NCBI RefSeq assembly: GCF_020520425.1
Contig: NC_079487.1
Coordinates: forward strand, 108,410,141-108,474,140
Reading direction: 5' to 3'
DNA from: Spinacia oleracea
Taxonomy: Eukaryota; Streptophyta; Magnoliopsida; Caryophyllales; Amaranthaceae
Length of the DNA stretch: 64,000 bases
A program made the translations under genes and the position numbers. Under the pieces are notes generated by a model that saw only the letters and a list, made by a program, of their open reading frames with translations, had not been told where the DNA came from and ran no database searches. Of this stretch, positions 1-64,000 are shown piece after piece; within the stretch, counting starts at the first letter, position 1; every line of letters begins with the position of its first letter.

Positions 1-399
1 TAATTGAATCCTAGTAGAATACTAATTCCTTATTTCCTACTCTATAAATATGTGATTAGCATTCACAATTTATACACAACTCATAACATATACTTTACAC
101 AGATTGTGTTCAAGGGAGAACATAATTCATAGCCTAACCGAGTGCATATAATCTTAGTAAATATCCTAGTTGGTTGAACCTAAGGCGGAACCGAACATGA
201 TGTGGACTATCTACGGAGGGGCGACACTTGGAGCTATAAAGACTTGTTCTTGTTCGGTACGGGATCAGCCAGGGAAGGCATGCATCACGTTGTATGAACC
301 CTAAATTAGGCTAATTGACAACTTGACAACTAATTTAGATTCCTGGCTTTATGGTTTTTCAGCATGAATTATATTGTTTATATTGTTCATAACCTAACA
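1..399 (-). mobile_element. Partial LTR (Ty1/copia-like), runs off the left edge
   Basis: Read on the minus strand, this begins TGTTAGGTTATGA at 399 and continues to the window edge. The same start, and a shared block around the phrase CTCCGTAGATAGTCCAC, occur in the complete solo LTR at 12720-14163, so the two are diverged members of one LTR family in opposite orientations. Only one end is visible, so a target-site duplication cannot be checked. No coding sequence is present. Confidence 0.65.
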
Positions 400-401
400 C
401 T

Positions 402-1240
402 TCTGACTTGGACATCATATGGACACACCGGTTCTGATATGGACGTATGAGTTCTGATTTGGACAGATTGGTTCAGATCCGGATATGACCTATACAGATC
501 GGTTCTGATCTGGACATGATATGTACAAATTGGTTCTGATCTGGACATAAGCTATACAGATCAATTATTATTCACAAATCGATTCTGATATGGACATGAA
601 GGTTATGATCTAGACATGAAGGGTTCTGATCTTGACATGATGGTTCTGATTTGGACATGATCCGCACATACCGATCATACCAGTTATGCTATGGACATAT
701 CAATTCAAATCTTGACATGATCTGTACAGATCAACTCTGATCTGAACATCCGCTGTACTGGTCGATTCTGGTCTGGACATGATCATGGTTCTAAATTGGA
801 CATGAAGGTTTTGATCTGGACATCATGGTTCTGATTTGGATATGATATGCACATACCAATCACAACGCTTCTGATCATACCAGTTTTGATCTGGATATAT
901 CGGTTCAGATTTGGACATAATTTGCACATATTGGTTCTGAGCTGGACATGATCTATACATATCTAGACATGATCTATACAGATCAGTTATGATCTGGATA
1001 TATCGATTCTGATTTGAACATAATATGTACCGATCGGTTATGATCTGCACATATATATAGATTCTGATCTGGACATGATTTGTACATATTGGTTATGATC
1101 GGGACATGATCTGATATACCGGTTATGATTTGGACATATTGATATTCTTGACATGATCTGTGCAAATCAGTTCTGATCTGGACATACCGATTTTGATCTA
1201 CACATGATTTGTACATTTCGATTCAAATCTAGACAACAAC
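402..1240. repeat. Degenerate tandem repeat rich in GATCTGGACATGAT
   Basis: About 840 bp consists of imperfect repeats of short words such as GGTTCTGATCTGGACATGAT and CTGTACAGATC. Spacing between units varies (roughly 20-45 bp), so this is a decayed satellite or minisatellite rather than a clean array. Short open frames across it are by-products of the repeat. A milder echo (TCTGATCTGAACT) continues to about 1440. Confidence 0.75.
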
Positions 1241-1292
1241 ATTTTTCTTATTAAAGCAATAATAGTTATAATAACAATGATATAAATATTTA

Positions 1293-1339
1293 CCAACAAC
1301 AACAACAACAACAATAATAATAATAATAATAATAATAAT
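1293..1339. repeat. Compound microsatellite (CAA)n(TAA)n
   Basis: A run of CAA units passes directly into TAA/AAT units. It is a simple repeat. Confidence 0.9.
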
Positions 1340-2134
1340 CTGATCTGAACTGACCTATTTTTTCTAACCTAGTCTGATATGGACTTATATTTTCTGATTT
1401 GATCTGAACTTAGTTTTTCTGATCTGATCTGATTAAATCTCAAATTAGAAATAAGGTCCTTAAATAAGGTGAAATACACATGGCCTTATTTATAGAGCTT
1501 ATCATGGGCGGGACGAGCCGCTAAGCCCGGTTCATCCTACTCGTGTGAAGAGCGGGCTTTGACAACGAATTTTGGTAAATAAAATAAAATTTTGGCCGTT
1601 AATGTGTTAACTGACGGGCATGGACGAAATAATATTTGTTGCGGGTAAGCATGCTGGTCCGTTTATTAAAAAAAGTTATTCGATTATAATTGTTATTTTT
1701 TTTGTAAGTAATAGAAAAACATTGGATTCTTGACCTTTAGTTGGAAAAACTTTTCAGTTTCGTTATCAACTTATCTATTTAAGTCAACTCACTTGATTCT
1801 TTCTCACATTCTTAAAAAAATATCCCACAATTTTAATATTTCATTTTATTTTATAATATGGAACTCGAAAATTTAGAGATAATTTAAGAAAAATAAAAAT
1901 TTACAATTAACATAAAGTAAATTTATTATATTTAATAAAAAAAATTAAAAATATTTGTACGCTCGTTAGCCCGCGGTCCCGCGGACAAGCTCAACCAATT
2001 TAATAGGCGAGTACGGATAAGAAGTCAAACTGACAAGCTCGCAAAAAAGAGCTCAATTTTTCCATTTTAGGCTCGTTGGACAAAAAATAAGCTTAGGCCC
2101 AACCCATCTAAGTCCACAAATGATCATCTCTACT
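1340..2134. other. Non-coding, no gene seen; possible degenerate hAT-like remnant
   Basis: No coding frame is supported. The stretch 1495-2115 starts and ends with GC-richer blocks using words such as GGGCGGG and GGCCCAACCC in an otherwise AT-rich tract. This resembles the surname-like ends of small hAT elements, but I could not match clean terminal repeats. Confidence 0.35.
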
Positions 2135-2937
2135 TTTTTTTTTTGATAATCGAATTAATTCATTGATAAAAAGTCATACGACATCTACGTAAGATTTGAA
2201 TCTAACAAATACATAACAATCGAATCAAATAAAAGCTCCCTTTCACCATAACTACCATCGTAGTATATCAAACATTTTGTATACTCTATTTTATATATTC
2301 CAGTTGTGATTTACAGCTTTCTTCGACGAGGGGGTCTATAGATCTGTTGTAGCGGTGACAAATATGATTTCCTTTCGATTTGTCTGATTGTAGTCGAAAG
2401 ATTGACCTCCTCTTTGATCCTGCACAAATCTTTACCAAAGAAACAACCTGAATTAAACCAAACACACAAAAGTTAGCTAGAATTAAACCCACCATAGGGA
2501 TACTTACTACATTGAAAAGGATTATATTTTGGATCCTATAGAGTTCTAAAATAACACTATAAGGTAGAGTTTGAGCAATATCAACTATTGAATGAAGAAT
2601 TAATGACTCGTATATTATCTTTCCAAAACTCCCCTTATCTTTTTCTAATCAATATTTACTCCATGATTTTCCCTTCCCTATAATACGAGTCATTGATTTT
2701 AAAATATATGGTTTAGATACAACTCTACCTTGAAGAGTTTTATTAAAACTCTAGAGGATCCGGACTCACTGAAAAGATGTAGTTTTATTGAGATCTAACG
2801 CAAAAAACAAAATAGAATTGAAGAGAAAGGGGTGAAAATAACCAAAATTTCGAAGAAATTTGGTTGTTTTCGCCCTAGAAAACCTTAATTTTTGTAAACC
2901 CTAAAAAGAGAGAAGAAAAGACGGAGAAAGAGGAGTT
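2135..2937 (-). mobile_element. Retroposon copy B (same family as 11884-12480), with a MITE inserted
   Basis: On the minus strand this matches the retroposon at 11884-12480 over most of its length, including the TAGGGTTTACAAAAATTA block near the 5' end and the TATGACTTTTTATCAATGAATT block before the terminal A-run (T-run at 2131-2142 on plus). A MITE (2531-2761) interrupts it. Imperfect flanking repeats AAATGATCATCTCTAC (left) and AAATGATCACCTTTAC (about 3239-3254) could be the original target duplication. If so, the Stowaway at 2952-3210 sits inside the same duplicated interval. No intact protein is encoded. Confidence 0.6.
2531..2761. mobile_element. Palindromic MITE inside retroposon copy B
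   Basis: The ends are inverted repeats that start GGATCCTATAGAGTTCTA on the left and, reversed, GGATCCTCTAGAGTTTTA on the right; the inverted homology continues for about 45 bp. The same position in the sister retroposon at 11884-12480 lacks the insert, so it was acquired after the two copies separated. Confidence 0.6.
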
Positions 2938-2951
2938 GGCTAAATATACTA

Positions 2952-3210
2952 CTTCCTCCATTTTTTAATACTCACAACGTTTGAGCTTATTACACTATTC
3001 ATATAACCTATTTTGACTATTCTTGGTGTTTTTTATATAATATAAAACATAGTCATGTGTGATCTTATTAGATACTTCTCAATGTGTATTTTCAAAATAT
3101 CAACTTTTTATAATTTTTGCATAAAGAGAATTTTAGATATAAATGACCAAAGTTGTACATTAACATTCGTAAAAATAACAAACGTTACGAGTATTAAAAA
3201 ACGGAGGAAG
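2952..3210. mobile_element. Stowaway-type MITE
   Basis: Terminal inverted repeats of about 30 bp begin CTTCCTCCATTTTTTAATAC and end in the complementary order. It is flanked on both sides by TA (2950-2951 and 3211-3212), the Tc1/mariner target duplication. It has no coding capacity. Confidence 0.85.
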
Positions 3211-3266
3211 TACTTCGTATCCTGTATTTGAAGCTGTAAATGATCACCTTTACTTATTTGAACTTA

Positions 3267-3300
3267 CTAGTTGTTGGATCGTGCGCTAGCGCGCACGATC
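3267..3300 (-). mobile_element. Helitron 3' terminus (hairpin plus CTAG)
   Basis: On the minus strand a perfect 10-bp stem (GATCGTGCGC, loop of 4) at 3277-3300 is followed 6 bases later by CTAG at 3267-3270, and the next base is T. This is the Helitron 3' signature: a subterminal hairpin, CTRR, and insertion at A|T. The body would lie to the right (3301 onward). I did not find a convincing TC-type 5' end, so only the terminus is called. Confidence 0.6.
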
Positions 3301-3647
3301 CCCCAAGGTATACAAAATTATTTTTGTAAAAATGTTACTTAAAAGCTAGGAACTTACAATTTATGGTAAATGCTAGAAATGATATGTTAAAGTTAGCTGT
3401 TGGATTTACATGTAACAGGAAATAGAAACCATATGCGTTTTAATTGATAGTTCGAAGATACAATATATAGGAAATTATACCCAAAGAAAATAATACATTT
3501 TGTATAGCAATGGAAGGGTGAAACCGTAAATGCTCTATTGTTAAGAATAAGACAAAATAAAACAAAGAAGGAAATGAGGGACATGCACATAAATGCACTA
3601 TTGAGTGAATAGTAATCAAAGTATGAAGTTTTATAAGTGTTAGGATT

Positions 3648-3939
3648 TTAGGTATTACTTCCTGGGCTATAGCAATATTCGTTCAGCCAAACTCGGATTG
3701 TACATTTGATAGGAAATTTAGTCATTGTACATTTGTTCTACGTACTTTAGGTTCCGTTAAACTATGTCTCAGATTTTGACTCTGAGCTAACTAATAAGTC
3801 TGATAACCGGGCCAATGGCCATAATTTCAAGTGTGACGGCCCTCTTATAAATATGGCCTTTCATTAAATTTCCTATCAAATGTACAATCCGAGTTTGGCT
3901 GAAAGAATATTGCTCTAGCCCAAGAAGAAATACCTAAAA
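3648..3939. mobile_element. MITE with about 75-bp terminal inverted repeats
   Basis: Sequence 3648-3720 (TTTAGGTATTACTTCCTGGG onward) recurs as its reverse complement at 3865-3939 with few differences, leaving a loop of about 145 bp. It forms a large potential foldback. The superfamily is not assigned. Confidence 0.65.
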
Positions 3940-4250
3940 TAAGTTCAAGTATCACAGTGCACTGGTGCAACCACTCCTTCGTGTGACTGTGTGAGTAACC
4001 AGGTTATTCCAAAACACCTTCCATGGTGTCTTTGCTCACATATGTGATTGAATAGGGAAATACGCAGGATAGAGTTAGCACTATTATGAAATGCTTAGGT
4101 CTCCTTCATCCGCTCATGCTGCTACTCATACATTGGTAGGAAGTCCGACTCTTGGGACTCTAGAAATAGAGCAACCAATTGTAAATGTAGGAAGTCCGAC
4201 TCTTGGGAGATTGAATATGGAGGCACAAGGAGGGAGTTCTTGGGCCAATA

Positions 4251-4652
4251 TTGTTAAAGGTCACCAGCTCACTGTTAAAGGTACGTGGTAACACTCTCAC
4301 TTTTATTGTGCCTATATTGAATGATGGTAAGGCTATTGCTCAACTTGATAAAGTAGAGGTTGATAAGATGTCTACTACTTGGGAAAATGCTATTGTGATG
4401 TATTTTGCGGGTGACCTGCCCTTAATATGTGTTGTAACGCGATTTGTTGATAGAGAATGGCACGAAATTAGCAAACCCCATGTATACCTTCATGATGAAG
4501 GTTTCATCATTATCAAGCTTTCTTCACAGGAGGACAGGAATTGTGTCTTACCTGTTGGCCCACACTCTTTCAACGGGAACCCTATGATTGTTAAATCATT
4601 GGCTCCTGACTTCAATCTCTATAAGGAAAGACTGAGAATAGTTCCCTTATGA
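4251..4652 (+). pseudogene. LINE ORF1 fragment, DUF4283-type domain
   Basis: A 133-codon open stretch shows the pattern of the plant LINE DUF4283 domain: an N-terminal strand region (LTFIVPILNDGK), a Trp-bearing middle, a PL-hydrophobic-R/D stretch and a late FIIIKL strand. In plant L1 elements this domain precedes a CCHC knuckle and probably binds element RNA. A knuckle-like CKKCKVVGHDC appears downstream near 4903 in another frame, so the original ORF1 is broken by stops and shifts. The protein is not functional as it stands. Confidence 0.65.
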
Positions 4653-6499
4653 GTTAAGCTCCCCAATCTTCCCTTGAATTGTCGGGGTGCAGACTCTCTA
4701 AGAAGAATTGGAAGCCTATTGTGGGGTTCCTTTTATGTGCTAATAAATGCACTTTCTAAGCAGTTAAGGGTATCTTTTGCTAGGATTCTAGTTGAGGTTG
4801 ATGTGACAAAGAAAATTCCTAGTACCGTGCTGATTCAGGATCCCAATGGTTCTGTTGTGAACTAGAAGGTGGTGTTTGATTGGCTGCCACCTTACTGCAA
4901 GAAATGCAAGGTAGTGGGGCATGATTGTGCTAAAGGTAACCAGGTGAACGCTGCCAGATTCTAACCCGTAGCAACCAAGAATGTAAAGAAATGGGTTCTA
5001 AGCAAGTTCAAAAACCTACCACTCATGTTGTGTCTCATCAGATAGCTCCTACCTCTAAGGAAGACAACATCATGAAGAGGAGGGGGGGAGGATGGCGGGA
5101 GAGTGGTCACTAGGAGGAAGACACTTAGGCCACTCACTACTTCTCTATCTACTGTCCTTGAACAACCTACATACCTTACATAGGTGAATAATCAAGCGAT
5201 GAATGGAGATTAAGGTCATGTGGGAGGTGGGTGGGGGGGGGGGAGTTGAGCCTCTTGACCATGTCACATAAATATTTGCAGTTGGAATATGAGGGATTTG
5301 AATGATCCCTGTAAGGTGGTGAAGGTGAGGAAGATTTTGAGCAATAATAAGGTAAGTGTAACTGCCTTACTAGACTAAAGCTAGGCATCATAATAGTAAT
5401 AAAATAATTAATGAAGACATTTGGGTCAATCTGGTCTTGGATTGACAACTATACTGACTCTCCTAGGGGTAAAATTTGGCTAGGGTGGCATCACAATGAC
5501 ATCAGTATCTAGATAATTGATGAAATTGGATTCTTGATTCATTGTTTAGTTCAAGCAAAAAATGGTAAGTTCACTTCTTACCTCACCGTGCTGTATGGAT
5601 TACACACGGTGGATACAAGGAGGCAAATGTGGGGATATCTAGAGTCTCTTACTAATTCTATGTCTGAGACATGGTGTGTGATTGATGACTTTAATCAGTC
5701 TTGTATGCAAGGCATAGAATCAATGGTAATCCTATTACTCTTGGTAATACTAGAGACTTTGAGCATCTGCTGGACTTTACTGATCTGGTTGAGCTTAAAT
5801 CTAGTGGCTCTTACTTTTCATGGAGTAATAGGGGGGGGGGGGGGGGGGAGGGAAGAAAATTGAATCTAGAATTGACAGATGTTTTGGTAATTCAAGGTTG
5901 CATAATCAATACACCACTGATTTGGTTGAGTACTTGACCCCAGGGATATCTGATCACTCTCCTCTAGTGATCAGGTGTGACATTGAGACCAGATAGGGTG
6001 GGAGACCTTTCAAAATTTTCAATTACATGGCTGAACATAAAGATTTTAATCAAGTGATCTAGGAAAGATGGAATAAGACAGTGCAAGGATATACTATGTA
6101 CAAGCTCGGGGGGAAGCTCAAACAAGTTAAGGTTGGCCTGAAAAACCTTCATTGTAAAGACTTTGCAAGATTAGATGAAAGAATTGATCACCTCATAGAT
6201 GAGTTGGAGGATATTCAGGAGAAACTTGTTGGTAGGACCACTGATGTGGTTCTACAACAAAAGAAAAAGAGACCATTACTTCCCTAAGGAAATTCCTTGC
6301 TATTCAAGAGAGTGCATATAAACAGAAAGCAAGAACTCATTTATTGTAGCTAGGAGACTCAAACACAAAAATCTTCTTTACTTCTACGAAAGAGAGATAC
6401 AGTAGGAATAACATTGATATGTTATTTGATCGATGCAGCTGGTAACGGGTTTACGTACTACTACTAGTGCTATTGCAGGTGAGATCAGACAATTTTAGA

Positions 6500-7640
6500 A
6501 GTCCTTAGTGGGCTCTGCTGCTCCTACGTTACAGGGAGTTGAACTATTTTTAGTAAGAATGATACTTCTTCTTACTGATGAAACAGCTCAAAGTTTGATC
6601 CAGCCTATTACTATTCAGGAGATTGATGCAGCACTTAGTGGTATTGATATCTCTAAGGCTCCTTGGCTAGATGGGTTGAACAATTATTTCTTTTAGAAAG
6701 CATGACCTATATTTAAAACAGATGTGTATCAAGTAGTGATAGAGCTTTTAATCTGGTAAGTTATTGAGGAAAATCAATAACACTGTGGTTACTTTGGTGC
6801 TTAAAGTTCAGAATTCTTCAAGAATTACAGACTTCCGACCAATAGAATGATGTTATGTGGTGTACAAGCTCGTTGCAAAGATTCTTACTGCCAGTATGTA
6901 ACCTCATTGTGGGTAGTGTCATTAATGACTCACAAGCTGAATTCATCCCTGATAGATCCATAGCTACAATATTTTTTTGGCTTCTGAACTTATCAAAGGT
7001 TATAGCAGGAAGCATATCTCACCAAGGTGCATGATCAAAATAGATTTAAAGAAGGCTTATGATTCTTTAGAATGGCCTTTCATTAAAACTATGCTGCAAG
7101 AATTGGGGTTTCCCAGTAGATTTGTTGGGTGCATTATGGAGTGTCTTCATACTGTCTCATACTCCATCTTGTTGGATGGCTATCTCACTACTCCTATTCC
7201 AGCAAAGAAAGGTCTAAGGTAAAGGGATCATATGTCCCCATTCATTTCTTCTTTGGGTATGGAGTATCTCTCCAGGTGCTTACATGCATGATGAAACTGC
7301 TAAGTCTGGGTTCAACTTTCATCGAAGGTGTAAGATGTTAAACATAAGCCACATGATGTTTACATATGACTTGTTGATGTTTGCTAGAGCTGACCACCAT
7401 TCAGTTGAGACTGTTTTTGGTGCCTTTCCAAAATTTTCTGAAGCTTCTGGTCTAGTTGCTAATCCGGAGAAGAGCAATGTTTATATGGTTGGAGTGTCAG
7501 ATTATGAGGAGCAAAGTATTAGGAGTGACCTAGGTATGATTAAAGGGTCTTTTCCTTTTAAATACCTAGGGGTACCTCTTACTAGTAGGAAGTTGAAATA
7601 CACTGATTATATTACGTGTCACTAATTGATAAGACTGTTG
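6500..7640 (+). pseudogene. LINE reverse transcriptase remnant
   Basis: Successive open pieces match the plant L1 reverse transcriptase order: an SKAPWLDG segment (about 6650), a KIDLKKAYDSLEW segment (about 7040), and a PFKYLGVPLTSRKL segment after the palm (about 7555). The catalytic FADD block is replaced by TYDL at about 7360, so one active-site aspartate position is lost. Stops and frameshifts between the pieces confirm decay. Confidence 0.75.
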
Positions 7641-8084
7641 CTAGAGTGAGATCTTGGTCTTCTAGGATTCTTTCTTATGTAGGAAGGATGTAACTGGTAA
7701 GATCAGTCTTATTTGGTGTGCAGTTTTATTGATGCTAAATATTTGTTATGCCTAAGAAAGTTATGATAGAGATCAATATCATATGTAGAACCTTTCTCTG
7801 GACTGGTGGTGATGTAGAGACCAAGAAAGCTCATGTTTTTTGGGAGAAAATGTTCTTTCCTAAAAGCAGTGGTGGGTGGCACTTAAACGATTTAATAGTG
7901 TGGAACAAAGCTACTGTTCTAAAATATTGTTGGGCTCTCTCTATGACGCAGGGCAGATTATGGATCAAATAGATCCATATTTACTATGTGAAGAATAAAA
8001 ACTTCGAGACTATGGAAGTACCTAATGGGATTACTTGGTCTCTTAGGAAAATCTGGAGTGAAAGAGATGTGTTAACTGCCGTTG

Positions 8085-8254
8085 ACATTGGCGGATCTTG
8101 AACGGTTTTACGAGGGGGACCGTTAGAAAGAAATTAAGCAATACACTATGTAATTTTACGATTATACACATATTTTAGGGGGACGTAACTAAAAATACAC
8201 TACAATATTTTTCGCTGGGGGGGCTACCCCACCAGTAACTAAGATACGCCTCTG
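8085..8254. mobile_element. Small hAT-like element nested in the LINE
   Basis: The ends read GGCGGATCTTG (left) and, reversed, AGGCGTATCTTAG (right). The interior matches, in reverse orientation, the element at 49249-49622. It interrupts the LINE between the reverse transcriptase and the zf-RVT region. The target duplication is unclear here; at the sister copy it is 8 bp. Confidence 0.5.
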
Positions 8255-9011
8255 GCTGCTGGTGATAATTAGTGTTTTGTTCATGCTGGTAAATATAGCA
8301 TCATCATCACATACAAGCACCTATGAGGGGATCACAACAATCTAGAGTGGAAGAGAATGGTGTGTAACAACAAGACCAATCCTAAAATTGTCTTCATTTT
8401 GTGGTTATCTGTCTAGAACAGGTTGGCCACTAAAGATAGTTTGCTAAGTTGGAACTTTGTTGTATGGTACTTGCAGTTTGTGTCAACGGGCTCCAGAAAC
8501 AACTGTTTTTTTTAAAAAAAAAAAAGTGTGCTTATGCTAGCTAGTGAAATTTGTGGAAATACTTCAAAGAGCGGGGCAAAACAGGAAGAGTATTTCATTT
8601 ACATATGAAATAAGGTGGGCAGAAAAGAAATGTAGAAGCAAGACCAGGGATAAAATTTGCAACATTGTCTTTACAGAAACTATTTACTCCGTACAATACA
8701 TGGCTGCAAAGAAATTTGAAGATCTTCACTAACATGATTGACTCTTGTCATTCTATAGTTAGTAGGATTATTTTCAATACTACTCGTAGAAGTACCGATG
8801 AGATGAGAACTCATATTGCGTAGATGGCTTGTGTTTCTTCCTCTTCCTTATTGGTTGAGGGAGTTTTTCTCAGGCTTTGTTGGTTCGTTGGATTGTTGGC
8901 TTGTTGTATGACCTTCGTTGGAAATAAAATATTTTTATTTGTCAAAAAAAAAACTAGGATAGAGTATTAATTACTCTTAGGCTGCCTTTTGTGTCTAACA
9001 TATATAGTGTC

Positions 9012-9368
9012 ACATGCACGCGATAGGTGTGAGAGTATATAAAAATTAAAATTTACGTTATTAGAATTAGTCACCACAATCAATAGGCAAAAAATAATTA
9101 TTTACACAGATCATCTAAAGACACAGTGAATACTACATTTCTACATGTATTATTTGCATCTTTCATTCCATATAATTTTTGTCACTAAATAATCTTGATT
9201 TGACTCCCCCTCCCCCAATTCTACATCAAATTTGTATCACATGCATTAATTATTAGTTTTCTTTATTTAATATAGTTTGAATTGTGAGTGAGGTACCTAT
9301 AGACTATTATGTAAGGGGACACCAAAAAATAATCATATAATCCCTGAAGTTTCCTTATAAAATAGAGA
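9012..9368 (-). mobile_element. Degenerate Helitron-like element
   Basis: The left part (GCACGCGATAGGTG followed by ATAAAAATTAAAAT) matches the 3' end of the Helitron at 56998-58050. The right end, read on minus, starts TCTCTATTTTATAAGG as in Helitron 5' ends, and the adjacent plus base is T. The expected CTAG at the 3' end is mutated. The GGGGACACC block near 9317 is shared with 59080. Confidence 0.45.
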
Positions 9369-9436
9369 TGAAAATTGGAGTTTGTACGTATAGGATTTAT
9401 AACATTATTTATATTTTATTATTATTTTCAAAAGTT

Positions 9437-9621
9437 TGTTGGAGGTTGTTAGGCTTAAGTTGTTAGAAACTCTGCCTACTGCTGATCGATGCTTACTTCC
9501 TCTTGTATATAAGCTCTCCTCTTCATTCCAAGTTAACTGATTATAATGAGAATTAGATTTTAATCTCTCTCAAATTCTGATCTTCTCTAATTCTATAACC
9601 ACACAAGCTAGCGACTTAACA
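9437..9621 (+). mobile_element. Short solo LTR or TRIM-like LTR
   Basis: The segment begins TGTTGGAGGTTG and ends CGACTTAACA, with a TATAAGCTCTCC promoter-like block followed by a pyrimidine-rich 3' half, as in small Ty1/copia LTRs. I could not find a matching 5-bp target duplication, and an internal TGTTAGAAAC at 9461 is an alternative start. Confidence 0.45.
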
Positions 9622-9835
9622 ATGATACTTAACTTTACGTTTGATTATATATTAGTAATGGACTAATGGTGATGAAGTAAAGTGGTTTATATGAACAATG
9701 AAAATTAACTTTACGTTTGGTTATATATTAGTAATGGTGATGAAGTAAAATGGTTTATGTTAACAATGAAAATTAACTTTACGTTTGATTATATTATTAG
9801 TAATGGCGATGAAGTAAAATGGTTTATATACTCTT
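9622..9835. repeat. Three imperfect tandem repeats, about 70-75 bp each
   Basis: The phrase TTAACTTTACGTTTGATTAT followed by TTAGTAATGG and GATGAAGTAAAATGGTTTAT occurs three times in a row with small indels. Confidence 0.8.
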
Positions 9836-10079
9836 ATTAGTGTTACAGAGTACTTCCTTCGTTCCATAATGATGTTTCGGTTTCTGTTTTCACGTTTTCC
9901 AATAACAGGTTTTTTTATCTCTGATTACACAACTTCAAAAATTATAAGTTTTGATATTCTTAAAGTACTTCTTAACAAGAATCAAACAAGACCCTACATG
10001 AGTATGTTTTTTTCTTATATAATGAAAAGAATTTAATTGTAAATACATTACAAAATAATCGCTATATATATAGATGAGA

Positions 10080-10345
10080 AATTGCGTCTCTAATTAGTCC
10101 AACATGTCTCAAAATAATGATTAGAGACTGATTTGAGGAAAAAATATGGCGTCTCTATAAAGGGCGTCTCAAATTTTTGAGACAGAATTTTGGCACATTA
10201 CAAATTTGAGACCAATTTTTTTTGGAAGCCAATCTACACTTCTATCTCAATTTTATTTAGAGACATAATTTTAATAATCCATTTCAAATTTGAGATGCTT
10301 ATATATTGCACGTCTCAAAGTAAGTCTCTAATAATGCCTAACTAG
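10080..10345. repeat. GTCTCAAA-rich inverted-repeat element, possible Helitron end at the right
   Basis: GTCTC/GAGAC words recur in both orientations through 10085-10335, giving foldback potential. CTAG at 10342-10345 is followed by a weak CCGT...ACGG hairpin at about 10353-10366, which on minus resembles a Helitron 3' end, though less convincingly than the ends at 3267 and 56998. Confidence 0.35.
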
Positions 10346-10366
10346 AGTCAAGCCCGTGCGATACGG

Positions 10367-11212
10367 ATTAATGCCAAAATATCCATATAACTTTCTTTTT
10401 TGTATATACTCCTTAATATCCTATGATATTTGTTGAAAAATTGATCTATAAATTCGCAACTTATTTTTATGTAGTACAACAATTAATTCTAAGAGTAGTT
10501 TACATTTATTTTTTTCTCTGCTTTTAACTTATTATAAAAACAACTAAATATATCGATTTAATTGTATTCCGTTTATATTTTAAGACTCTATAGGTATCAT
10601 CACGAACTCATTTTTTCATCTATTATTCATGTACTTCGTATTATTTTAATCACTTTAAAATATATTTGAACTACCTGCCCTCTTGTGCCTTTTCAACCTC
10701 ATAGAACGCCTGATTACAAAATCTTCATAGCAAATCATATTATTCCTGTATTGAGCACTTGCCAACAATTCCTTGCACGACCACCAAACACAAATTGATC
10801 CTCCATATTAAACGTAAGCTCCTCCACATCCCCGAGTGCTAGGATTTAATCAAGACTTTCGGAGCAGATGTAATTCCAACCGCTCCGCTTTTTGAAGGTA
10901 CCTGGCCGGTGTTGATGGTCTCATACAAAATACAATGATACAACTCTCCAACATTTTGGCGCTTATCGTGCTCGTAGATTCGTAGTGTAGACATGTAGTT
11001 ATAGAAGTAAAAGGATGTATAGTGTTTAGGATGTCCTGTGACTTGATATACATAGTTATAGTTATGCATGGTAGTTGACTCCTAATAGAAGTTATGATCT
11101 CTTACTGAGTCTTAGTCTTTATCCATTTATATTCATTTTAGTAAATCTGAAATAATATTATTATATATAAGATGACGTGAGATGGCGTGGAAATTCTACA
11201 TGGCGCTCCAAA

Positions 11213-11246
<34 letters not shown>

Positions 11247-11883
11247 TTTTGTAGTGGTAGTGTCAAAACTATGAATTGGAACATAAACATGGAATGGAGG
11301 AAGTACTCCATATTGTAGTAGACTTTTACCCTTAAATTGTTATGTATCAATGTATCATATATTCGTATTACTTCATTAAATAAAGAAAAATGTGAGTAAA
11401 AATGTGAGTTTGCTAGAGAAGTTCTGTCCTAAATCTTTTTTTGGAATATTGTTATATTGTTCATGACATGTTGGGAATCAATTTAACATGCTTCAAAAAT
11501 ACTTTTCTTTAATTTTTGTTTTTGTTTTCTTTTCTTTCAAAAAGAGATATTTTCAAAAGTATGAAGAAATTGATGTCACTAAATATAAGGAGATATGAAG
11601 ACTGATGAGGAGCATAGAAGAGCTTAACATGAATCACATGCACTTATTCCATAATAGTCGCATTATGATACGGTAGATTGGATTAAGATTACTTTAAGGG
11701 TGATCAATTGAAACAAAGTCATGCCTTTAATTGGTTAGTTAATTAATATATAATTACTAGCTAGTAGCTAGACTTCTCAAAACTTGACTAGTTGATTTAC
11801 TAAGCGAAAAGTAGAAACCATTGCTTTCAAAATCTGAATGTTGAAAAACTCGATCAATAGAAATACCAAACTGGCTCCGTAAC
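10367..11883. other. Non-coding interval, no gene recognised
   Basis: It is AT-rich with short spurious frames only. A (TA)n run of about 26 bp lies at 11218-11243. A 70-residue frame at 11138-11350 owes its YIYIYI run to that repeat. Confidence 0.6.
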
Positions 11884-12480
11884 ACATGTACAGAGCCGCT
11901 TCTCCCCTCTCTCCCTTTTTCTCTCTCTTTTTAGGGTTTACAAAAATTAGGGTTTTCTAGGGCGAAAATAGCCAATTTTCTTCGGAAATTTGGTTATTTC
12001 CGCCCCTTCTCTTTCAATTTCGTTGTGTTTTTGCGTTAGATTTCAATAAAACTATATAGTTTCAGTGTGGTAAGTACCCCTATGGTGGGTTTGATTGTTT
12101 CGGTGTAGTAAGTACCCCTATGGTGGGTTTGTTTTTAGTTAAGTTTTGTGTGTTTAGTTTAGTTCAGGTTGTTTCTTTGGTAAAGATTTATGCGGGATCG
12201 AAGAGGATGTCAATCTTTCGACTACAATCAGACGAATCAGACGGAAATCATATTTGTCACGGCTACAACAGATCTATAGACCCCCTCGTCAATGAAGGCT
12301 GTAAATCACAGCGATATAAAAGAGGGTATACAGAATGTTTGATATACTACGATCGTAGCTATGGTGAAAGGAAGTTTTTATTTGATTCGATTGTTATGTA
12401 TTTGTTAGATTTATATCTTTATGTAGATGTCGTATGACTTTTTATCAATGAATTGATTTGTTTATAAAAAAAAAAAAAAA
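11884..12480 (+). mobile_element. Retroposon copy A with A-tail and 13-bp target duplication
   Basis: The insert is flanked by perfect CTGGCTCCGTAAC repeats (11871-11883 and 12481-12493) and ends in about 15 A, so it arrived by target-primed reverse transcription. It starts with a pyrimidine-rich leader, then TTTTTAGGGTTTACAAAAAT, and carries a 105-codon open frame (12120-12437) of no recognisable family. A diverged second copy lies at 2135-2937. It has no reverse transcriptase and is therefore non-autonomous or a processed transcript. Confidence 0.8.
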
Positions 12481-12493
12481 CTGGCTCCGTAAC

Positions 12494-12719
12494 GCAACAT
12501 ACACATTCTAATGTTTATACAATAAGTGTCATGTCATTTACTCATATTGTCATACACTTAATTGTATACTATCAACAGAGCTGCCAGATTCTCCACAAGA
12601 AGATTTCTTGGTTTGGCCTCATCACTTAAATCGGGTTACGTTTATTTGTTAGACTCATTCTAAAATGATTATACTCGAGCTTCTCTCACCCCATCAACTG
12701 TGTTCTTTAAGGCTTTATG
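12494..12719. other. Short unassigned interval
   Basis: No gene was recognised. It may be the left continuation of the LINE fragment that resumes after the solo LTR at 14164, but similarity is not clear by eye. Confidence 0.3.
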
Positions 12720-13310
12720 TGTTAGGTTATGATACATATGACAATTCATAAATCATGCGGAAAAACCATAAACCCAGGAAAACATATTATTTACACATAA
12801 TCATTTAGCATAGGTTAGATGCATACTCTTTGTTGCGTGCCTTCCCTAGCTGCGCCCGAACCGAACAAGAACAAGTCTTTAGGACTCCAAGTGTCGTCCC
12901 TCCGTAGATAGTCCACAGCACGTCCGGATCCGCCTTAAGATTGACCAACTAGAATCGCCCTTAAGGTACTATTATTTTCGGCACTTTATAGGCAAATGTG
13001 TGACTGAATTTTTCTCTCAAAAACTCACTTTGAATACTTTGAAACTTGTTATAAATTGTGAGCCCTAGCCTCATATTTATAGGGGCATGGAAAGGGAATC
13101 GAAATCCTATTCAGATACAAATTAATTAAACCTAGAATCCTACAAGAACTCTAATTTAATTAATTTATCAAATAGAATTAGGAATTTAATCATTAACCGA
13201 ACTCTGCATGTTTTAGGAAACGTGCACGAACACAAACACTTGCACACACACACGCACGGCAGCCACGATGGGCCCCCATGCGTGCGCGCGAGCAGCAGCC
13301 CACGCAGCGC

Positions 13311-13395
13311 CCGCGCGCGCTGCGCGCTGCGCGTGCTGTGCGCGCTGTGCGCGCTGCGCGCTGCGCGTGCTGTGCGCGCTGTGCGCGCTGCGCAG
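13311..13395. repeat. GC-rich tandem repeat of period 34 within the solo LTR
   Basis: The unit containing CTGCGCGTGCTGTGCGCGCT occurs at 13327 and again at 13361, embedded in almost uninterrupted alternating GCGC. The surrounding genome is strongly AT-rich, so this is a sharp local contrast. Confidence 0.8.
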
Positions 13396-13529
13396 CCTGC
13401 TGGGCCTGGCCTTGCGCTGGGCCTGGCGTGGCTGTTTGTGCGGCGCGCTTGGCTTGCTAGGCGATGGCCTGGCTTCGTGCTGGGCCTCGTCCGGCAGGCC
13501 TCGTCCGATGCTTATTCGTACGATGCGCT

Positions 13530-13860
13530 TCTGATTAAATTTTCCGATTCCGGAATTCATTTCCGATACGAACAATATTTAATATTTCCGATTCCGGAAT
13601 TAATTTCCGTTTCGAACAAATATTTAATATTTCCGTTTCCGGAATTATTTTCCGATTCCGGTAATATTTCCGATTCTGACAATATTTCCGTTTCCGGCAA
13701 TATTTCCGATTCTGGCAATATTTCCATTTCCGATAATATTTTCCGATACGTACCATGTTTCCGTTTCCGGCAACATCTACGACTTGGATAATATTTATAT
13801 TTCCGATACGATCCATATTTCCGTTTCCGGCAATATCATCGTTTCCGGAGTATTCATTTC
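13530..13860. repeat. TTCCG-word repeat tract within the solo LTR
   Basis: Variants of TTTCCGATTCCGGCAATAT follow one another about twenty times with irregular spacing. The tract is non-coding. Confidence 0.75.
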
Positions 13861-14168
13861 TTGCCTGTGACGATCTTAGCTCCCACTGAAACCAAGATCC
13901 GTCGGTTCCGAATATTCATAGATGGAGTATTTAATGCCATTAAATACTTGATCCGTTTACGTACTATTTGTGTGACCCTACGGGTTCAGTCAAGAGTAAG
14001 CTGTGGATTAATATCATTAATTCCACTTGAACTGAAGCGGCCTCTAGCTAGGCATTCAGCTCACTTGATCTCACTGAATTATTAACTTGTTAATTAATAC
14101 TGAACCGCATTTATTAGACTTAACATAGAATGCATACTTGGACCAAGGGCATTATTTCCTTCATTATG

Positions 14169-15140
14169 GGGCCCAAATATTCTTCCAAAGTGGAAGTTGT
14201 TTCTATGAAAACTTATATGATGAGAGGTCTAGTAGTAAAGGAAAATTTGTGCTCCAGATGGATACAAATGGAGTCTGATTGCGATGCTTGTGGATGTGTC
14301 TATTAGCGCAACATGTTTGGATTAGTGAATCGTTGGGAATTCACTCAAATTTCAATGAGAACTTTTCTTTTCAAGATTGGCTCTTTACTATATCCGTTTT
14401 TAAGCTCAGATGGTTGTTTAGGTGATAGATTGCCACCCTTATTTTCAATCTCTGGGCTCTTTTTTGGGTTTCTAGAATAACAAGGTTTTCAGGGGTCAGA
14501 TTGGGACCTTTAGTTTGACGTTTGTCAACATTCCAGAAACTATGGAACAACACCATATTCATTACGACTACGACAAACGATTTAAAGTTCCAGCAAATGT
14601 CTCGGACCTTCATTCTACCTGGGTTCCATCGAGTTTGTATTGGAAGAGAACTAGAGAAGGAATGATCATTTCATCGTTAAGGCTTCAAGTGGATGATGCA
14701 TGGATGAAGTCCAATTTTAGAGCCGGTATGGGTTGGTATCTTCGATCAAAAGAAGGTCGTATTTCTAGACCAAATGGAGGGATATTGTTGAGGTATGGCA
14801 TCTTCTGCGGCTCATGCGAAGGCTCGGACATGTTTGGGGGAATGGAGTGGATCTTGTCTTAGTCCATTTATACAATAACTATTTTCACAGATTCATCTAC
14901 TCTGTCTCTAATTAATTTACAAGATGGTAGGAACCAAGATTGCCAACAATAATGAATTCTTAATAGAATTCGACAGAAAGGAAAATGCCTTAAACACTGC
15001 GTTATCTACAAAGTGGATTGTGCCAAGTTAATCAAGCACATACCTTGGCAAAAGAAGCTTCTCGGACAGGGGATCGTTTGCTGGAATTCCCGTTGGAGCC
15101 ATATTAGTTTTATTTGTTTAGTATTCTTTTTGCATGTTTA
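14169..15140 (+). pseudogene. L1-type LINE 3' fragment (zf-RVT and RNase H-like), interrupted by the solo LTR
   Basis: Translation from 14169 gives a GPKYSSKVEVV-type segment, the pattern that opens the zf-RVT domain of plant LINEs. A 115-codon open stretch at 14515-14862 contains DAWMKSNFRAGMGWYLRSKE, resembling the start of the RNase H domain that ends these polyproteins (D at the first catalytic position, then a GxGW strand). Stops in between show decay. The solo LTR inserted exactly at its left edge. Confidence 0.55.
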
Positions 15141-15184
15141 GCTGATGTAAAAAAAATAAAATCCTAGCTCAAGTTAAAATTGAA

Positions 15185-15185
<1 letters not shown>

Positions 15186-15229
<44 letters not shown>
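15186..15229. repeat. (TTA)n microsatellite, left flank of element copy 1
   Basis: About 44 bp of pure TTA abuts the 3' end of the minus-strand non-LTR element at 15230. Confidence 0.95.
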
Positions 15230-17069
15230 AGAAAACACCAAAACGTTACATGCTTAACAAGCTACAAAGATCAAGTGGACTACAAGAAGTTGGAGGGGAG
15301 CCGAGATACAATCTGGGCCCCCACTCCTCTAGCTATGGCGAACCCGATCCTGCTGAAAATGTGGGCAGCAGCCCGTGCCCCAATGATACTTATCCTGCTT
15401 CCGCTGCGCTGCAACCGCCACAAACCGACCCGGAACGAAGTCTGAGAACCTAGATTGCGTCATAGGTGAAGACCCAGTCAAGTCAACACACATCTACACC
15501 GCCATCCCAAGAATAAAGCAATATATCTGCAGGACGAAGAGCTCCATCACTCTCACTAGTCAGCCCAACATCAACCTCCATGCGAGCAGAAATCCCCGAC
15601 CGATAGCAAATATCCAAAAGGGTATCACGGACAACATTATGTCGATGTTAATACCCACAATCCCAGCACAAGACACGGCATGATCCCCATAAATGTCCCC
15701 ATCGAAAACCCGAGAGCAAGCAGAACACGTCGTAGAATCAGAGAACAACGGAATACCCAACCGATAGCAAAAAACCGAACGATAAGTCTTACCGTTCATA
15801 GTCTGGCCTAAACCTGAGATGGGGACTGCCCGCAACCAAGCTGAGGAGTGATCCCCCTGCTGTGATTTCCATAGGGAAACCTGAGGTGAAGATAAGGAGT
15901 AGGCGGATTCCGCATCAGCAGTAACCTTCGTTAAATATATGTCTGCCAATTTCTTCATGAGTGTGGGGGCAGCGATATCACTAGGGCTACTCATAAGGTC
16001 GGTCTCCACGGTGCTATTGAAAAGACCAAGAGCATCATCAAAGGCCGATCCCGAACCATCAACACCTGAAAGCCGAAGAAGCGAATACTGCAAACCAGAA
16101 GACTGCAAACGGGATGCAAGAAAACCATAATGCCGAACATCACCAGCCGAATAAACACCCAATCCTCCATAAGAATAAGGCAAGGTGGCAAGACGCCATT
16201 GCCAGTCACCGAACCCAGGTCCCGAAGCAGTCACGATACGCTCCAAAGAAGCCCGAAGAGCCACATCAAAAGATAATTGGGCCGCTTCGAAAAGATGAGG
16301 CGGACAAGTGCGCATAGCAAAGTAGAGTTTAGAAACTCCTGTACACGCACGAAGAAGCAACAACTCACACTGGGGATCATTAAGCTTAGTTACAACATCC
16401 ATCAACACAACAGTCTTCGACACACGCTGCGAAACCAACTCCTTACAAAAAGAGGAATCCGTACTGACTGGACCACCAAGCAACTTAACACCAAGCGCAG
16501 GACGAGCAATATCCGAAGGAAAGACACCTTCTAGACGACTGCGTGGGTCTTCCGAAGGCCAGAAACCCTCTGTCTTCTCAACATTAACATGGAGACCTAA
16601 ATGAGGACCCTCCTCCAAAATCAACTCCAAGACCTTTCCAACCACCAAAGTGTCACCAACGATAGTGCCATCGTCCAAGTACCAAGCCTGAAGAGATAGA
16701 TCAAAAGAGTCTCTGATTCGACATACCAATGGATGTAGAACCAGAGAAAAAAGCAAAGGACCGAGAGGGTCCCCTTGCTGCACACCTTGACAAGACCACA
16801 AGGTATGCTCCCCATAATACAGCCGCGCTGGAGAAGAGTAACATAATTCAACCCAACGCGAAAGAGCAGGATAATGTAGCCGAACCTCACGCAACAAAGC
16901 CGATCGATCAACTAAATTGAACGCATTCTGAAAATCCACCAATAACATAGAGAGGCCAACATCAGCCCCACGAGCCTCAACCAAACGATTGACAGCATGA
17001 AGAATGGCCTCACCACCTGCTGGAACTCCAACACCAAACTGAAGCCCTCCTAAATAGGTTCCTAAACGC

Positions 17070-17070
<1 letters not shown>
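15230..17070 (-). mobile_element. (TTA)n-associated non-LTR element, copy 1, 5'-truncated
   Basis: It matches copy 2 (17123-21115) closely. It starts at the common 3' terminus (GTTTTCTTAT junction on minus) and stops abruptly at 17070, corresponding to about 19087 of copy 2, where it meets another (TTA)n run. A common 3' end and variable 5' end are hallmarks of target-primed reverse transcription. About 122 bp present in copy 2 (about 17280-17401) is missing after 15384. Its base composition is clearly more GC-rich than the neighbourhood. Confidence 0.85.
15560..16984 (-). pseudogene. Reverse transcriptase/CCHC part of copy 1
   Basis: The open stretch (474 codons) covers the palm and thumb of a non-LTR reverse transcriptase: LLVDFQNAFN (motif A), QQGDPLGPLLFS (motif B) and AWYLDDGTIV (motif C, catalytic DD near 16670-16675), then a CCHC knuckle (C-X2-C-X11-H-X4-C). 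Motif C is intact here, unlike in copy 2. A one-base deletion near 15650 relative to copy 2 throws the last part out of frame before the nuclease domain. The upstream fingers region is lost by 5' truncation. Confidence 0.85.

Positions 17071-17122
<52 letters not shown>
17071..17122. repeat. (TTA)n microsatellite between copies 1 and 2
   Basis: About 50 bp of TTA joins the truncated 5' end of copy 1 to the 3' end of copy 2. Confidence 0.95.
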
Positions 17123-17173
17123 GAGAAAACATCAAAACGTTACAAGCTTAACAAGCTACAAAGATCAAGTAAA

Positions 17174-20100
17174 CTACAAGAAGTTGGAGGGGAGCCGAGA
17201 TACAATCTGGGCCCCCACTCCTCTAGCAATGGCGAACCCGATCCTGCTGAAAATGTGGGCAGCTGCCCGTGCCCCAATGTCTTGAGCCCTGGAGTACGTC
17301 TGGACCCGCTTCAGCAAAGAAACAGCCCCTTTCTCTAATTCCCCAAAAGAAGAGAAGGAAAAAGGAAAGAAACCGTAACCCAAATCCCTACAACGTGCCG
17401 CATACTTATCCAGCTTCCGCTGCGCTGCAACCGCCACAACCCGACCCGGAACGAAGCCTGACAACCCCGATTGCGTCATAGGGGAAGACCCTATCAAGTC
17501 AACACACACATCTAGACCGCCATCCCATGAATAAAGCAATATATCTGCAGGACGAAGAGCTCCATCACCCTCACTAGTCAGCCCAACATCAACCTCCTTG
17601 CGAGCAGAAATCCCCGACCGATAGCAAATATCCAAAAGGGTATCACGAACAACATTATGCCGATGTTTGATACCCACAATCCCAGCACAAGACACGGCAT
17701 GATCCCCATAAATGTCCCCATCAAAAACCCGAGAGCAAGCAGAACACGGCGTCGAATCAGAGAACAACGGAATACCCAACCGATAGCAAAGAACCGAACG
17801 ATAAGTCTTACCGTTCATAGTCTGGCCTAAACCTGAGATGGGGACTGCCCGCAACCAAGCTGAGGAGTGATCCCCCTGCTGTGATTTCCATAAGGCAACA
17901 TGACGTGAAGATAAGGAGTAAGCGGATACCGCATCAGCAGTAACCTTCGTGAAATATATGTCTGCCAATTTCTTCATGAGTGTGGGGGCAGCGATCTCAC
18001 TAGGGCTACTCATAAGGTCGGTATCCACGGTCCTATTGAAAAGACCAAGAGCATCATCGAAGGCCGGTCCCCGACCATCAACACCTGAAAGCCGAAGAAG
18101 CGAATCCTGCAAACCAGAAGACTGCAAACGGGATGTAAGAAAAGCATAATGCCGAACACCACCAGCTGAATAAACACCCAATCCTCCATAAGAATAAGGC
18201 AAGGTGGCAAGACGCCATTGCCAGTCACCGAACCCAGGTCCCGAAGCAGTCACGATACGCTCTAAAGAAGCCCGAAGAGCCACATCAAAGGATAATTGGG
18301 CCGCTTCGAAAAGATGAGGCGGACAAGTGCGCATAGCAAAGTAGAGTTTAGAGACTCCAGTACACGCACGAAGAAGCAACAACTCACACTGGGGATCATT
18401 AAGCTTAGCTACAGCATCCATCAACACAACAGTCTTCGACACACGCTGCAAAACCAACTCCTTACAAAAAGAGGAATCCGAACTGACTGGACCACCAAGC
18501 AACTTAACACCAAGCGCAGGACGAGCAATATCCGAAGGAAAGACACCCTCTAGACGACTGCGTGAATCCTCCGAAGGCCAGAACACCTCTGTCTTCTCAA
18601 CATTAACATGGAGACCTAAATGAGGACCCTCCTCCAAAATCAACTCCAAGACCTTTCCAACCACCAAAGTGTCACCACAATAGTGCCATCGTCCAAGTAC
18701 CAAGCCTGAAAAGATAGATCGAAAGAGTCTCTGATTCGACACACCAGTGGATGTAGAACCAGAGAGAAAAGCAAAGGGCCGAGAGGATCCCCTTGCTGCA
18801 CACCTTGACAAGACCACAAGGTATGCTCCCCATAATACAGCCGCGCTGGAGAAGAGTAGCAGAATTCAACCCAACGCGAAAGAGCAGGACAATGTAGCCG
18901 AACCTCACGCAACAAAGCCGATCGATCAACTAAATTGAACGCATTCCAAAAATCCACCAATAACATAGAGAGGCCAACATCAGCCCCACGAGCCTCAACC
19001 AAACGATTGACAGCATGGAGAATAGCCTCACCACCCGCTGGAATCCCAACTCCAAACTGAAGCCCTCCGAAGTAGTTTCCTAAACGCGGACCAATCAAAG
19101 CAGCCCCGACCTTAGAAACAAGGCGCCTCCAAATAGTGCCCACAGCAATAGGCCGAATACCACCACCAGGCTTAACAAGTGGCGTAAGAGGAGCACTAGC
19201 AATATATCCTCCAAGCTCACCAGGACACTTTCCAGCAAGAAAAAGATTAACTCCCTGAGTAATAGCATCCACCAACTCATCAGAGACAGCTACAGCAGCA
19301 CCACCCAAGCAATCCAAAAAGTGTTGAGCACGCAAGCCATCTCTACCGCACGAAGTACCCCGCGGAAAGCCCCTAATCTGCTCCAGCACAACAACGGAGG
19401 TAGCAGTAAGGTGATGATCAACAGGGATATCCGGTAAGGTAGGTACCGGAAAGGAAGGGTGCTTTGCTTGCAAATCTGCCAGAGTAGCATCACTGTAAGG
19501 GGCAAGACCTGAGGACGAAAGAACTCTAACAGCAGCAGTGTAGTGACCGTCAGAAATCTTTCTCTTGCATTGCTTAATATTACGCTCCGCCAAATCCTGG
19601 TCTTCGTCAACATCCAATGGAGATACGCTAGCCAATGTGTCGATGACAAGTTGCTCAAAACCACCAGGCTCACCCCAAGAACGAATAGCAGAGGTGATAC
19701 TCTCTTCCTGTCGTCGCCGCCTAACACCAGAGGAACACTCACGATTACTTCGCGGAGAAAAAGTCGAGAGCACACAAAGAGGAAACACGAGCAACTGAAC
19801 CCAACAAGCGATGTCATCTGGTCTGCAAATCACCTTATCAAGCGCCCCTTTTAGAACTCGCGAAAAACCCAAACGACATTTGGGAGGGATGGATTTCACA
19901 GTACGCAACCGCTTAGACAATAAAGTGTCTAGAAGAGCAACATCAAAAGAAAAATGATGTTCTCGAGGCGCATCAGAAGAAGACAGCTCGGCAGTAGGAG
20001 CTTGAGGGTTTTGAATACCGTAGAGAATAAAACGAATAATACCATCCCTAGAATTAGGTGGGTCCACAAAAACAGTACTAGACCCACTGCCATGTCGACA

Positions 20101-20358
20101 CCTAGTACGATGAGTATGTGTCTTGAAACAATCTCCACACAGCCAAATTCCCATATGACGAAAGGTCACCTCAGCCGTAGAAAAAACCTGCAAATTGGTA
20201 GTAAGGGAATGACGGGTTACATCCCGCACACCAGAGCAACAATGACGATCCCGTAAGTGAGTGATCAGAGAACTCCTTACCATACCACGCCCACCTCCAT
20301 CCTGGCATCCGCTAAGACCCACAATAGGGCAATGAAACTTCTCCACGGAAGCCGCCAT
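17174..20358 (-). pseudogene. Single-ORF retroelement protein: zinc fingers, RT, CCHC, restriction-like nuclease; one frameshift
   Basis: It starts at ATG 20356-20358 (MAASVEKFHC) and ends at TAG 17174-17176, about 1060 codons. N-terminal zinc-finger-like residues are C10, C18, H34 and H39, with a second Cys/His cluster around residues 74-89. Then come the reverse transcriptase (SAPLTPLVKPGGGIRPIAVG, QFGVGIPAGGEAILHAVNR, QQGDPLGP, YLDD), a C-X2-C-X11-H-X4-C knuckle, and a block with RHNVVRDTLLDICYRSG, RPADILLYSW and CVDL followed by KLDKYA, which looks like the PD-(D/E)XK-type nuclease of R2-like elements. Relative to copy 1, one base is missing near 18677, just after the YLDD codons, so the frame breaks there. 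Otherwise both halves are open (572 and 547 codons), implying a young insertion. Confidence 0.8.
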
Positions 20359-21115
20359 ATCAAATCACTTCAACCAAAAAGTAACACCAACGTACCCACT
20401 ACCAACCTCAACGATCACTTGCCGGAAAACCGAACAACAACTGCCGAGACAAGCTAACAACAAGGCATAGCAACAAGACAATTTAGCAAATGACAAGCCG
20501 TGAGATTATGGAGCAACTCCCAAAGAGGTCGTGGTTTGGTGGTCCACAAACGCCCACAACAAACAGCGAACACCCGTCGAAACAGCAAAGCACAAATCAA
20601 ACGAACAAAATGTGACACCACCCAAAACTGCAACCGTCCAAAACTCAGCAACCACCCTGCACCAACACAGCAACTGTAACCGCAAGACAACCACCGAAAC
20701 ACCCACACACCAACGCATCAACCGCCCACACACCAACACAACAACCACCGAAACTCCCGTCGAAACTGAACAACACCACAAACAGAACGATCGAATCAAA
20801 AGAACCACCGCAACCGAACGAACAACAGCACCGTATTAATTCAAACTGAAAAACCCAACTGCACCAGAATTTACCACGAATAGCGCCTGATCGGAATACG
20901 CACCCGTAACCGCCTGAGAAACCACCCGAAACTGCACCAAAACTGCACCCGTAACCGCCTGAGAAACCACCCGAAACCGCACCTAAAGCACCCTGAAACC
21001 GCCGTCTAACCTTCACCTAAAGAATCGTCGTCGGAATAGCCTTGTATGTCGCCGGAATATTGACGTGGAGCCCCTAATCGCCCATAATACGAACCCTAAT
21101 CGTACCGGAAAGGAA
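20359..21115 (-). promoter_or_regulatory. 5' leader of the non-LTR element, with internal tandem repeats
   Basis: It is rich in ACCACC/GAAAC words on the plus strand. A block of about 44 bp (CGTAACCGCCTGAGAAACCA onward) occurs twice in tandem at about 20905-20985. It has no stable coding frame that I trust. By position it should contain the element's internal promoter or 5' UTR, but no motif proves that. Confidence 0.45.
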
Positions 21116-21158
<43 letters not shown>

Positions 21159-21159
21159 T
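21116..21159. repeat. (TTA)n microsatellite at the 5' side of copy 2
   Basis: About 44 bp of TTA lies immediately beyond the presumed 5' end of copy 2, showing that the microsatellite flanks both ends and is not only a 3' tail. Confidence 0.95.
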
Positions 21160-22079
21160 ATACACCCGAGATCATCTTTTAGGTAATTGTATGTGTATTA
21201 TACACTTTACGTATGAGTTGTGTGCTACACGCATCTCAAGTACGATATATCCTAGTGTTAAGGTGTACAATTGCATGTACATTAAATATTCATAATCGAT
21301 ATGACTAGCCTAAACCCAAAGTTATCCTTTATGAACTGGAGTGATTATTGAAATTTGACCAATCCATTTCAATTAATAGCATAGCTAGAGAAAGTTGGCT
21401 AATTGCACATTTCATTCCCCGTAGATCAGCACAGCTTTCCACGTATTGAATATCGTGAGTTTTAGTGGTGGCATAGTAGATTAATTAGTAGCACCGTATG
21501 ATTATTGTTGCAACTACAGCATTGTACGGACTACTAAATTAGATATCTGTAAATCTGTAATCGATCATATTGCTATGCGTGGCGCCTTGGTGAGCTGAAA
21601 TTGTTCTTATTGGGGGAAAACGATTGGATTTTTTTTTAATTTATGACGATGTATCATGTTACTTGTGGAGATTTAGACACTATCATGGCCATAAGTGTCA
21701 TAACTAATGTTATTTGACATGTGTTTTTTTTTTTTAAAAAAAAAAGAAGAAATATGAAGTATGCGCGTGACTAGATTTTTCAAATTCGTAAACAAGGCTA
21801 GTGTGAGCCATCAAAAAAAATTAATCTATGAATCGGAAAAATGCACAAATAGTAATAATTACCGAGTAGAATTTAGCAGTTGTATGTGTGACGTTTTTTC
21901 GATAATGATAAAAGAGGTAGATATATATTTGATCTCTATTTTTACTTTCTTTCCTCTCTACCTTTTCTCTCTAAAAAGGATAATTTTGATTTGATAGTCG
22001 ACGAGGCACAATGACCCTCAGCTTTACAATTTATTTAGTTAGGACATCAAAATATGATTATCTCAAAATACGTTAACGA
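21160..22079. other. Non-coding interval, no gene seen
   Basis: It is AT-rich with A/T runs at about 21723-21750. No supported gene or repeat boundary was found. Confidence 0.6.
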
Positions 22080-22358
22080 CACTACAAGAAATTGTACTAT
22101 TAACGACGGGAAATCCCGTCGCGAAAGGCCAATAATCGTTGATTAACGACGGGATTTCCTGTCGTGAACCCGTCATAAAAAGGGGTCGTCGTTAATAGAA
22201 ATCCCGTCGTAAATCCGTCGTAAACCCGTCGTAAAAGACATTTGCGACGGTTATTCCCGTCATTGTTTGGTTGTTAGCCCCGTCGCAAAAGGCTTTTGCG
22301 ACGGGATTTTTGACCCGTCGTAATTAGGTTGTCGTTAAAGATACAAATTCTTGTAGTG
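22080..22358. mobile_element. CACTA-type miniature element
   Basis: It starts CACTACAAGAAATTG and ends CAAATTCTTGTAGTG, with a 3-bp target duplication CGA at 22077-22079 and 22359-22361. The interior is built from repeated CCCGTCGTAAA and TTTGCGACGG sub-terminal words, typical of CACTA transposase-binding arrays. It is non-autonomous. Confidence 0.9.
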
Positions 22359-22423
22359 CGAGACCGACTCATAGATTTTTGTTTCATAAACAATTATGTT
22401 TTGAACTTTTGATTATTTTAAAA

Positions 22424-22763
22424 CGAAAATGATAAAGGTCGCAACATGCGACCTTTAAGGTGTGTCACAATGATGACATGTCATGTTTATGTGTAATGAT
22501 TTAAATTGGAAACTAAAATATTTAATTTATATAACATGCTATACATGTTTTAAAAAAAAGTAGAAAAATCTTAATATTCTAATTTGTTTCCTTCTTTATA
22601 TCTACTACCTTATTTACGTATTTTCATAGTAAAAATATTGCAATGATAGTAAAAATATCTGATGACGCATATCCTACATGGCGCCTGTATGTACCAATTA
22701 AACTTAGACACGTAGATTGCGACAACTAAATGTTATCGCAACTTGCGACCTTTATCATCAACC
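22424..22763. mobile_element. Mutator-type MITE, 340 bp, 9-bp target duplication
   Basis: The inverted ends share ATGATAAAGGTCGCAA. It is flanked by the perfect 9-bp duplication ATTTTAAAA (22415-22423 and 22764-22772). A sister copy of almost equal length lies at 26934-27274. Confidence 0.85.
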
Positions 22764-23356
22764 ATTTTAAAATTACAAGGCATGAAGAGTGTGGCCGGTG
22801 AACAGTGGTTATCATTTGGATTAATATTAGTAGGCCATGAAACTTAAACTGAGGTCCGCAATCCATATAGATAGATGAGGTTGTTGGACATTATTATTAT
22901 TATTATTGGTGCTCAATTCCTACACTATTTTGTGAACTTAATTAAAGAAATTCCATTTTAATGTTGTTGTTCATTGTACACACCTTCATTCATACTTTTA
23001 AGGTTTAAACACATTCATGATCCACGGCAAGTTTTTAAATGGAATTTGTTTGCTATTAAATGAAGCTATGAAAAATTATTCTAAGTAACTTAGTGGGGAA
23101 AAGTCCATCAATTTTGCTATTCTCTTCGATCAATCACCCTTGCTTAATCCACCTAAGCTAGAGTAGTCTAGGAAGTATGAACTTAAACAACCGTTTCGCT
23201 AGAGTAGTCTAGGAAGTAGGAACTATGAACTTAAACAACCGTTTCTCTAAGGAATTATTTGGATGAAATCCAAATCGAAAGAAACATACAAAACCGAGAT
23301 TTGGAAATTAGATTGGATTTGGTATCAAGCTACATATAAGAAGCAAAGGAGACTAA

Positions 23357-23564
23357 GGGCCTATTTGTATCACCGTCAGTTTTTAGTTTTGAAAGCTATA
23401 TGATTTTGATTGAATAATGAACTTAAAAAGTCATATCTATGGTAAATTGGTAATCATATAGATATTATAAACTGAGAACAAATTTTTTTTGTAGGGTTCA
23501 TAATTTCGTTTTTACTTTTATAAAAAGCAGAAAATTGGAAATAAAAAACGACATAAACGGGTCC
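23357..23564. mobile_element. PIF/Harbinger (Tourist)-like MITE
   Basis: The ends GGGCCTATTTGTAT and, reversed, GGACCCGTTTATG are imperfect inverted repeats. A TAA trinucleotide flanks both sides (23354-23356 and 23565-23567). Confidence 0.6.
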
Positions 23565-23768
23565 TAAATGTTCAGTTTGGATTTGCATTGAGGGTGTTCA
23601 AGTCAAAATTTCGCGCAATTTCCCAATTACAAACAGTTGACTCATTCACTCAAAGGGTTTTGGATCCTCTAGACTCCACTCAAAGATATAGTCCGTACAC
23701 GTCATGCATGTTATGGGCTCGATTTGTAAAGTTTACTACTTTTGCTTCATGATACGTAGCCACATTCA

Positions 23769-24041
23769 GGCTTTGTTTGGTAAGGAGCTTTTTGGAGCAA
23801 AAATAGCATTTTAATAAAGATTTGTTTGGTGACTATTTTCGTAAATCTATATTACGTGTTAGAAGTTGTTTGAAAGAATTCTTTTAGAAAACACTCATAT
23901 AAAGAGCTTTTAGCTACTCATTGGTTATTTTGCTACTAAAACAACTAACAGTTAACAACTACTCCGCCTTATCTATCAAATACTCTTACATAAACAACTA
24001 ATTAAACCATCTTATACCAACCGTTATAACCAAATAGGGCC
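23769..24041. mobile_element. PIF/Harbinger-like MITE
   Basis: The ends GGCTTTGTTTGGTAA and, reversed, GGCCCTATTTGGTTA are inverted repeats. TCA flanks both sides (23766-23768 and 24042-24044). Confidence 0.6.
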
Positions 24042-24204
24042 TCAAGCAAGCTAAAGAGCTCGGGTTATCAAAATAGATTCAAAGTTGTCTATGACATCAT
24101 GGAATTACAACCAGAAAACCCGAGAATTAAAGAGCAGCAAATTCCGATAAAACTATATCATCACAAAAGTTCCACAATAGGTTGTTGGATAGGTTTATAA
24201 CAAA

Positions 24205-24570
24205 CTAGATTAGATCCCGTGTATGCACGGATATTCTAAAATGATTTGACTGTAATATTTCTCTCCCTAAAGTCACTGCATAATGAATTAATCTTGAAAA
24301 TACTCATATATAATCATCTAATACAAACAATTTGACTAAAATATTACAAAAAAATTATTTTTAGTAAATTATTATATGTCAATATTATTTCCATATTATA
24401 TAAACGAATATTTTTTCCAAACATTAATGATAAATAAAAAAGGATAGCAAATAAAAAAAAACTGAGAACTTTTAGGACAAAAACTTTTTTAGCGGAAAAA
24501 TTTTACACCAAAAAGTGACACGTGTTTCTCCCAATCTCTATTTTAGTACTCCGTATAATGTAATAGATAG
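24205..24570 (-). mobile_element. Short Helitron
   Basis: On minus, a CCGTG...CACGG hairpin (24217-24230) is followed by CTAG at 24205-24208 and then T, the Helitron 3' signature. The other end reads TCTATTACATTATACGG on minus, a plausible Helitron 5' start next to T. It is non-autonomous. Confidence 0.55.
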
Positions 24571-25267
24571 ATACGGACTTACGGAGTAGGATGATGGAAG
24601 AAAACAGTTGCCGAAATCTGCAAAACCGCACGCATGTGGAATTTTGCAACTGAGCGCAGATTGTACCACGGAGTAGTATTTTATTTTGGGTATTGTGATA
24701 CAACAAAATTTAAGTTTTGTCATTTATTATTAACCCAGAACACCAACCGTAAACCGAATTTTGTCACAAACCGCCTAGTCCCATCTTCCTCCCATAACAC
24801 CACCATTAATATAGTTCAGATAACCCCACCACGTCATCAATCTTGCCACCAACGTCCCCCCGTAACCCACAACTAATCTTTAGCTACCTTATTAAAGATG
24901 TTAGTCTGTTACTAAAGGTTAATCTAAGTAATCTTAAATTACAATGGATGTATGTTACTTACATCACATGAATGTCACATGGTATAGAATAAAACTCTAT
25001 TTTATTGGACTTATTTTAACTGAATTTGTATTATCTGAACTTATCTGAAATATTTTATTTGAATAAAACTTATTTTTTCTGAACTAAACTTATTTGTATG
25101 TGAAAATGTCTGAAAAAACTTATTTTTGCTGAACTTATATTATCTGAACTTATTCAAACTTATTTGAACTTAACTAAACTTATCCGAAGTTATCCGAACT
25201 TAATTGAACTTATCTGAATTTATCTTGTCTGAAATAAGTCAAAATAAGTCGAATAGAACAGAGCCTA

Positions 25268-25372
25268 AGTGACCAAGTAAGACTTCGTCAGTGGTAATAG
25301 TTTGACCTCATAAGCTCAAGGCCATGAGATCAATGACCTGCAAAGCTGGCTCAGTAGAGTTCTCCGTCTTAC

Positions 25373-25412
<40 letters not shown>
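25268..25412 (+). mobile_element. Probable tRNA-derived SINE with 37-bp A-tail
   Basis: TCAGTGGTAATAGTTTG resembles a pol III A box, and GGCCATGAGATCAATGACC resembles a degenerate B box. The segment ends in an uninterrupted A-run (25376-25412). I could not find a target duplication. Confidence 0.5.
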
Positions 25413-25414
<2 letters not shown>

Positions 25415-25781
25415 AGAGTATTACATTCAAATGTACGCTATATACATTGATAATTCTACAAATATGTATTTCAAAATGCCAATAATTCTCTCCTATTAGT
25501 ACTCATTTAGTCAATTTGTTATAATGTTCAAATTATTACTACATCCAAATCTCAAAATCTAGCTAGCTTGATCAACACAAAAAGAGATCTCACTAGATAT
25601 CTAAAAATAAAAACATTATATTAAATGCGTACATGGACCATTACCTATTTAGTTATGCTGAGCCAAATATATAGTTAATGCAACAAACTTTGAAATACAT
25701 TTTTATTTATTTATAATAATTATAAACCCGTTTCATTTCCATGTGTTACACCCTTGAAGGTAGGCTCTCCACCCCCCCTCC

Positions 25782-25790
25782 TATTTAAAA
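25782..25790 (+). promoter_or_regulatory. TATA box of the gene at 25864
   Basis: TATTTAAAA lies about 74-82 bp upstream of the ATG, followed by a purine-rich leader (AGAGAGAGGAGAGAGAACA), a usual plant promoter arrangement. Confidence 0.6.
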
Positions 25791-25863
25791 CCCTCCCTAG
25801 AAATATTATTTCAACTATTTCATTCAAATCCAAGATTCAGATCTAGAGAGAGGAGAGAGAACA

Positions 25864-26460
25864 ATGCCAAGTTTGGAGGTCTCAATGAAGGAGAAAATGG
25901 AGCCATTTCCAATGGCAAGGGTATTATCGTCCAAAGAAAATAATGAAACAGGGGAAACTTCTTTTAGGGTATATTACGGTGCAACTGGTGCAGCAGTACC
26001 TTTCATGTGGGAGTCACAACCAGGTACCCCCAAACACCCAATATTTGACAAAAATGTCAATTTTGTCCCTCCCCTTACTCCCCCACCTTCTTACTGTTAT
26101 AGGGACGATCCATGTAAGAAAACCCGAAAACACAAAATCATTTTCCGTGCTTTTGTTTCCTCGATTACTTTTACTCGTAGTCGTAGTAGTACTACTTCTC
26201 GCTCCACCTCTCATAATGTGACCCCTACGTCATCATCATCGTCATCGTGGTCTACCTCGTCCACGAGCTCGACTTCGTCACCTCGATCACCGCCGCGAAG
26301 GAAGTCTCATAGGAGGAGCTTCTCATTCTGCTCCGTTAGGGAACCGCTTTTTGGTGAAGATGAGGCGGAGGAGGAGCAAAATGCGCGATCTATTGGTTCG
26401 GTGATGTGCTTTGGGTTTAAGAAGCAACAACAAGCGCGTGTGCGTTACTCTATGCAATAA
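25864..26460 (+). CDS. Plant-specific protein of unknown function with a WESQPGTPK motif
   Basis: An intronless 198-codon gene with a good ATG context (GAGAACAATGCC), a TATA box upstream and an AT-rich 3' flank. Visible protein features are the short block VPFMWESQPGTPKHP at about residues 45-59, a Pro-rich FVPPLTPPPSYCY segment after it, a long Ser/Thr-rich low-complexity middle (about 100-145), and a basic RRKSHRRSFSFCS stretch before an acidic patch. The PFxWExxPGxPK block is shared by small, uncharacterised plant proteins (DUF688-like, from memory of the family). There is no signal peptide, membrane segment or enzymatic motif. It is the only ordinary host gene apart from the P450s; its neighbours are MITEs. 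Function unknown. Confidence 0.8.
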   Translation: MPSLEVSMKEKMEPFPMARVLSSKENNETGETSFRVYYGATGAAVPFMWESQPGTPKHPIFDKNVNFVPPLTPPPSYCYRDDPCKKTRKHKIIFRAFVSSITFTRSRSSTTSRSTSHNVTPTSSSSSSWSTSSTSSTSSPRSPPRRKSHRRSFSFCSVREPLFGEDEAEEEQNARSIGSVMCFGFKKQQQARVRYSMQ

Positions 26461-26933
26461 AATTATGGTTTCAAGTTTGGGAGATTATGAAATGTTTGTA
26501 CATCATAATATTGGGTGTTTTTTACTTTTAATTTACTCCATTAGTTTTGATAATTAGCTTAGCTTGTTTTTTGGGCTAAGTTTTTAATTAGCAAAGGGGT
26601 TTTTTGGGTAGTTTTCTTGCTACCATACCCTTTTTTTTTCTCAAAATTGTGGAATGTATTACTCTAAATGTTGCTCATTAACAAGTGATATGTTAATGAA
26701 TGTTGTGTTATACTGGATCACACCTTCACATTTTTTTTTTTTTTTTTTTAGTATCTTGCTACACAAATTACAAGCAAATTGGGGAGCGGATTCGTATTTG
26801 CGATACACAAACCCTTAATCTTAACCAGTAGGCCAAATATTATTGATACATTTACTTATTCTAATTTAATGTACTTTCTCTTGGTTTGAGGTATGTTAAT
26901 TATGATTAGTTAGACTAATTTGAATTCCATAAA
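26461..26933. other. 3' flank of the gene at 25864
   Basis: It is AT-rich with a T-run at 26731-26750 and probably holds the 3' UTR. Nothing else was seen. Confidence 0.5.
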
Positions 26934-27274
26934 CGAAAATGATAAAGGTCGCAACATGCGACCTTTAAGCCGTGTCACAATGATGACATGGCATGCTTAT
27001 GTGTCATGATTTAAATTAGAAATTAAAATATTTAACTTATATAACCTATTATATATGTTATAGAAAAAGTAGGAAAATCTTAATATTCTAATTTGTTTTC
27101 TTTTTCAGATCGATAAACTTATTTACCTATTTTCATAGTAGAAATATTGCATTGGTAGTAAAAATATTATGATGACGCATAGCACACGTGGCGCCTATAT
27201 GTACCAATTAAACTGCAACACGTAAGATTGCGACAACTAAATGTTGTCACAACTTGCGACCTTTATCATCGTCC
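26934..27274. mobile_element. Mutator-type MITE, second copy, 9-bp target duplication
   Basis: It matches 22424-22763 end to end (GATAAAGGTCGCAACATGCG start, TTGCGACCTTTATC end). It has its own perfect target duplication TTCCATAAA at 26925-26933 and 27275-27283, proving independent insertion. Confidence 0.85.
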
Positions 27275-27283
27275 TTCCATAAA

Positions 27284-27829
27284 ACTTAACCATCACTTAA
27301 GAAACTTCCTTTACATCGGATCTAGGGTATGCATAGTAAAACGAAATATAGATTTGAAAATGAAGTCATTTTCTAAATTAATTAATTGTTTAAATGTTTT
27401 TTTAAGAATATTTTTCATTAGGTCTGTAAGTGGTAACCGGTGTTTGAAACTAGTAGACTACAATTCTTATTATGGAGTATGATGTACTCGTTTATACTGG
27501 AAATTCGAATTATTGTTGATTGTGTATACGTTTTTACCTTAGTATATAACTCCCGAACATAAACGCATGTTTCGGAAATGACATAGAAATTCAAACTTGC
27601 TCAAAACCTCAACAAGTTGGTTTGGAGTGAAGTGGTGCAATTTCAGATTTTGATAAACAAGATCATGCATTATGCTAGGTAAGTACATGTAAAAGCCAAC
27701 TTAAATTTGAAGATGAATGAAGTGCCGTGTAAGGTGGTTTGAGTGAAATTAATTGGTCCTGAACTCCCAAGCAAATTAATATGGTTGGACCATTATGATA
27801 TTTATTTATTGATTACCTATTAAGAATTA
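27284..27829. other. Non-coding interval, no gene seen
   Basis: No coding, RNA or repeat feature could be supported. Confidence 0.5.
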
Positions 27830-28156
27830 CTCCCCCCGTCCCGGAATATTTGACCTATTTTCCTTATCGGACCGTCCCTTAATACTTGACCTGTTTCTAA
27901 AAATGAAATATTCTAACAATATTATATTATTTCTCACTCCACCCCTGTTGACCCACCTATCCCCTACTCCATACAAAAAATAATTAAAAATTCAACTCCT
28001 ACTCTACCCCAACCCCACCTCTTAACCCACCTCCCACTAACTACATTAAAATAATACCCCACTATCAACTACTATCTATTAAATTCAATAAGTCGATTCA
28101 AGTTCCTTAAACTCTATGCCGGTCAAACCGGGTCGAGTATTTCGGAACGGAGGGAG
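27830..28156. mobile_element. Stowaway MITE (family shared with 53324-54967)
   Basis: It starts CTCCCCCCGTCCCGGAATAT, ends in GAACGGAGGGAG, and is flanked by TA (27828-27829 and 28157-28158). The interior matches the outer element at 53324-54967 in reverse orientation. Confidence 0.9.
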
Positions 28157-28158
28157 TA

Positions 28159-29507
28159 CTTCTTGTGCCTTTTATATTTAAAATAGGGTCCGAGTTAGGT
28201 GTATATATATTTATGCATAACTGCCTATTATTTTTTCTTATTTAACCATCCATATCGATTTTTTTTAATTTAGCCATCTAGGTATATTGTTATGGTACGT
28301 TATGAGGAATAAGATTATGTACATCTAATCTTGTGTTACCTTACTCTTGGTGAGCATGAGTCGAACTAAAAGTTTTGGAATGTGACAACAAAATGACGAT
28401 AGTTATTGGCCGGGGTATTATTGCACTAGAGTATTAAACTTAAACAATATTTTGTTCACCTTATTTCCACTTATTTTAAATAAGTAAGTTTAGTTAAGTT
28501 TAGAAAAAAATAATTTTATGAAAAATAAGAATCACCCAATAGGCCAATATTAAGATAAGTTTGATGAGCATAAGTTCAGATAAAATAAAAGATACTCAGA
28601 GCTTTTATTAGGCATGCATTCTAGACTTTCTAGTCGATCATGTCCTTTTCTGACCATGGGGGTACATGAAATGTTGGCTAATTTTAATGCACAAGATAGA
28701 AAAATCTTCTATTATTATTTTTCTTTATTATTTTTGTGATATATGCATAATATGCATTGCCAGATAAAATTAGGTGAGTGGATTTCTGTAACAAGGACCA
28801 CATAATAAACGATAAAAGATGTGAGAAGATCACATTTCTATTTTCTAGAACACATGTTTTCTATTTCTCCATACCTACATTGTTCAACATTAAATAATTA
28901 GAAAGGAACTTTCAGACTTGGAGACTTGGAGTTGGATATTTATTGGGCCACTGGCCATATTATGGCCAAAAAATCAGATATCCAAATAACGTCTTCTCAG
29001 AAGCATTGGTTGTAAGGCCCATTTGAAGTTCATACCGTATTAACGTCTTCTCAGAAGCATTGGTTGTAAGGCCCATTTGAAGTTCATACTGTATTAACTA
29101 AGAGGTTGTTTTTCCTGTAAAAAAAAGTACTATTCTGTAAAAAAAAGTATCATTCTGTAAAAAAAAGTACCATTTGTGTTTAAAAAAGTACCATTTAATT
29201 TCTTTTTTGTCATTTTTCTTATTTTATCTTTTGTTCTGATATGTACTTGCCCATACATATCTGATATGCGCCTGTACTTCCTCTATTAACTAAATACCGG
29301 CCTGTTAACCAATGGCCCGGGGAGAGGGGTTGTGGAATCAAGACGAATAATGCTTTTTATCATTGGGTATCGACTATTTTGGATGTTACTACATCCCTAT
29401 ATCTACCCAGTACCCACTAACTAGGTACATAAGTGCATAACCCAACAAGCAAATATTAATTGATCATTACAATATAACTAATAAAGTTGACGTAGATTCC
29501 ACTACTA
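28159..29507. other. Non-coding interval with a 54-bp tandem duplication
   Basis: No gene was recognised. A 54-bp unit (TAACGTCTTCTCAGAAGCAT onward) is duplicated at 28987-29040 and 29041-29094 with one or two differences. Just after it, CTGTAAAAAAAAGTAC-type units repeat three to four times (29116-29200). Confidence 0.7.
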
Positions 29508-29784
29508 CACTACAAGAAATGGTACTATTAACGACGGAAAATCCCGTTGCGAAAGGCCAATAATCGTTGATTAACGACGGGATTTCCTGTCGCGAACCCG
29601 TCATAAAAGGGCCGTCGTTAATAGAAATCCCGTCGTAAATTTGTCGTAAACCCGTCGTAAAAGACATTTGCGACGGTTATTCCCGTCATTGTTTGGTTGT
29701 TAGCCCCGTCGCAAAAGGATTTTGCGACGGGATTTTTGACCCGTCGTAATTAGATTGTCGTTAAATATACAAATTCTTGTAGTG
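29508..29784. mobile_element. CACTA-type miniature element, second copy
   Basis: It is nearly identical to 22080-22358 (CACTACAAGAAATGG start, ATTCTTGTAGTG end). The flanks CTA and ATA match at two of three positions, so the target duplication has probably mutated. Confidence 0.85.
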
Positions 29785-29823
29785 ATATCATTCTCTATTG
29801 TTGACGGATAGTTTACTCGGTAG

Positions 29824-30684
29824 TAGACCTGTTCAACGGGCCGTGTTAGGGTCGGGCCGGGTTAAGGTTAAACGGGTCGGGATGGGTCGGGCATACTGTG
29901 TATTTTTAACGGGTCGGGCTGGGCTGGGCCTAAAAGGGCCGGCTGGATCCGGCCTACAAATAGGAAAAAACAAACAATGTGTATTACTGTATTAGCAGCT
30001 TATGTTAAATACCCACACTCATATTATTTTATGGACCTTATCTATATTATTTTATGGGCCTTATCTTATACTCCGTATCTGTTGAGTATATCTCTTGAGT
30101 ATATGCCCACACAATAACTCCATAATTTATCTCTCATGCAAATAAAAAATACCTACATTTTCTATATCCAGCAAATCAAAAAACCATCCTCGTATCATTT
30201 TCTCTCTCCTGCAAATCAAAAATACCTACACTCATATCATTTTCTCTCTCCTGCAAATCGTGGTCATTCAACCCCAACAACTCCAGAATTTCGTCGGCAA
30301 TGCTATGAAGAGGCTCTATACTGAAGTTGTCGGAGGTTGTGAATGCTTAAGTGTCATTGCACCGCCAACATCGTTCTTCCTCTCCTCACTAAAATAAGTA
30401 ATCTGCTGAAAATGAAAGAACAATTTCCCATTACCTTAGGGGGAGATGGACGGGGTAAAGAGAGAAAGAGGGGAGGGAGATGGGGACGGACAAAAATTGA
30501 GAAACCTGACCCATCAAGCTGTTAAAATATTATCGGTAGGGGGCTCAAAACTCAGCCTTTTAAAAGCCCGTTAAGACACAAACCCGTTAAGAGCCCATCC
30601 TATTTACAAAAATAAAGGGCTGAGCCCTTTTTACGGGGCTGGACTCGGGCTTTTATTTGGCCCCCATCCCGTTGAACAGGTCTA
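29824..30684. mobile_element. hAT-type non-autonomous element, 861 bp
   Basis: It has perfect 17-bp terminal inverted repeats (TAGACCTGTTCAACGGG) and a perfect 8-bp target duplication CTCGGTAG at 29816-29823 and 30685-30692, both diagnostic of hAT. Sub-terminal GGGCCGGG words are frequent. The middle repeats a TTTCTCTCTCCTGCAAATC unit. There is no transposase. Confidence 0.9.
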
Positions 30685-30692
30685 CTCGGTAG

Positions 30693-31343
30693 GCAGATAA
30701 AGGTTTTTTCTCGTCACCAACTATTGGTACTTTTTCGTTTTAATTAAATAGCTATTGTGTTTATCAGATTGATAGTTGTTTCTGCGAAGAAAATGCGCTA
30801 AGTATAAATGGGGGAAGCTCCATCAACCAGGCGAACTGTTTCCTACATTCGGGTTGTTGTGTCATAGTATTTGGCTGCTGTATGTTCCTACAAAAGGACA
30901 GACGTAAACTAGCTCAGGGGGGGTCCCGAGAAAACCGTCTCTGACTGTCAAGTCAGTTCTTGTAGAAAAACAAAGTAGAGATAGTTTGTTTCGGGAATAA
31001 TCGCCTACCTGAATAATGACTAGGTGGGTCATATTTATAGTAATGCATGAGGGCATTGTTAGTAAATATGAGAAATTGCAGGGGTATGGAATCATGGGCC
31101 TGCTGGAGGCTGAGATTTGAGCCCGAGATTTTGAGTTGAGCCCACCATAGGGTTTTCGTTTGGAGGTATTTTGGTAATTTCAATAGAAGTAGGTCCCATC
31201 GAGGGCCCGGACAATAGTATAATTTTAGTTTAACGAAAATTTGAACAAAAGATAATAAAGTTCGTGTATAAAATTCTCTATCCGTATATTATAAAAACGT
31301 CTACATGTTTGAAGAACTAGATGTACCAACTTCTAATTGGGTA
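30693..31343. other. Non-coding interval, no gene seen
   Basis: There are short frames only, none supported. Confidence 0.5.
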
Positions 31344-31660
31344 TGGTGTACAATATAAGCTATACAAAAGGTCTTACATGTATAAGTTGTACAATAAATT
31401 TATTGTACACCAACATAACTTTTACCCAGTTTTCTCTAATTTTTACCCACTTTTCTTTAACTTTTATATTATTAAATAAAAAGTTAATAGATAAACATTT
31501 TAAAGGGTTAAATGATTAATTTTATACATAATTGGGGATTTTGAAGAAATATTTTTTAATTAAAATGAAAAAATTTATCACTAAAAAATAGATGACTTTT
31601 ATACTTCAACTTTTAAGCATTTTACGTTAAATTTCGGTGTACAATATTAATCGTACACCC
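31344..31660. mobile_element. Dispersed MITE-like repeat with GGTGTACAATA ends
   Basis: It begins TGGTGTACAATATAAGC and ends TTAATCGTACACC, an imperfect inverted repeat. The AT-rich interior (AACTTTTATATTATTAAATA, AAAAAATAGATGACTTTTA) matches 52283-52562 and 59187-59471. The superfamily is not assigned. Confidence 0.5.
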
Positions 31661-31830
31661 ATATAAATAAGAATTTATGTAAGCTAAAACTAATAATGGA
31701 CAGGTAATGGCTTAATGATTTCATATTCGACACATATTTTGTTGAAAATGAAAATGGGCGAGTGTTATTATTTTAAATTTAGTTACGTCAAGACATTAAA
31801 GCTTTGGGAAAATAGATTGGACATTTGGAC

Positions 31831-32638
31831 TGTTGGAAATCCTAGTGAGAAAACAAAAGAAAATGAGTGGGAAAATGTGGGAATATGAAAAGTCCCACAT
31901 GGGAAAAACACAAACCATATTCAATGTTTATATTTGGGGGTTTGAGGGAAACATTTGTTTAAGAAAGCATGTGAGTGGCATGGGTGGTCACAACACACAC
32001 ACGCGCGCGCGCGCCGGGCCGGGCTCGGGCGAGGGCCGTGGGCCTTGGTACTTGGTACTTGGTACTTGGTACTTGGTACTTGGTACTTGGTACTTGGTAC
32101 TTGGTACTTGGTACTTGGTACTTGGTACTTGGTACTTGGTACTTGGTACTTGGTACTTGGTACTTGGTACTTGGTACTTGGTACTTGGTACTTGGTACTT
32201 GCGGGCGTGGGGTGGGTTTTGTGGGAAACTGCTCCATTAATCACGTCATTACTCCCCACTAGCCGTTTTATGACTGTTGCAGTTCCCCATTACTCCCGTA
32301 ACTTCTCCACTAGCCGTTTTTTGCTGTTACAGCTTCCCAAAAGCCTCACTATAAATTCATCGTTCATTTCCACAAAAATATACAGAAACTTACAATCACA
32401 TCTCTCTCTCAAATTCCTCTCTTTCTGGGCAAATATTCTGGTCTCCAATCGGGGATTGTGAGTGCACATAATTCTCGGTGTCGTGTAAACCCTGGAGGGC
32501 AACCGCAAGCGTTCTACTGCATCGGAGGTAGCGCGAAATTGTCTTTTAGAGCAGTGGTCCGGCCACGGCACGACAATTGTTTCAGTTCGTATTACGCAAT
32601 ATCCAGTTAAGTCGTTCCAATTACTTATTTAGCTAACA
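31831..32638 (+). mobile_element. Solo LTR, 808 bp, carrying a 7-bp minisatellite
   Basis: It starts TGTTGGAAATCC, ends TTTAGCTAACA, and is flanked by perfect 5-bp repeats TGGAC (31826-31830 and 32639-32643). Promoter-like CACTATAAATTC lies near 32348. No internal region or second LTR is present, so it is a recombination product. The repeat at 32045-32200 is inside it. Confidence 0.9.
32045..32200. repeat. Minisatellite (TTGGTAC) x 22, perfect
   Basis: Twenty-two consecutive, essentially perfect heptamers. Because 7 is not a multiple of 3 and the unit lacks stops in any frame, it creates long open frames on both strands (LGTWYLV and TKYQVPS repeats). These should not be taken as genes. Confidence 0.98.
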
Positions 32639-32643
32639 TGGAC

Positions 32644-33092
32644 TACTCATAAAATAGCATCTTCACTTCTAATGACTATAGTTAAACAATTCTAGAAGAC
32701 GAGAGTTAAGTATTTGATTTTATCTCAACAAATTACAACAATTATACGAAGCATAAGCTTTTGTCAAAAGAAAGTAAAAAATGAGGTGACAAACTAAAAC
32801 CGTACTTGGAGTTGGATAATTGCTGGAAAAATAATGGCCCAAAAGGTTACAAGCTTTGGGCACAGGCCCATCAGTAAGGCCGCAATTAAAATCACGCAAA
32901 TTCTAGAGCCCAATCTGAATTCAAATACGAAGTACATGCAAATTGTATTAAGTACATAACAAATTAGCTAACAATTACAACTTTTACTGTACAGATTACA
33001 AAATAAACATTGATCACAATAATAACTTCATGAATTAATAAAAAACTTGTTTTCTCATAATTTTGAAAAATATGCAAGCCACCCGACGAACT
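32644..33092. other. Downstream flank of P450 exon 2b
   Basis: It is AT-rich and probably includes the 3' UTR or former 3' UTR of the duplicated P450 exon. Nothing else was seen. Confidence 0.4.
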
Positions 33093-33701
33093 TCAATACT
33101 TAAGGACCGGAATGATTTTAAGTGGCTTAGTTTTTTGTAAAGCAATCCCAAATTTCTCATCCATGTCTAAATCTTTCGGATTCACACCTTGTTGGAGCTT
33201 CCAATTGAAAAATTGGAGAAGAGTAGCTAACATCAAAGTTAACATTCTAATTGCCAGATTCATTCCAGGGCATATCCTTCTTCCAGCTCCAAAAGGCAGG
33301 AGTCCGAAATCTCTTCCTTTCACATCCACATCGGATCCCAAAAACCTCTCAGGGGCAAACACTTCAGGGTTTTCCCAAACTTGAGGGTCTCTTCCAATCG
33401 CCCATAAATTAACAAGTATTTGTGCATCCTTTGGCACAATATAACCATATAGCTCAACATCAACATCTGCTTTACGAGGCAATAGAAATACGGTAGGTGG
33501 GTGTAGGCGCAATGTTTCTTTGATAATGGCTTGTAAGTAAGGTAGCTTAATAAAGTCTGATTCCTGAATTTGTTTATCCTTTCCCAAGACTTGCTCAATT
33601 TCTTGTTGGACTTTTTCCATCATCTCAGGATTTCTAATCAACTCTGCCATTGCCCACTCAAAAGTACTCGATGTAGTATCAGTCCCCGCATCAAAAATAT
33701 C
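33093..33701 (-). pseudogene. Orphan second exon of a CYP76AD1-like P450 (exon 2b)
   Basis: A 609-bp segment, identical in length to exon 2 of the complete gene at 40388-40996. It opens right after an intact AG acceptor (CCATAG|GAT), encodes 202 residues with the I-helix AGTDTT, the ExxR helix (KETLR), the PERF loop and the haem loop [10 protein letters not shown], and ends in a normal stop. Over the 185 residues from the internal Met I count about 16 differences from exon 2a, mostly conservative; no stop or frameshift. About 30 bp of upstream intron sequence is also recognisably related. No exon 1 is found between here and exon 2a: the space is filled by an LTR-element fragment and a LINE. 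Either it is a truncated duplicate, or an alternative last exon of the gene at 43390. Without exon 1 it lacks the membrane anchor and substrate-recognition half. Confidence 0.85.
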
Positions 33702-33849
33702 CTATGGTTAACAAATCATAATTAATATATGCAACATCATCAATACTATTATTTATTATATAGTATTTGGCAAGTAATTTTGCTTGGGATTTCTCCCCAA
33801 CATAAATCCTTCAAAACTTTTTTATTTGGGCTAAAAGGTAGATGGTTGT

Positions 33850-36089
33850 GGTCTTTGAGTCACGAGGCGACACTGAGTGAGCCTCGTTTGGTAGGCCTAT
33901 AGTGGACCTTTAATTTTAGTGGGCCTAGGGTGGACCTTTAATTTTAGTAGGCCTAGGGTGGACCTTTAAATTATCTTACTTTGCAAGCGTATTTAGTCGT
34001 TTCTTAAAATGTGCAAATAGCGTAGATTCAAAATGTTGTTTTTACCTTATTGAAATTTAACGAAAGAATTACATCGAAAATAATTTTTTACAGTTCCCGG
34101 GATTTAATTGGAAGTTGTGATTTAGACTCGAACTTTCATTAATCTTTCTGATTATAACCCGTGTATGAATACAAGGAGGTGGCCTAGACTCAAAATAATG
34201 ACGTGGCGTAAGCCTATAATACTTGACCAAGCGACTCTCAGACTTAGGCTAATTAGACCATAACTTTCGTTGGTTGACACTTCAGATTTTAACCCTTGGG
34301 TGTTCATTTGTCATGCGCCATTTTGCTTAATATTGGCAAGGTAGTTAATTGGGGAGATCGAATTTTTATTTTTGCAAGGCTAGAATCATTAGTGCGGCTT
34401 CTCTCTTAGTGTGTATTGCTTTACCCCAATGGTAGCCTTATGGTATGCCGATTTGGGTATTTTCATGGTTGGTCATGTTGCATTCATGGAAAATCTTTTA
34501 GTCCGTACTTAGTAGTATTTCGGGGAGCGAGTGACTCGAGAGGACTATGACAGTCGTGACCCAATGTGATTATAAGCCTCGAGGCCATTAATTTTTTCTT
34601 TGCCAATGGTATTGACACCTTAGGTTCACTTTGGGGGTTGTGCGACTGTGGGGGAACGATTTCCATTATGTGACTGTTTCCATTTTGCAAATACGATAAT
34701 ACATTATTTTTATTGGTGAGAGAGAGTATTGAGACCGTGGATTCTTAGCAAGGGATGACAATTACATATGGGTGCTTATTGATTTAAATGTTAGGAGGGG
34801 AGACTCAATATGGCTTAACCTTTTAACTTGCAGAACGACACCAAGCATTGGGACCGATTCTATGGATAAGACAACTAAGACTTAGGATTTAGATTGTGCT
34901 TTGGCATAGCCTAGTCTAGACTCGGATTTATTTTTTTATTCGAACATTATTATTCTTGAAGACTCTATTTGAACATTATTTTTTGAATACATTGCCCATG
35001 TGACATTCAAGGTCGTTTAATTAGCATGCTCGGTTTTGGTGCCGAGCATTGTCGTCGTAGGAGGCCTAACAATGACACAAAGAGTTATTTATTTTTTATT
35101 TTTTTTAGTCGCTTTTGGAATCGAGTGCTTTTTCATACGCCCTCGTAGCAAAAAAATTTCGAAAAGTTTTTTTTTTGCTACGTATTTTCTTCATGCGTGG
35201 GCACCGAGGCTGCTGTGCCTGACCAAAAGGCCAGGCAGCAACTTCAGCGCCCAGGGTAGGGCGTGAGAAATTTCGGCGCCCAGCCAGGGGCGTTGAAAAT
35301 GCGTCCCTGGCTGGTTCTCGTTTTCTGTTTGCGTCTACTTCTGTTTATGCGACTTCGATTTTGCGTGCTTGCCTAATAACGTCCTTTACGCGTAGCAGCG
35401 TTTGTGGGATTCGTTACAGGCCATCCCGAGCGTCGCTTATTTTTGTGGCGATCATTCGGGTTTGCGGAACACGTATTTCGGTAAAACTCTTTGGCAAATT
35501 AGTCTATGAATGTTTGGGCAATTTTTAAGGTCGTTGGTTTTCTAGGATAGTTTGTCGTACACAATCACATATTTCGCTACACATAACTACATTACAAACA
35601 TGGATTTGAAAATTAAATATGCCACATAGTTTATGATAGGCTTCTATGGGTAGTTTATTTGCGCCTGGCTTGGTACCGCTTCTATCGTAGATCCAACACA
35701 TGCCCCGGTCGAGGTAGTGTCTTCAGCAGACGAATTTCGCTCAAGAGGCCAACCCGCAAGTGCAAGCCAAGGGGGCATGCAGGCGAGAGGGACCTAATGG
35801 GCGAGCGATTGGGTTCGGGATAGGTGTACTACCTGCACAAGTACCGAGTGGGAAACATGCGCGGCGTATGCACCCCCCTATTGGCGAAAAAAGGTATCCT
35901 TAGTCCAAACTCCCGAGGGAGCCGAGATTCGTTATGCGGTTCTGCCCGTTCACATGAATATGCTGATTTTCAGGTCGTCCCAACTTGATGGGGAAATAAA
36001 CGTGGGGTAGGATCGTTTCACCCTTCGGCTATTTTGATTACCTACAAGCACGAGTATTTCCTTCACTATCCCCAGCGGAGTCGCCACTG
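33850..36089 (-). mobile_element. Internal (5' non-coding) part of an Ogre/Tat-type Ty3 element, truncated
   Basis: It continues directly from the LTR at 36090-37609. The primer-binding site TGGCGACTCCGCTGGGGA lies at about 36070-36087 on minus, a type used by Ogre/Tat elements. The rest has no reading frame longer than about 75 codons. It contains the CGCCCAGG...CTGGGCG palindromic words (about 35245-35315) also found in the LTR. The left boundary near 33850 is approximate; gag-pol and the second LTR are missing. Confidence 0.6.
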
Positions 36090-37609
36090 TGAGGGGGTCG
36101 AAAAAGCACGATGCTAATGCGTGACCTCGTCCCTCGTGGGTGTGACGATTCTTTTATTCAATCAAGTGTAATTGGATTTCCTGTGAGTTTACACCCAATT
36201 GACTAGCAGTATAGGAGTCGCCATTCAGTTTTTAACGACAATGAGAAAAACTGACAAAACCCGGTTATCGTGACATAAAGGGAGTGCAATTATGTTTGAC
36301 CACGACGGCCGTAGGTTCCCTTGTGATCCCTGGTGTGGGGATCTCTCAACATACACCTGCAAGGTAGAGATTGAGGGTTCGGGGGACTGTAACTACCGAG
36401 AGGAGTACTTCACTCGTCGCTAACTCCAGAGGCAGGATATCCTTACTAGCTCAGCATAAATAATTGAAGGGACATGCGTTAACTATTAAACTTAACTGAG
36501 TTGATTTTAGCAATGTGCAACATATAATACTAATTCTATCGTGATTATCTGATTTAAACAGCATTAAGGGACCTAGCATGATAATCCGATTTCCCAAAAA
36601 TATTATATTTGTTAGGCGTGACAGAACAATCAGATTAGGTTAGTTTAACAGTTCATAAAAAGGGGCGAGGAAAGCAGTTAAATCATCGAAAAGGGACACA
36701 TTACGACGCACCCTTGAGAGGTGCTTCACGGTTCTCAGAAAACTAATCACTTTGACTTTTCTATTTCTCCTTTTTATTTAACGAATCTCAATTATGGGAC
36801 AAGATACGTTCTGTTCGATTTATGGATCGATTGCGACAGAACGCGTGAACAATTTCGCAGCGAGAGGCTTAGGCTAAGGGGTTTAGAGTCAATACTCAGA
36901 ATATAATTATGTGTTGTTGTGTGTGTTTTTCACGTCGAATTTAGGGGTCTATTTATAGGGGAGAGTTCGTGGAAAGATAGAATTGCAGAGTTCTAATCCA
37001 CAAAGAATTAGGAAAAAACACGTACCTAGGTATTTTCAGCGCCCAGGGCTGGGCGTCAAAGATTTCGGCGCCCAGCTCTGGGCGTTGAAAATAGGATCCA
37101 GGCAATTTCAGCGCCCAGGGCTGGGCGTTGAAATTGCTGTTTGGGCCATTTCTTTGTCAGATTCGGATTCCTGAAATCCGTAGAGTTTGAGATTAATTCG
37201 AGTCTTTTAGCGCGTATCAATTTTATGACGGAATGCGTCTGGGCCCGTTAAGAACTCTAGGCTCGTTAGGATTTTAATTAATACGTAACTCTTATTGCCG
37301 AATCCTATTAGGAATAGGATTCTCGCAGTTTTCTATCTCATTTAGGATTTATGTTGGAGTGCAACACCTAATTCTGACAGGTTTCTATCTTTTATGACTT
37401 GCCACTTTTAGAAGCTACCCTTTACGGCAGTTACTATTTTTAGCGGGTTTCCATAAATAGCAGGTTTCTATAAATAGCAGGTTTCGGGTGAAATGAAAAG
37501 GGGAATTGAGATTCGTTATTTTATAGGAGATGCGTTGTCAAGTGGAGATTTACGCTTTCATCATCGAACCTTTCCCTTTCGGGAATGGGGACAAAAGTAG
37601 GTGTCTACA
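36090..37609 (-). mobile_element. LTR of an Ogre/Tat-type Ty3 element, about 1520 bp
   Basis: On minus it begins TGTAGACACCTACTTTTGTC at 37609 and ends ACCCCCTCA at 36090, immediately followed by the primer-binding site. TG...CA ends and the TGTAGACACC start are typical of this clade. Near 37030-37130 the word GCGCCCAGGGCTGGGCG and variants repeat three to four times, each a short hairpin. It abuts LINE coding sequence at 37610, so it appears to have inserted into that LINE. Confidence 0.75.
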
Positions 37610-39480
37610 TCATAACTCTCATTCCAAAGACCAAGTGTCCTAAGAATGTGAGTGAATTTAGACCTATCTCCTGTTGTAACACCTTGTATAAATGTGTTAC
37701 CAAGGTCTTGTGTGGTAGACTTAGACAAGTTTTACCAGATCTCATTCTGGAGAATCAAGGGGGGTTTGTTCATGGCAGATACATTGTTCATAATATCATG
37801 GCGGTTCAAGACTTAGTAAAGCATTATGGCAGAAAAGGTGCTAAGCCAGGTTGCATGATGAAAATTGATTTGCAAAAGGCTTATGATACTGTAGATTGGG
37901 AGTTTTTACAGGAAATGATGAACCAGTTAGGCTTTCCAGGTGATTTTGTGGATCTTGTCATGGAATGTGTGACCACTCCAAAGTTCTCCTTAATGTTAAA
38001 TGGCACAATGCATGGCTTCTTCAAGTCTAAAAGAGGATTAAGGCAGGGAGATCCTATCTCTCCTCTCCTGTTTGTTCTTTGTATGGAATATCTTTCCAGA
38101 ATCCTCCATAAAATGAGTGAACATCACTTATTCCAGTTCCATCCTAGATTCCAAGGTATTAAACTCACCCACTTGTGTTTTGCTGATGATCTCATCATGT
38201 GTAGCAAAGGTGATTTTCCATCTGTCTATCTCATGCTGCAAGCTTTTAAGCTTTTTTCTGATTCTACTTGTCTTCTTGCAAACAAACACAAATCTGCTAT
38301 CTACTGTTGTGGTATGCCTGAGAGAGATTGTGCTAGAATTGTGAGTGTTTCTGGTTTCACCAGAAGCAATTTGCCCTTTAAATATCTAGGGGTGCCTATC
38401 TGTGCTAAGAGAATCTCTGCAGCTCAGTGTGATGTTTTAGTTGATAGGATGATTTCTAGAATTAAAATTTGGAGTTCTAGGAACTTGTCTTACACAGCTA
38501 GAGTGCAGCTCATAAATTCAGTTTTGCTTAGCATCCATATGTATTAGGCACAAATCTTCATTCTGCCCAAACAGGTGTTGCAGAATGTTAACAAAGTGTT
38601 CAGAGCATTCCTATGGAGTGGACAGGCTTACAGCAATAAGCCAAGCAACATCTCCTGGGATAGATCTTGTTGTGATAAGAAATATGGGGGTCTGGGTTTC
38701 AGAGATGTACTCAAATGGAACATAGCTAGTATGGGAAAGTATGTCTGGGCTATTGCTTCTAAACAAGATAATGTGTGGATTAAGTGGATTAATGCAGTTT
38801 ATGTAAAAGATGGGGATTGGTGGACTTATCAGCCTAAAGCTTCTGCTAGCTGGTATTGGAAAAGGATCTGTGCTATAAAAGAGATGCTCAAAGTAGTGTA
38901 TACTCAGGCAGAGTTTGTTGCTATCACTCACTATTCTGTGAAGGGTGTTTATGAGAAGATCATTGGTATAAAACCTCTGATTCATTGGGACTGTATGGTG
39001 TGGAATAGGTTAAACATTCCCAAGCATAGATTCATCTGTTGGTTAGCTGTGCAGGAAAGGCTCCAAACCACTGCAAAACTGGCAAGAATTGGTATATCCA
39101 ATTCTGCAACCTGTCTTCTCTGTGGCCAGTATGATGAGGAACACTCTCATCTGTTCTTTAATTGTCCTTACAGTAGCAGATGTATTATGGAACTTAAAGT
39201 TTGGCTGAATTTATCTGCTGTATCCTGTACTCTACTCCAACTATAGGGAGTGACAAGTCATGGTAGATTGACAAAATTCAGGAAGCAAGTTGTCTATGCA
39301 GCCTTGGCAGCAGCAGTGTACTTCATTTGGCATAGTAGAAACAACAGTTTTTGGAATGCTTCTGTCCCAACTGTGCAGCATGTGGTGAGTAAGATCAAGC
39401 AATCTGTAAAGGAGAGAATCTTGTATGTAATGCCTAAGAAAGTAAGTAGGAAGGATAGCTTATGGTTTATGAGCTTGTAA
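37610..39480 (+). pseudogene. LINE reverse transcriptase, zf-RVT and C-terminal part; two nonsense codons
   Basis: One continuous frame encodes the reverse transcriptase from the FRPISCCNTLYKCVTKVL segment through KIDLQKAYDTVDW (motif A), SKRGLRQGDPISPLLF (motif B) and LCFADDLIMCS (motif C, both aspartates present near 38180), then FKYLGVPI and a zf-RVT domain with LLCGQYDEEHSHLFFNCPYS. The frame is interrupted only by TAG at 38545-38547 and TAG at 39244-39246 and ends with TAA at 39478. It is therefore a much younger LINE copy than that at 4076-8955, but not able to make a full protein. Confidence 0.85.
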
Positions 39481-39607
39481 TGGCTTAGTTTTTCCTAGTT
39501 CTTTGGTGAAGGAGTCCAACCTACTTGGTTTGTTTCCCATTGAGCTAGTGTAGGTTGTAACTTGTTTGGGCATTAATATATTCCCTTACTTGCCTAGCAA
39601 AAAAAAA
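37610..39607 (+). mobile_element. L1-type LINE, 3' half, with A-tail
   Basis: It starts abruptly inside the reverse transcriptase at the LTR junction and runs to an A-run at 39599-39607. The 5' half (ORF1, endonuclease) is absent here, either separated by the LTR element and then deleted, or never copied. It lies between P450 exon 2b and exon 2a, on the opposite strand to them. Confidence 0.8.
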
Positions 39608-40387
39608 GGAAAACAACTTATAAACCAAACAAGACTTATATTTGACTCCAAGTCCGTTTCGTATTCTTGTCAACTTAACTAAGTTGTATTTAATTCCTAA
39701 CAAATAGAATATGCGAGATCGTGATAGCTTAATGTCGTTCCAACGTCACTTACTTGGGTTTTGTTCTCTTCATCTAGTCTAGTCTTATTTGTCTAGTTTT
39801 TGGTTTTATCTGTTCTGATTTTTTCTAGTGTGGTTTGTGAGAGCCTGATGTTTTCTATGAGTGTTTTTTGTTTTTCTTGTCTAGTCTAAATTTGCTGTTT
39901 AGGTCTAATAAGCAACAAGAAGAAAGTGAATAGAGCACAACCTGATTATGGACGTTTTTTTGAAGTTTATATTTATGTAGTGTTTAAGAACATACGAAGT
40001 AATTAGGTTCCATAGTTCCTTTCATTGTAAAGGTTGATTTTTCAGGTGGATACATACATCTCTATTGTATAAGCTAATTGTTGAGTACTTGGTGTCCCCC
40101 TTTAATTTGATATTCTTATGCATTTACTAACATACCAAATTTGTTAAAATATAATTTTTAGGAAAAGATCACCATTTCAAACTTAAAAAAGAAAAAAATC
40201 ATGTACCTATGCAATTACTCATATGCATAAACATTGTATCACATATTTTAGCATACAGATGAAATCAATAGAACTATGAACTCAATTTTTACTGCAAATT
40301 GCATAAAATAACATTTAACATAAACATAGTTGAATGTGATCTAACATGTAAGAAGCATTTAAGTTTTAGGCACCCAATTATGTTCAA
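39608..40387. other. 3' flank of the CYP76AD1-like gene
   Basis: It is AT-rich and should contain the P450 3' UTR on the minus strand immediately below 40388. No other gene was seen. Confidence 0.45.
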
Positions 40388-43300
40388 TCAATACTTTAGA
40401 ACCGGAATGATTTTAAGAGGCTTTGTCTTTTGTAAAGCAATCCCAAACTTTTCATCCATGTCTAGATCTTCCGGATTCATACCTTCTTCAAGCTTCCAAT
40501 TGAAAAATTGGAGTAGAGTAGCTAACATCAAAGTTAACATTCTTATTGCCAAATTCATTCCGGGACATATCCTCCTTCCAGCTCCAAAAGGTAAGAGCCC
40601 AAAGTCTCTTCCTTTTACATCTATTTCGGATCCCAAAAACCTTTCAGGTAAAAATTCCTCAGCATTTTCCCATGCTTGAAGATCTCTTCCAATAGCCCAT
40701 AAATTAACAAGTATTTGTGCATCTTTGGGCACAATATAGCCATATAGTTCAACATCAATGTCAGCTTTACGAGGCAAGAGAAATACTGTTGGTGGATGTA
40801 GCCGCAATGTTTCTTTAATAATTGCTTGCAAGTAAGGTAGTTTAATAAAGTCTGATTCCTGAATTTGTTTATCCTTTCCCAAGACATGCTCAATTTCTTC
40901 TTGAGCCTTTTCCATCATCTTAGGATTACGAATTAACTCTGCCATTACCCATTCAAAAGTACTTGATGTTGTGTCAGTTCCAGCATCAAAAATATCCTGT
41001 AATGCACAAATATATAGTCATAATTAGTTGATGCAACTACACAATCCAAGTATGTAAATATAGACATGCAATACATGTTCCCTCTAGATTTAAGCAGATG
41101 TCGGGCCGTATATAACTAATTGCAAGGCTCGCGGGCCTCGTCTCCTAAAGGGCCAACAAAAAAAAGTGTTGTCGAATCGGGCTCGTGCCACTCTTCTATA
41201 AATAAAGGTTATGCACGACATGTCTCACATATCTTGTTAGCAGGCCCGACCCTGAAACGATTCAAAATGGGATTGGGAACAAGGCCGCGGCCTCAAAGCG
41301 GCCCCAAGTTTAGATGAAAAATGAACATAAACCAAAACATCATTACACTATTTTCCAAACAGTTACCACGTGTAAAAAGTAGGGGTTTCCTTGTTTGTTT
41401 CTCATTCTTTGCTTTTATAGTTTTCCACTTTCCCATATAAGAGCAATTTCTTCATCCAGGACATCCACTATTCATCAACATTTTTTTTTTTTTTAAGAAA
41501 ACCACAACAACTACTATTGAAAAAAGGTCCTCATTAATATTGTTCTTTAAAAATAATTCGACAAAGTTTTGTTTAAAAGGGCTTATTTTGTAACGTTAGC
41601 ACAAGGCCTCGTTGGTATTTATGTTGGGCCTACTTGTTAGCGGGCTTAATTTTATAACTTTATGTTAATTGCTAGAAAATAAGTCCGTCCACGTGCAAGC
41701 CCAACCGTTATACTTGTGCCTAATTTCTAAAATGATACCCTTTTACGGATCATATCATGGATTTAAAATGGGGAGTCGTGTCGGACCAATCCATGTCGGG
41801 CTCGGACAGCCCATAAGCTAGCCTGGCCCTGGACCTTATTTGTTGTTGTATATTGCAAAAATGTAATGCATCCTCCCAAGTGAGTTTGGACTTCACCTTC
41901 TGTTAATACTCCGTAGGTTTTTTGTCCAAATTCACAATTCCAATATTTTCTCTCTCTACTTTTCAGTCCCTATCTACAGTGACATACAAATTGTCCAATT
42001 TTGTTATTTTTTCCGGAGCAAGAAAAAGGGTCTTCCATCTATCAGGCAAATATGCAAGGCATCACTATAGTACATTAGTACGTGCAAGTACTTTCTCCAT
42101 TTTAGATAATAAAACAAAATGGCTAATAAGTTCAAATAAAATAATGTAAACACTAATAAGTTAAGTTAAATGCTACGTAGTAGATTAAATAGGATAAGGG
42201 AAATTTATTTTTATGGTGCAAGATAAGTAGAATTGTTGTGAAGAGAATAATACCTTAACATGCATCAAATGTAATGTACGTAGTATTACGTAGTACATAG
42301 TACTTTATTCGGGTTCTCCAACTTTTATTAGAAGTAGTATTAATTTTAAATATGTTTTTAGTACGTATTATATAACTATTAACGTTCGTGATTACATTTA
42401 AACAATGATACATATGGATTTTTTTGAAGTAGGTTTATTTCTTCTAATATTGGCTACAATTTTACTGTACGACGTACGACTTACCACAAGGAGATGATTT
42501 ATCTCGCCCATACTGAGCTCATTGTGTTTGTGGAGGTCTAGAAGAATGTCTAGCACATCATCCGTCGCCGCTGTTGCTGCCGGTGCCGTTGCTGCGGTGG
42601 TTGTAGAATCACTACGGGCAAGCCTTTGAGTGATAATACCTTGGAAAACAGCAATCAACTTGTCAAAATTTGACGCCAATCGGCGTCGAATGCCTGATGG
42701 ATCTAAACAGCCTAAAATTGGAAAATAATCAGCATAATTAGGCTTCCCAATATCTTCCATAATGTTCCAAATAAGCTCTTTAAGCTGTTGACATTCATGG
42801 GATTTATGGTTGGCTAATTCAACTGAAAAGAATAGTTTTGATAACAAATTAAGGGAAGTAGTAAATGCAGCCTTGCCAATATCAACAGCTTCCCCCTTTT
42901 CAGCACATTCTTGTACGTACTGAAATAATTGTTGCACCTTGGCATGTCTAAGGGTTTGACAAGCATCAAGTCTTTGAGTAGAAAGTAAATGAACGGCTGT
43001 GATTTTCCTAAAGTTCCTCCACTTGGGCGAAACCGGCAACCACGACATGGTGAGTTTATGGTGGTCGCCTGCCGTGACAGAATTAGGAACAGTTCGGTTA
43101 GAAAGAGGGTTGTCTTTTTTTAGAAACATTTCTTTGGCAACTTCAGCTGAGGATACAACAATAGTTGTTACACTTCCTAGGCGTAGGGATATTAGAGGGC
43201 CATAAATTTTAGCAAGATCAGCAAATGATTGATGTGGTTTCTTACCAACTTCAAGAATGTTACCAATAATGGGAAGTGGTTTAGGACCTGGAGGAAGAAG

Positions 43301-43390
43301 TTTGGTAGTTTTGGTAGTAAATAACATTTTAATGAAATGAAAGAGAATGAACCAAATTGCAAGCATTATTGCTAGTGCAGCATGATCCAT
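40388..43390 (-). CDS. CYP76AD1: CYP76AD1-like cytochrome P450 (betalain pathway)
   Basis: Two exons: 43390-42485 (302 codons; donor GTG|GTAAGT) and 40996-40388 (acceptor TTACAG|GAT), intron 1488 bp in phase 0, 504 residues. The start at 43390 gives [13 protein letters not shown], a hydrophobic ER anchor, then the proline hinge [14 protein letters not shown] (about 30-43). Exon 2 has the oxygen-binding AGTDTT (307-312), ExxR (E364/R367), PERF (419-422) and [10 protein letters not shown] with haem-ligand Cys446. Length matches beet CYP76AD1 (about 497), differing mainly by an Ala/Thr-rich insert near residues 272-284. Known family role: hydroxylation of tyrosine to L-DOPA and oxidation of L-DOPA to cyclo-DOPA, the route to red betacyanins, in the ER membrane. 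I recognise it as alpha-clade from overall resemblance; activity is inferred. The gene appears fully functional. Confidence 0.93.
40997..42484 (-). other. Intron of the CYP76AD1-like gene
   Basis: It is bounded by GTAAGT and CAG. The middle (about 41095-41830) contains GC-richer words such as GGGCC and TCGGGC, suggesting one or more old hAT-like insertions with degraded ends. No coding sequence was found. Confidence 0.75.
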
Positions 43391-43445
43391 TCTGGAAAAG
43401 AAGGCTTAAAAAAATGTTTAGCTAATGTTATGTATAGTACTGCTG

Positions 43446-43453
43446 ATTATATA
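43446..43453 (-). promoter_or_regulatory. TATA box of the CYP76AD1-like gene
   Basis: TATATAAT on minus lies about 56-63 bp upstream of the ATG. In beet the orthologue is activated by a MYB factor; I did not identify a specific binding site here. Confidence 0.5.
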
Positions 43454-46400
43454 CTCCATGTAAGACTAAATTCGATAGAAAAGCTATTATATATTGTAAA
43501 TTTAATAAAATTATAATTTGTAAATTCGTTGTTTATGAATTAATTCCACATGTACCCTATCCGATTTTGGGCCCGGAAATCTACTACCCAATCAACTTAG
43601 AAAAATATCTAATGAGTTTCGGGCGTTCGGGTGGCCACGGTTTTAAGGGAAGGTTTTTTTTTTTTTTTTGTAAAAACAAAAATAACCCTACCCTTAATTA
43701 ATTAACAAGGTTGGACCCAAAAAAGATTAAAACAAATACAGTACACTGCTAGTCTGCCAATACACTGTTTGTCTGACAATATGCCCACCTTGCTTTTTCT
43801 ATCTTGTTGTTTACTCCGTATGAATTACGGACTACTCCCTTCGTTCATTATAATGGTTATCTTTTTTTTCCAAATAAACTACAGAATTATGGAGTATTTT
43901 GCTATACTTTATTGTTAATAATGCGATAAATTTCTCGAGTTGAAGTACTGGTCTTATTTGTATGGAAAATGATTGTTAGTTGATATATTTGATTGGTTTA
44001 ATCCTGGCTTTTAATTAATTCGATGCTATATAGTAGAGCAAAAGTCTATCCCTTACATCATGCAATGAAATTTTTTGATACATTGATCCTCCTCTAATTT
44101 AATTTGACTCGATCTCAAACATTAGCTATAACCCATTATTTAATGAACCAAATCATACATTGATTGTTTTATTTAGAATCTCCATACGTATTTCAACGAA
44201 AATAGAATCTACGTGGTACGTTTCATAAGAAATTTCACTTTTGCATTATAAACGTTCCCCGATGCTCTCTTTTGACTATTAATATCGTTAATTATACATT
44301 AGTAAAAAAATTATAAAATTTATACTAAAGCCAATTCAATGATACTTGTCGATATAATGTTTTATCCACTATCTTAATTAGCAATTACGGTTAAAGTTTG
44401 AAAATTTTGACCATGAATAGTAAGGAACTTTATAAAACAAATGAGTAATTCTCTACTATTAGTTTTACAATGAAAATTAATCATGTGAAATCTTGTTTGA
44501 TCTATGTCGATGTTTAGTTTCAAAACATCAAAGCTTTATACCCCGAATTTTTTTAAGATACAAATTTAAAGATATTTATGTTTAACTATTTCATAATTGG
44601 AAGATGACAAATAAAAACAAATAAAATTGGATAATCAATTAGAACTGTATGAGTATTAGGTAAGTTGTTAAGTATATCATTGGCCAAAGACACGGTTTCT
44701 ACCGAGTAAACTAGGTTGGGTCTTGTGCTACGAACAAATGTTAATAAAATAATTTGTTTACTTTTCTTTCTACACTAATTTATTAAAAAAAAAAATCATT
44801 ACAAATCAAGTTTTGTGAAGGATTTCAATAAAGATATTTAAGTTGGAAAAAAAAATCTTATCTAGATCGGTTATCCGTTATTTTTAGAATGAATGATATT
44901 TGTAATTGTACATAATATCCTAAATTTTCTTATCAAGTATCAGATTCAATACTCATATCGGTTAGGGTACCCAGTTTTATAAACCAATATCTAATAGAAT
45001 TTCGGTTCAGATAATTCATTTGAACCCATTTTCCATAAAATGTAATAAAATACTTCACTATACACAATCTCTCAAAATTCTTGATATAATAAAAACACTT
45101 ATAGAAAGACAATAAAGAAATTTTGTTTGTGCCTGAGCATATAGTATTAGGATTTTCTTCATCGTCTTTGTACAATTTCTTAGTAAATAAATTATAGTTG
45201 TGACCGATGCTTCTCAACTTTAAGCTTGTCTCATAACCCCTCCCACAAACGGTCATCATTAGCACTTACCTTCCATTTCTCCAAACCAAGGCACCACCCG
45301 CCTACAAACAATCCATCCCTTTAGGTCTCTACCCTTCTCTCTCTTCACCACGTGTTTAAGTTATCAAAGTGCATGAACACGCCACACCATCAACTTGATA
45401 ATGTGACTTATCACGTATGAGACTTGATCGAGGATATTCAAATACTCACGAGTCACGGGTGACCAAAATTCAAGATAAGGTACTAGGTTTCCTTTCATAG
45501 CAGAGTGGAGATTTTTTTTTACTAGCCAAATTGTATTAGTATTTTTTTTAAAAAAAATCGTTATTGTAATGTATTTGGGTGCCACTTCTGACTATGAATC
45601 TCGAATCTGCAACTGGCATGAAGTGAGAATTTTTATTTGTAAAATCTTCTTAATTTAGTAATCTTCTTAATCTAGTTCTCCGATATTTACAACCTTTTAA
45701 GTTTTAATTAATTTTTGTATTCATTACTTTATAAAATGTAAGTTCATATTTTACTACCTTAATTCTACGAAATATTTTATATTCATCACTTCTTAATGAA
45801 GTTATCCAACTTTCAATTCACGTGGGGCCCTAATTAACTAACTTATTTAATTGGAAACCTAAGGAAAGAGGAAGGAAATTAAAAAAGTTGGTTAAGTAGG
45901 CTCACATAGACAAAAAGTAGATGAAATCCGTTAAAAGTGGTGAATCCAAAACGTTTCATATAAATAAGGTGGTAAATATTAAATTACATTTTATAAGGTG
46001 ATAAATACAAAAACCTGAAACTTAATAGGTGAAAAATATGAAAAAATCCTTAGTTGCCGTAATTAATTGAGTTATATAGAAAAAAAAAAAAAAAGAACCA
46101 AACTTTTATATTATTTCCAAAAAAATATTTTAATTTTAACAAATGTGGAGTAGTATTATTTGGTTCATTTTTATTTATATATTTATCTAAATTTGGTGCA
46201 ACTTGTTACACTTGTTAATTAATTTTAACTTAATGTAACTTTTACGAAATAATTTGAACTTATATTGATATAACTTAAAAGTATGTATATAGTGGCCTTT
46301 AAACTTGTATTTCCATATAATTTAGGGCAAAAATGTAAAATAGTTGCATACCTAAGTGTCAAAGGACCAACTCAACCAAAAGCTTAAGCTGATGGTTGAA

Positions 46401-46470
46401 GTCCCAAGATTAGTTTTATACTCTATCACTAAGCCATCTTTGCATCGATCTTTAATTTCTCCTTTATTTT
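43454..46470. other. Upstream region of the P450 gene, non-coding
   Basis: It is AT-rich with no recognised gene. A single Stowaway-like end (ACTCCCTTCGTTCATTATAA, about 43834) has no visible partner. The rest is unassigned. Confidence 0.5.
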
Positions 46471-46479
46471 TCATTCATT

Positions 46480-47400
46480 TATATATATAAAGATGTGATA
46501 AAGTGAAGGGAATCGCGCACTCGCATCCATTCAATTCTTCGTCTCTATCATCGAATCGCCATTACTGTAGAAGTTTTCCGAAGGGTGTTTTCGGAAGCCA
46601 AGAAAGAAAAGGAAGAAGATAAGCCTTGGAAGTTAGGGCAACTTTCGATCATGTGAATCGGCTTTCCTCTAGAGATCGATCGGATTCTTCATACAACAAA
46701 ATCAGATCGAAGTCCCATTAAATTAAAGGTAGCTAGCTAGACTCATCGTTCAAGCAATATTAATGAAAGTCGTTTTTTCTAGGTTCGAAGTCTTGAAACC
46801 ACTGTTCATGGATCTATACCTAACCCCATAAAAGGTTGAATTATTACCCTAAATAGCTTGCGGGTATCTTTTCAATTTTCGTTTTTTTTTTTCAATTATA
46901 AAAATCTTACTTTGTAAATCTACTACTTCCGTCTAGTTTATACTACTTGTAATCTGTACTACTTGATCTGTATACTTGGGTTCACAAGAACAAGTAGTTG
47001 GGACATCCTTGCATGTTAATTGCATGCAATTCATGAAAAATAATTCATTCTACCTAGCAATTCGATCAATTATTCACGTATGCCTTCTACCTAATTTTTT
47101 TTCTTCTTTATTATGCATGATTTCTTTGTTGTTCATGCTATGCATTAATTCATTTACCAAAATCTAATAATCAACTTTGAATATACCTTCTTTGATGCGT
47201 GATTTCTCGAATCCTCATGCTTGATCCAATCAAGAGAATTTCAATTGTCGTTTCTCTATCTCTATAAATACACGTATCCACTCGACACGATCGAACCTCA
47301 ACTCCTTGGATTTTTTGGCTTAGAATACGATTGAGAAGGAGCACTTCTCTCTCTTCCCATAAAGACTACATGCACCGTCTTGGGTGTAGGAAAAAGAATA
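46480..47400 (+). other. Possible non-coding transcript region
   Basis: A TATATATATAAAG box at about 46482-46494 is followed by a less AT-rich leader-like stretch (46505-46735) ending in a possible splice donor (AAAGGTAGC). A second CTATAAATAC box occurs at about 47260-47270 before another such stretch. No protein frame above 63 codons exists. This could be a 5' UTR exon, a non-coding RNA or an old LTR; the sequence does not decide. Confidence 0.25.
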
Positions 47401-48122
47401 TTAGTTTAGGGTTCTTATTCTTCTGATTGGAAATTTATGTTACCATTATTCCAATCACCTAAATTAGATTATATAGAATAATGGCCCTAACTTTGGTGCT
47501 AAGAAAAATCTAAACTAAAGCGACTAACATGGCCAAGCACCTTAAAGAAATCACGACCCTTCATGTGTTTGTGCACTCATGCACGTCAGTCTTTTATCCT
47601 TTTAATTAGCTAGTATACGTGTGTATTTGGGCTTCATATCCGGCCATCATTCTAATTGTATGATCTCGTTCCTACTAATTTGTTATTTATGTGTAACTTT
47701 GTACGTAGGTGGTTTAGTCACGACTAAGTTGTAATAAGCACAATCATCTCATTAAAGTAACTCCCTGGAATATAGGGTTCTAGCTAAACATTTCAATTCG
47801 ATCATATCCCATAGTCTAACTTAATCAATCGGTTACCTCTGTAAAAAAAAGAATTGCAAATCATCAACCGACAAATGACAAAAATCTCGTAAAGTGCATA
47901 TAGAAAAAAAACAAACAAAAAGGATAAAAATGACAAAATTGTTACCTTCGCTTGTTTGCTGACCTTTGTTGCTAGCTATCCGTTAATAATGATCATTTAT
48001 CAATTCTTTGCTTTGTATTGAATTGGATTGTCAATTTAGTGGTATATATACATGTGAACTCTATTGGAGGAGTTTATGTTCAAAGCATTGGTAGAAGTAA
48101 ATAGTTGTCCCTATATCTTCTA
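47401..48122. other. Non-coding interval, no gene seen
   Basis: No feature could be supported. Confidence 0.5.
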
Positions 48123-48435
48123 CTCCCTCCATATTTTTTTAAGAGATACACTTGGTTGGGCACGGGTCTTAAGAAGAATAAAAGAAGTGGGGTTGAGTAG
48201 ATATTTTAATAAATAAGTACATTGGGAACCATGTCCTTTTGAACAGGTGGAGGTGGGGGTGGGGTGGGTGTAGTTGTAAAATTGTTTTTTAATTGGATGG
48301 TGGGTCATAAAGTGTAGTAGATATATTATTTAATTAGGTGATGGGGTTGATAAGTTACCAAAAATGGCAAGTGTATCTCTTAAAAAAATACGACCGGAAA
48401 AGGCAAGTGTATCTCTTGAAAAAATACGGAGGGAG
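48123..48435. mobile_element. Stowaway MITE
   Basis: It starts CTCCCTCCATATTTTTTTAA and ends AAATACGGAGGGAG, flanked by TA on both sides (48121-48122 and 48436-48437). Inner repeats AGAGATACACTTG occur inverted near both ends. It is of the same family as 55921-56245. Confidence 0.9.
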
Positions 48436-48550
48436 TATTCAACTACTACTATAAGCTTTTTTTTTTTTTTTGGCACGTTATACATACATAGTTTCTTCAC
48501 TAAACTATTACTACGTACATACTATACTTTTTTTTAGGGGAACGTAGATA

Positions 48551-48785
48551 CACAATAAGAAATTATACCATTAACGACAGGAAATTCCGTCGCTAATTCC
48601 AATAGTGGCGGGATTTCCCGTCTCAGACCCATTATAGAAGGGGATCGTCATTGATGAAAAATATCGTCGTTTGTGACGGTTGTTCCTTCATTATTTAGTT
48701 GTTAGCCCCGTCACAAAAGATTTTGCGACGGTATATTTGACCCGTCGTTATTAAGTAGTCATTAATAATATAAATTTTTGTAGTG
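48551..48785. mobile_element. CACTA-type miniature element, third and most diverged copy
   Basis: The ends CACAATAAGAAATT and AATTTTTGTAGTG are mutated versions of those at 22080 and 29508. A perfect 3-bp duplication ATA flanks it (48548-48550 and 48786-48788). Confidence 0.8.
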
Positions 48786-49248
48786 ATATTGTATTGTATT
48801 TTCTATTTCACGTTTCACCAGAACATATTAACATTTTCCCTTTTTACTACGGAGTAATAGACAATTATTACTTATTTTAAAATCTTTAAAATATAATGTG
48901 ACTTTTGTATCACTTATCTCTAGATAAAAAGGCATTGGCCCATTCCGGTCCAAGGCATGAGAAGGCGTATCATGAGAAAAGCACCTCACAGACACAAAGT
49001 TATGGGTTGTGATTACTTGTGAACTATGTCAAATCCAAAAGAACGATAAGACATAACACGACATGCACAGACCGACATGAATGCATATAGGGTTGGCTTG
49101 GGCTTGGGCTTGTGCCGTGCGTGAATTCTCTTTTTAAAATTTTCAACACGATACAACACGTAATTAGTTAACTTGGCATGGTTCGGACCTATTCAGGTTC
49201 AAGTCAGCCAATTTGACATGAGTCATAGGCTCACAGCCACACCCATCC
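48786..49248. other. Non-coding interval, no gene seen
   Basis: GC-richer words near 49095-49240 suggest an old hAT-like remnant, without clear ends. Confidence 0.4.
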
Positions 49249-49622
49249 AATGGCGGATCTTAGTTGGTGTTGGGGTGGGCCTCCCCCGCCCGGTCACCCC
49301 CCCCCCCCACCGAAAATTTTTATAGTATATTTTTAGTTACGACTCCCATAAAATTTGTGTATAATTGTATAATTATATAGTATATTGCTACCAATTGCTT
49401 GTTGGTTCAGTGGTGATTAGGCCTGAACTTGGTAGGGAGAACCCGTGTTCGATCTCCCTCAACAACAATTGGGAGGGGACTGAAACCTATCCACCCAGAA
49501 TTAGACCCGAATCCGGATTAGCCAAAAGGTGAACCGAGTGCTAACTCCAAAAAAAAAATAGTATATTACTTAATTTTTTTCTACAGGCCACCCTCGCAAA
49601 ACTTTTCAAGATCCGCCCCTGT
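49249..49622. mobile_element. hAT-like MITE containing a SINE
   Basis: The ends carry GGCGGATCTT and, reversed, GGGGCGGATCTTG, with an 8-bp target duplication ACCCATCC/ACCCATCT (49241-49248 and 49623-49630). The interior, apart from the SINE, matches the element at 8085-8254 in reverse. A run of 12 C near 49300 lies inside. Confidence 0.75.
49387..49557 (+). mobile_element. tRNA-derived SINE
   Basis: It has an A-box-like TGGTTCAGTGGTGATTAGG and a B-box-like CCGTGTTCGATCTCC about 35 bp apart (an internal pol III promoter), and a short A-tail. It is flanked by a perfect 10-bp duplication ATAGTATATT (49377-49386 and 49557-49566). It inserted into the hAT-like MITE; the sister MITE at 8085 lacks it. 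Confidence 0.85.
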
Positions 49623-49734
49623 ACCCATCTTTATCTTAAGATACACATCCGGTTTGTTAAAACCAACTAATGAGTTACCACTTGCCACGTTATGTAAATG
49701 TAACAGTCGACATTAAAATTAATGCGTTGTACAA

Positions 49735-50117
49735 TAATGGACATAAGAAAAAAGAAAAATACAGCTGATTGATATATACGTACCTACTCAAGAAATTTCA
49801 AACCCGGCTACATGGGCAGGCCGCGGGCCAGGATAAAATTATTCAATGATTGTTTTGGTTTTGGAGTTTTGGACATGATATAGTGATATCTCTTCGTTTG
49901 GACTTGCCTAGAAATGTGGATGCTAAATGGACATAAGAAAAAAGAAAAATACAGCTGACTGATATATTCGTACCTACTCAAGAAATTTCAAACCCGGTTA
50001 TATGGGCGGGCCGCGGGCCAGGATAAAATTATTTAATGATTGTTTTGGTTTTGGAGTTTTGGACATGATATAGTGATATCTCTTCGTTTGGACTTGCCTA
50101 TAAATGTGGATGCTAAT
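49735..50117. repeat. Tandem duplication, period 190 bp, two copies
   Basis: The segment starting ATGGACATAAGAAAAAAGAA at 49737 recurs at 49927 with only a handful of substitutions through GGATGCTAA. It is non-coding, and the few differences mean the duplication is recent. Confidence 0.95.
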
Positions 50118-50456
50118 GAAAAGTCTCCATTTTTAATTTTCCGGTATTTTACGATGGCTACGTATCAATTTTAGCCATTATAAATTCTTTATATTTTGAT
50201 ATATGACACCTATATCGTTTATTTATTTATTTTTACCTGACTTTTAAAGAAAATAATAAATTAAAATTAGAAAGTAATTAGCTTCTATGAATAGTTGATA
50301 TAAATTTTTTTTTTTAAAAAGCTTCCATGAATAGTTTTTTCCACTTTTTTTAAGGAAGATCTAAACAGTTAGTAGATTTTATGTATAATATGTTTTGAAC
50401 GTAAAAGGATTATGATGGGTTGGGGAGATGATGAATGAATGATGGATGATAATGGT
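50118..50456. other. Non-coding interval, no gene seen
   Basis: It is AT-rich and leads into the microsatellite. GATGATAATGGTATTGATTA at its right end is repeated at 51836-51856 beyond the inserted elements. Confidence 0.6.
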
Positions 50457-50486
50457 ATTGATTATTATTATTATTATTATTATTAT
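50457..50486. repeat. (TTA)n microsatellite, left flank of copy 3
   Basis: About 27 bp of ATT/TTA directly abuts the element 3' end. Confidence 0.95.
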
Positions 50487-51673
50487 GGGAAACCATCAAA
50501 ACGTTACAAGCTTAACAAGCTACAAAGATCAAGTAAATTACAAGAAGTTGGAGGGGAGCCGAGATACAATCTGGGCCCCCACTCCTCTAGCTATGGCGAA
50601 CCCGATCCTGCTGAAAATGTGGGCAGCTGCCCGTGCCCCAATGTCTTGAGCCCTAGAGTACGCCTGGACCCGCTTCAGTAACGAAACAGCACCTTTCTCT
50701 AATTCTCCCAAAGAAGAGAAGGAAAAAGGAAAGAAACCGTAACCCAAAGCCCTACAACGTGCCGCATACTTATCCTGCTTCCGCTGCGCTGCAACCGCCA
50801 CAACCCGACCCGGAACGAAGTCTGACAACCCAGATTGCGTCATGGGGGAAGACCCAGTCAAGTCAACACACACATCGACACCGCCATCCCAAGAATAAAG
50901 CAATATATCTGCAGGACGAAGAGCTCCATTACTCTCACTAGTCAGCCCAACATTAACCTCCTTGCGAGCAGAAATCCCCGACCGATAGCAAATATCCAAA
51001 AGGGTATCACGAACAACATTATGCCGATGTTTAATACCCACAGTCCCAGCACATGACACGGCATGATCCCCATAAATGTCCCCATCGAAAACCCGAGAGC
51101 AAGCAGAACAAGGCGCCGAATCAGAGAACAACGGAATACCCAACCGATAGCAAAGAACCGAACGATAAGTCTTACCGTTCATAGTCTGGCCCAAACCCGA
51201 GATGGGGACTGCCCGCAACCAAGCTGAGGAGGAATCCCCCTGCTGTGATTTCCATAGGGCAACATGACGGGAAGATAAGGAGTGGGTGGATTCCGCATCA
51301 GCAGTAACCTTCGTGAAATATATGTCTGCCAATTTCTTCATGAGAGTGGGGGCAGCGATCTCACTAGGGCTACTCATAAGGTCGGTCTCCACGGTCCTAT
51401 TGAAAAGACCAAGAGCCTCATCAAAGGCCGACCCTGGACCATCAACACCTGAACGCCGAAGAAGCGAATCCTGCAAACCAGAAGACTGCAAACGGGATGC
51501 AAGAAAAGCATAATGCCGAACATCACCAGCTGAATAAACACCCAATCCTCCATAAGAATAAGGCAAGGTAGCAAGACGCCATTGCCAGTCACCGAACCCA
51601 GGTCCCGAAGCAGTCACGATACGCTCTAAAGAAGCCCGAAGAGCCAAATCAAACGATAATTGGGCCAAAACGA
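50487..51673 (-). mobile_element. (TTA)n-associated non-LTR element, copy 3, 5'-truncated
   Basis: It has the same 3' end as copies 1, 2 and 4. The 5' end breaks at the GGCCCAATT codons equivalent to about 18300 of copy 2. Seven bases (about 51667-51673) that are in neither copy 2 nor the microsatellite separate it from the next (TTA)n run, consistent with untemplated addition at 5' joining. Confidence 0.85.
50538..51672 (-). pseudogene. C-terminal part of the retroelement protein, open (CCHC and nuclease-like)
   Basis: About 377 codons are uninterrupted, from the AQLSFDLALRASLERIV segment to the shared C-terminus SRLPSNFL. It includes the C-X2-C-X11-H-X4-C knuckle and the RHNVVRD, RPADILLYSW and CVDL nuclease-like block. 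It has no start codon of its own; the apparent N-terminal poly-Asn is the microsatellite read in frame. The intact frame makes it the best copy from which to read the C-terminal domain. Confidence 0.85.

Positions 51674-51711
<38 letters not shown>
51674..51711. repeat. (TTA)n microsatellite between copies 3 and 4
   Basis: About 38 bp of TAT/TTA. Confidence 0.95.
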
Positions 51712-51712
<1 letters not shown>

Positions 51713-51836
51713 GGGAAAACACCAAAACGTTACAAGCTTAACAAGCTACAAAGATCAAGTGAACTACAAGAAGTTGGAGGGGAGCCGAGAAACAATCTGG
51801 GCCCCCACTCCTCTAGCTATGGGCCCCACTCTTCTA
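51713..51836 (-). mobile_element. (TTA)n-associated non-LTR element, copy 4, 3' stub only
   Basis: Only about the last 110 bp of the element (GAAAACACCAAAACGTTACA onward) is present, then a partial repeat of GGGCCCCACTC and the flank. It is a strongly 5'-truncated insertion. Confidence 0.85.
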
Positions 51837-51849
51837 GATGATAATGGTA

Positions 51850-51898
51850 TTTGATTATTATTATTATTATTACTATTATTATTTTTATTTTTATTTTT
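51850..51898. repeat. (ATT)n-rich tract, right flank of copies 3 and 4
   Basis: ATT repeats with interruptions follow GATGATAATGGTATTTGATT. Confidence 0.85.
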
Positions 51899-52282
51899 TG
51901 ACATAGGCGTATTTGATTATTATTGTGGGTTTGAGAGGTTTGCATATCTTGCTTTTTGATGAGGAGGTTTGCAAATCTGATAACCCTGCTTGTTTTTTTT
52001 TTTTTTCCTTTTTATCCCATTGATTGTTTATAAATTATAGAGTGCTTGTAAACCAGAAACTTTTTCCCTTTATATTTTTTTTTAAAAAAAAGAGATTTTG
52101 TTGTTAAATAAATAAACCATCAGGTCTATCCTTAAATTTGAAGGGTTGAGATTGAGTGAAATTATGATATGCTCCTGTTTTATTGTAGTCATTTTATCAT
52201 TGAAAAACCTTCTTTTAATTTCAATTATACTAAAAATATGTACTTCGTAATTAGGTTCATATGTAAATACAAAATGTCTTGG
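51899..52282. other. Non-coding interval, no gene seen
   Basis: It contains T- and A-runs only. Confidence 0.5.
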
Positions 52283-52562
52283 ACGTACCTAATAACTTTC
52301 ACCTATTTTTTTTTGTAACTTTTAGTACTACGTATGTGTTAATTAACTTATATATTATATTAAAGAAAAACTTGATAGACAAACATTTTAAAATGTTAAC
52401 GATTTATTTTATACATTATTAGTTATTTAGAATAAATAATTTTTTGTTATAATGAAAAATATTATCATTAAAAAATAGATAACTTTTACTCATCTAAGAA
52501 TAATTTGTTAATCATTTTTGAGTTAACTTTTACTCTAGTGTTCAATATTTATTGTACAACCT
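52283..52562. mobile_element. Dispersed MITE-like repeat, second copy (one end degraded)
   Basis: The interior matches 31344-31660 and 59187-59471. The right end GTTCAATATTTATTGTACAA is recognisable; the left end is not. Confidence 0.4.
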
Positions 52563-52619
52563 GTCAGAAAAAAAATAAAAAATTGTACAACACTTTTTTT
52601 TTCCGCAAACAAACTATTA

Positions 52620-52900
52620 ATTACTTAAACATCAACAACAACAACATCGGTTCAAGTTAACCCTCTTTTAGGAAGGGTTTGTTACAATGGTATCAGTAAT
52701 TCAGTACCACCATAATAGTTGCACAAGTCATCTAGAAGTATCTTTTTACAAAACAAAGGAGGTTGGGTTACAATAGTCATTTGGCACATTACATCCTTGC
52801 TCTTCCTTGCTTCCTTAGCCTTGGCATCAGCTAACTTATTTGCCTCCCGTCCCTCGAACCTGAGCTTAGTTCTTGACTTCTTGTCATAAGAATTCGTACA
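52620..52900 (-). pseudogene. LINE RNase H C-terminal fragment
   Basis: On minus the frame contains FEGREANKLADAKAKEARKS, the REANxLADxxAKEAR pattern that ends the RNase H domain of plant L1 polyproteins, followed by a typical short tail (TQPPLFCKKILLDDL). The rest of the LINE is missing. Confidence 0.65.
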
Positions 52901-53323
52901 CCTCTTATAAATAAGAATTTGGGATGTAAATAAGAAAATTGAATAAATGATTAAAAGTAAGCTCAAACTAATGTTGCACTCGTAAAATCAAAACAATTTG
53001 TTTACTCCGTAATAATTATCACTCGTATTTCATAAATCGTCTTTTTGAATTAACTAGTTTAGTTAACTTTTCTCACATCTCATATCCACTTAATTTATTA
53101 ATAAACAATAATTTCCTTTTTATTTCCGTGAAAATTGAGGTCGTCGCAGGCACCGACGCATCTAACAGGTCGCCCACCCCATCCCCAGAATTTGTACTAT
53201 TATTAGTTTCTTGGTCGTGAATTCTGGCTTCAGTAAATAATTTTCCGCATATGTCTAATTTTTCTTTTTACAAAAAATTTCTGCCAATTTAGTTTATGAA
53301 ACTAGTATTTAATGAAAATGGTA

Positions 53324-54967
53324 CTCCCTCCGTCCCGGAATACTCGACCCGGTTTGACCGGCACAGAGTTTAAGGGACTTGAATTAACTTATTTAATTTA
53401 ATAGGTAGTACTCCCTCCATTCCTTTTTGTTCTTCACATTTCCTTTTTTAGCATTTCTTTTTATTCTTCCCCTACTGAATCTTTACTATTTTTGGCCATA
53501 GTTTTTTTTACCAATTTACCCTAAGATTCCCCACTATTTACCAAAAAACCTTAAGATTCTACCCTTTTTCCACCCTCTTTTTCCCCACCACCCTTATTTA
53601 ATTAATTTCCCATCCCCCATAACCCCACCCCACTACCGTCACTTTCACTCTCTCTCACCTCTCTGATTTCTCTCTCTCTTCATTTCCTTACTCTGTTTCT
53701 CTCCTCCTCTCATTTTCACTCTCCTCCAAAACATCTCTTTGTTCTTCAGAGATCTGGAATTGAGATCGCCGCCACCACTACAACCAAACCTCCGCCGCCG
53801 CCGCCCTCCATTGAAGTTGTAGAATACGAAAAAATGGCTTTAGATGGTGAAATTCGACCATAAAAACTCTAGATCTAGAGTTTTCATGGTCGAATTTGAC
53901 CTCTAAATCCTTAAAATCGTGAGTGATAGTAAGGATCAAGTGGGTCTTTATTTATTTTTGTGTATTTTATTTGTCGAATTTTCTGGGCAAATTTTTTTGT
54001 CGATTTTTCTGGTTGAATTTGGTCGAATTTCTCGGTTGATTTTCGTCGAATTTTTGGGTTAATTTTGGTCGATTTTTTGGCTGAGTTTTTGGGTTGAATT
54101 TGGTCGATTTTTGGGTTAAATTTGGTCGAATTTGTGGTTGATTTTGGGTTGAATTTGTTCATATTTCTGGGTTGAAGTTTGCTCGATTTTTGGTTGAATT
54201 TGTTCGAGTTTCTGGGTTGAATTTGTTAGATTTTGGGTTGAATTTGTTGTTCGATTTTCTGGGTTGAATTTGCTCGATTTTCATGGTTGAATTTGGGTGT
54301 TTTTTTTGTTGAATTTGCTCGATTTTTTGTCGAACTTCTGGTTCGAATTTTTTTCCGAATTTGGTCAAATCTTCTGGTTCGAATTTTTTGATTTTTGTTC
54401 TTTTCATGGTTTGAATTTTTTTATCTTTTGATTTTTTCCAAATCTTTTGGTTGATTTTTTCTGGTTCGAATTTTTTATTTTTCTGATTCGAAGTTTCTGG
54501 GTTGATTTTTTTCTGGTTCGAATTTGGTCAAAATATCTCCCATATATCTTATTTTTTTAATATTTTCTCTCACTTAACTTTATTTTAAAATATATAAACT
54601 CGATCTTATTCCCAATCATTATTCTTACACCCAATCATTACTCATATCCCAATACAAACCAAGATTCAGTTTCTTAAACCACACCCAACATTCTTTAGGG
54701 GAAGAACAAAATGGAATGGAGGGAGTAGTTGATGTGGGGTATTATTTTAATGTAGTTAGTGGGAAATGTGTAAAGAAGTAGGGTTGGGGGAGAGTAGGGG
54801 TTGAATTTTTAATTATTTTTTGTATGGAGTATGGGGTAGGTGGGTTAATAGGGGTGGAGTGAGAAATAATATAATATTGTTAGAATATTTCCATTTTTAG
54901 AAACAGGTCAAGTATTAAGGGACGACCCGATAAGGAAAACAGGTCAAGTATTCCGGAACGGAGGGAG
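53324..54967. mobile_element. Stowaway MITE split by a nested element
   Basis: It starts CTCCCTCCGTCCCGGAATAC and ends CCGGAACGGAGGGAG, flanked by TA (53322-53323 and 54968-54969). Its two halves (53324-53410 and 54728-54967) together match the intact element at 27830-28156 in reverse; the interruption is the element at 53411-54725. Confidence 0.9.
53411..54725. mobile_element. Nested Stowaway-like element, 1.3 kb, with a GGTTGAATTTGGTCGA repeat
   Basis: Its ends CTCCCTCCATTCCTTTTTGT and AACAAAATGGAATGGAGGGAG are inverted repeats flanked by TA (53409-53410 and 54726-54727), which exactly splits the outer Stowaway. It is long for a MITE. The left part has a CT-rich leader-like tract (53640-53740). 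The right part (53960-54530) is an irregular tandem array of words such as TTGGGTTGAATTTGTTCGAT. No transposase is present. Confidence 0.85.
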
Positions 54968-54969
54968 TA

Positions 54970-55920
54970 CTACGCATGAATGTAAAATCACGGAGAATGT
55001 CATTATACCAACGTTTTAATATTATATTAGTACGGAGCAATACGTATTACAATATTATTTACTCCGTAGTAAAATCATGAAGTGCGTATTATATAAATTA
55101 CCTAGTGTATAACTTCATACGAAGTACGTACTCCATCTTTTTCTGTGAAAATATAACATCACTCAGTTTGATATCGGCCCACCCTATTATTACGATCCCG
55201 AATCTGTACTAGTCACAGGTTCTACCATGTATATATTTGTTAGAGTTTATTAATTACAATTAACCTATTAATTATTATGATAATGAATGTAACTGAATAA
55301 AAAGTGTTAGATGCAGTTAGCCTATTATGAAGATATAATTCCCTTTTGTAACAGAATTCAAGCTAGGTCTTTCGTCCAAAGTTTATAAAAAATATCAATA
55401 ATGAACGCGCGCGGTGTATTATTCGTTGTTTTGGCAGCCGACGTGCAACAATAAGTCAGCAATATAATTTAATGGACAACAGAGGTGTTGCATTTTGCAG
55501 GAACGTGTAACGTTCTTCAGCTCCAACAAAAATAAAATGTACGTTGCTCAGCAGTGCATGCATTACGTTTTTGCAGAAATGGAAAGAGACCCTTAAAAGT
55601 TTTGGTCCTAAAATATCAATTACTCATTACAAAAGATCCGTTGAAAGGGATCGTTTAACAACCTTCCGCTTCGCCACGTCTTTCAAATTTAACCGTCCGT
55701 AATACTTCGTACCAATCACAAGTCCAAAAGCCAATTACGAATTCAAATTACACTGTTACTGCCGTGCGGTTCAAAATCTCTTTTTGTCTTTTGTTTTAAT
55801 TTTTGCCAATTCATTATGTTCTTCAATCTTGGATCTCATCTTCATTACGTGTAGCAATGAACACTTCATAATATAGCTTTTACGGTTTTGTTTTTTTCAC
55901 CTAATTCTTATTGGTTATTA
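54970..55920. other. Non-coding interval, no gene seen
   Basis: No coding or repeat feature could be supported. Confidence 0.5.
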
Positions 55921-56245
55921 TTCCCTCTGTATTTATTTAAGAGATACACTTGGCCGGGCACGAGTATTAAGAAAAAGAATTGAATGAAATAAAATAATAA
56001 AGCAAGTGGGGGTGAGTAGATATTTTAATAAGTAAATAAGTAGGGACCATGTCATTTTGGTGGGTTGGGAGGTGGGGTGAGTTTATAAAATTATTTATTT
56101 AATAGGATGGTGGGTCATAGGATAAATTAGATGTATTATTTAATTAGATGATGGGGTTGATAAGTTACTAAAAATGGCAAGTGTATCTCTTAAATAAATA
56201 CGGCCGGAAAAAACAAGTGTATTCCTTAAATAAATACGGAGGGAG
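55921..56245. mobile_element. Stowaway MITE (same family as 48123-48435)
   Basis: It starts TTCCCTCTGTATTTATTTAA and ends AAATACGGAGGGAG with TA on both sides (55919-55920 and 56246-56247). Confidence 0.85.
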
Positions 56246-56997
56246 TATATCAAATCAGAGAAATCAGACCAAACCAAAAGATTCATGCTAGACCAAACTA
56301 AAAATAACAAAAAGCACCCAAAACAAACATTCATATCAGAACACACCGGAAAAATCAGACCAATGCAAGAAATAGACCATATCAGGTGAACTGGTGAAGT
56401 GAACAAAGCCTACGTAGTAAGAAATCGTAGCCGTATAAACTGTTCCAAATTTGACCCTAACGTTTATAATCGAATGATAAGGCTGTAATTAGAAGCCAAA
56501 CGTGTAGCAAGGAACACTTTACATTAGCTAGTTTAAACTTTAAGATATCTACTCTACACCGTATCTACTACGAGTATCTAGTTAGTTATTTTATTTGTCA
56601 CATATCTAAACCGTATCTAAGCGAGTATTATTTCAGATTTGAAACAAAAACAGTTTCGCAATCAATGCCTCCCTCCCCATAAATAAAACAAAAAGACTAT
56701 CATTTTCTTTAATTTTGTCCAAGTCCTACCAACAATGGAAATGGCTGTTGTCGATCCCATACAAAAACCTACTGTCATTATCTAGATAATGTCATCTTCA
56801 TCATTTTTTCCCCACCATAATCAAAGATTTAAGAGCGTTGTCGTATACAACATATGTGTAAAATTAAATTCAGTGGCAATGACGGAAAGACAACAGACAA
56901 TTTAGAAGGTCCAAGAACACAGTATAAAGATAATGGTGTAGCGTAGAAAAAAGATAGTTAGAGTGTGTTCTATTTACCCGACTTTCACTTATCTTAA
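56246..56997. other. Non-coding interval, no gene seen
   Basis: A short irregular repeat of GACCAAAC/ATCAGA words lies at about 56250-56400. No gene was recognised. Confidence 0.5.
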
Positions 56998-58050
56998 CTA
57001 GTCTTATATGCACGCGATGCGTGCTGGAGTAGACATGTAAAAATTAAAATCGTATTATTACAACTAATCATCACAAACAATAGGCAAGGAAAAAAATATT
57101 TACAATATTCATCTAAAAAAATTAGACATCATCGAAAGTATTCGAAGAAATTTATTTCTTATTCATGCGCTATGGGTCAAGTACCGTTGGGAAAGATCCA
57201 AATATGGTATATACATTCAAGTACCGTTGGGAATGTTTCCAAACTTGACAATTTTCCAGAGAACTTGGTCACGGAGCGTATGTCAAGCAAGTCTGCAGTC
57301 ACATTGCAAATCAAGTTAGTTGATCATGCATATATAGGTTGGTTTAGCCTTATCAGATCGAAACTAATCTGAAAAAAATGAATTAATATGAAAAAAATGA
57401 ACTGAACAAATGAACAACTGAATGTAACTGACCAGATTAACTGAACTTATCAGAACAAATGAACTAAATAACAGCAGGTACACACTCAACAACAGCAATA
57501 GCAAACACAACCGCAGAAACAGGAGGAAGCCTATCTTCAACAACAACATCAACAACCATATCAGTACCAGCAAGCTCAGCAACAACAGTATTCACTCTAC
57601 CTCCAGCAGCTGCACCAATATCAACAACAACCATTTAAATTAATTACTCCCTCCGTCCTAGATTAGTTGTTACACTTGCCTTTGCACAAAGTTTTAGGTG
57701 ATAAGTGGTTGTTTGGTTATCAATTGTTATTTTATTGAAAAAGTAGATGTGATAGAAGTTAGTGGGGTATTTTTTTTAATTGAATGAGAGAGGATGTGGG
57801 GACAAAAAAAAGCTAGTGGGAAGAGAGAGACAATATATTAATTGTGAGGTCATTTCTAATTTAGAAGTGTAACAACTAATCTGGGACGGACGAAAAAGGA
57901 AAGTGTAACAACTAATTTGGGACGGAGATAGTACTTTTTATACTGTATCATAAAATGTTTTTGTGTTTATTTTTATTTTCTAATTTTAGTAAAGATATAA
58001 TAAACAATCAATATTCATATCGCCTCAAGCGTTCCCTTATATAATAGAGA
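56998..58050 (-). mobile_element. Helitron, about 1.05 kb, both ends visible
   Basis: On minus the 5' end is TCTCTATTATATAAGGGAAC at 58050, preceded by A. The 3' end has the hairpin GCACGC-ATC-GCGTGC, then ATATAAGA and CTAG (56998-57001), followed by T. A Stowaway (57647-57931) is inserted. No Rep/helicase is encoded, so it is non-autonomous. Confidence 0.75.
57647..57931. mobile_element. Stowaway MITE nested in the Helitron
   Basis: It starts CTCCCTCCGTCCTAGATTAG and ends TAATTTGGGACGGAGATAG, flanked by TA (57645-57646 and 57932-57933). The inner inverted repeat GTTGTTACACTT is present at both ends. Confidence 0.85.
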
Positions 58051-58690
58051 TAATAACAATAACAATAACAGAAGCAATAACAATAACAATAATAATATAG
58101 AGTACTCGTGATATATTTTGAACAATTTATTTAGAAAGAGTAAAAAATACCACCTCCGTCCTAAAAGTTTTTTATGCTTCCCGTTTTGGTATGTTCCTGA
58201 AATTTCTTTACACTCTATTTTATTCCATTTTTAGCATATAAATTTTTCATTTATACCCTCATTTGACCTATTAAATTACGCACTCACAATACTTTAATTT
58301 TCATCCACTTACATTGTTGGACAATTTATAGTCAATCATTTTTCCATTGTTAATACCGTGTAAATAGTAAACATAAAGATCATTTAGGAACAGAAATAGT
58401 AATAGAAAGCTCAAAATTCAGAAAAAATGGTAAGTGACGGGTCGATATTTAACATTTTTAGTACTCTTTAACCATTAAAAATTTTCTCGATGTCTGAAAA
58501 AAATAGCCATGAAATTATTTTTGGAGGGTTTTATATTATAATATCGATTATAATAATTTACGATGAAATTTACAGTTCAACATCGAAAACCGTAAATTAT
58601 CTAATATTTCGAAACCAAACTCTCCCAATACAACAAAGAAGAGGAGAGTGAGATTTTGAATTTGCATAACGAATGTCATAAACATTGACA
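58051..58690. other. Non-coding interval, no gene seen
   Basis: AATAAC-type short repeats at 58051-58100, then AT-rich sequence. A degraded Stowaway-like start (CACCTCCGTCCTAAAAG) occurs near 58152. Confidence 0.5.
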
Positions 58691-58695
58691 ACATC

Positions 58696-58989
58696 AAATT
58701 AATTTTGGCCACCGCAAGCGTCATGAAAAATATGAGCAGGTAACCATGGCAATCCTTCTTCGAAACCAACATCATCAACATCAACGGAACAATCCTCAGC
58801 CATTTGATCAAAAAGCTTATGATTATTATCAGAAATTGTGTTGCACCCGATAATAATTCTAGCTTCAGGATTATTGTTTTTAAAATTTAAAAAATTAAAA
58901 TTGCTGGGGGATTGAATAAAGGGGGGCAATGGGAAGGAATATAAGCTCCCAACTTTTAAACCGCAACTTAACTCCTCCGTTTTTATAAA
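58696..58989 (-). pseudogene. Possible captured host-gene fragment
   Basis: On minus an open stretch of about 98 codons ends at TAA 58696-58701 region. It reads like a real plant protein C-terminus rather than TE sequence: a Pro/Phe/Asn-rich segment (PLPPFIQSPSNFNF), an FDQMAEDCSVDVDDVGFEEG acidic segment and the tail LPWLPAHIFHDACGGQN. It has no ATG in a good context; the frame is open upstream without one. I do not recognise the family. A Helitron-like 5' end (TCTCTATTATATAAAGGAAC on minus) lies at 59135, just upstream, suggesting capture. Confidence 0.4.
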
Positions 58990-59115
58990 ATTAATTGCAG
59001 TAGCTACGTTGGTTGGATCATTCCTGTTCTTTTTTTTTTTAATTATGAAGGGAAGGGTATAATGGACTATTTCTTAGGGGACACCAAAAGTGTGTTTACC
59101 ATTTTAACCTCATCT

Positions 59116-59135
59116 GTTCCTTTATATAATAGAGA
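59116..59135 (-). mobile_element. Helitron 5' terminus
   Basis: On minus TCTCTATTATATAAAGGAAC begins at 59135, preceded by A (plus T at 59136). It matches the 5' end of the Helitron at 58050. The GGGGACACCAAAA block near 59080 is also present at 9315. The matching 3' end was not located. Confidence 0.5.
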
Positions 59136-59186
59136 TTATACTTATCTTAATTAAACTTATTAAAATTCAAAAGATCTTGCGCGCAC

Positions 59187-59471
59187 TTGGTGCACAATAA
59201 GTTTATCGTACATCAAAGTAACTTTACCTAATTTTTGTAACTTTTACAATGTCTAGGTTAACTTTTATATTTATAAAAAATAAAATTGATAGATTAACAT
59301 TTTAAAAGGTTAAATGATTATTTTTATACATTATTAATAATTTTGAAGAAACTTTTTTATTAAAATGAAAAAAAATATCAATAAAAAATAGATAACTTTT
59401 ACATATATAAGGATAACTTTTATGTATTTTGAGTCAACTTTTGGTTCGGTGTACAATATTTATTGTATACC
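59187..59471. mobile_element. Dispersed MITE-like repeat, third copy
   Basis: It starts TTGGTGCACAATAAG, ends CAATATTTATTGTATACC, and has an interior matching 31344-31660. Confidence 0.5.
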
Positions 59472-60245
59472 TTTTGTAAATAAGAATTTGTATCAAAATT
59501 TGTTTTAGATATAAATTGTACTTGGTCAACTTTTACTTTTACTTTCTCTGAACTTATCTTATCAGAACTTATTTTTCCTGAAATAAATAAAAATAATATT
59601 AAATAATAGAGACTTACTTATGTTTAAATTTAAATATTACTCCGTACACACACAATTTTTTTTTTAATAGATTTTGTATACTTACCTTTTTTTTTTTTTA
59701 CATAGGCACTTACCACCTTTTCTATATTATATTTGGATACTTATCGGTTTTTACTTATAAAAAAAATATTACTTCTTCCGATTCTTTATTGTTGCAACAT
59801 ACTCCTCTACACGGTATTTAAGAAAGTGGTACTTGAGTGGGGCCACAACCACTTTATTCACATTACTTACTTCATCTTATGTGTAAAATTGTAACTTTGG
59901 GTAAAAATGTTTACATTTTAGATTTTTAGGTGTGTTACAACTATTGTGTCATGTCCATTTTAGGAAAGTGTTGTAACTATATAGAAATGGAAGAAGTATT
60001 TTTTTTTACCTCATTTTCTTTCCTTGTACAATTTGGTTGCATCCAAAATTTTCAATCGATCAAACCCAAAATTAGGTTAGGGATATTATTGAATTTGCAA
60101 ATTCCTCTTAGTTTAAGGTGGAGCAAAACTCAAGCAAAAGGGTATTGATTATGTTTATTTGCAATTTAGGGATTTTTTTATTTTTTAGTAAATTTCAAAA
60201 TTACTAATATAATTTAATCAATTGAATTAGTATTTAACTAATGTA
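59472..60245. other. Non-coding interval, no gene seen
   Basis: It is AT-rich. A 72-codon frame at 59930-60148 has no supporting features. Confidence 0.5.
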
Positions 60246-60498
60246 CTCCCTCCATTACATAATGTTCCTCATGTTTACTATTCATATGGCCATAGTTTAA
60301 AGTTTTTCACCGTAATTAATAGTATTATTAAGAGTAAAAATACTAACTTGCGGGATACATTGGATTCGTTACAATATAAATTTTCTAAATATAATTTTTT
60401 TATAATTACTAATGCGAAATTAAAACTATTAATGGTCAAAGTAATGCATTGGAGACCGCATATAATGGAAAGTGAGAAACATTATGAAACGGATGGGG
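60246..60498. mobile_element. Stowaway MITE
   Basis: It starts CTCCCTCCATTACATAATGT and ends AACATTATGAAACGGATGGGG, flanked by TA (60244-60245 and 60499-60500). Confidence 0.85.
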
Positions 60499-60593
60499 TA
60501 TATGGTTAATTAATGGTTTTCTAGTGACAAAATGATTTATATTTCTCATTCACTCATCTTAATAGAAAATAAATATGTAAGTATGAATTGTTA

Positions 60594-61297
60594 TTTTTTT
60601 GGATGAGGAAGAGGGGCTAAGCCCCTAACAAGGAAAAACAGAAAGTTAATAAAGCAAAGCAGAATGCAGTATACGAAAACTATATAACAAGAAACTAAAA
60701 GCAGCACCTTGCAGCTCGAACACTAGACCGCAGGTGTAGGGACCATCCTAACAATCGTCATGCCACCCAAGTCCTCCAATAAAACCGCACGAAAGTCCCT
60801 AGGGATCGCTCTAAAGATCAAAAATCGTTGTTCCCTCTCGAATCCATAGTTAGCAAGTTAGTCCGCAACACAATTAGCTTCACTATAACAATGTAGAATC
60901 GTGACTTCCCACCCTTATCTATTGATCATACTCTTAGCTTGCACTTACGAATGATATGAAAGGAAGGTGAATTAGGGATGTTCATATCCATAAGAAGCTT
61001 CACTACGATCTTTGCATCCATGTTTATTTGGACTTTTGAAAAACCCTTGTTCTAAGCCACAACCAGCCCCCTTAGAACGCCTAAAGGTTCATCTTTGGTG
61101 TATGAACACACCCCACAATCAGCAGCAAACACAACATAGATTTCAACCCTGTGACCTCTTATCAAGCCTCCACATACCGCCTTACCTAGGTTCTCTTTCG
61201 CAGCTCCATCTGTATTTTACTTGACCCAAGCAGCTCTCGGTGTGTTCAATCTCACAAACATCTCAACTCGATCTCTTTTCCTCTTCCCTAGCATCAA
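60594..61297 (-). pseudogene. LINE RNase H / 3' fragment, cut by the copia element
   Basis: On minus, translation from about 61215 gives NTDGAAKENLGKAVCGGLIR, the start of a plant LINE RNase H domain (the catalytic D of NTDGA is present), and later MDAKIVVKLL. Internal stops are present. It ends in a short A-run (T-run at 60593-60599 on plus). The copia LTR inserted at 61298. Confidence 0.75.
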
Positions 61298-61546
61298 TGT
61301 TAGATAATTCCAATAATAAAAGGAAATATCTGTAGATAAGGGGAAGCTTATTTAGAGATAAGGAAAAGTCCTAATCATAAACCAATTGTAATTAGGAAAT
61401 AAGGAGTAGCCTAAATTCGTATATATAGGGTCTCTGGGGAGATGTCCCAGAGAACAACAAGATAAGAGAGATTTAGTTTTGAGGAGTTTCTAAATCAATA
61501 AAGAAGAGAAGTTCTTTATACAAAATATGTTAATCAATTTTAACTT
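61298..61546 (+). mobile_element. 5' LTR of a Ty1/copia element (3' limit approximate)
   Basis: It starts TGTTAGATAATTCC. It contains a CGTATATATAGGG promoter block (about 61420) and transcript-like GAGAACAACAAGATAAGAGA. It ends shortly before the primer-binding site TGGTATCAGAGC at 61551-61562. The exact CA end is unclear. Confidence 0.75.
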
Positions 61547-61550
61547 GAAT

Positions 61551-61562
61551 TGGTATCAGAGC
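61551..61562 (+). other. Primer-binding site (initiator tRNA-Met) of the copia element
   Basis: TGGTATCAGAGC is complementary to the 3' end of plant initiator tRNA-Met, the usual primer of Ty1/copia elements. It fixes the orientation as plus. Confidence 0.9.
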
Positions 61563-61652
61563 AACAGGGAACCATCGACTTGAGAAGAAGCCGACGATCC
61601 AAGGTAGACACAGCGACTAACCTAGGAGACGAACTAGAGTTCCGGTCAAAAG

Positions 61653-62315
61653 ATGACCAACCCGGATGGAGAAACGCCGCAAACTAGAGGCGGTGATAAT
61701 CCACCGATCAAGAAAGACCTTCAATGTCCCATGCTTACATCGACAAACTACAGAGTTTGGGCGATCAGAATGAAAGTAATATTACGTGTCTATCAAGTCT
61801 GGGAGACCATTGAACCCGGGTCCTCAGACTCGAAAAAGAATGATATTGCAATAGCTTTGTTGTTCCAATCAATACCAGAAGCCCTAATTCTACAAGTTGG
61901 TGAACAGAAAACATCAAAGAAGGTGTGGGACGCAATCAAATCTCGACATCTAGGAGCTGACCGTGTGAGAGAAGCAAGGTTACAAACCTTGATGGCTGAA
62001 TTCGACAAATTGAAGATGAGTGATACCGATACTGTAGACGACTTTGCTGGGAAGATATCAGGACTGGTGTCGAAAGCAGCCTCCTTAGGAACAATCATAG
62101 AAGAGCACAAAATAGTGAAGAAATTCTTGACCGGTCTTCCTAGAAATAAATATATTCATATTGTTGCTTCACTCGAGCAGGTCCTAGACCTAAACACAAC
62201 AGGCTTTGAAGATATAGTAGGGAGATTGAAGGCATACGAAGAACGAGTAATGGATGAGACAAAGGAGGAAGACCAAGGGAAGCTCATGTATGCAAGTAAT
62301 AATAAACCACATTGA
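61653..62315 (+). pseudogene. copia gag (DUF4219/UBN2-type)
   Basis: It starts at ATG 61653 about 90 bp after the primer-binding site. The 220 codons contain the LTSTNYRVWAIRMKVIL segment and the long helical UBN2-type gag core (AIKSRHLGADRVREARLQTL, FLTGLPRNKYIHIVASLEQ). In intact relatives gag continues into the zinc knuckle in one frame; here it stops at 62313-62315 and the knuckle continues in another frame, so a small indel has split gag from pol. The gag core itself is undamaged. Confidence 0.85.
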
Positions 62316-63913
62316 GGAGGATAGGAGGGGACGCCGGTGGCCAAGGAAGAGGCAGTGGTGGTTATAGAGGTAGAGGAAAAGGCAGAGGACGAGGACGGTC
62401 CAACAGGCAATACCAGGAAAGAGAAACCACTGAAAATTATGACAAAGAAAAGAAGGACCTCTCTAAGATCCAATGTTGGAGATGTGACAAGTACGGTCAC
62501 TATGTGAACACTTGCCCTATGCGACCAAATCAAAACAAGGAGTCAAACTTATTAGAGACACAAGAAGCAGATGCACTCTATATGCATGAGATGGTGTTCC
62601 TAAACGAAGATAAACTATTCCCCAAGAAACTAGGTACAAACAAAGAAGACGCTGATGTTTGGTACCTAGATAATGGAGCTAGCAATCACATGACGGGGAA
62701 CAGAGAATCCTTCTCAACTCTAGATGAAACCGTCAAAGGAAAGGTGCGATTTGGAGATGGATCGTATGTGAAAATAGTCGGAAAAGGGTCAATTACCCTT
62801 GTGAGCAAGACTGGAGAGAAAAGAATACTCAAAGATATCTACTATATACCGGAGCTAAAGCACAATATAATAACCCTTGGGCAGGTAACTGAGCACGGAT
62901 GTGAAGTGATTATGAAAGGAGATAGCCTGTTACTCAAAGATCCAAGTGGATCACTACTTATGCAAGTGACAAGATCATCAAATCGCCTATACAAGACACC
63001 GATGAAAATATGTTACCCTAAGTGTCTTCAAATACAAGGAGAAGATCCTACCTGGACTTGGCATGCACGGCTGGGACATGTAAGCTTTGGAGCTATGAAG
63101 AATATGGTAGATAAAGAGATGGTAATAGGAATGCCATCTTCCCTACAAGAGAGAGATGTGTGCAGTGTGTGCCAAATCGGGAAGCAAACGAGAAAACCGT
63201 TCCCGAGTCAAGCTGGGTTTCGGGCAACACGTTCGTTGGAACTGGTTCATGGAGACTTGTGTGGGCCAATATCACCACCAACACCATCTAACAACCGATA
63301 TGTCTTTGTGCTAATTGACGACTTCTCAAGGTATATGTGGACAATGCTACTTAAGGAGAAGAGTGAGGCGTTTGATTGTTTTAAGAGATTCAAAGAATAT
63401 GTCGAGAAACAAACTAAGGCAACCATCAAGACCTTTCGTACTGATAGAGGAGGAGAATTCACATCAACGGAGTTTAATCGATTTTGTAAAGACAATGGAG
63501 TCAATAGGCATCTAACAACCCCTTATACACCACAACAAAACGGTGTAGTAGAGAGAAGAAACCGAACATTGATGGATATGACAAGGAGTCTACTCAAGGC
63601 AATGAAAGTGCCGAATCAATTATGGGGAGAGGCTGTGCGACACTCGACCTACATCATTAATCGCGTACCTACGAAGTCATTGAATGAGCAAACTCCATAT
63701 GAAAGCTTCACTTCCAAGAAACCCAATATCGAGCACTTGAGGGTTTTTGGTTGTGTTGCCTATGCGAAGATCAATGGACCAAGTCTAAAGAAGCTAGATG
63801 ATCGATCGAAGACTGTGATCAATTTGGGAACCGAGCCGGGCTCCAAAGCCTATAGACTTTATGACCCAATTGCAAGCAAAGTAATTGTTAGTAGAGATGT
63901 GATCTTTGATTAA
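62312..63913 (+). pseudogene. copia pol, N-terminal half: zinc knuckle, protease, integrase; premature stop
   Basis: After a Gly/Arg-rich stretch comes a CCHC knuckle (CWRCDKYGHYVNTC, from 62474), the aspartic protease (VWYLDNGASNHMTG), the GAG-pre-integrase HHCC region (WHARLGHVSFGAM, CSVCQIGKQTR), and the integrase core with its D-D-E residues in HGDLCGP, RTDRGGEF and GVVERRNRT. The frame closes at TAA 63911-63913 directly after VIVSRDVIFD, where intact relatives continue; the same frame stays open from 63914 to the window end. It is thus a nonsense mutation, not the natural end. Confidence 0.88.
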
Positions 63914-64000
63914 AAGAAAGGATGGGACTGGTCGTCGAACATGAAAGAAATAAGCAGAGAACCAGGAACTTTTCATGTACCAAATGATCATAACATAGAA

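Follow-up and report, generated by a model that had tools for sequence, protein, structure and literature searches.

An intact last exon of a cytochrome P450 gene that stands without a first exon raises the question of whether it serves a neighbouring gene as an alternative last exon or is what remains of a gene whose first half has been lost. Such an exon, here called exon 2b (33701..33093, minus strand), lies in a 64,000-nucleotide stretch of the Spinacia oleracea genome, hereafter the window, downstream of a complete P450 gene of the same orientation, gene A. Most likely, exon 2b is a half-gene relic of an ordinary sort whose history is unusually easy to read, and use as an alternative exon has not been demonstrated for it.

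Coding state of exon 2b

Gene A is read on the minus strand from exon 1 (43390..42485; 906 nt, 302 aa), which ends in phase 0 and is followed by GTAAGT, across a 1488-nt intron 1 (42484..40997) into exon 2a (40996..40388; 609 nt). As the original prediction had it, exon 2b is as long as exon 2a (609 nt including the stop, 202 aa), carries no stop or frameshift and keeps an intact AG acceptor (AACCATAG, then GATATT), with a phase that fits exon 1 of gene A; the protein identity, put at about 91% on that occasion, came to 185/202 residues (91.6%). The cytochrome P450 family PF00067 was matched by all three exons (249.8 bits for 2b, 233.8 for 2a and 102.4 for exon 1), and the top PDB match of each was 5ylw, the ferruginol synthase CYP76AH1. 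Both the Pfam score and the best three PDB scores were higher for 2b than for 2a, although by plain identity the two stand at 102 vs 101 to 5ylw and 95 vs 95 to 7x2q. A splice into 2b had been expected to supply a different haem-domain half, an idea that is weakened by the signature motifs, AGTDTT (at 5), KETLR (61), PERF (117) and an FxxGxRxCxG-type motif (137), which are the same in 2a and 2b. The set (A/G)Gx(E/D)T(T/S), ExxR, PERF and FxxGxRxCxG is given as P450 signatures in PMC10436450. The single relative in the prokaryote collection was a cyanobacterial P450 at 27%, and none was found in the viral_contigs collection.

The two second exons differ at 74 of 609 nucleotides, with 54 of the 74 at third codon positions, which yields 17 amino acid differences and 0 stops; random placement of the 74 would be expected to change ~50 amino acids (at least 37 in each of 5000 trials) and to create 2.7 stops. 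The dN/dS comparison proposed at the outset was run and indicated strong purifying selection, at 0.07-0.09 (NG86 0.068, bootstrap range 0.038-0.119; LWL85 0.092; YN00 0.091; ML 0.069), but it does not separate a relic from an alternative exon, since an exon that once belonged to a complete gene would show such a ratio as well. An exon that is open and evolves slowly, at a low dN/dS, is thus not in itself evidence of alternative splicing. Gene conversion between 2a and 2b was considered and rejected, as synonymous differences were not significantly clustered (the longest gap spans 21 codons; p 0.11 by permutation). The unspliced 2b frame is closed by a TAG at the acceptor, and the sole start left to it without an upstream exon is the internal Met18, which omits the first 300-odd residues, so that 2b probably makes no P450.

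Ahead of exon 2b, 76 bases of intron 1b remain as a stub that includes the acceptor (33702..33777, minus), and the last ~62 bases of this stub are homologous to the end of gene A intron 1. In the comparison of the two loci this homology covered the final ~62-67 bases of the intron with a local score of 44 that none of 500 shuffles equalled, and with 250-base pieces the score was reached by 1/500 shuffles. Exon 2b therefore looks like a DNA-level copy, and an origin as a spliced retrocopy was rejected on the same homology at the acceptor. Between the 3' flanks of 2a and 2b, homology is weak at best, the score being reached by 23/500 shuffles at 250 bases and by 117/500 at 400.

A P450/DODA array and the place of 2b in it

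P450 matches in the spinach genome sit on six contigs (C1-C6), and the 243,860 bases around the locus (C1:108340141-108584000) hold two exon-1 and three exon-2 matches at E 1e-4 or better. They form an array in the order gene C, gene A and orphan 2b, with all members on the minus strand. Gene C, like gene A, is complete, with open exons, a 634-nt intron and identities to gene A of 89.7% in exon 1 and 94.6% in exon 2; its distance is ~48 kb from gene A and 27 kb from the right edge of the window, beyond which it lies. An exon 1b was found nowhere in the 243,860 bases at E 1e-4, and a tblastn search for an exon 1 remnant within the window gave chance matches only, with E of at least 2.9.

Gene C is flanked by two DODA-like genes, both on the plus strand (L012, C1:108494661-108495851; L013, C1:108512428-108513844). 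Each has at least two exons, and the LigB domain PF02900 was detected in 3/3 exons tested of the four. DODA motifs were absent from the window and occurred at two places in the 244-kb region. Judged by sequence, this P450/DODA neighbourhood appears to be a betalain-type cluster. The spinach P450 genes look CYP76AD-alpha-like by their signature motifs, by the CYP76-family enzyme that is their nearest PDB match and by their DODA neighbours. Exon 1 of gene A carries W13, which fits the W13L numbering of beet CYP76AD1 used in PMC10436450. Spinach is capable of betacyanin production (PMC6128657), and in quinoa six CYP76AD1 gene ids fall in two QTL on A8 and A9 (PMC13339065). The portions available of PMC9847342, PMC10405137, PMC10436450, PMC11022794, PMC13339065, PMC8668906 and PMC6128657 contain no description of the present locus, and a literature search joining spinach genome, betalain and CYP76AD1 found no paper.

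Synonymous distances place 2b outside the A/C pair, with YN00 dS values of 0.30 (2a-2c), 0.52 (2a-2b) and 0.62 (2b-2c) and NG86 values of 0.36, 0.62 and 0.72, respectively, and the 2b lineage would thus have split off before the A/C divergence, at a dS of ~0.5-0.7. Three-point omega was similar on all three branches (2a 0.054; 2b 0.072, bootstrap 0.033-0.130, on a branch that takes in the stem; 2c 0.082). In a tree of 11 exon 2s, all P450s of the spinach genome itself, the second exons of A, B (that is, 2b), C and a further copy, D, form a clade with support of 100/99, and A+C are joined at 100/98. The path from the base of this clade is shortest for 2b: the tip of 2b measures 0.051 and that of D 0.12, and for A or C the length is 0.056 plus 0.031 or 0.061.

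Seven exon 2s of the same genome, 69-79% identical to 2b, served as outgroups (set aside were D, which is in the tree, L039 at 64%, and the other matches of a 150-match list), and their vote on the 17 differences between 2a and 2b favoured 2b at 11 sites and 2a at 4, with 2 undecided; in the comparison of 2b with 2c the vote was 12 to 4. Values of dN to the outgroup were lower for 2b than for 2a in 5/7 cases and higher in 2/7, and none of the single-outgroup tests was significant (p 0.057-1.0). Red beet CYP76AD1 may match 2a at ~8 and 2b at ~4 of the 17 sites, which would oppose the outgroup vote unless the B lineage is older than the spinach-beet split; no weight is placed on this comparison. 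Exon 2b is probably the most conservative exon 2 of the array, or at least has evolved no faster than the intact copies, and the vote that makes it less derived suggests that constraint probably acted on it over most of its past. At residues 106, 112 and 114, exon 2a has L, A and E where 2b and 2c have P, P and V, so that gene A is the odd one; the state of 2b is also that of 7, 6 and 5 of the seven outgroups.

Copy D (L038, C5:72766880-72770329) consists of an exon 1, a 376-nt intron and an exon 2, with deletions that break both exons. D resembles 2b more than 2a, both in amino acids (88-89% vs 83-84%) and in DNA (86.8% vs 84.2%), and its 3' flank matches that of B (92 bp, E 8e-6), while no match to the flank of A or C was obtained at E 1e-3. 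Support for the 2b+D grouping is weak (65/38); if the grouping is real, the B/D ancestor possessed both exons.

Nested transposons at the broken end

From the end of the intron stub at 33778 onwards, the sequence belongs to transposable elements. An LTR retrotransposon, truncated at 33778, contributes its internal region (33778..36087, minus), which begins at 36086 with the PBS-like motif TGGCGACTCCGCTGGGGA; 36088..37609 (minus) is the 5' LTR of the same element, its 3' end placed by that motif. It is followed on the plus strand by a LINE fragment (37610..39607), identified by Pfam (RVT_1, zf-RVT) and frame, with one in-frame stop and a poly-A near 39607, the 5' part of which is missing, cut at the LTR border. 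Between the LINE end and exon 2a remain ~780 bases of gene A 3' flank. No LTR pair was found in 33093-41000, so the element has no LTR-pair date.

The internal region together with the stub was searched against the genome, with scoring limited to 40 of the 6723 candidates from the first look. Among these 40 other matches, 32 stop exactly at 33778, and the remaining 8 end at query 2269-2298 (6), 2311 (1) and 1943 (1). Seven copies were compared with their flanks: the match extends to 33778 in six of them and to 33819 in the seventh, and their continuations past 33778 are alike in 21/21 copy pairs (some over ~250 bases only), whereas the window goes into the intron instead, which shows the window's element to be cut at 33778. 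At the other border, 3/7 copies begin their match exactly at 37609, and a related LINE (window-equivalent 73306) continues beyond the point at which the window LINE stops; the LTR element therefore sits inside the LINE. Since the LINE 5' part and the element 3' part are both gone, a deletion, or an equivalent rearrangement, would have followed both insertions. One of its ends is just 76 bases away from exon 2b, which makes the lost stretch the best place for exon 1b. The LINE was not simply inside intron 1b, because the ~780 bases between it and 2a hold no exon 1.

Repeats of the GCGCCCAG/CTGGGCG type are common to the LTR and the internal region (35243-35312 and 37035-37147), and a promoter scan of a 111-base LTR piece was uninformative, its consensus being bacterial. 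Elsewhere in the window, a short tandem array of CCAAGTA-type units lies at ~32060-32200 beside GC-rich low-complexity sequence, long open frames at 15560-20364 and 50538-51737 (minus) apparently belong to another LINE family (RVT_1 in 2/4 frames scanned), and long, open Copia-type gag and integrase frames occupy 61638-63913.

The LINE runs over 543 codons with a single internal stop and without a frameshift, which sets its age at a 95% upper bound of 0.020-0.065 substitutions per site across the indel rates assumed, and the closest element copy among those scored is 93% identical; transposon dates of this kind are upper bounds only. On the exon side, if the derived residues in 2b number only 4-6, a neutral divergence of ~0.010-0.014 substitutions per site after the loss would fit (P 0.23-0.80), and at t=0.01 the chance of an intact frame is 0.23-0.56, again by assumed indel rate. 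Had 2b been neutral since t=0.035, 16.7 amino acid changes would be expected vs the 4-6 seen (P of at most 0.0025), and if the deletion were as old as the transposon upper bounds, 2b would be too well preserved for neutrality. The few derived residues thus mean either a very recent loss or continued selection on 2b, of which we favour a recent loss, because no mechanism of continued use is visible.

Readings of the locus and comparison with known systems

We consider it likely that the array once had a third tandem CYP76AD-alpha-like gene, gene B, of which the second half survives as 2b after a transposon-linked deletion. Gene B would have parted long ago from the A/C ancestor (dS ~0.5-0.7) and have been held under purifying selection as a working gene. 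A LINE would then have landed between A and B and an LTR retrotransposon gone into the LINE, before a deletion ran from inside the LTR element to 76 bases before 2b; lost with it would be the element 3' part, the LINE 5' part and, most likely, exon 1b along with the greater part of intron 1b, leaving a remnant too young for frame damage. No exon 1b fragment was found, and we infer both its former presence here and its removal by this deletion, as well as the present neutrality of 2b. The original prediction had named a recent loss of the exon's own exon 1 as the simpler alternative, and the fusion of transposon to intron and the few derived residues lend support to it. A third copy of a betalain-type P450/DODA cluster has apparently been disabled, with an order of events that can be read from nested transposons, and 2b, seemingly the least derived of the three exon 2s, matters for CYP76AD comparisons across the relatives of spinach.

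The transposon fusion also bears on an unlikely alternative, a partial duplication in which exon 2 and a piece of intron were copied alone, so that gene B never had an exon 1. Such an event would suit the 244 kb without an exon 1b remnant and the shortness of the detectable intron homology, but a lone exon would have needed a function over a dS of ~0.5, the short stub is already accounted for by the fusion at 33778, and a two-exon copy, D, is near 2b, although the 2b+D grouping is weak.

It is slightly more doubtful that 2b is an alternative last exon, reached from gene A exon 1 by a splice over 8.8 kb that skips 2a and yields a second P450 isoform. Orientation and phase are the same, the acceptor is intact, the pyrimidine content ahead of it equals that of 2a (0.55 each), and the omega of 0.07, the undamaged frame and the few derived residues all agree with such use; the constraint, however, is already explained by past membership of a complete gene. 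With the four signature motifs the same in 2a and 2b, a chimera of exon 1 and 2b would gain little, which leaves little functional reason for it. Moreover, 2a is a complete terminal exon and the first in line, and a transcript would have to read through it and through the ~5.8 kb of transposon sequence, including an antisense LINE, that separates 2a and 2b. A weak further point is that seven poly-A-like hexamers gave 0 occurrences in the 400 bases 3' of 2b and two each for 2a and 2c. That 2b lost its own exon 1 and was then adopted by gene A as an alternative last exon and selected is just as doubtful; if true, one pigment-pathway P450 gene would yield two enzymes whose haem halves are interchangeable, with transposons filling the intron between. 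Least credible of all is a complete gene B whose exon 1b was displaced by inversion or translocation or is missing by misassembly, an explanation to which the transposon-rich junction lends some colour and against which stand the plain transposon-intron fusion at that junction, the lack of an exon 1b within 244 kb and, per PMC8668906, the quality of the published spinach Monoe-Viroflay assembly (contig N50 ~23.8 Mb, QV 46.2).

The locus can be set beside several known systems. According to PMC9847342, CYP76AD-alpha-1 and DODA-alpha-1 of A. tricolor lie close together, like the spinach P450/DODA cluster. The spinach array resembles the CYP76AD-alpha clusters of Amaranthaceae in having two-exon P450s with the signature motifs beside DODA genes, and differs from them in that its terminal member is an exon 2 only. 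At human CYP3A, chimeric or intergenically spliced P450 transcripts reportedly occur; there, as here, P450s stand in tandem and in the same orientation, and compatible phases could let an exon 1 join an exon of the next gene, whereas in spinach the exon 2 halves are nearly identical. Half-gene relics left by transposon-linked deletion in tandem arrays are a generally known kind, and 2b is like them in that exon, acceptor and intron stub are kept and the other half is gone at a transposon junction; it differs in being unusually well preserved and, by the outgroup vote, less derived than any other exon 2 of its array.
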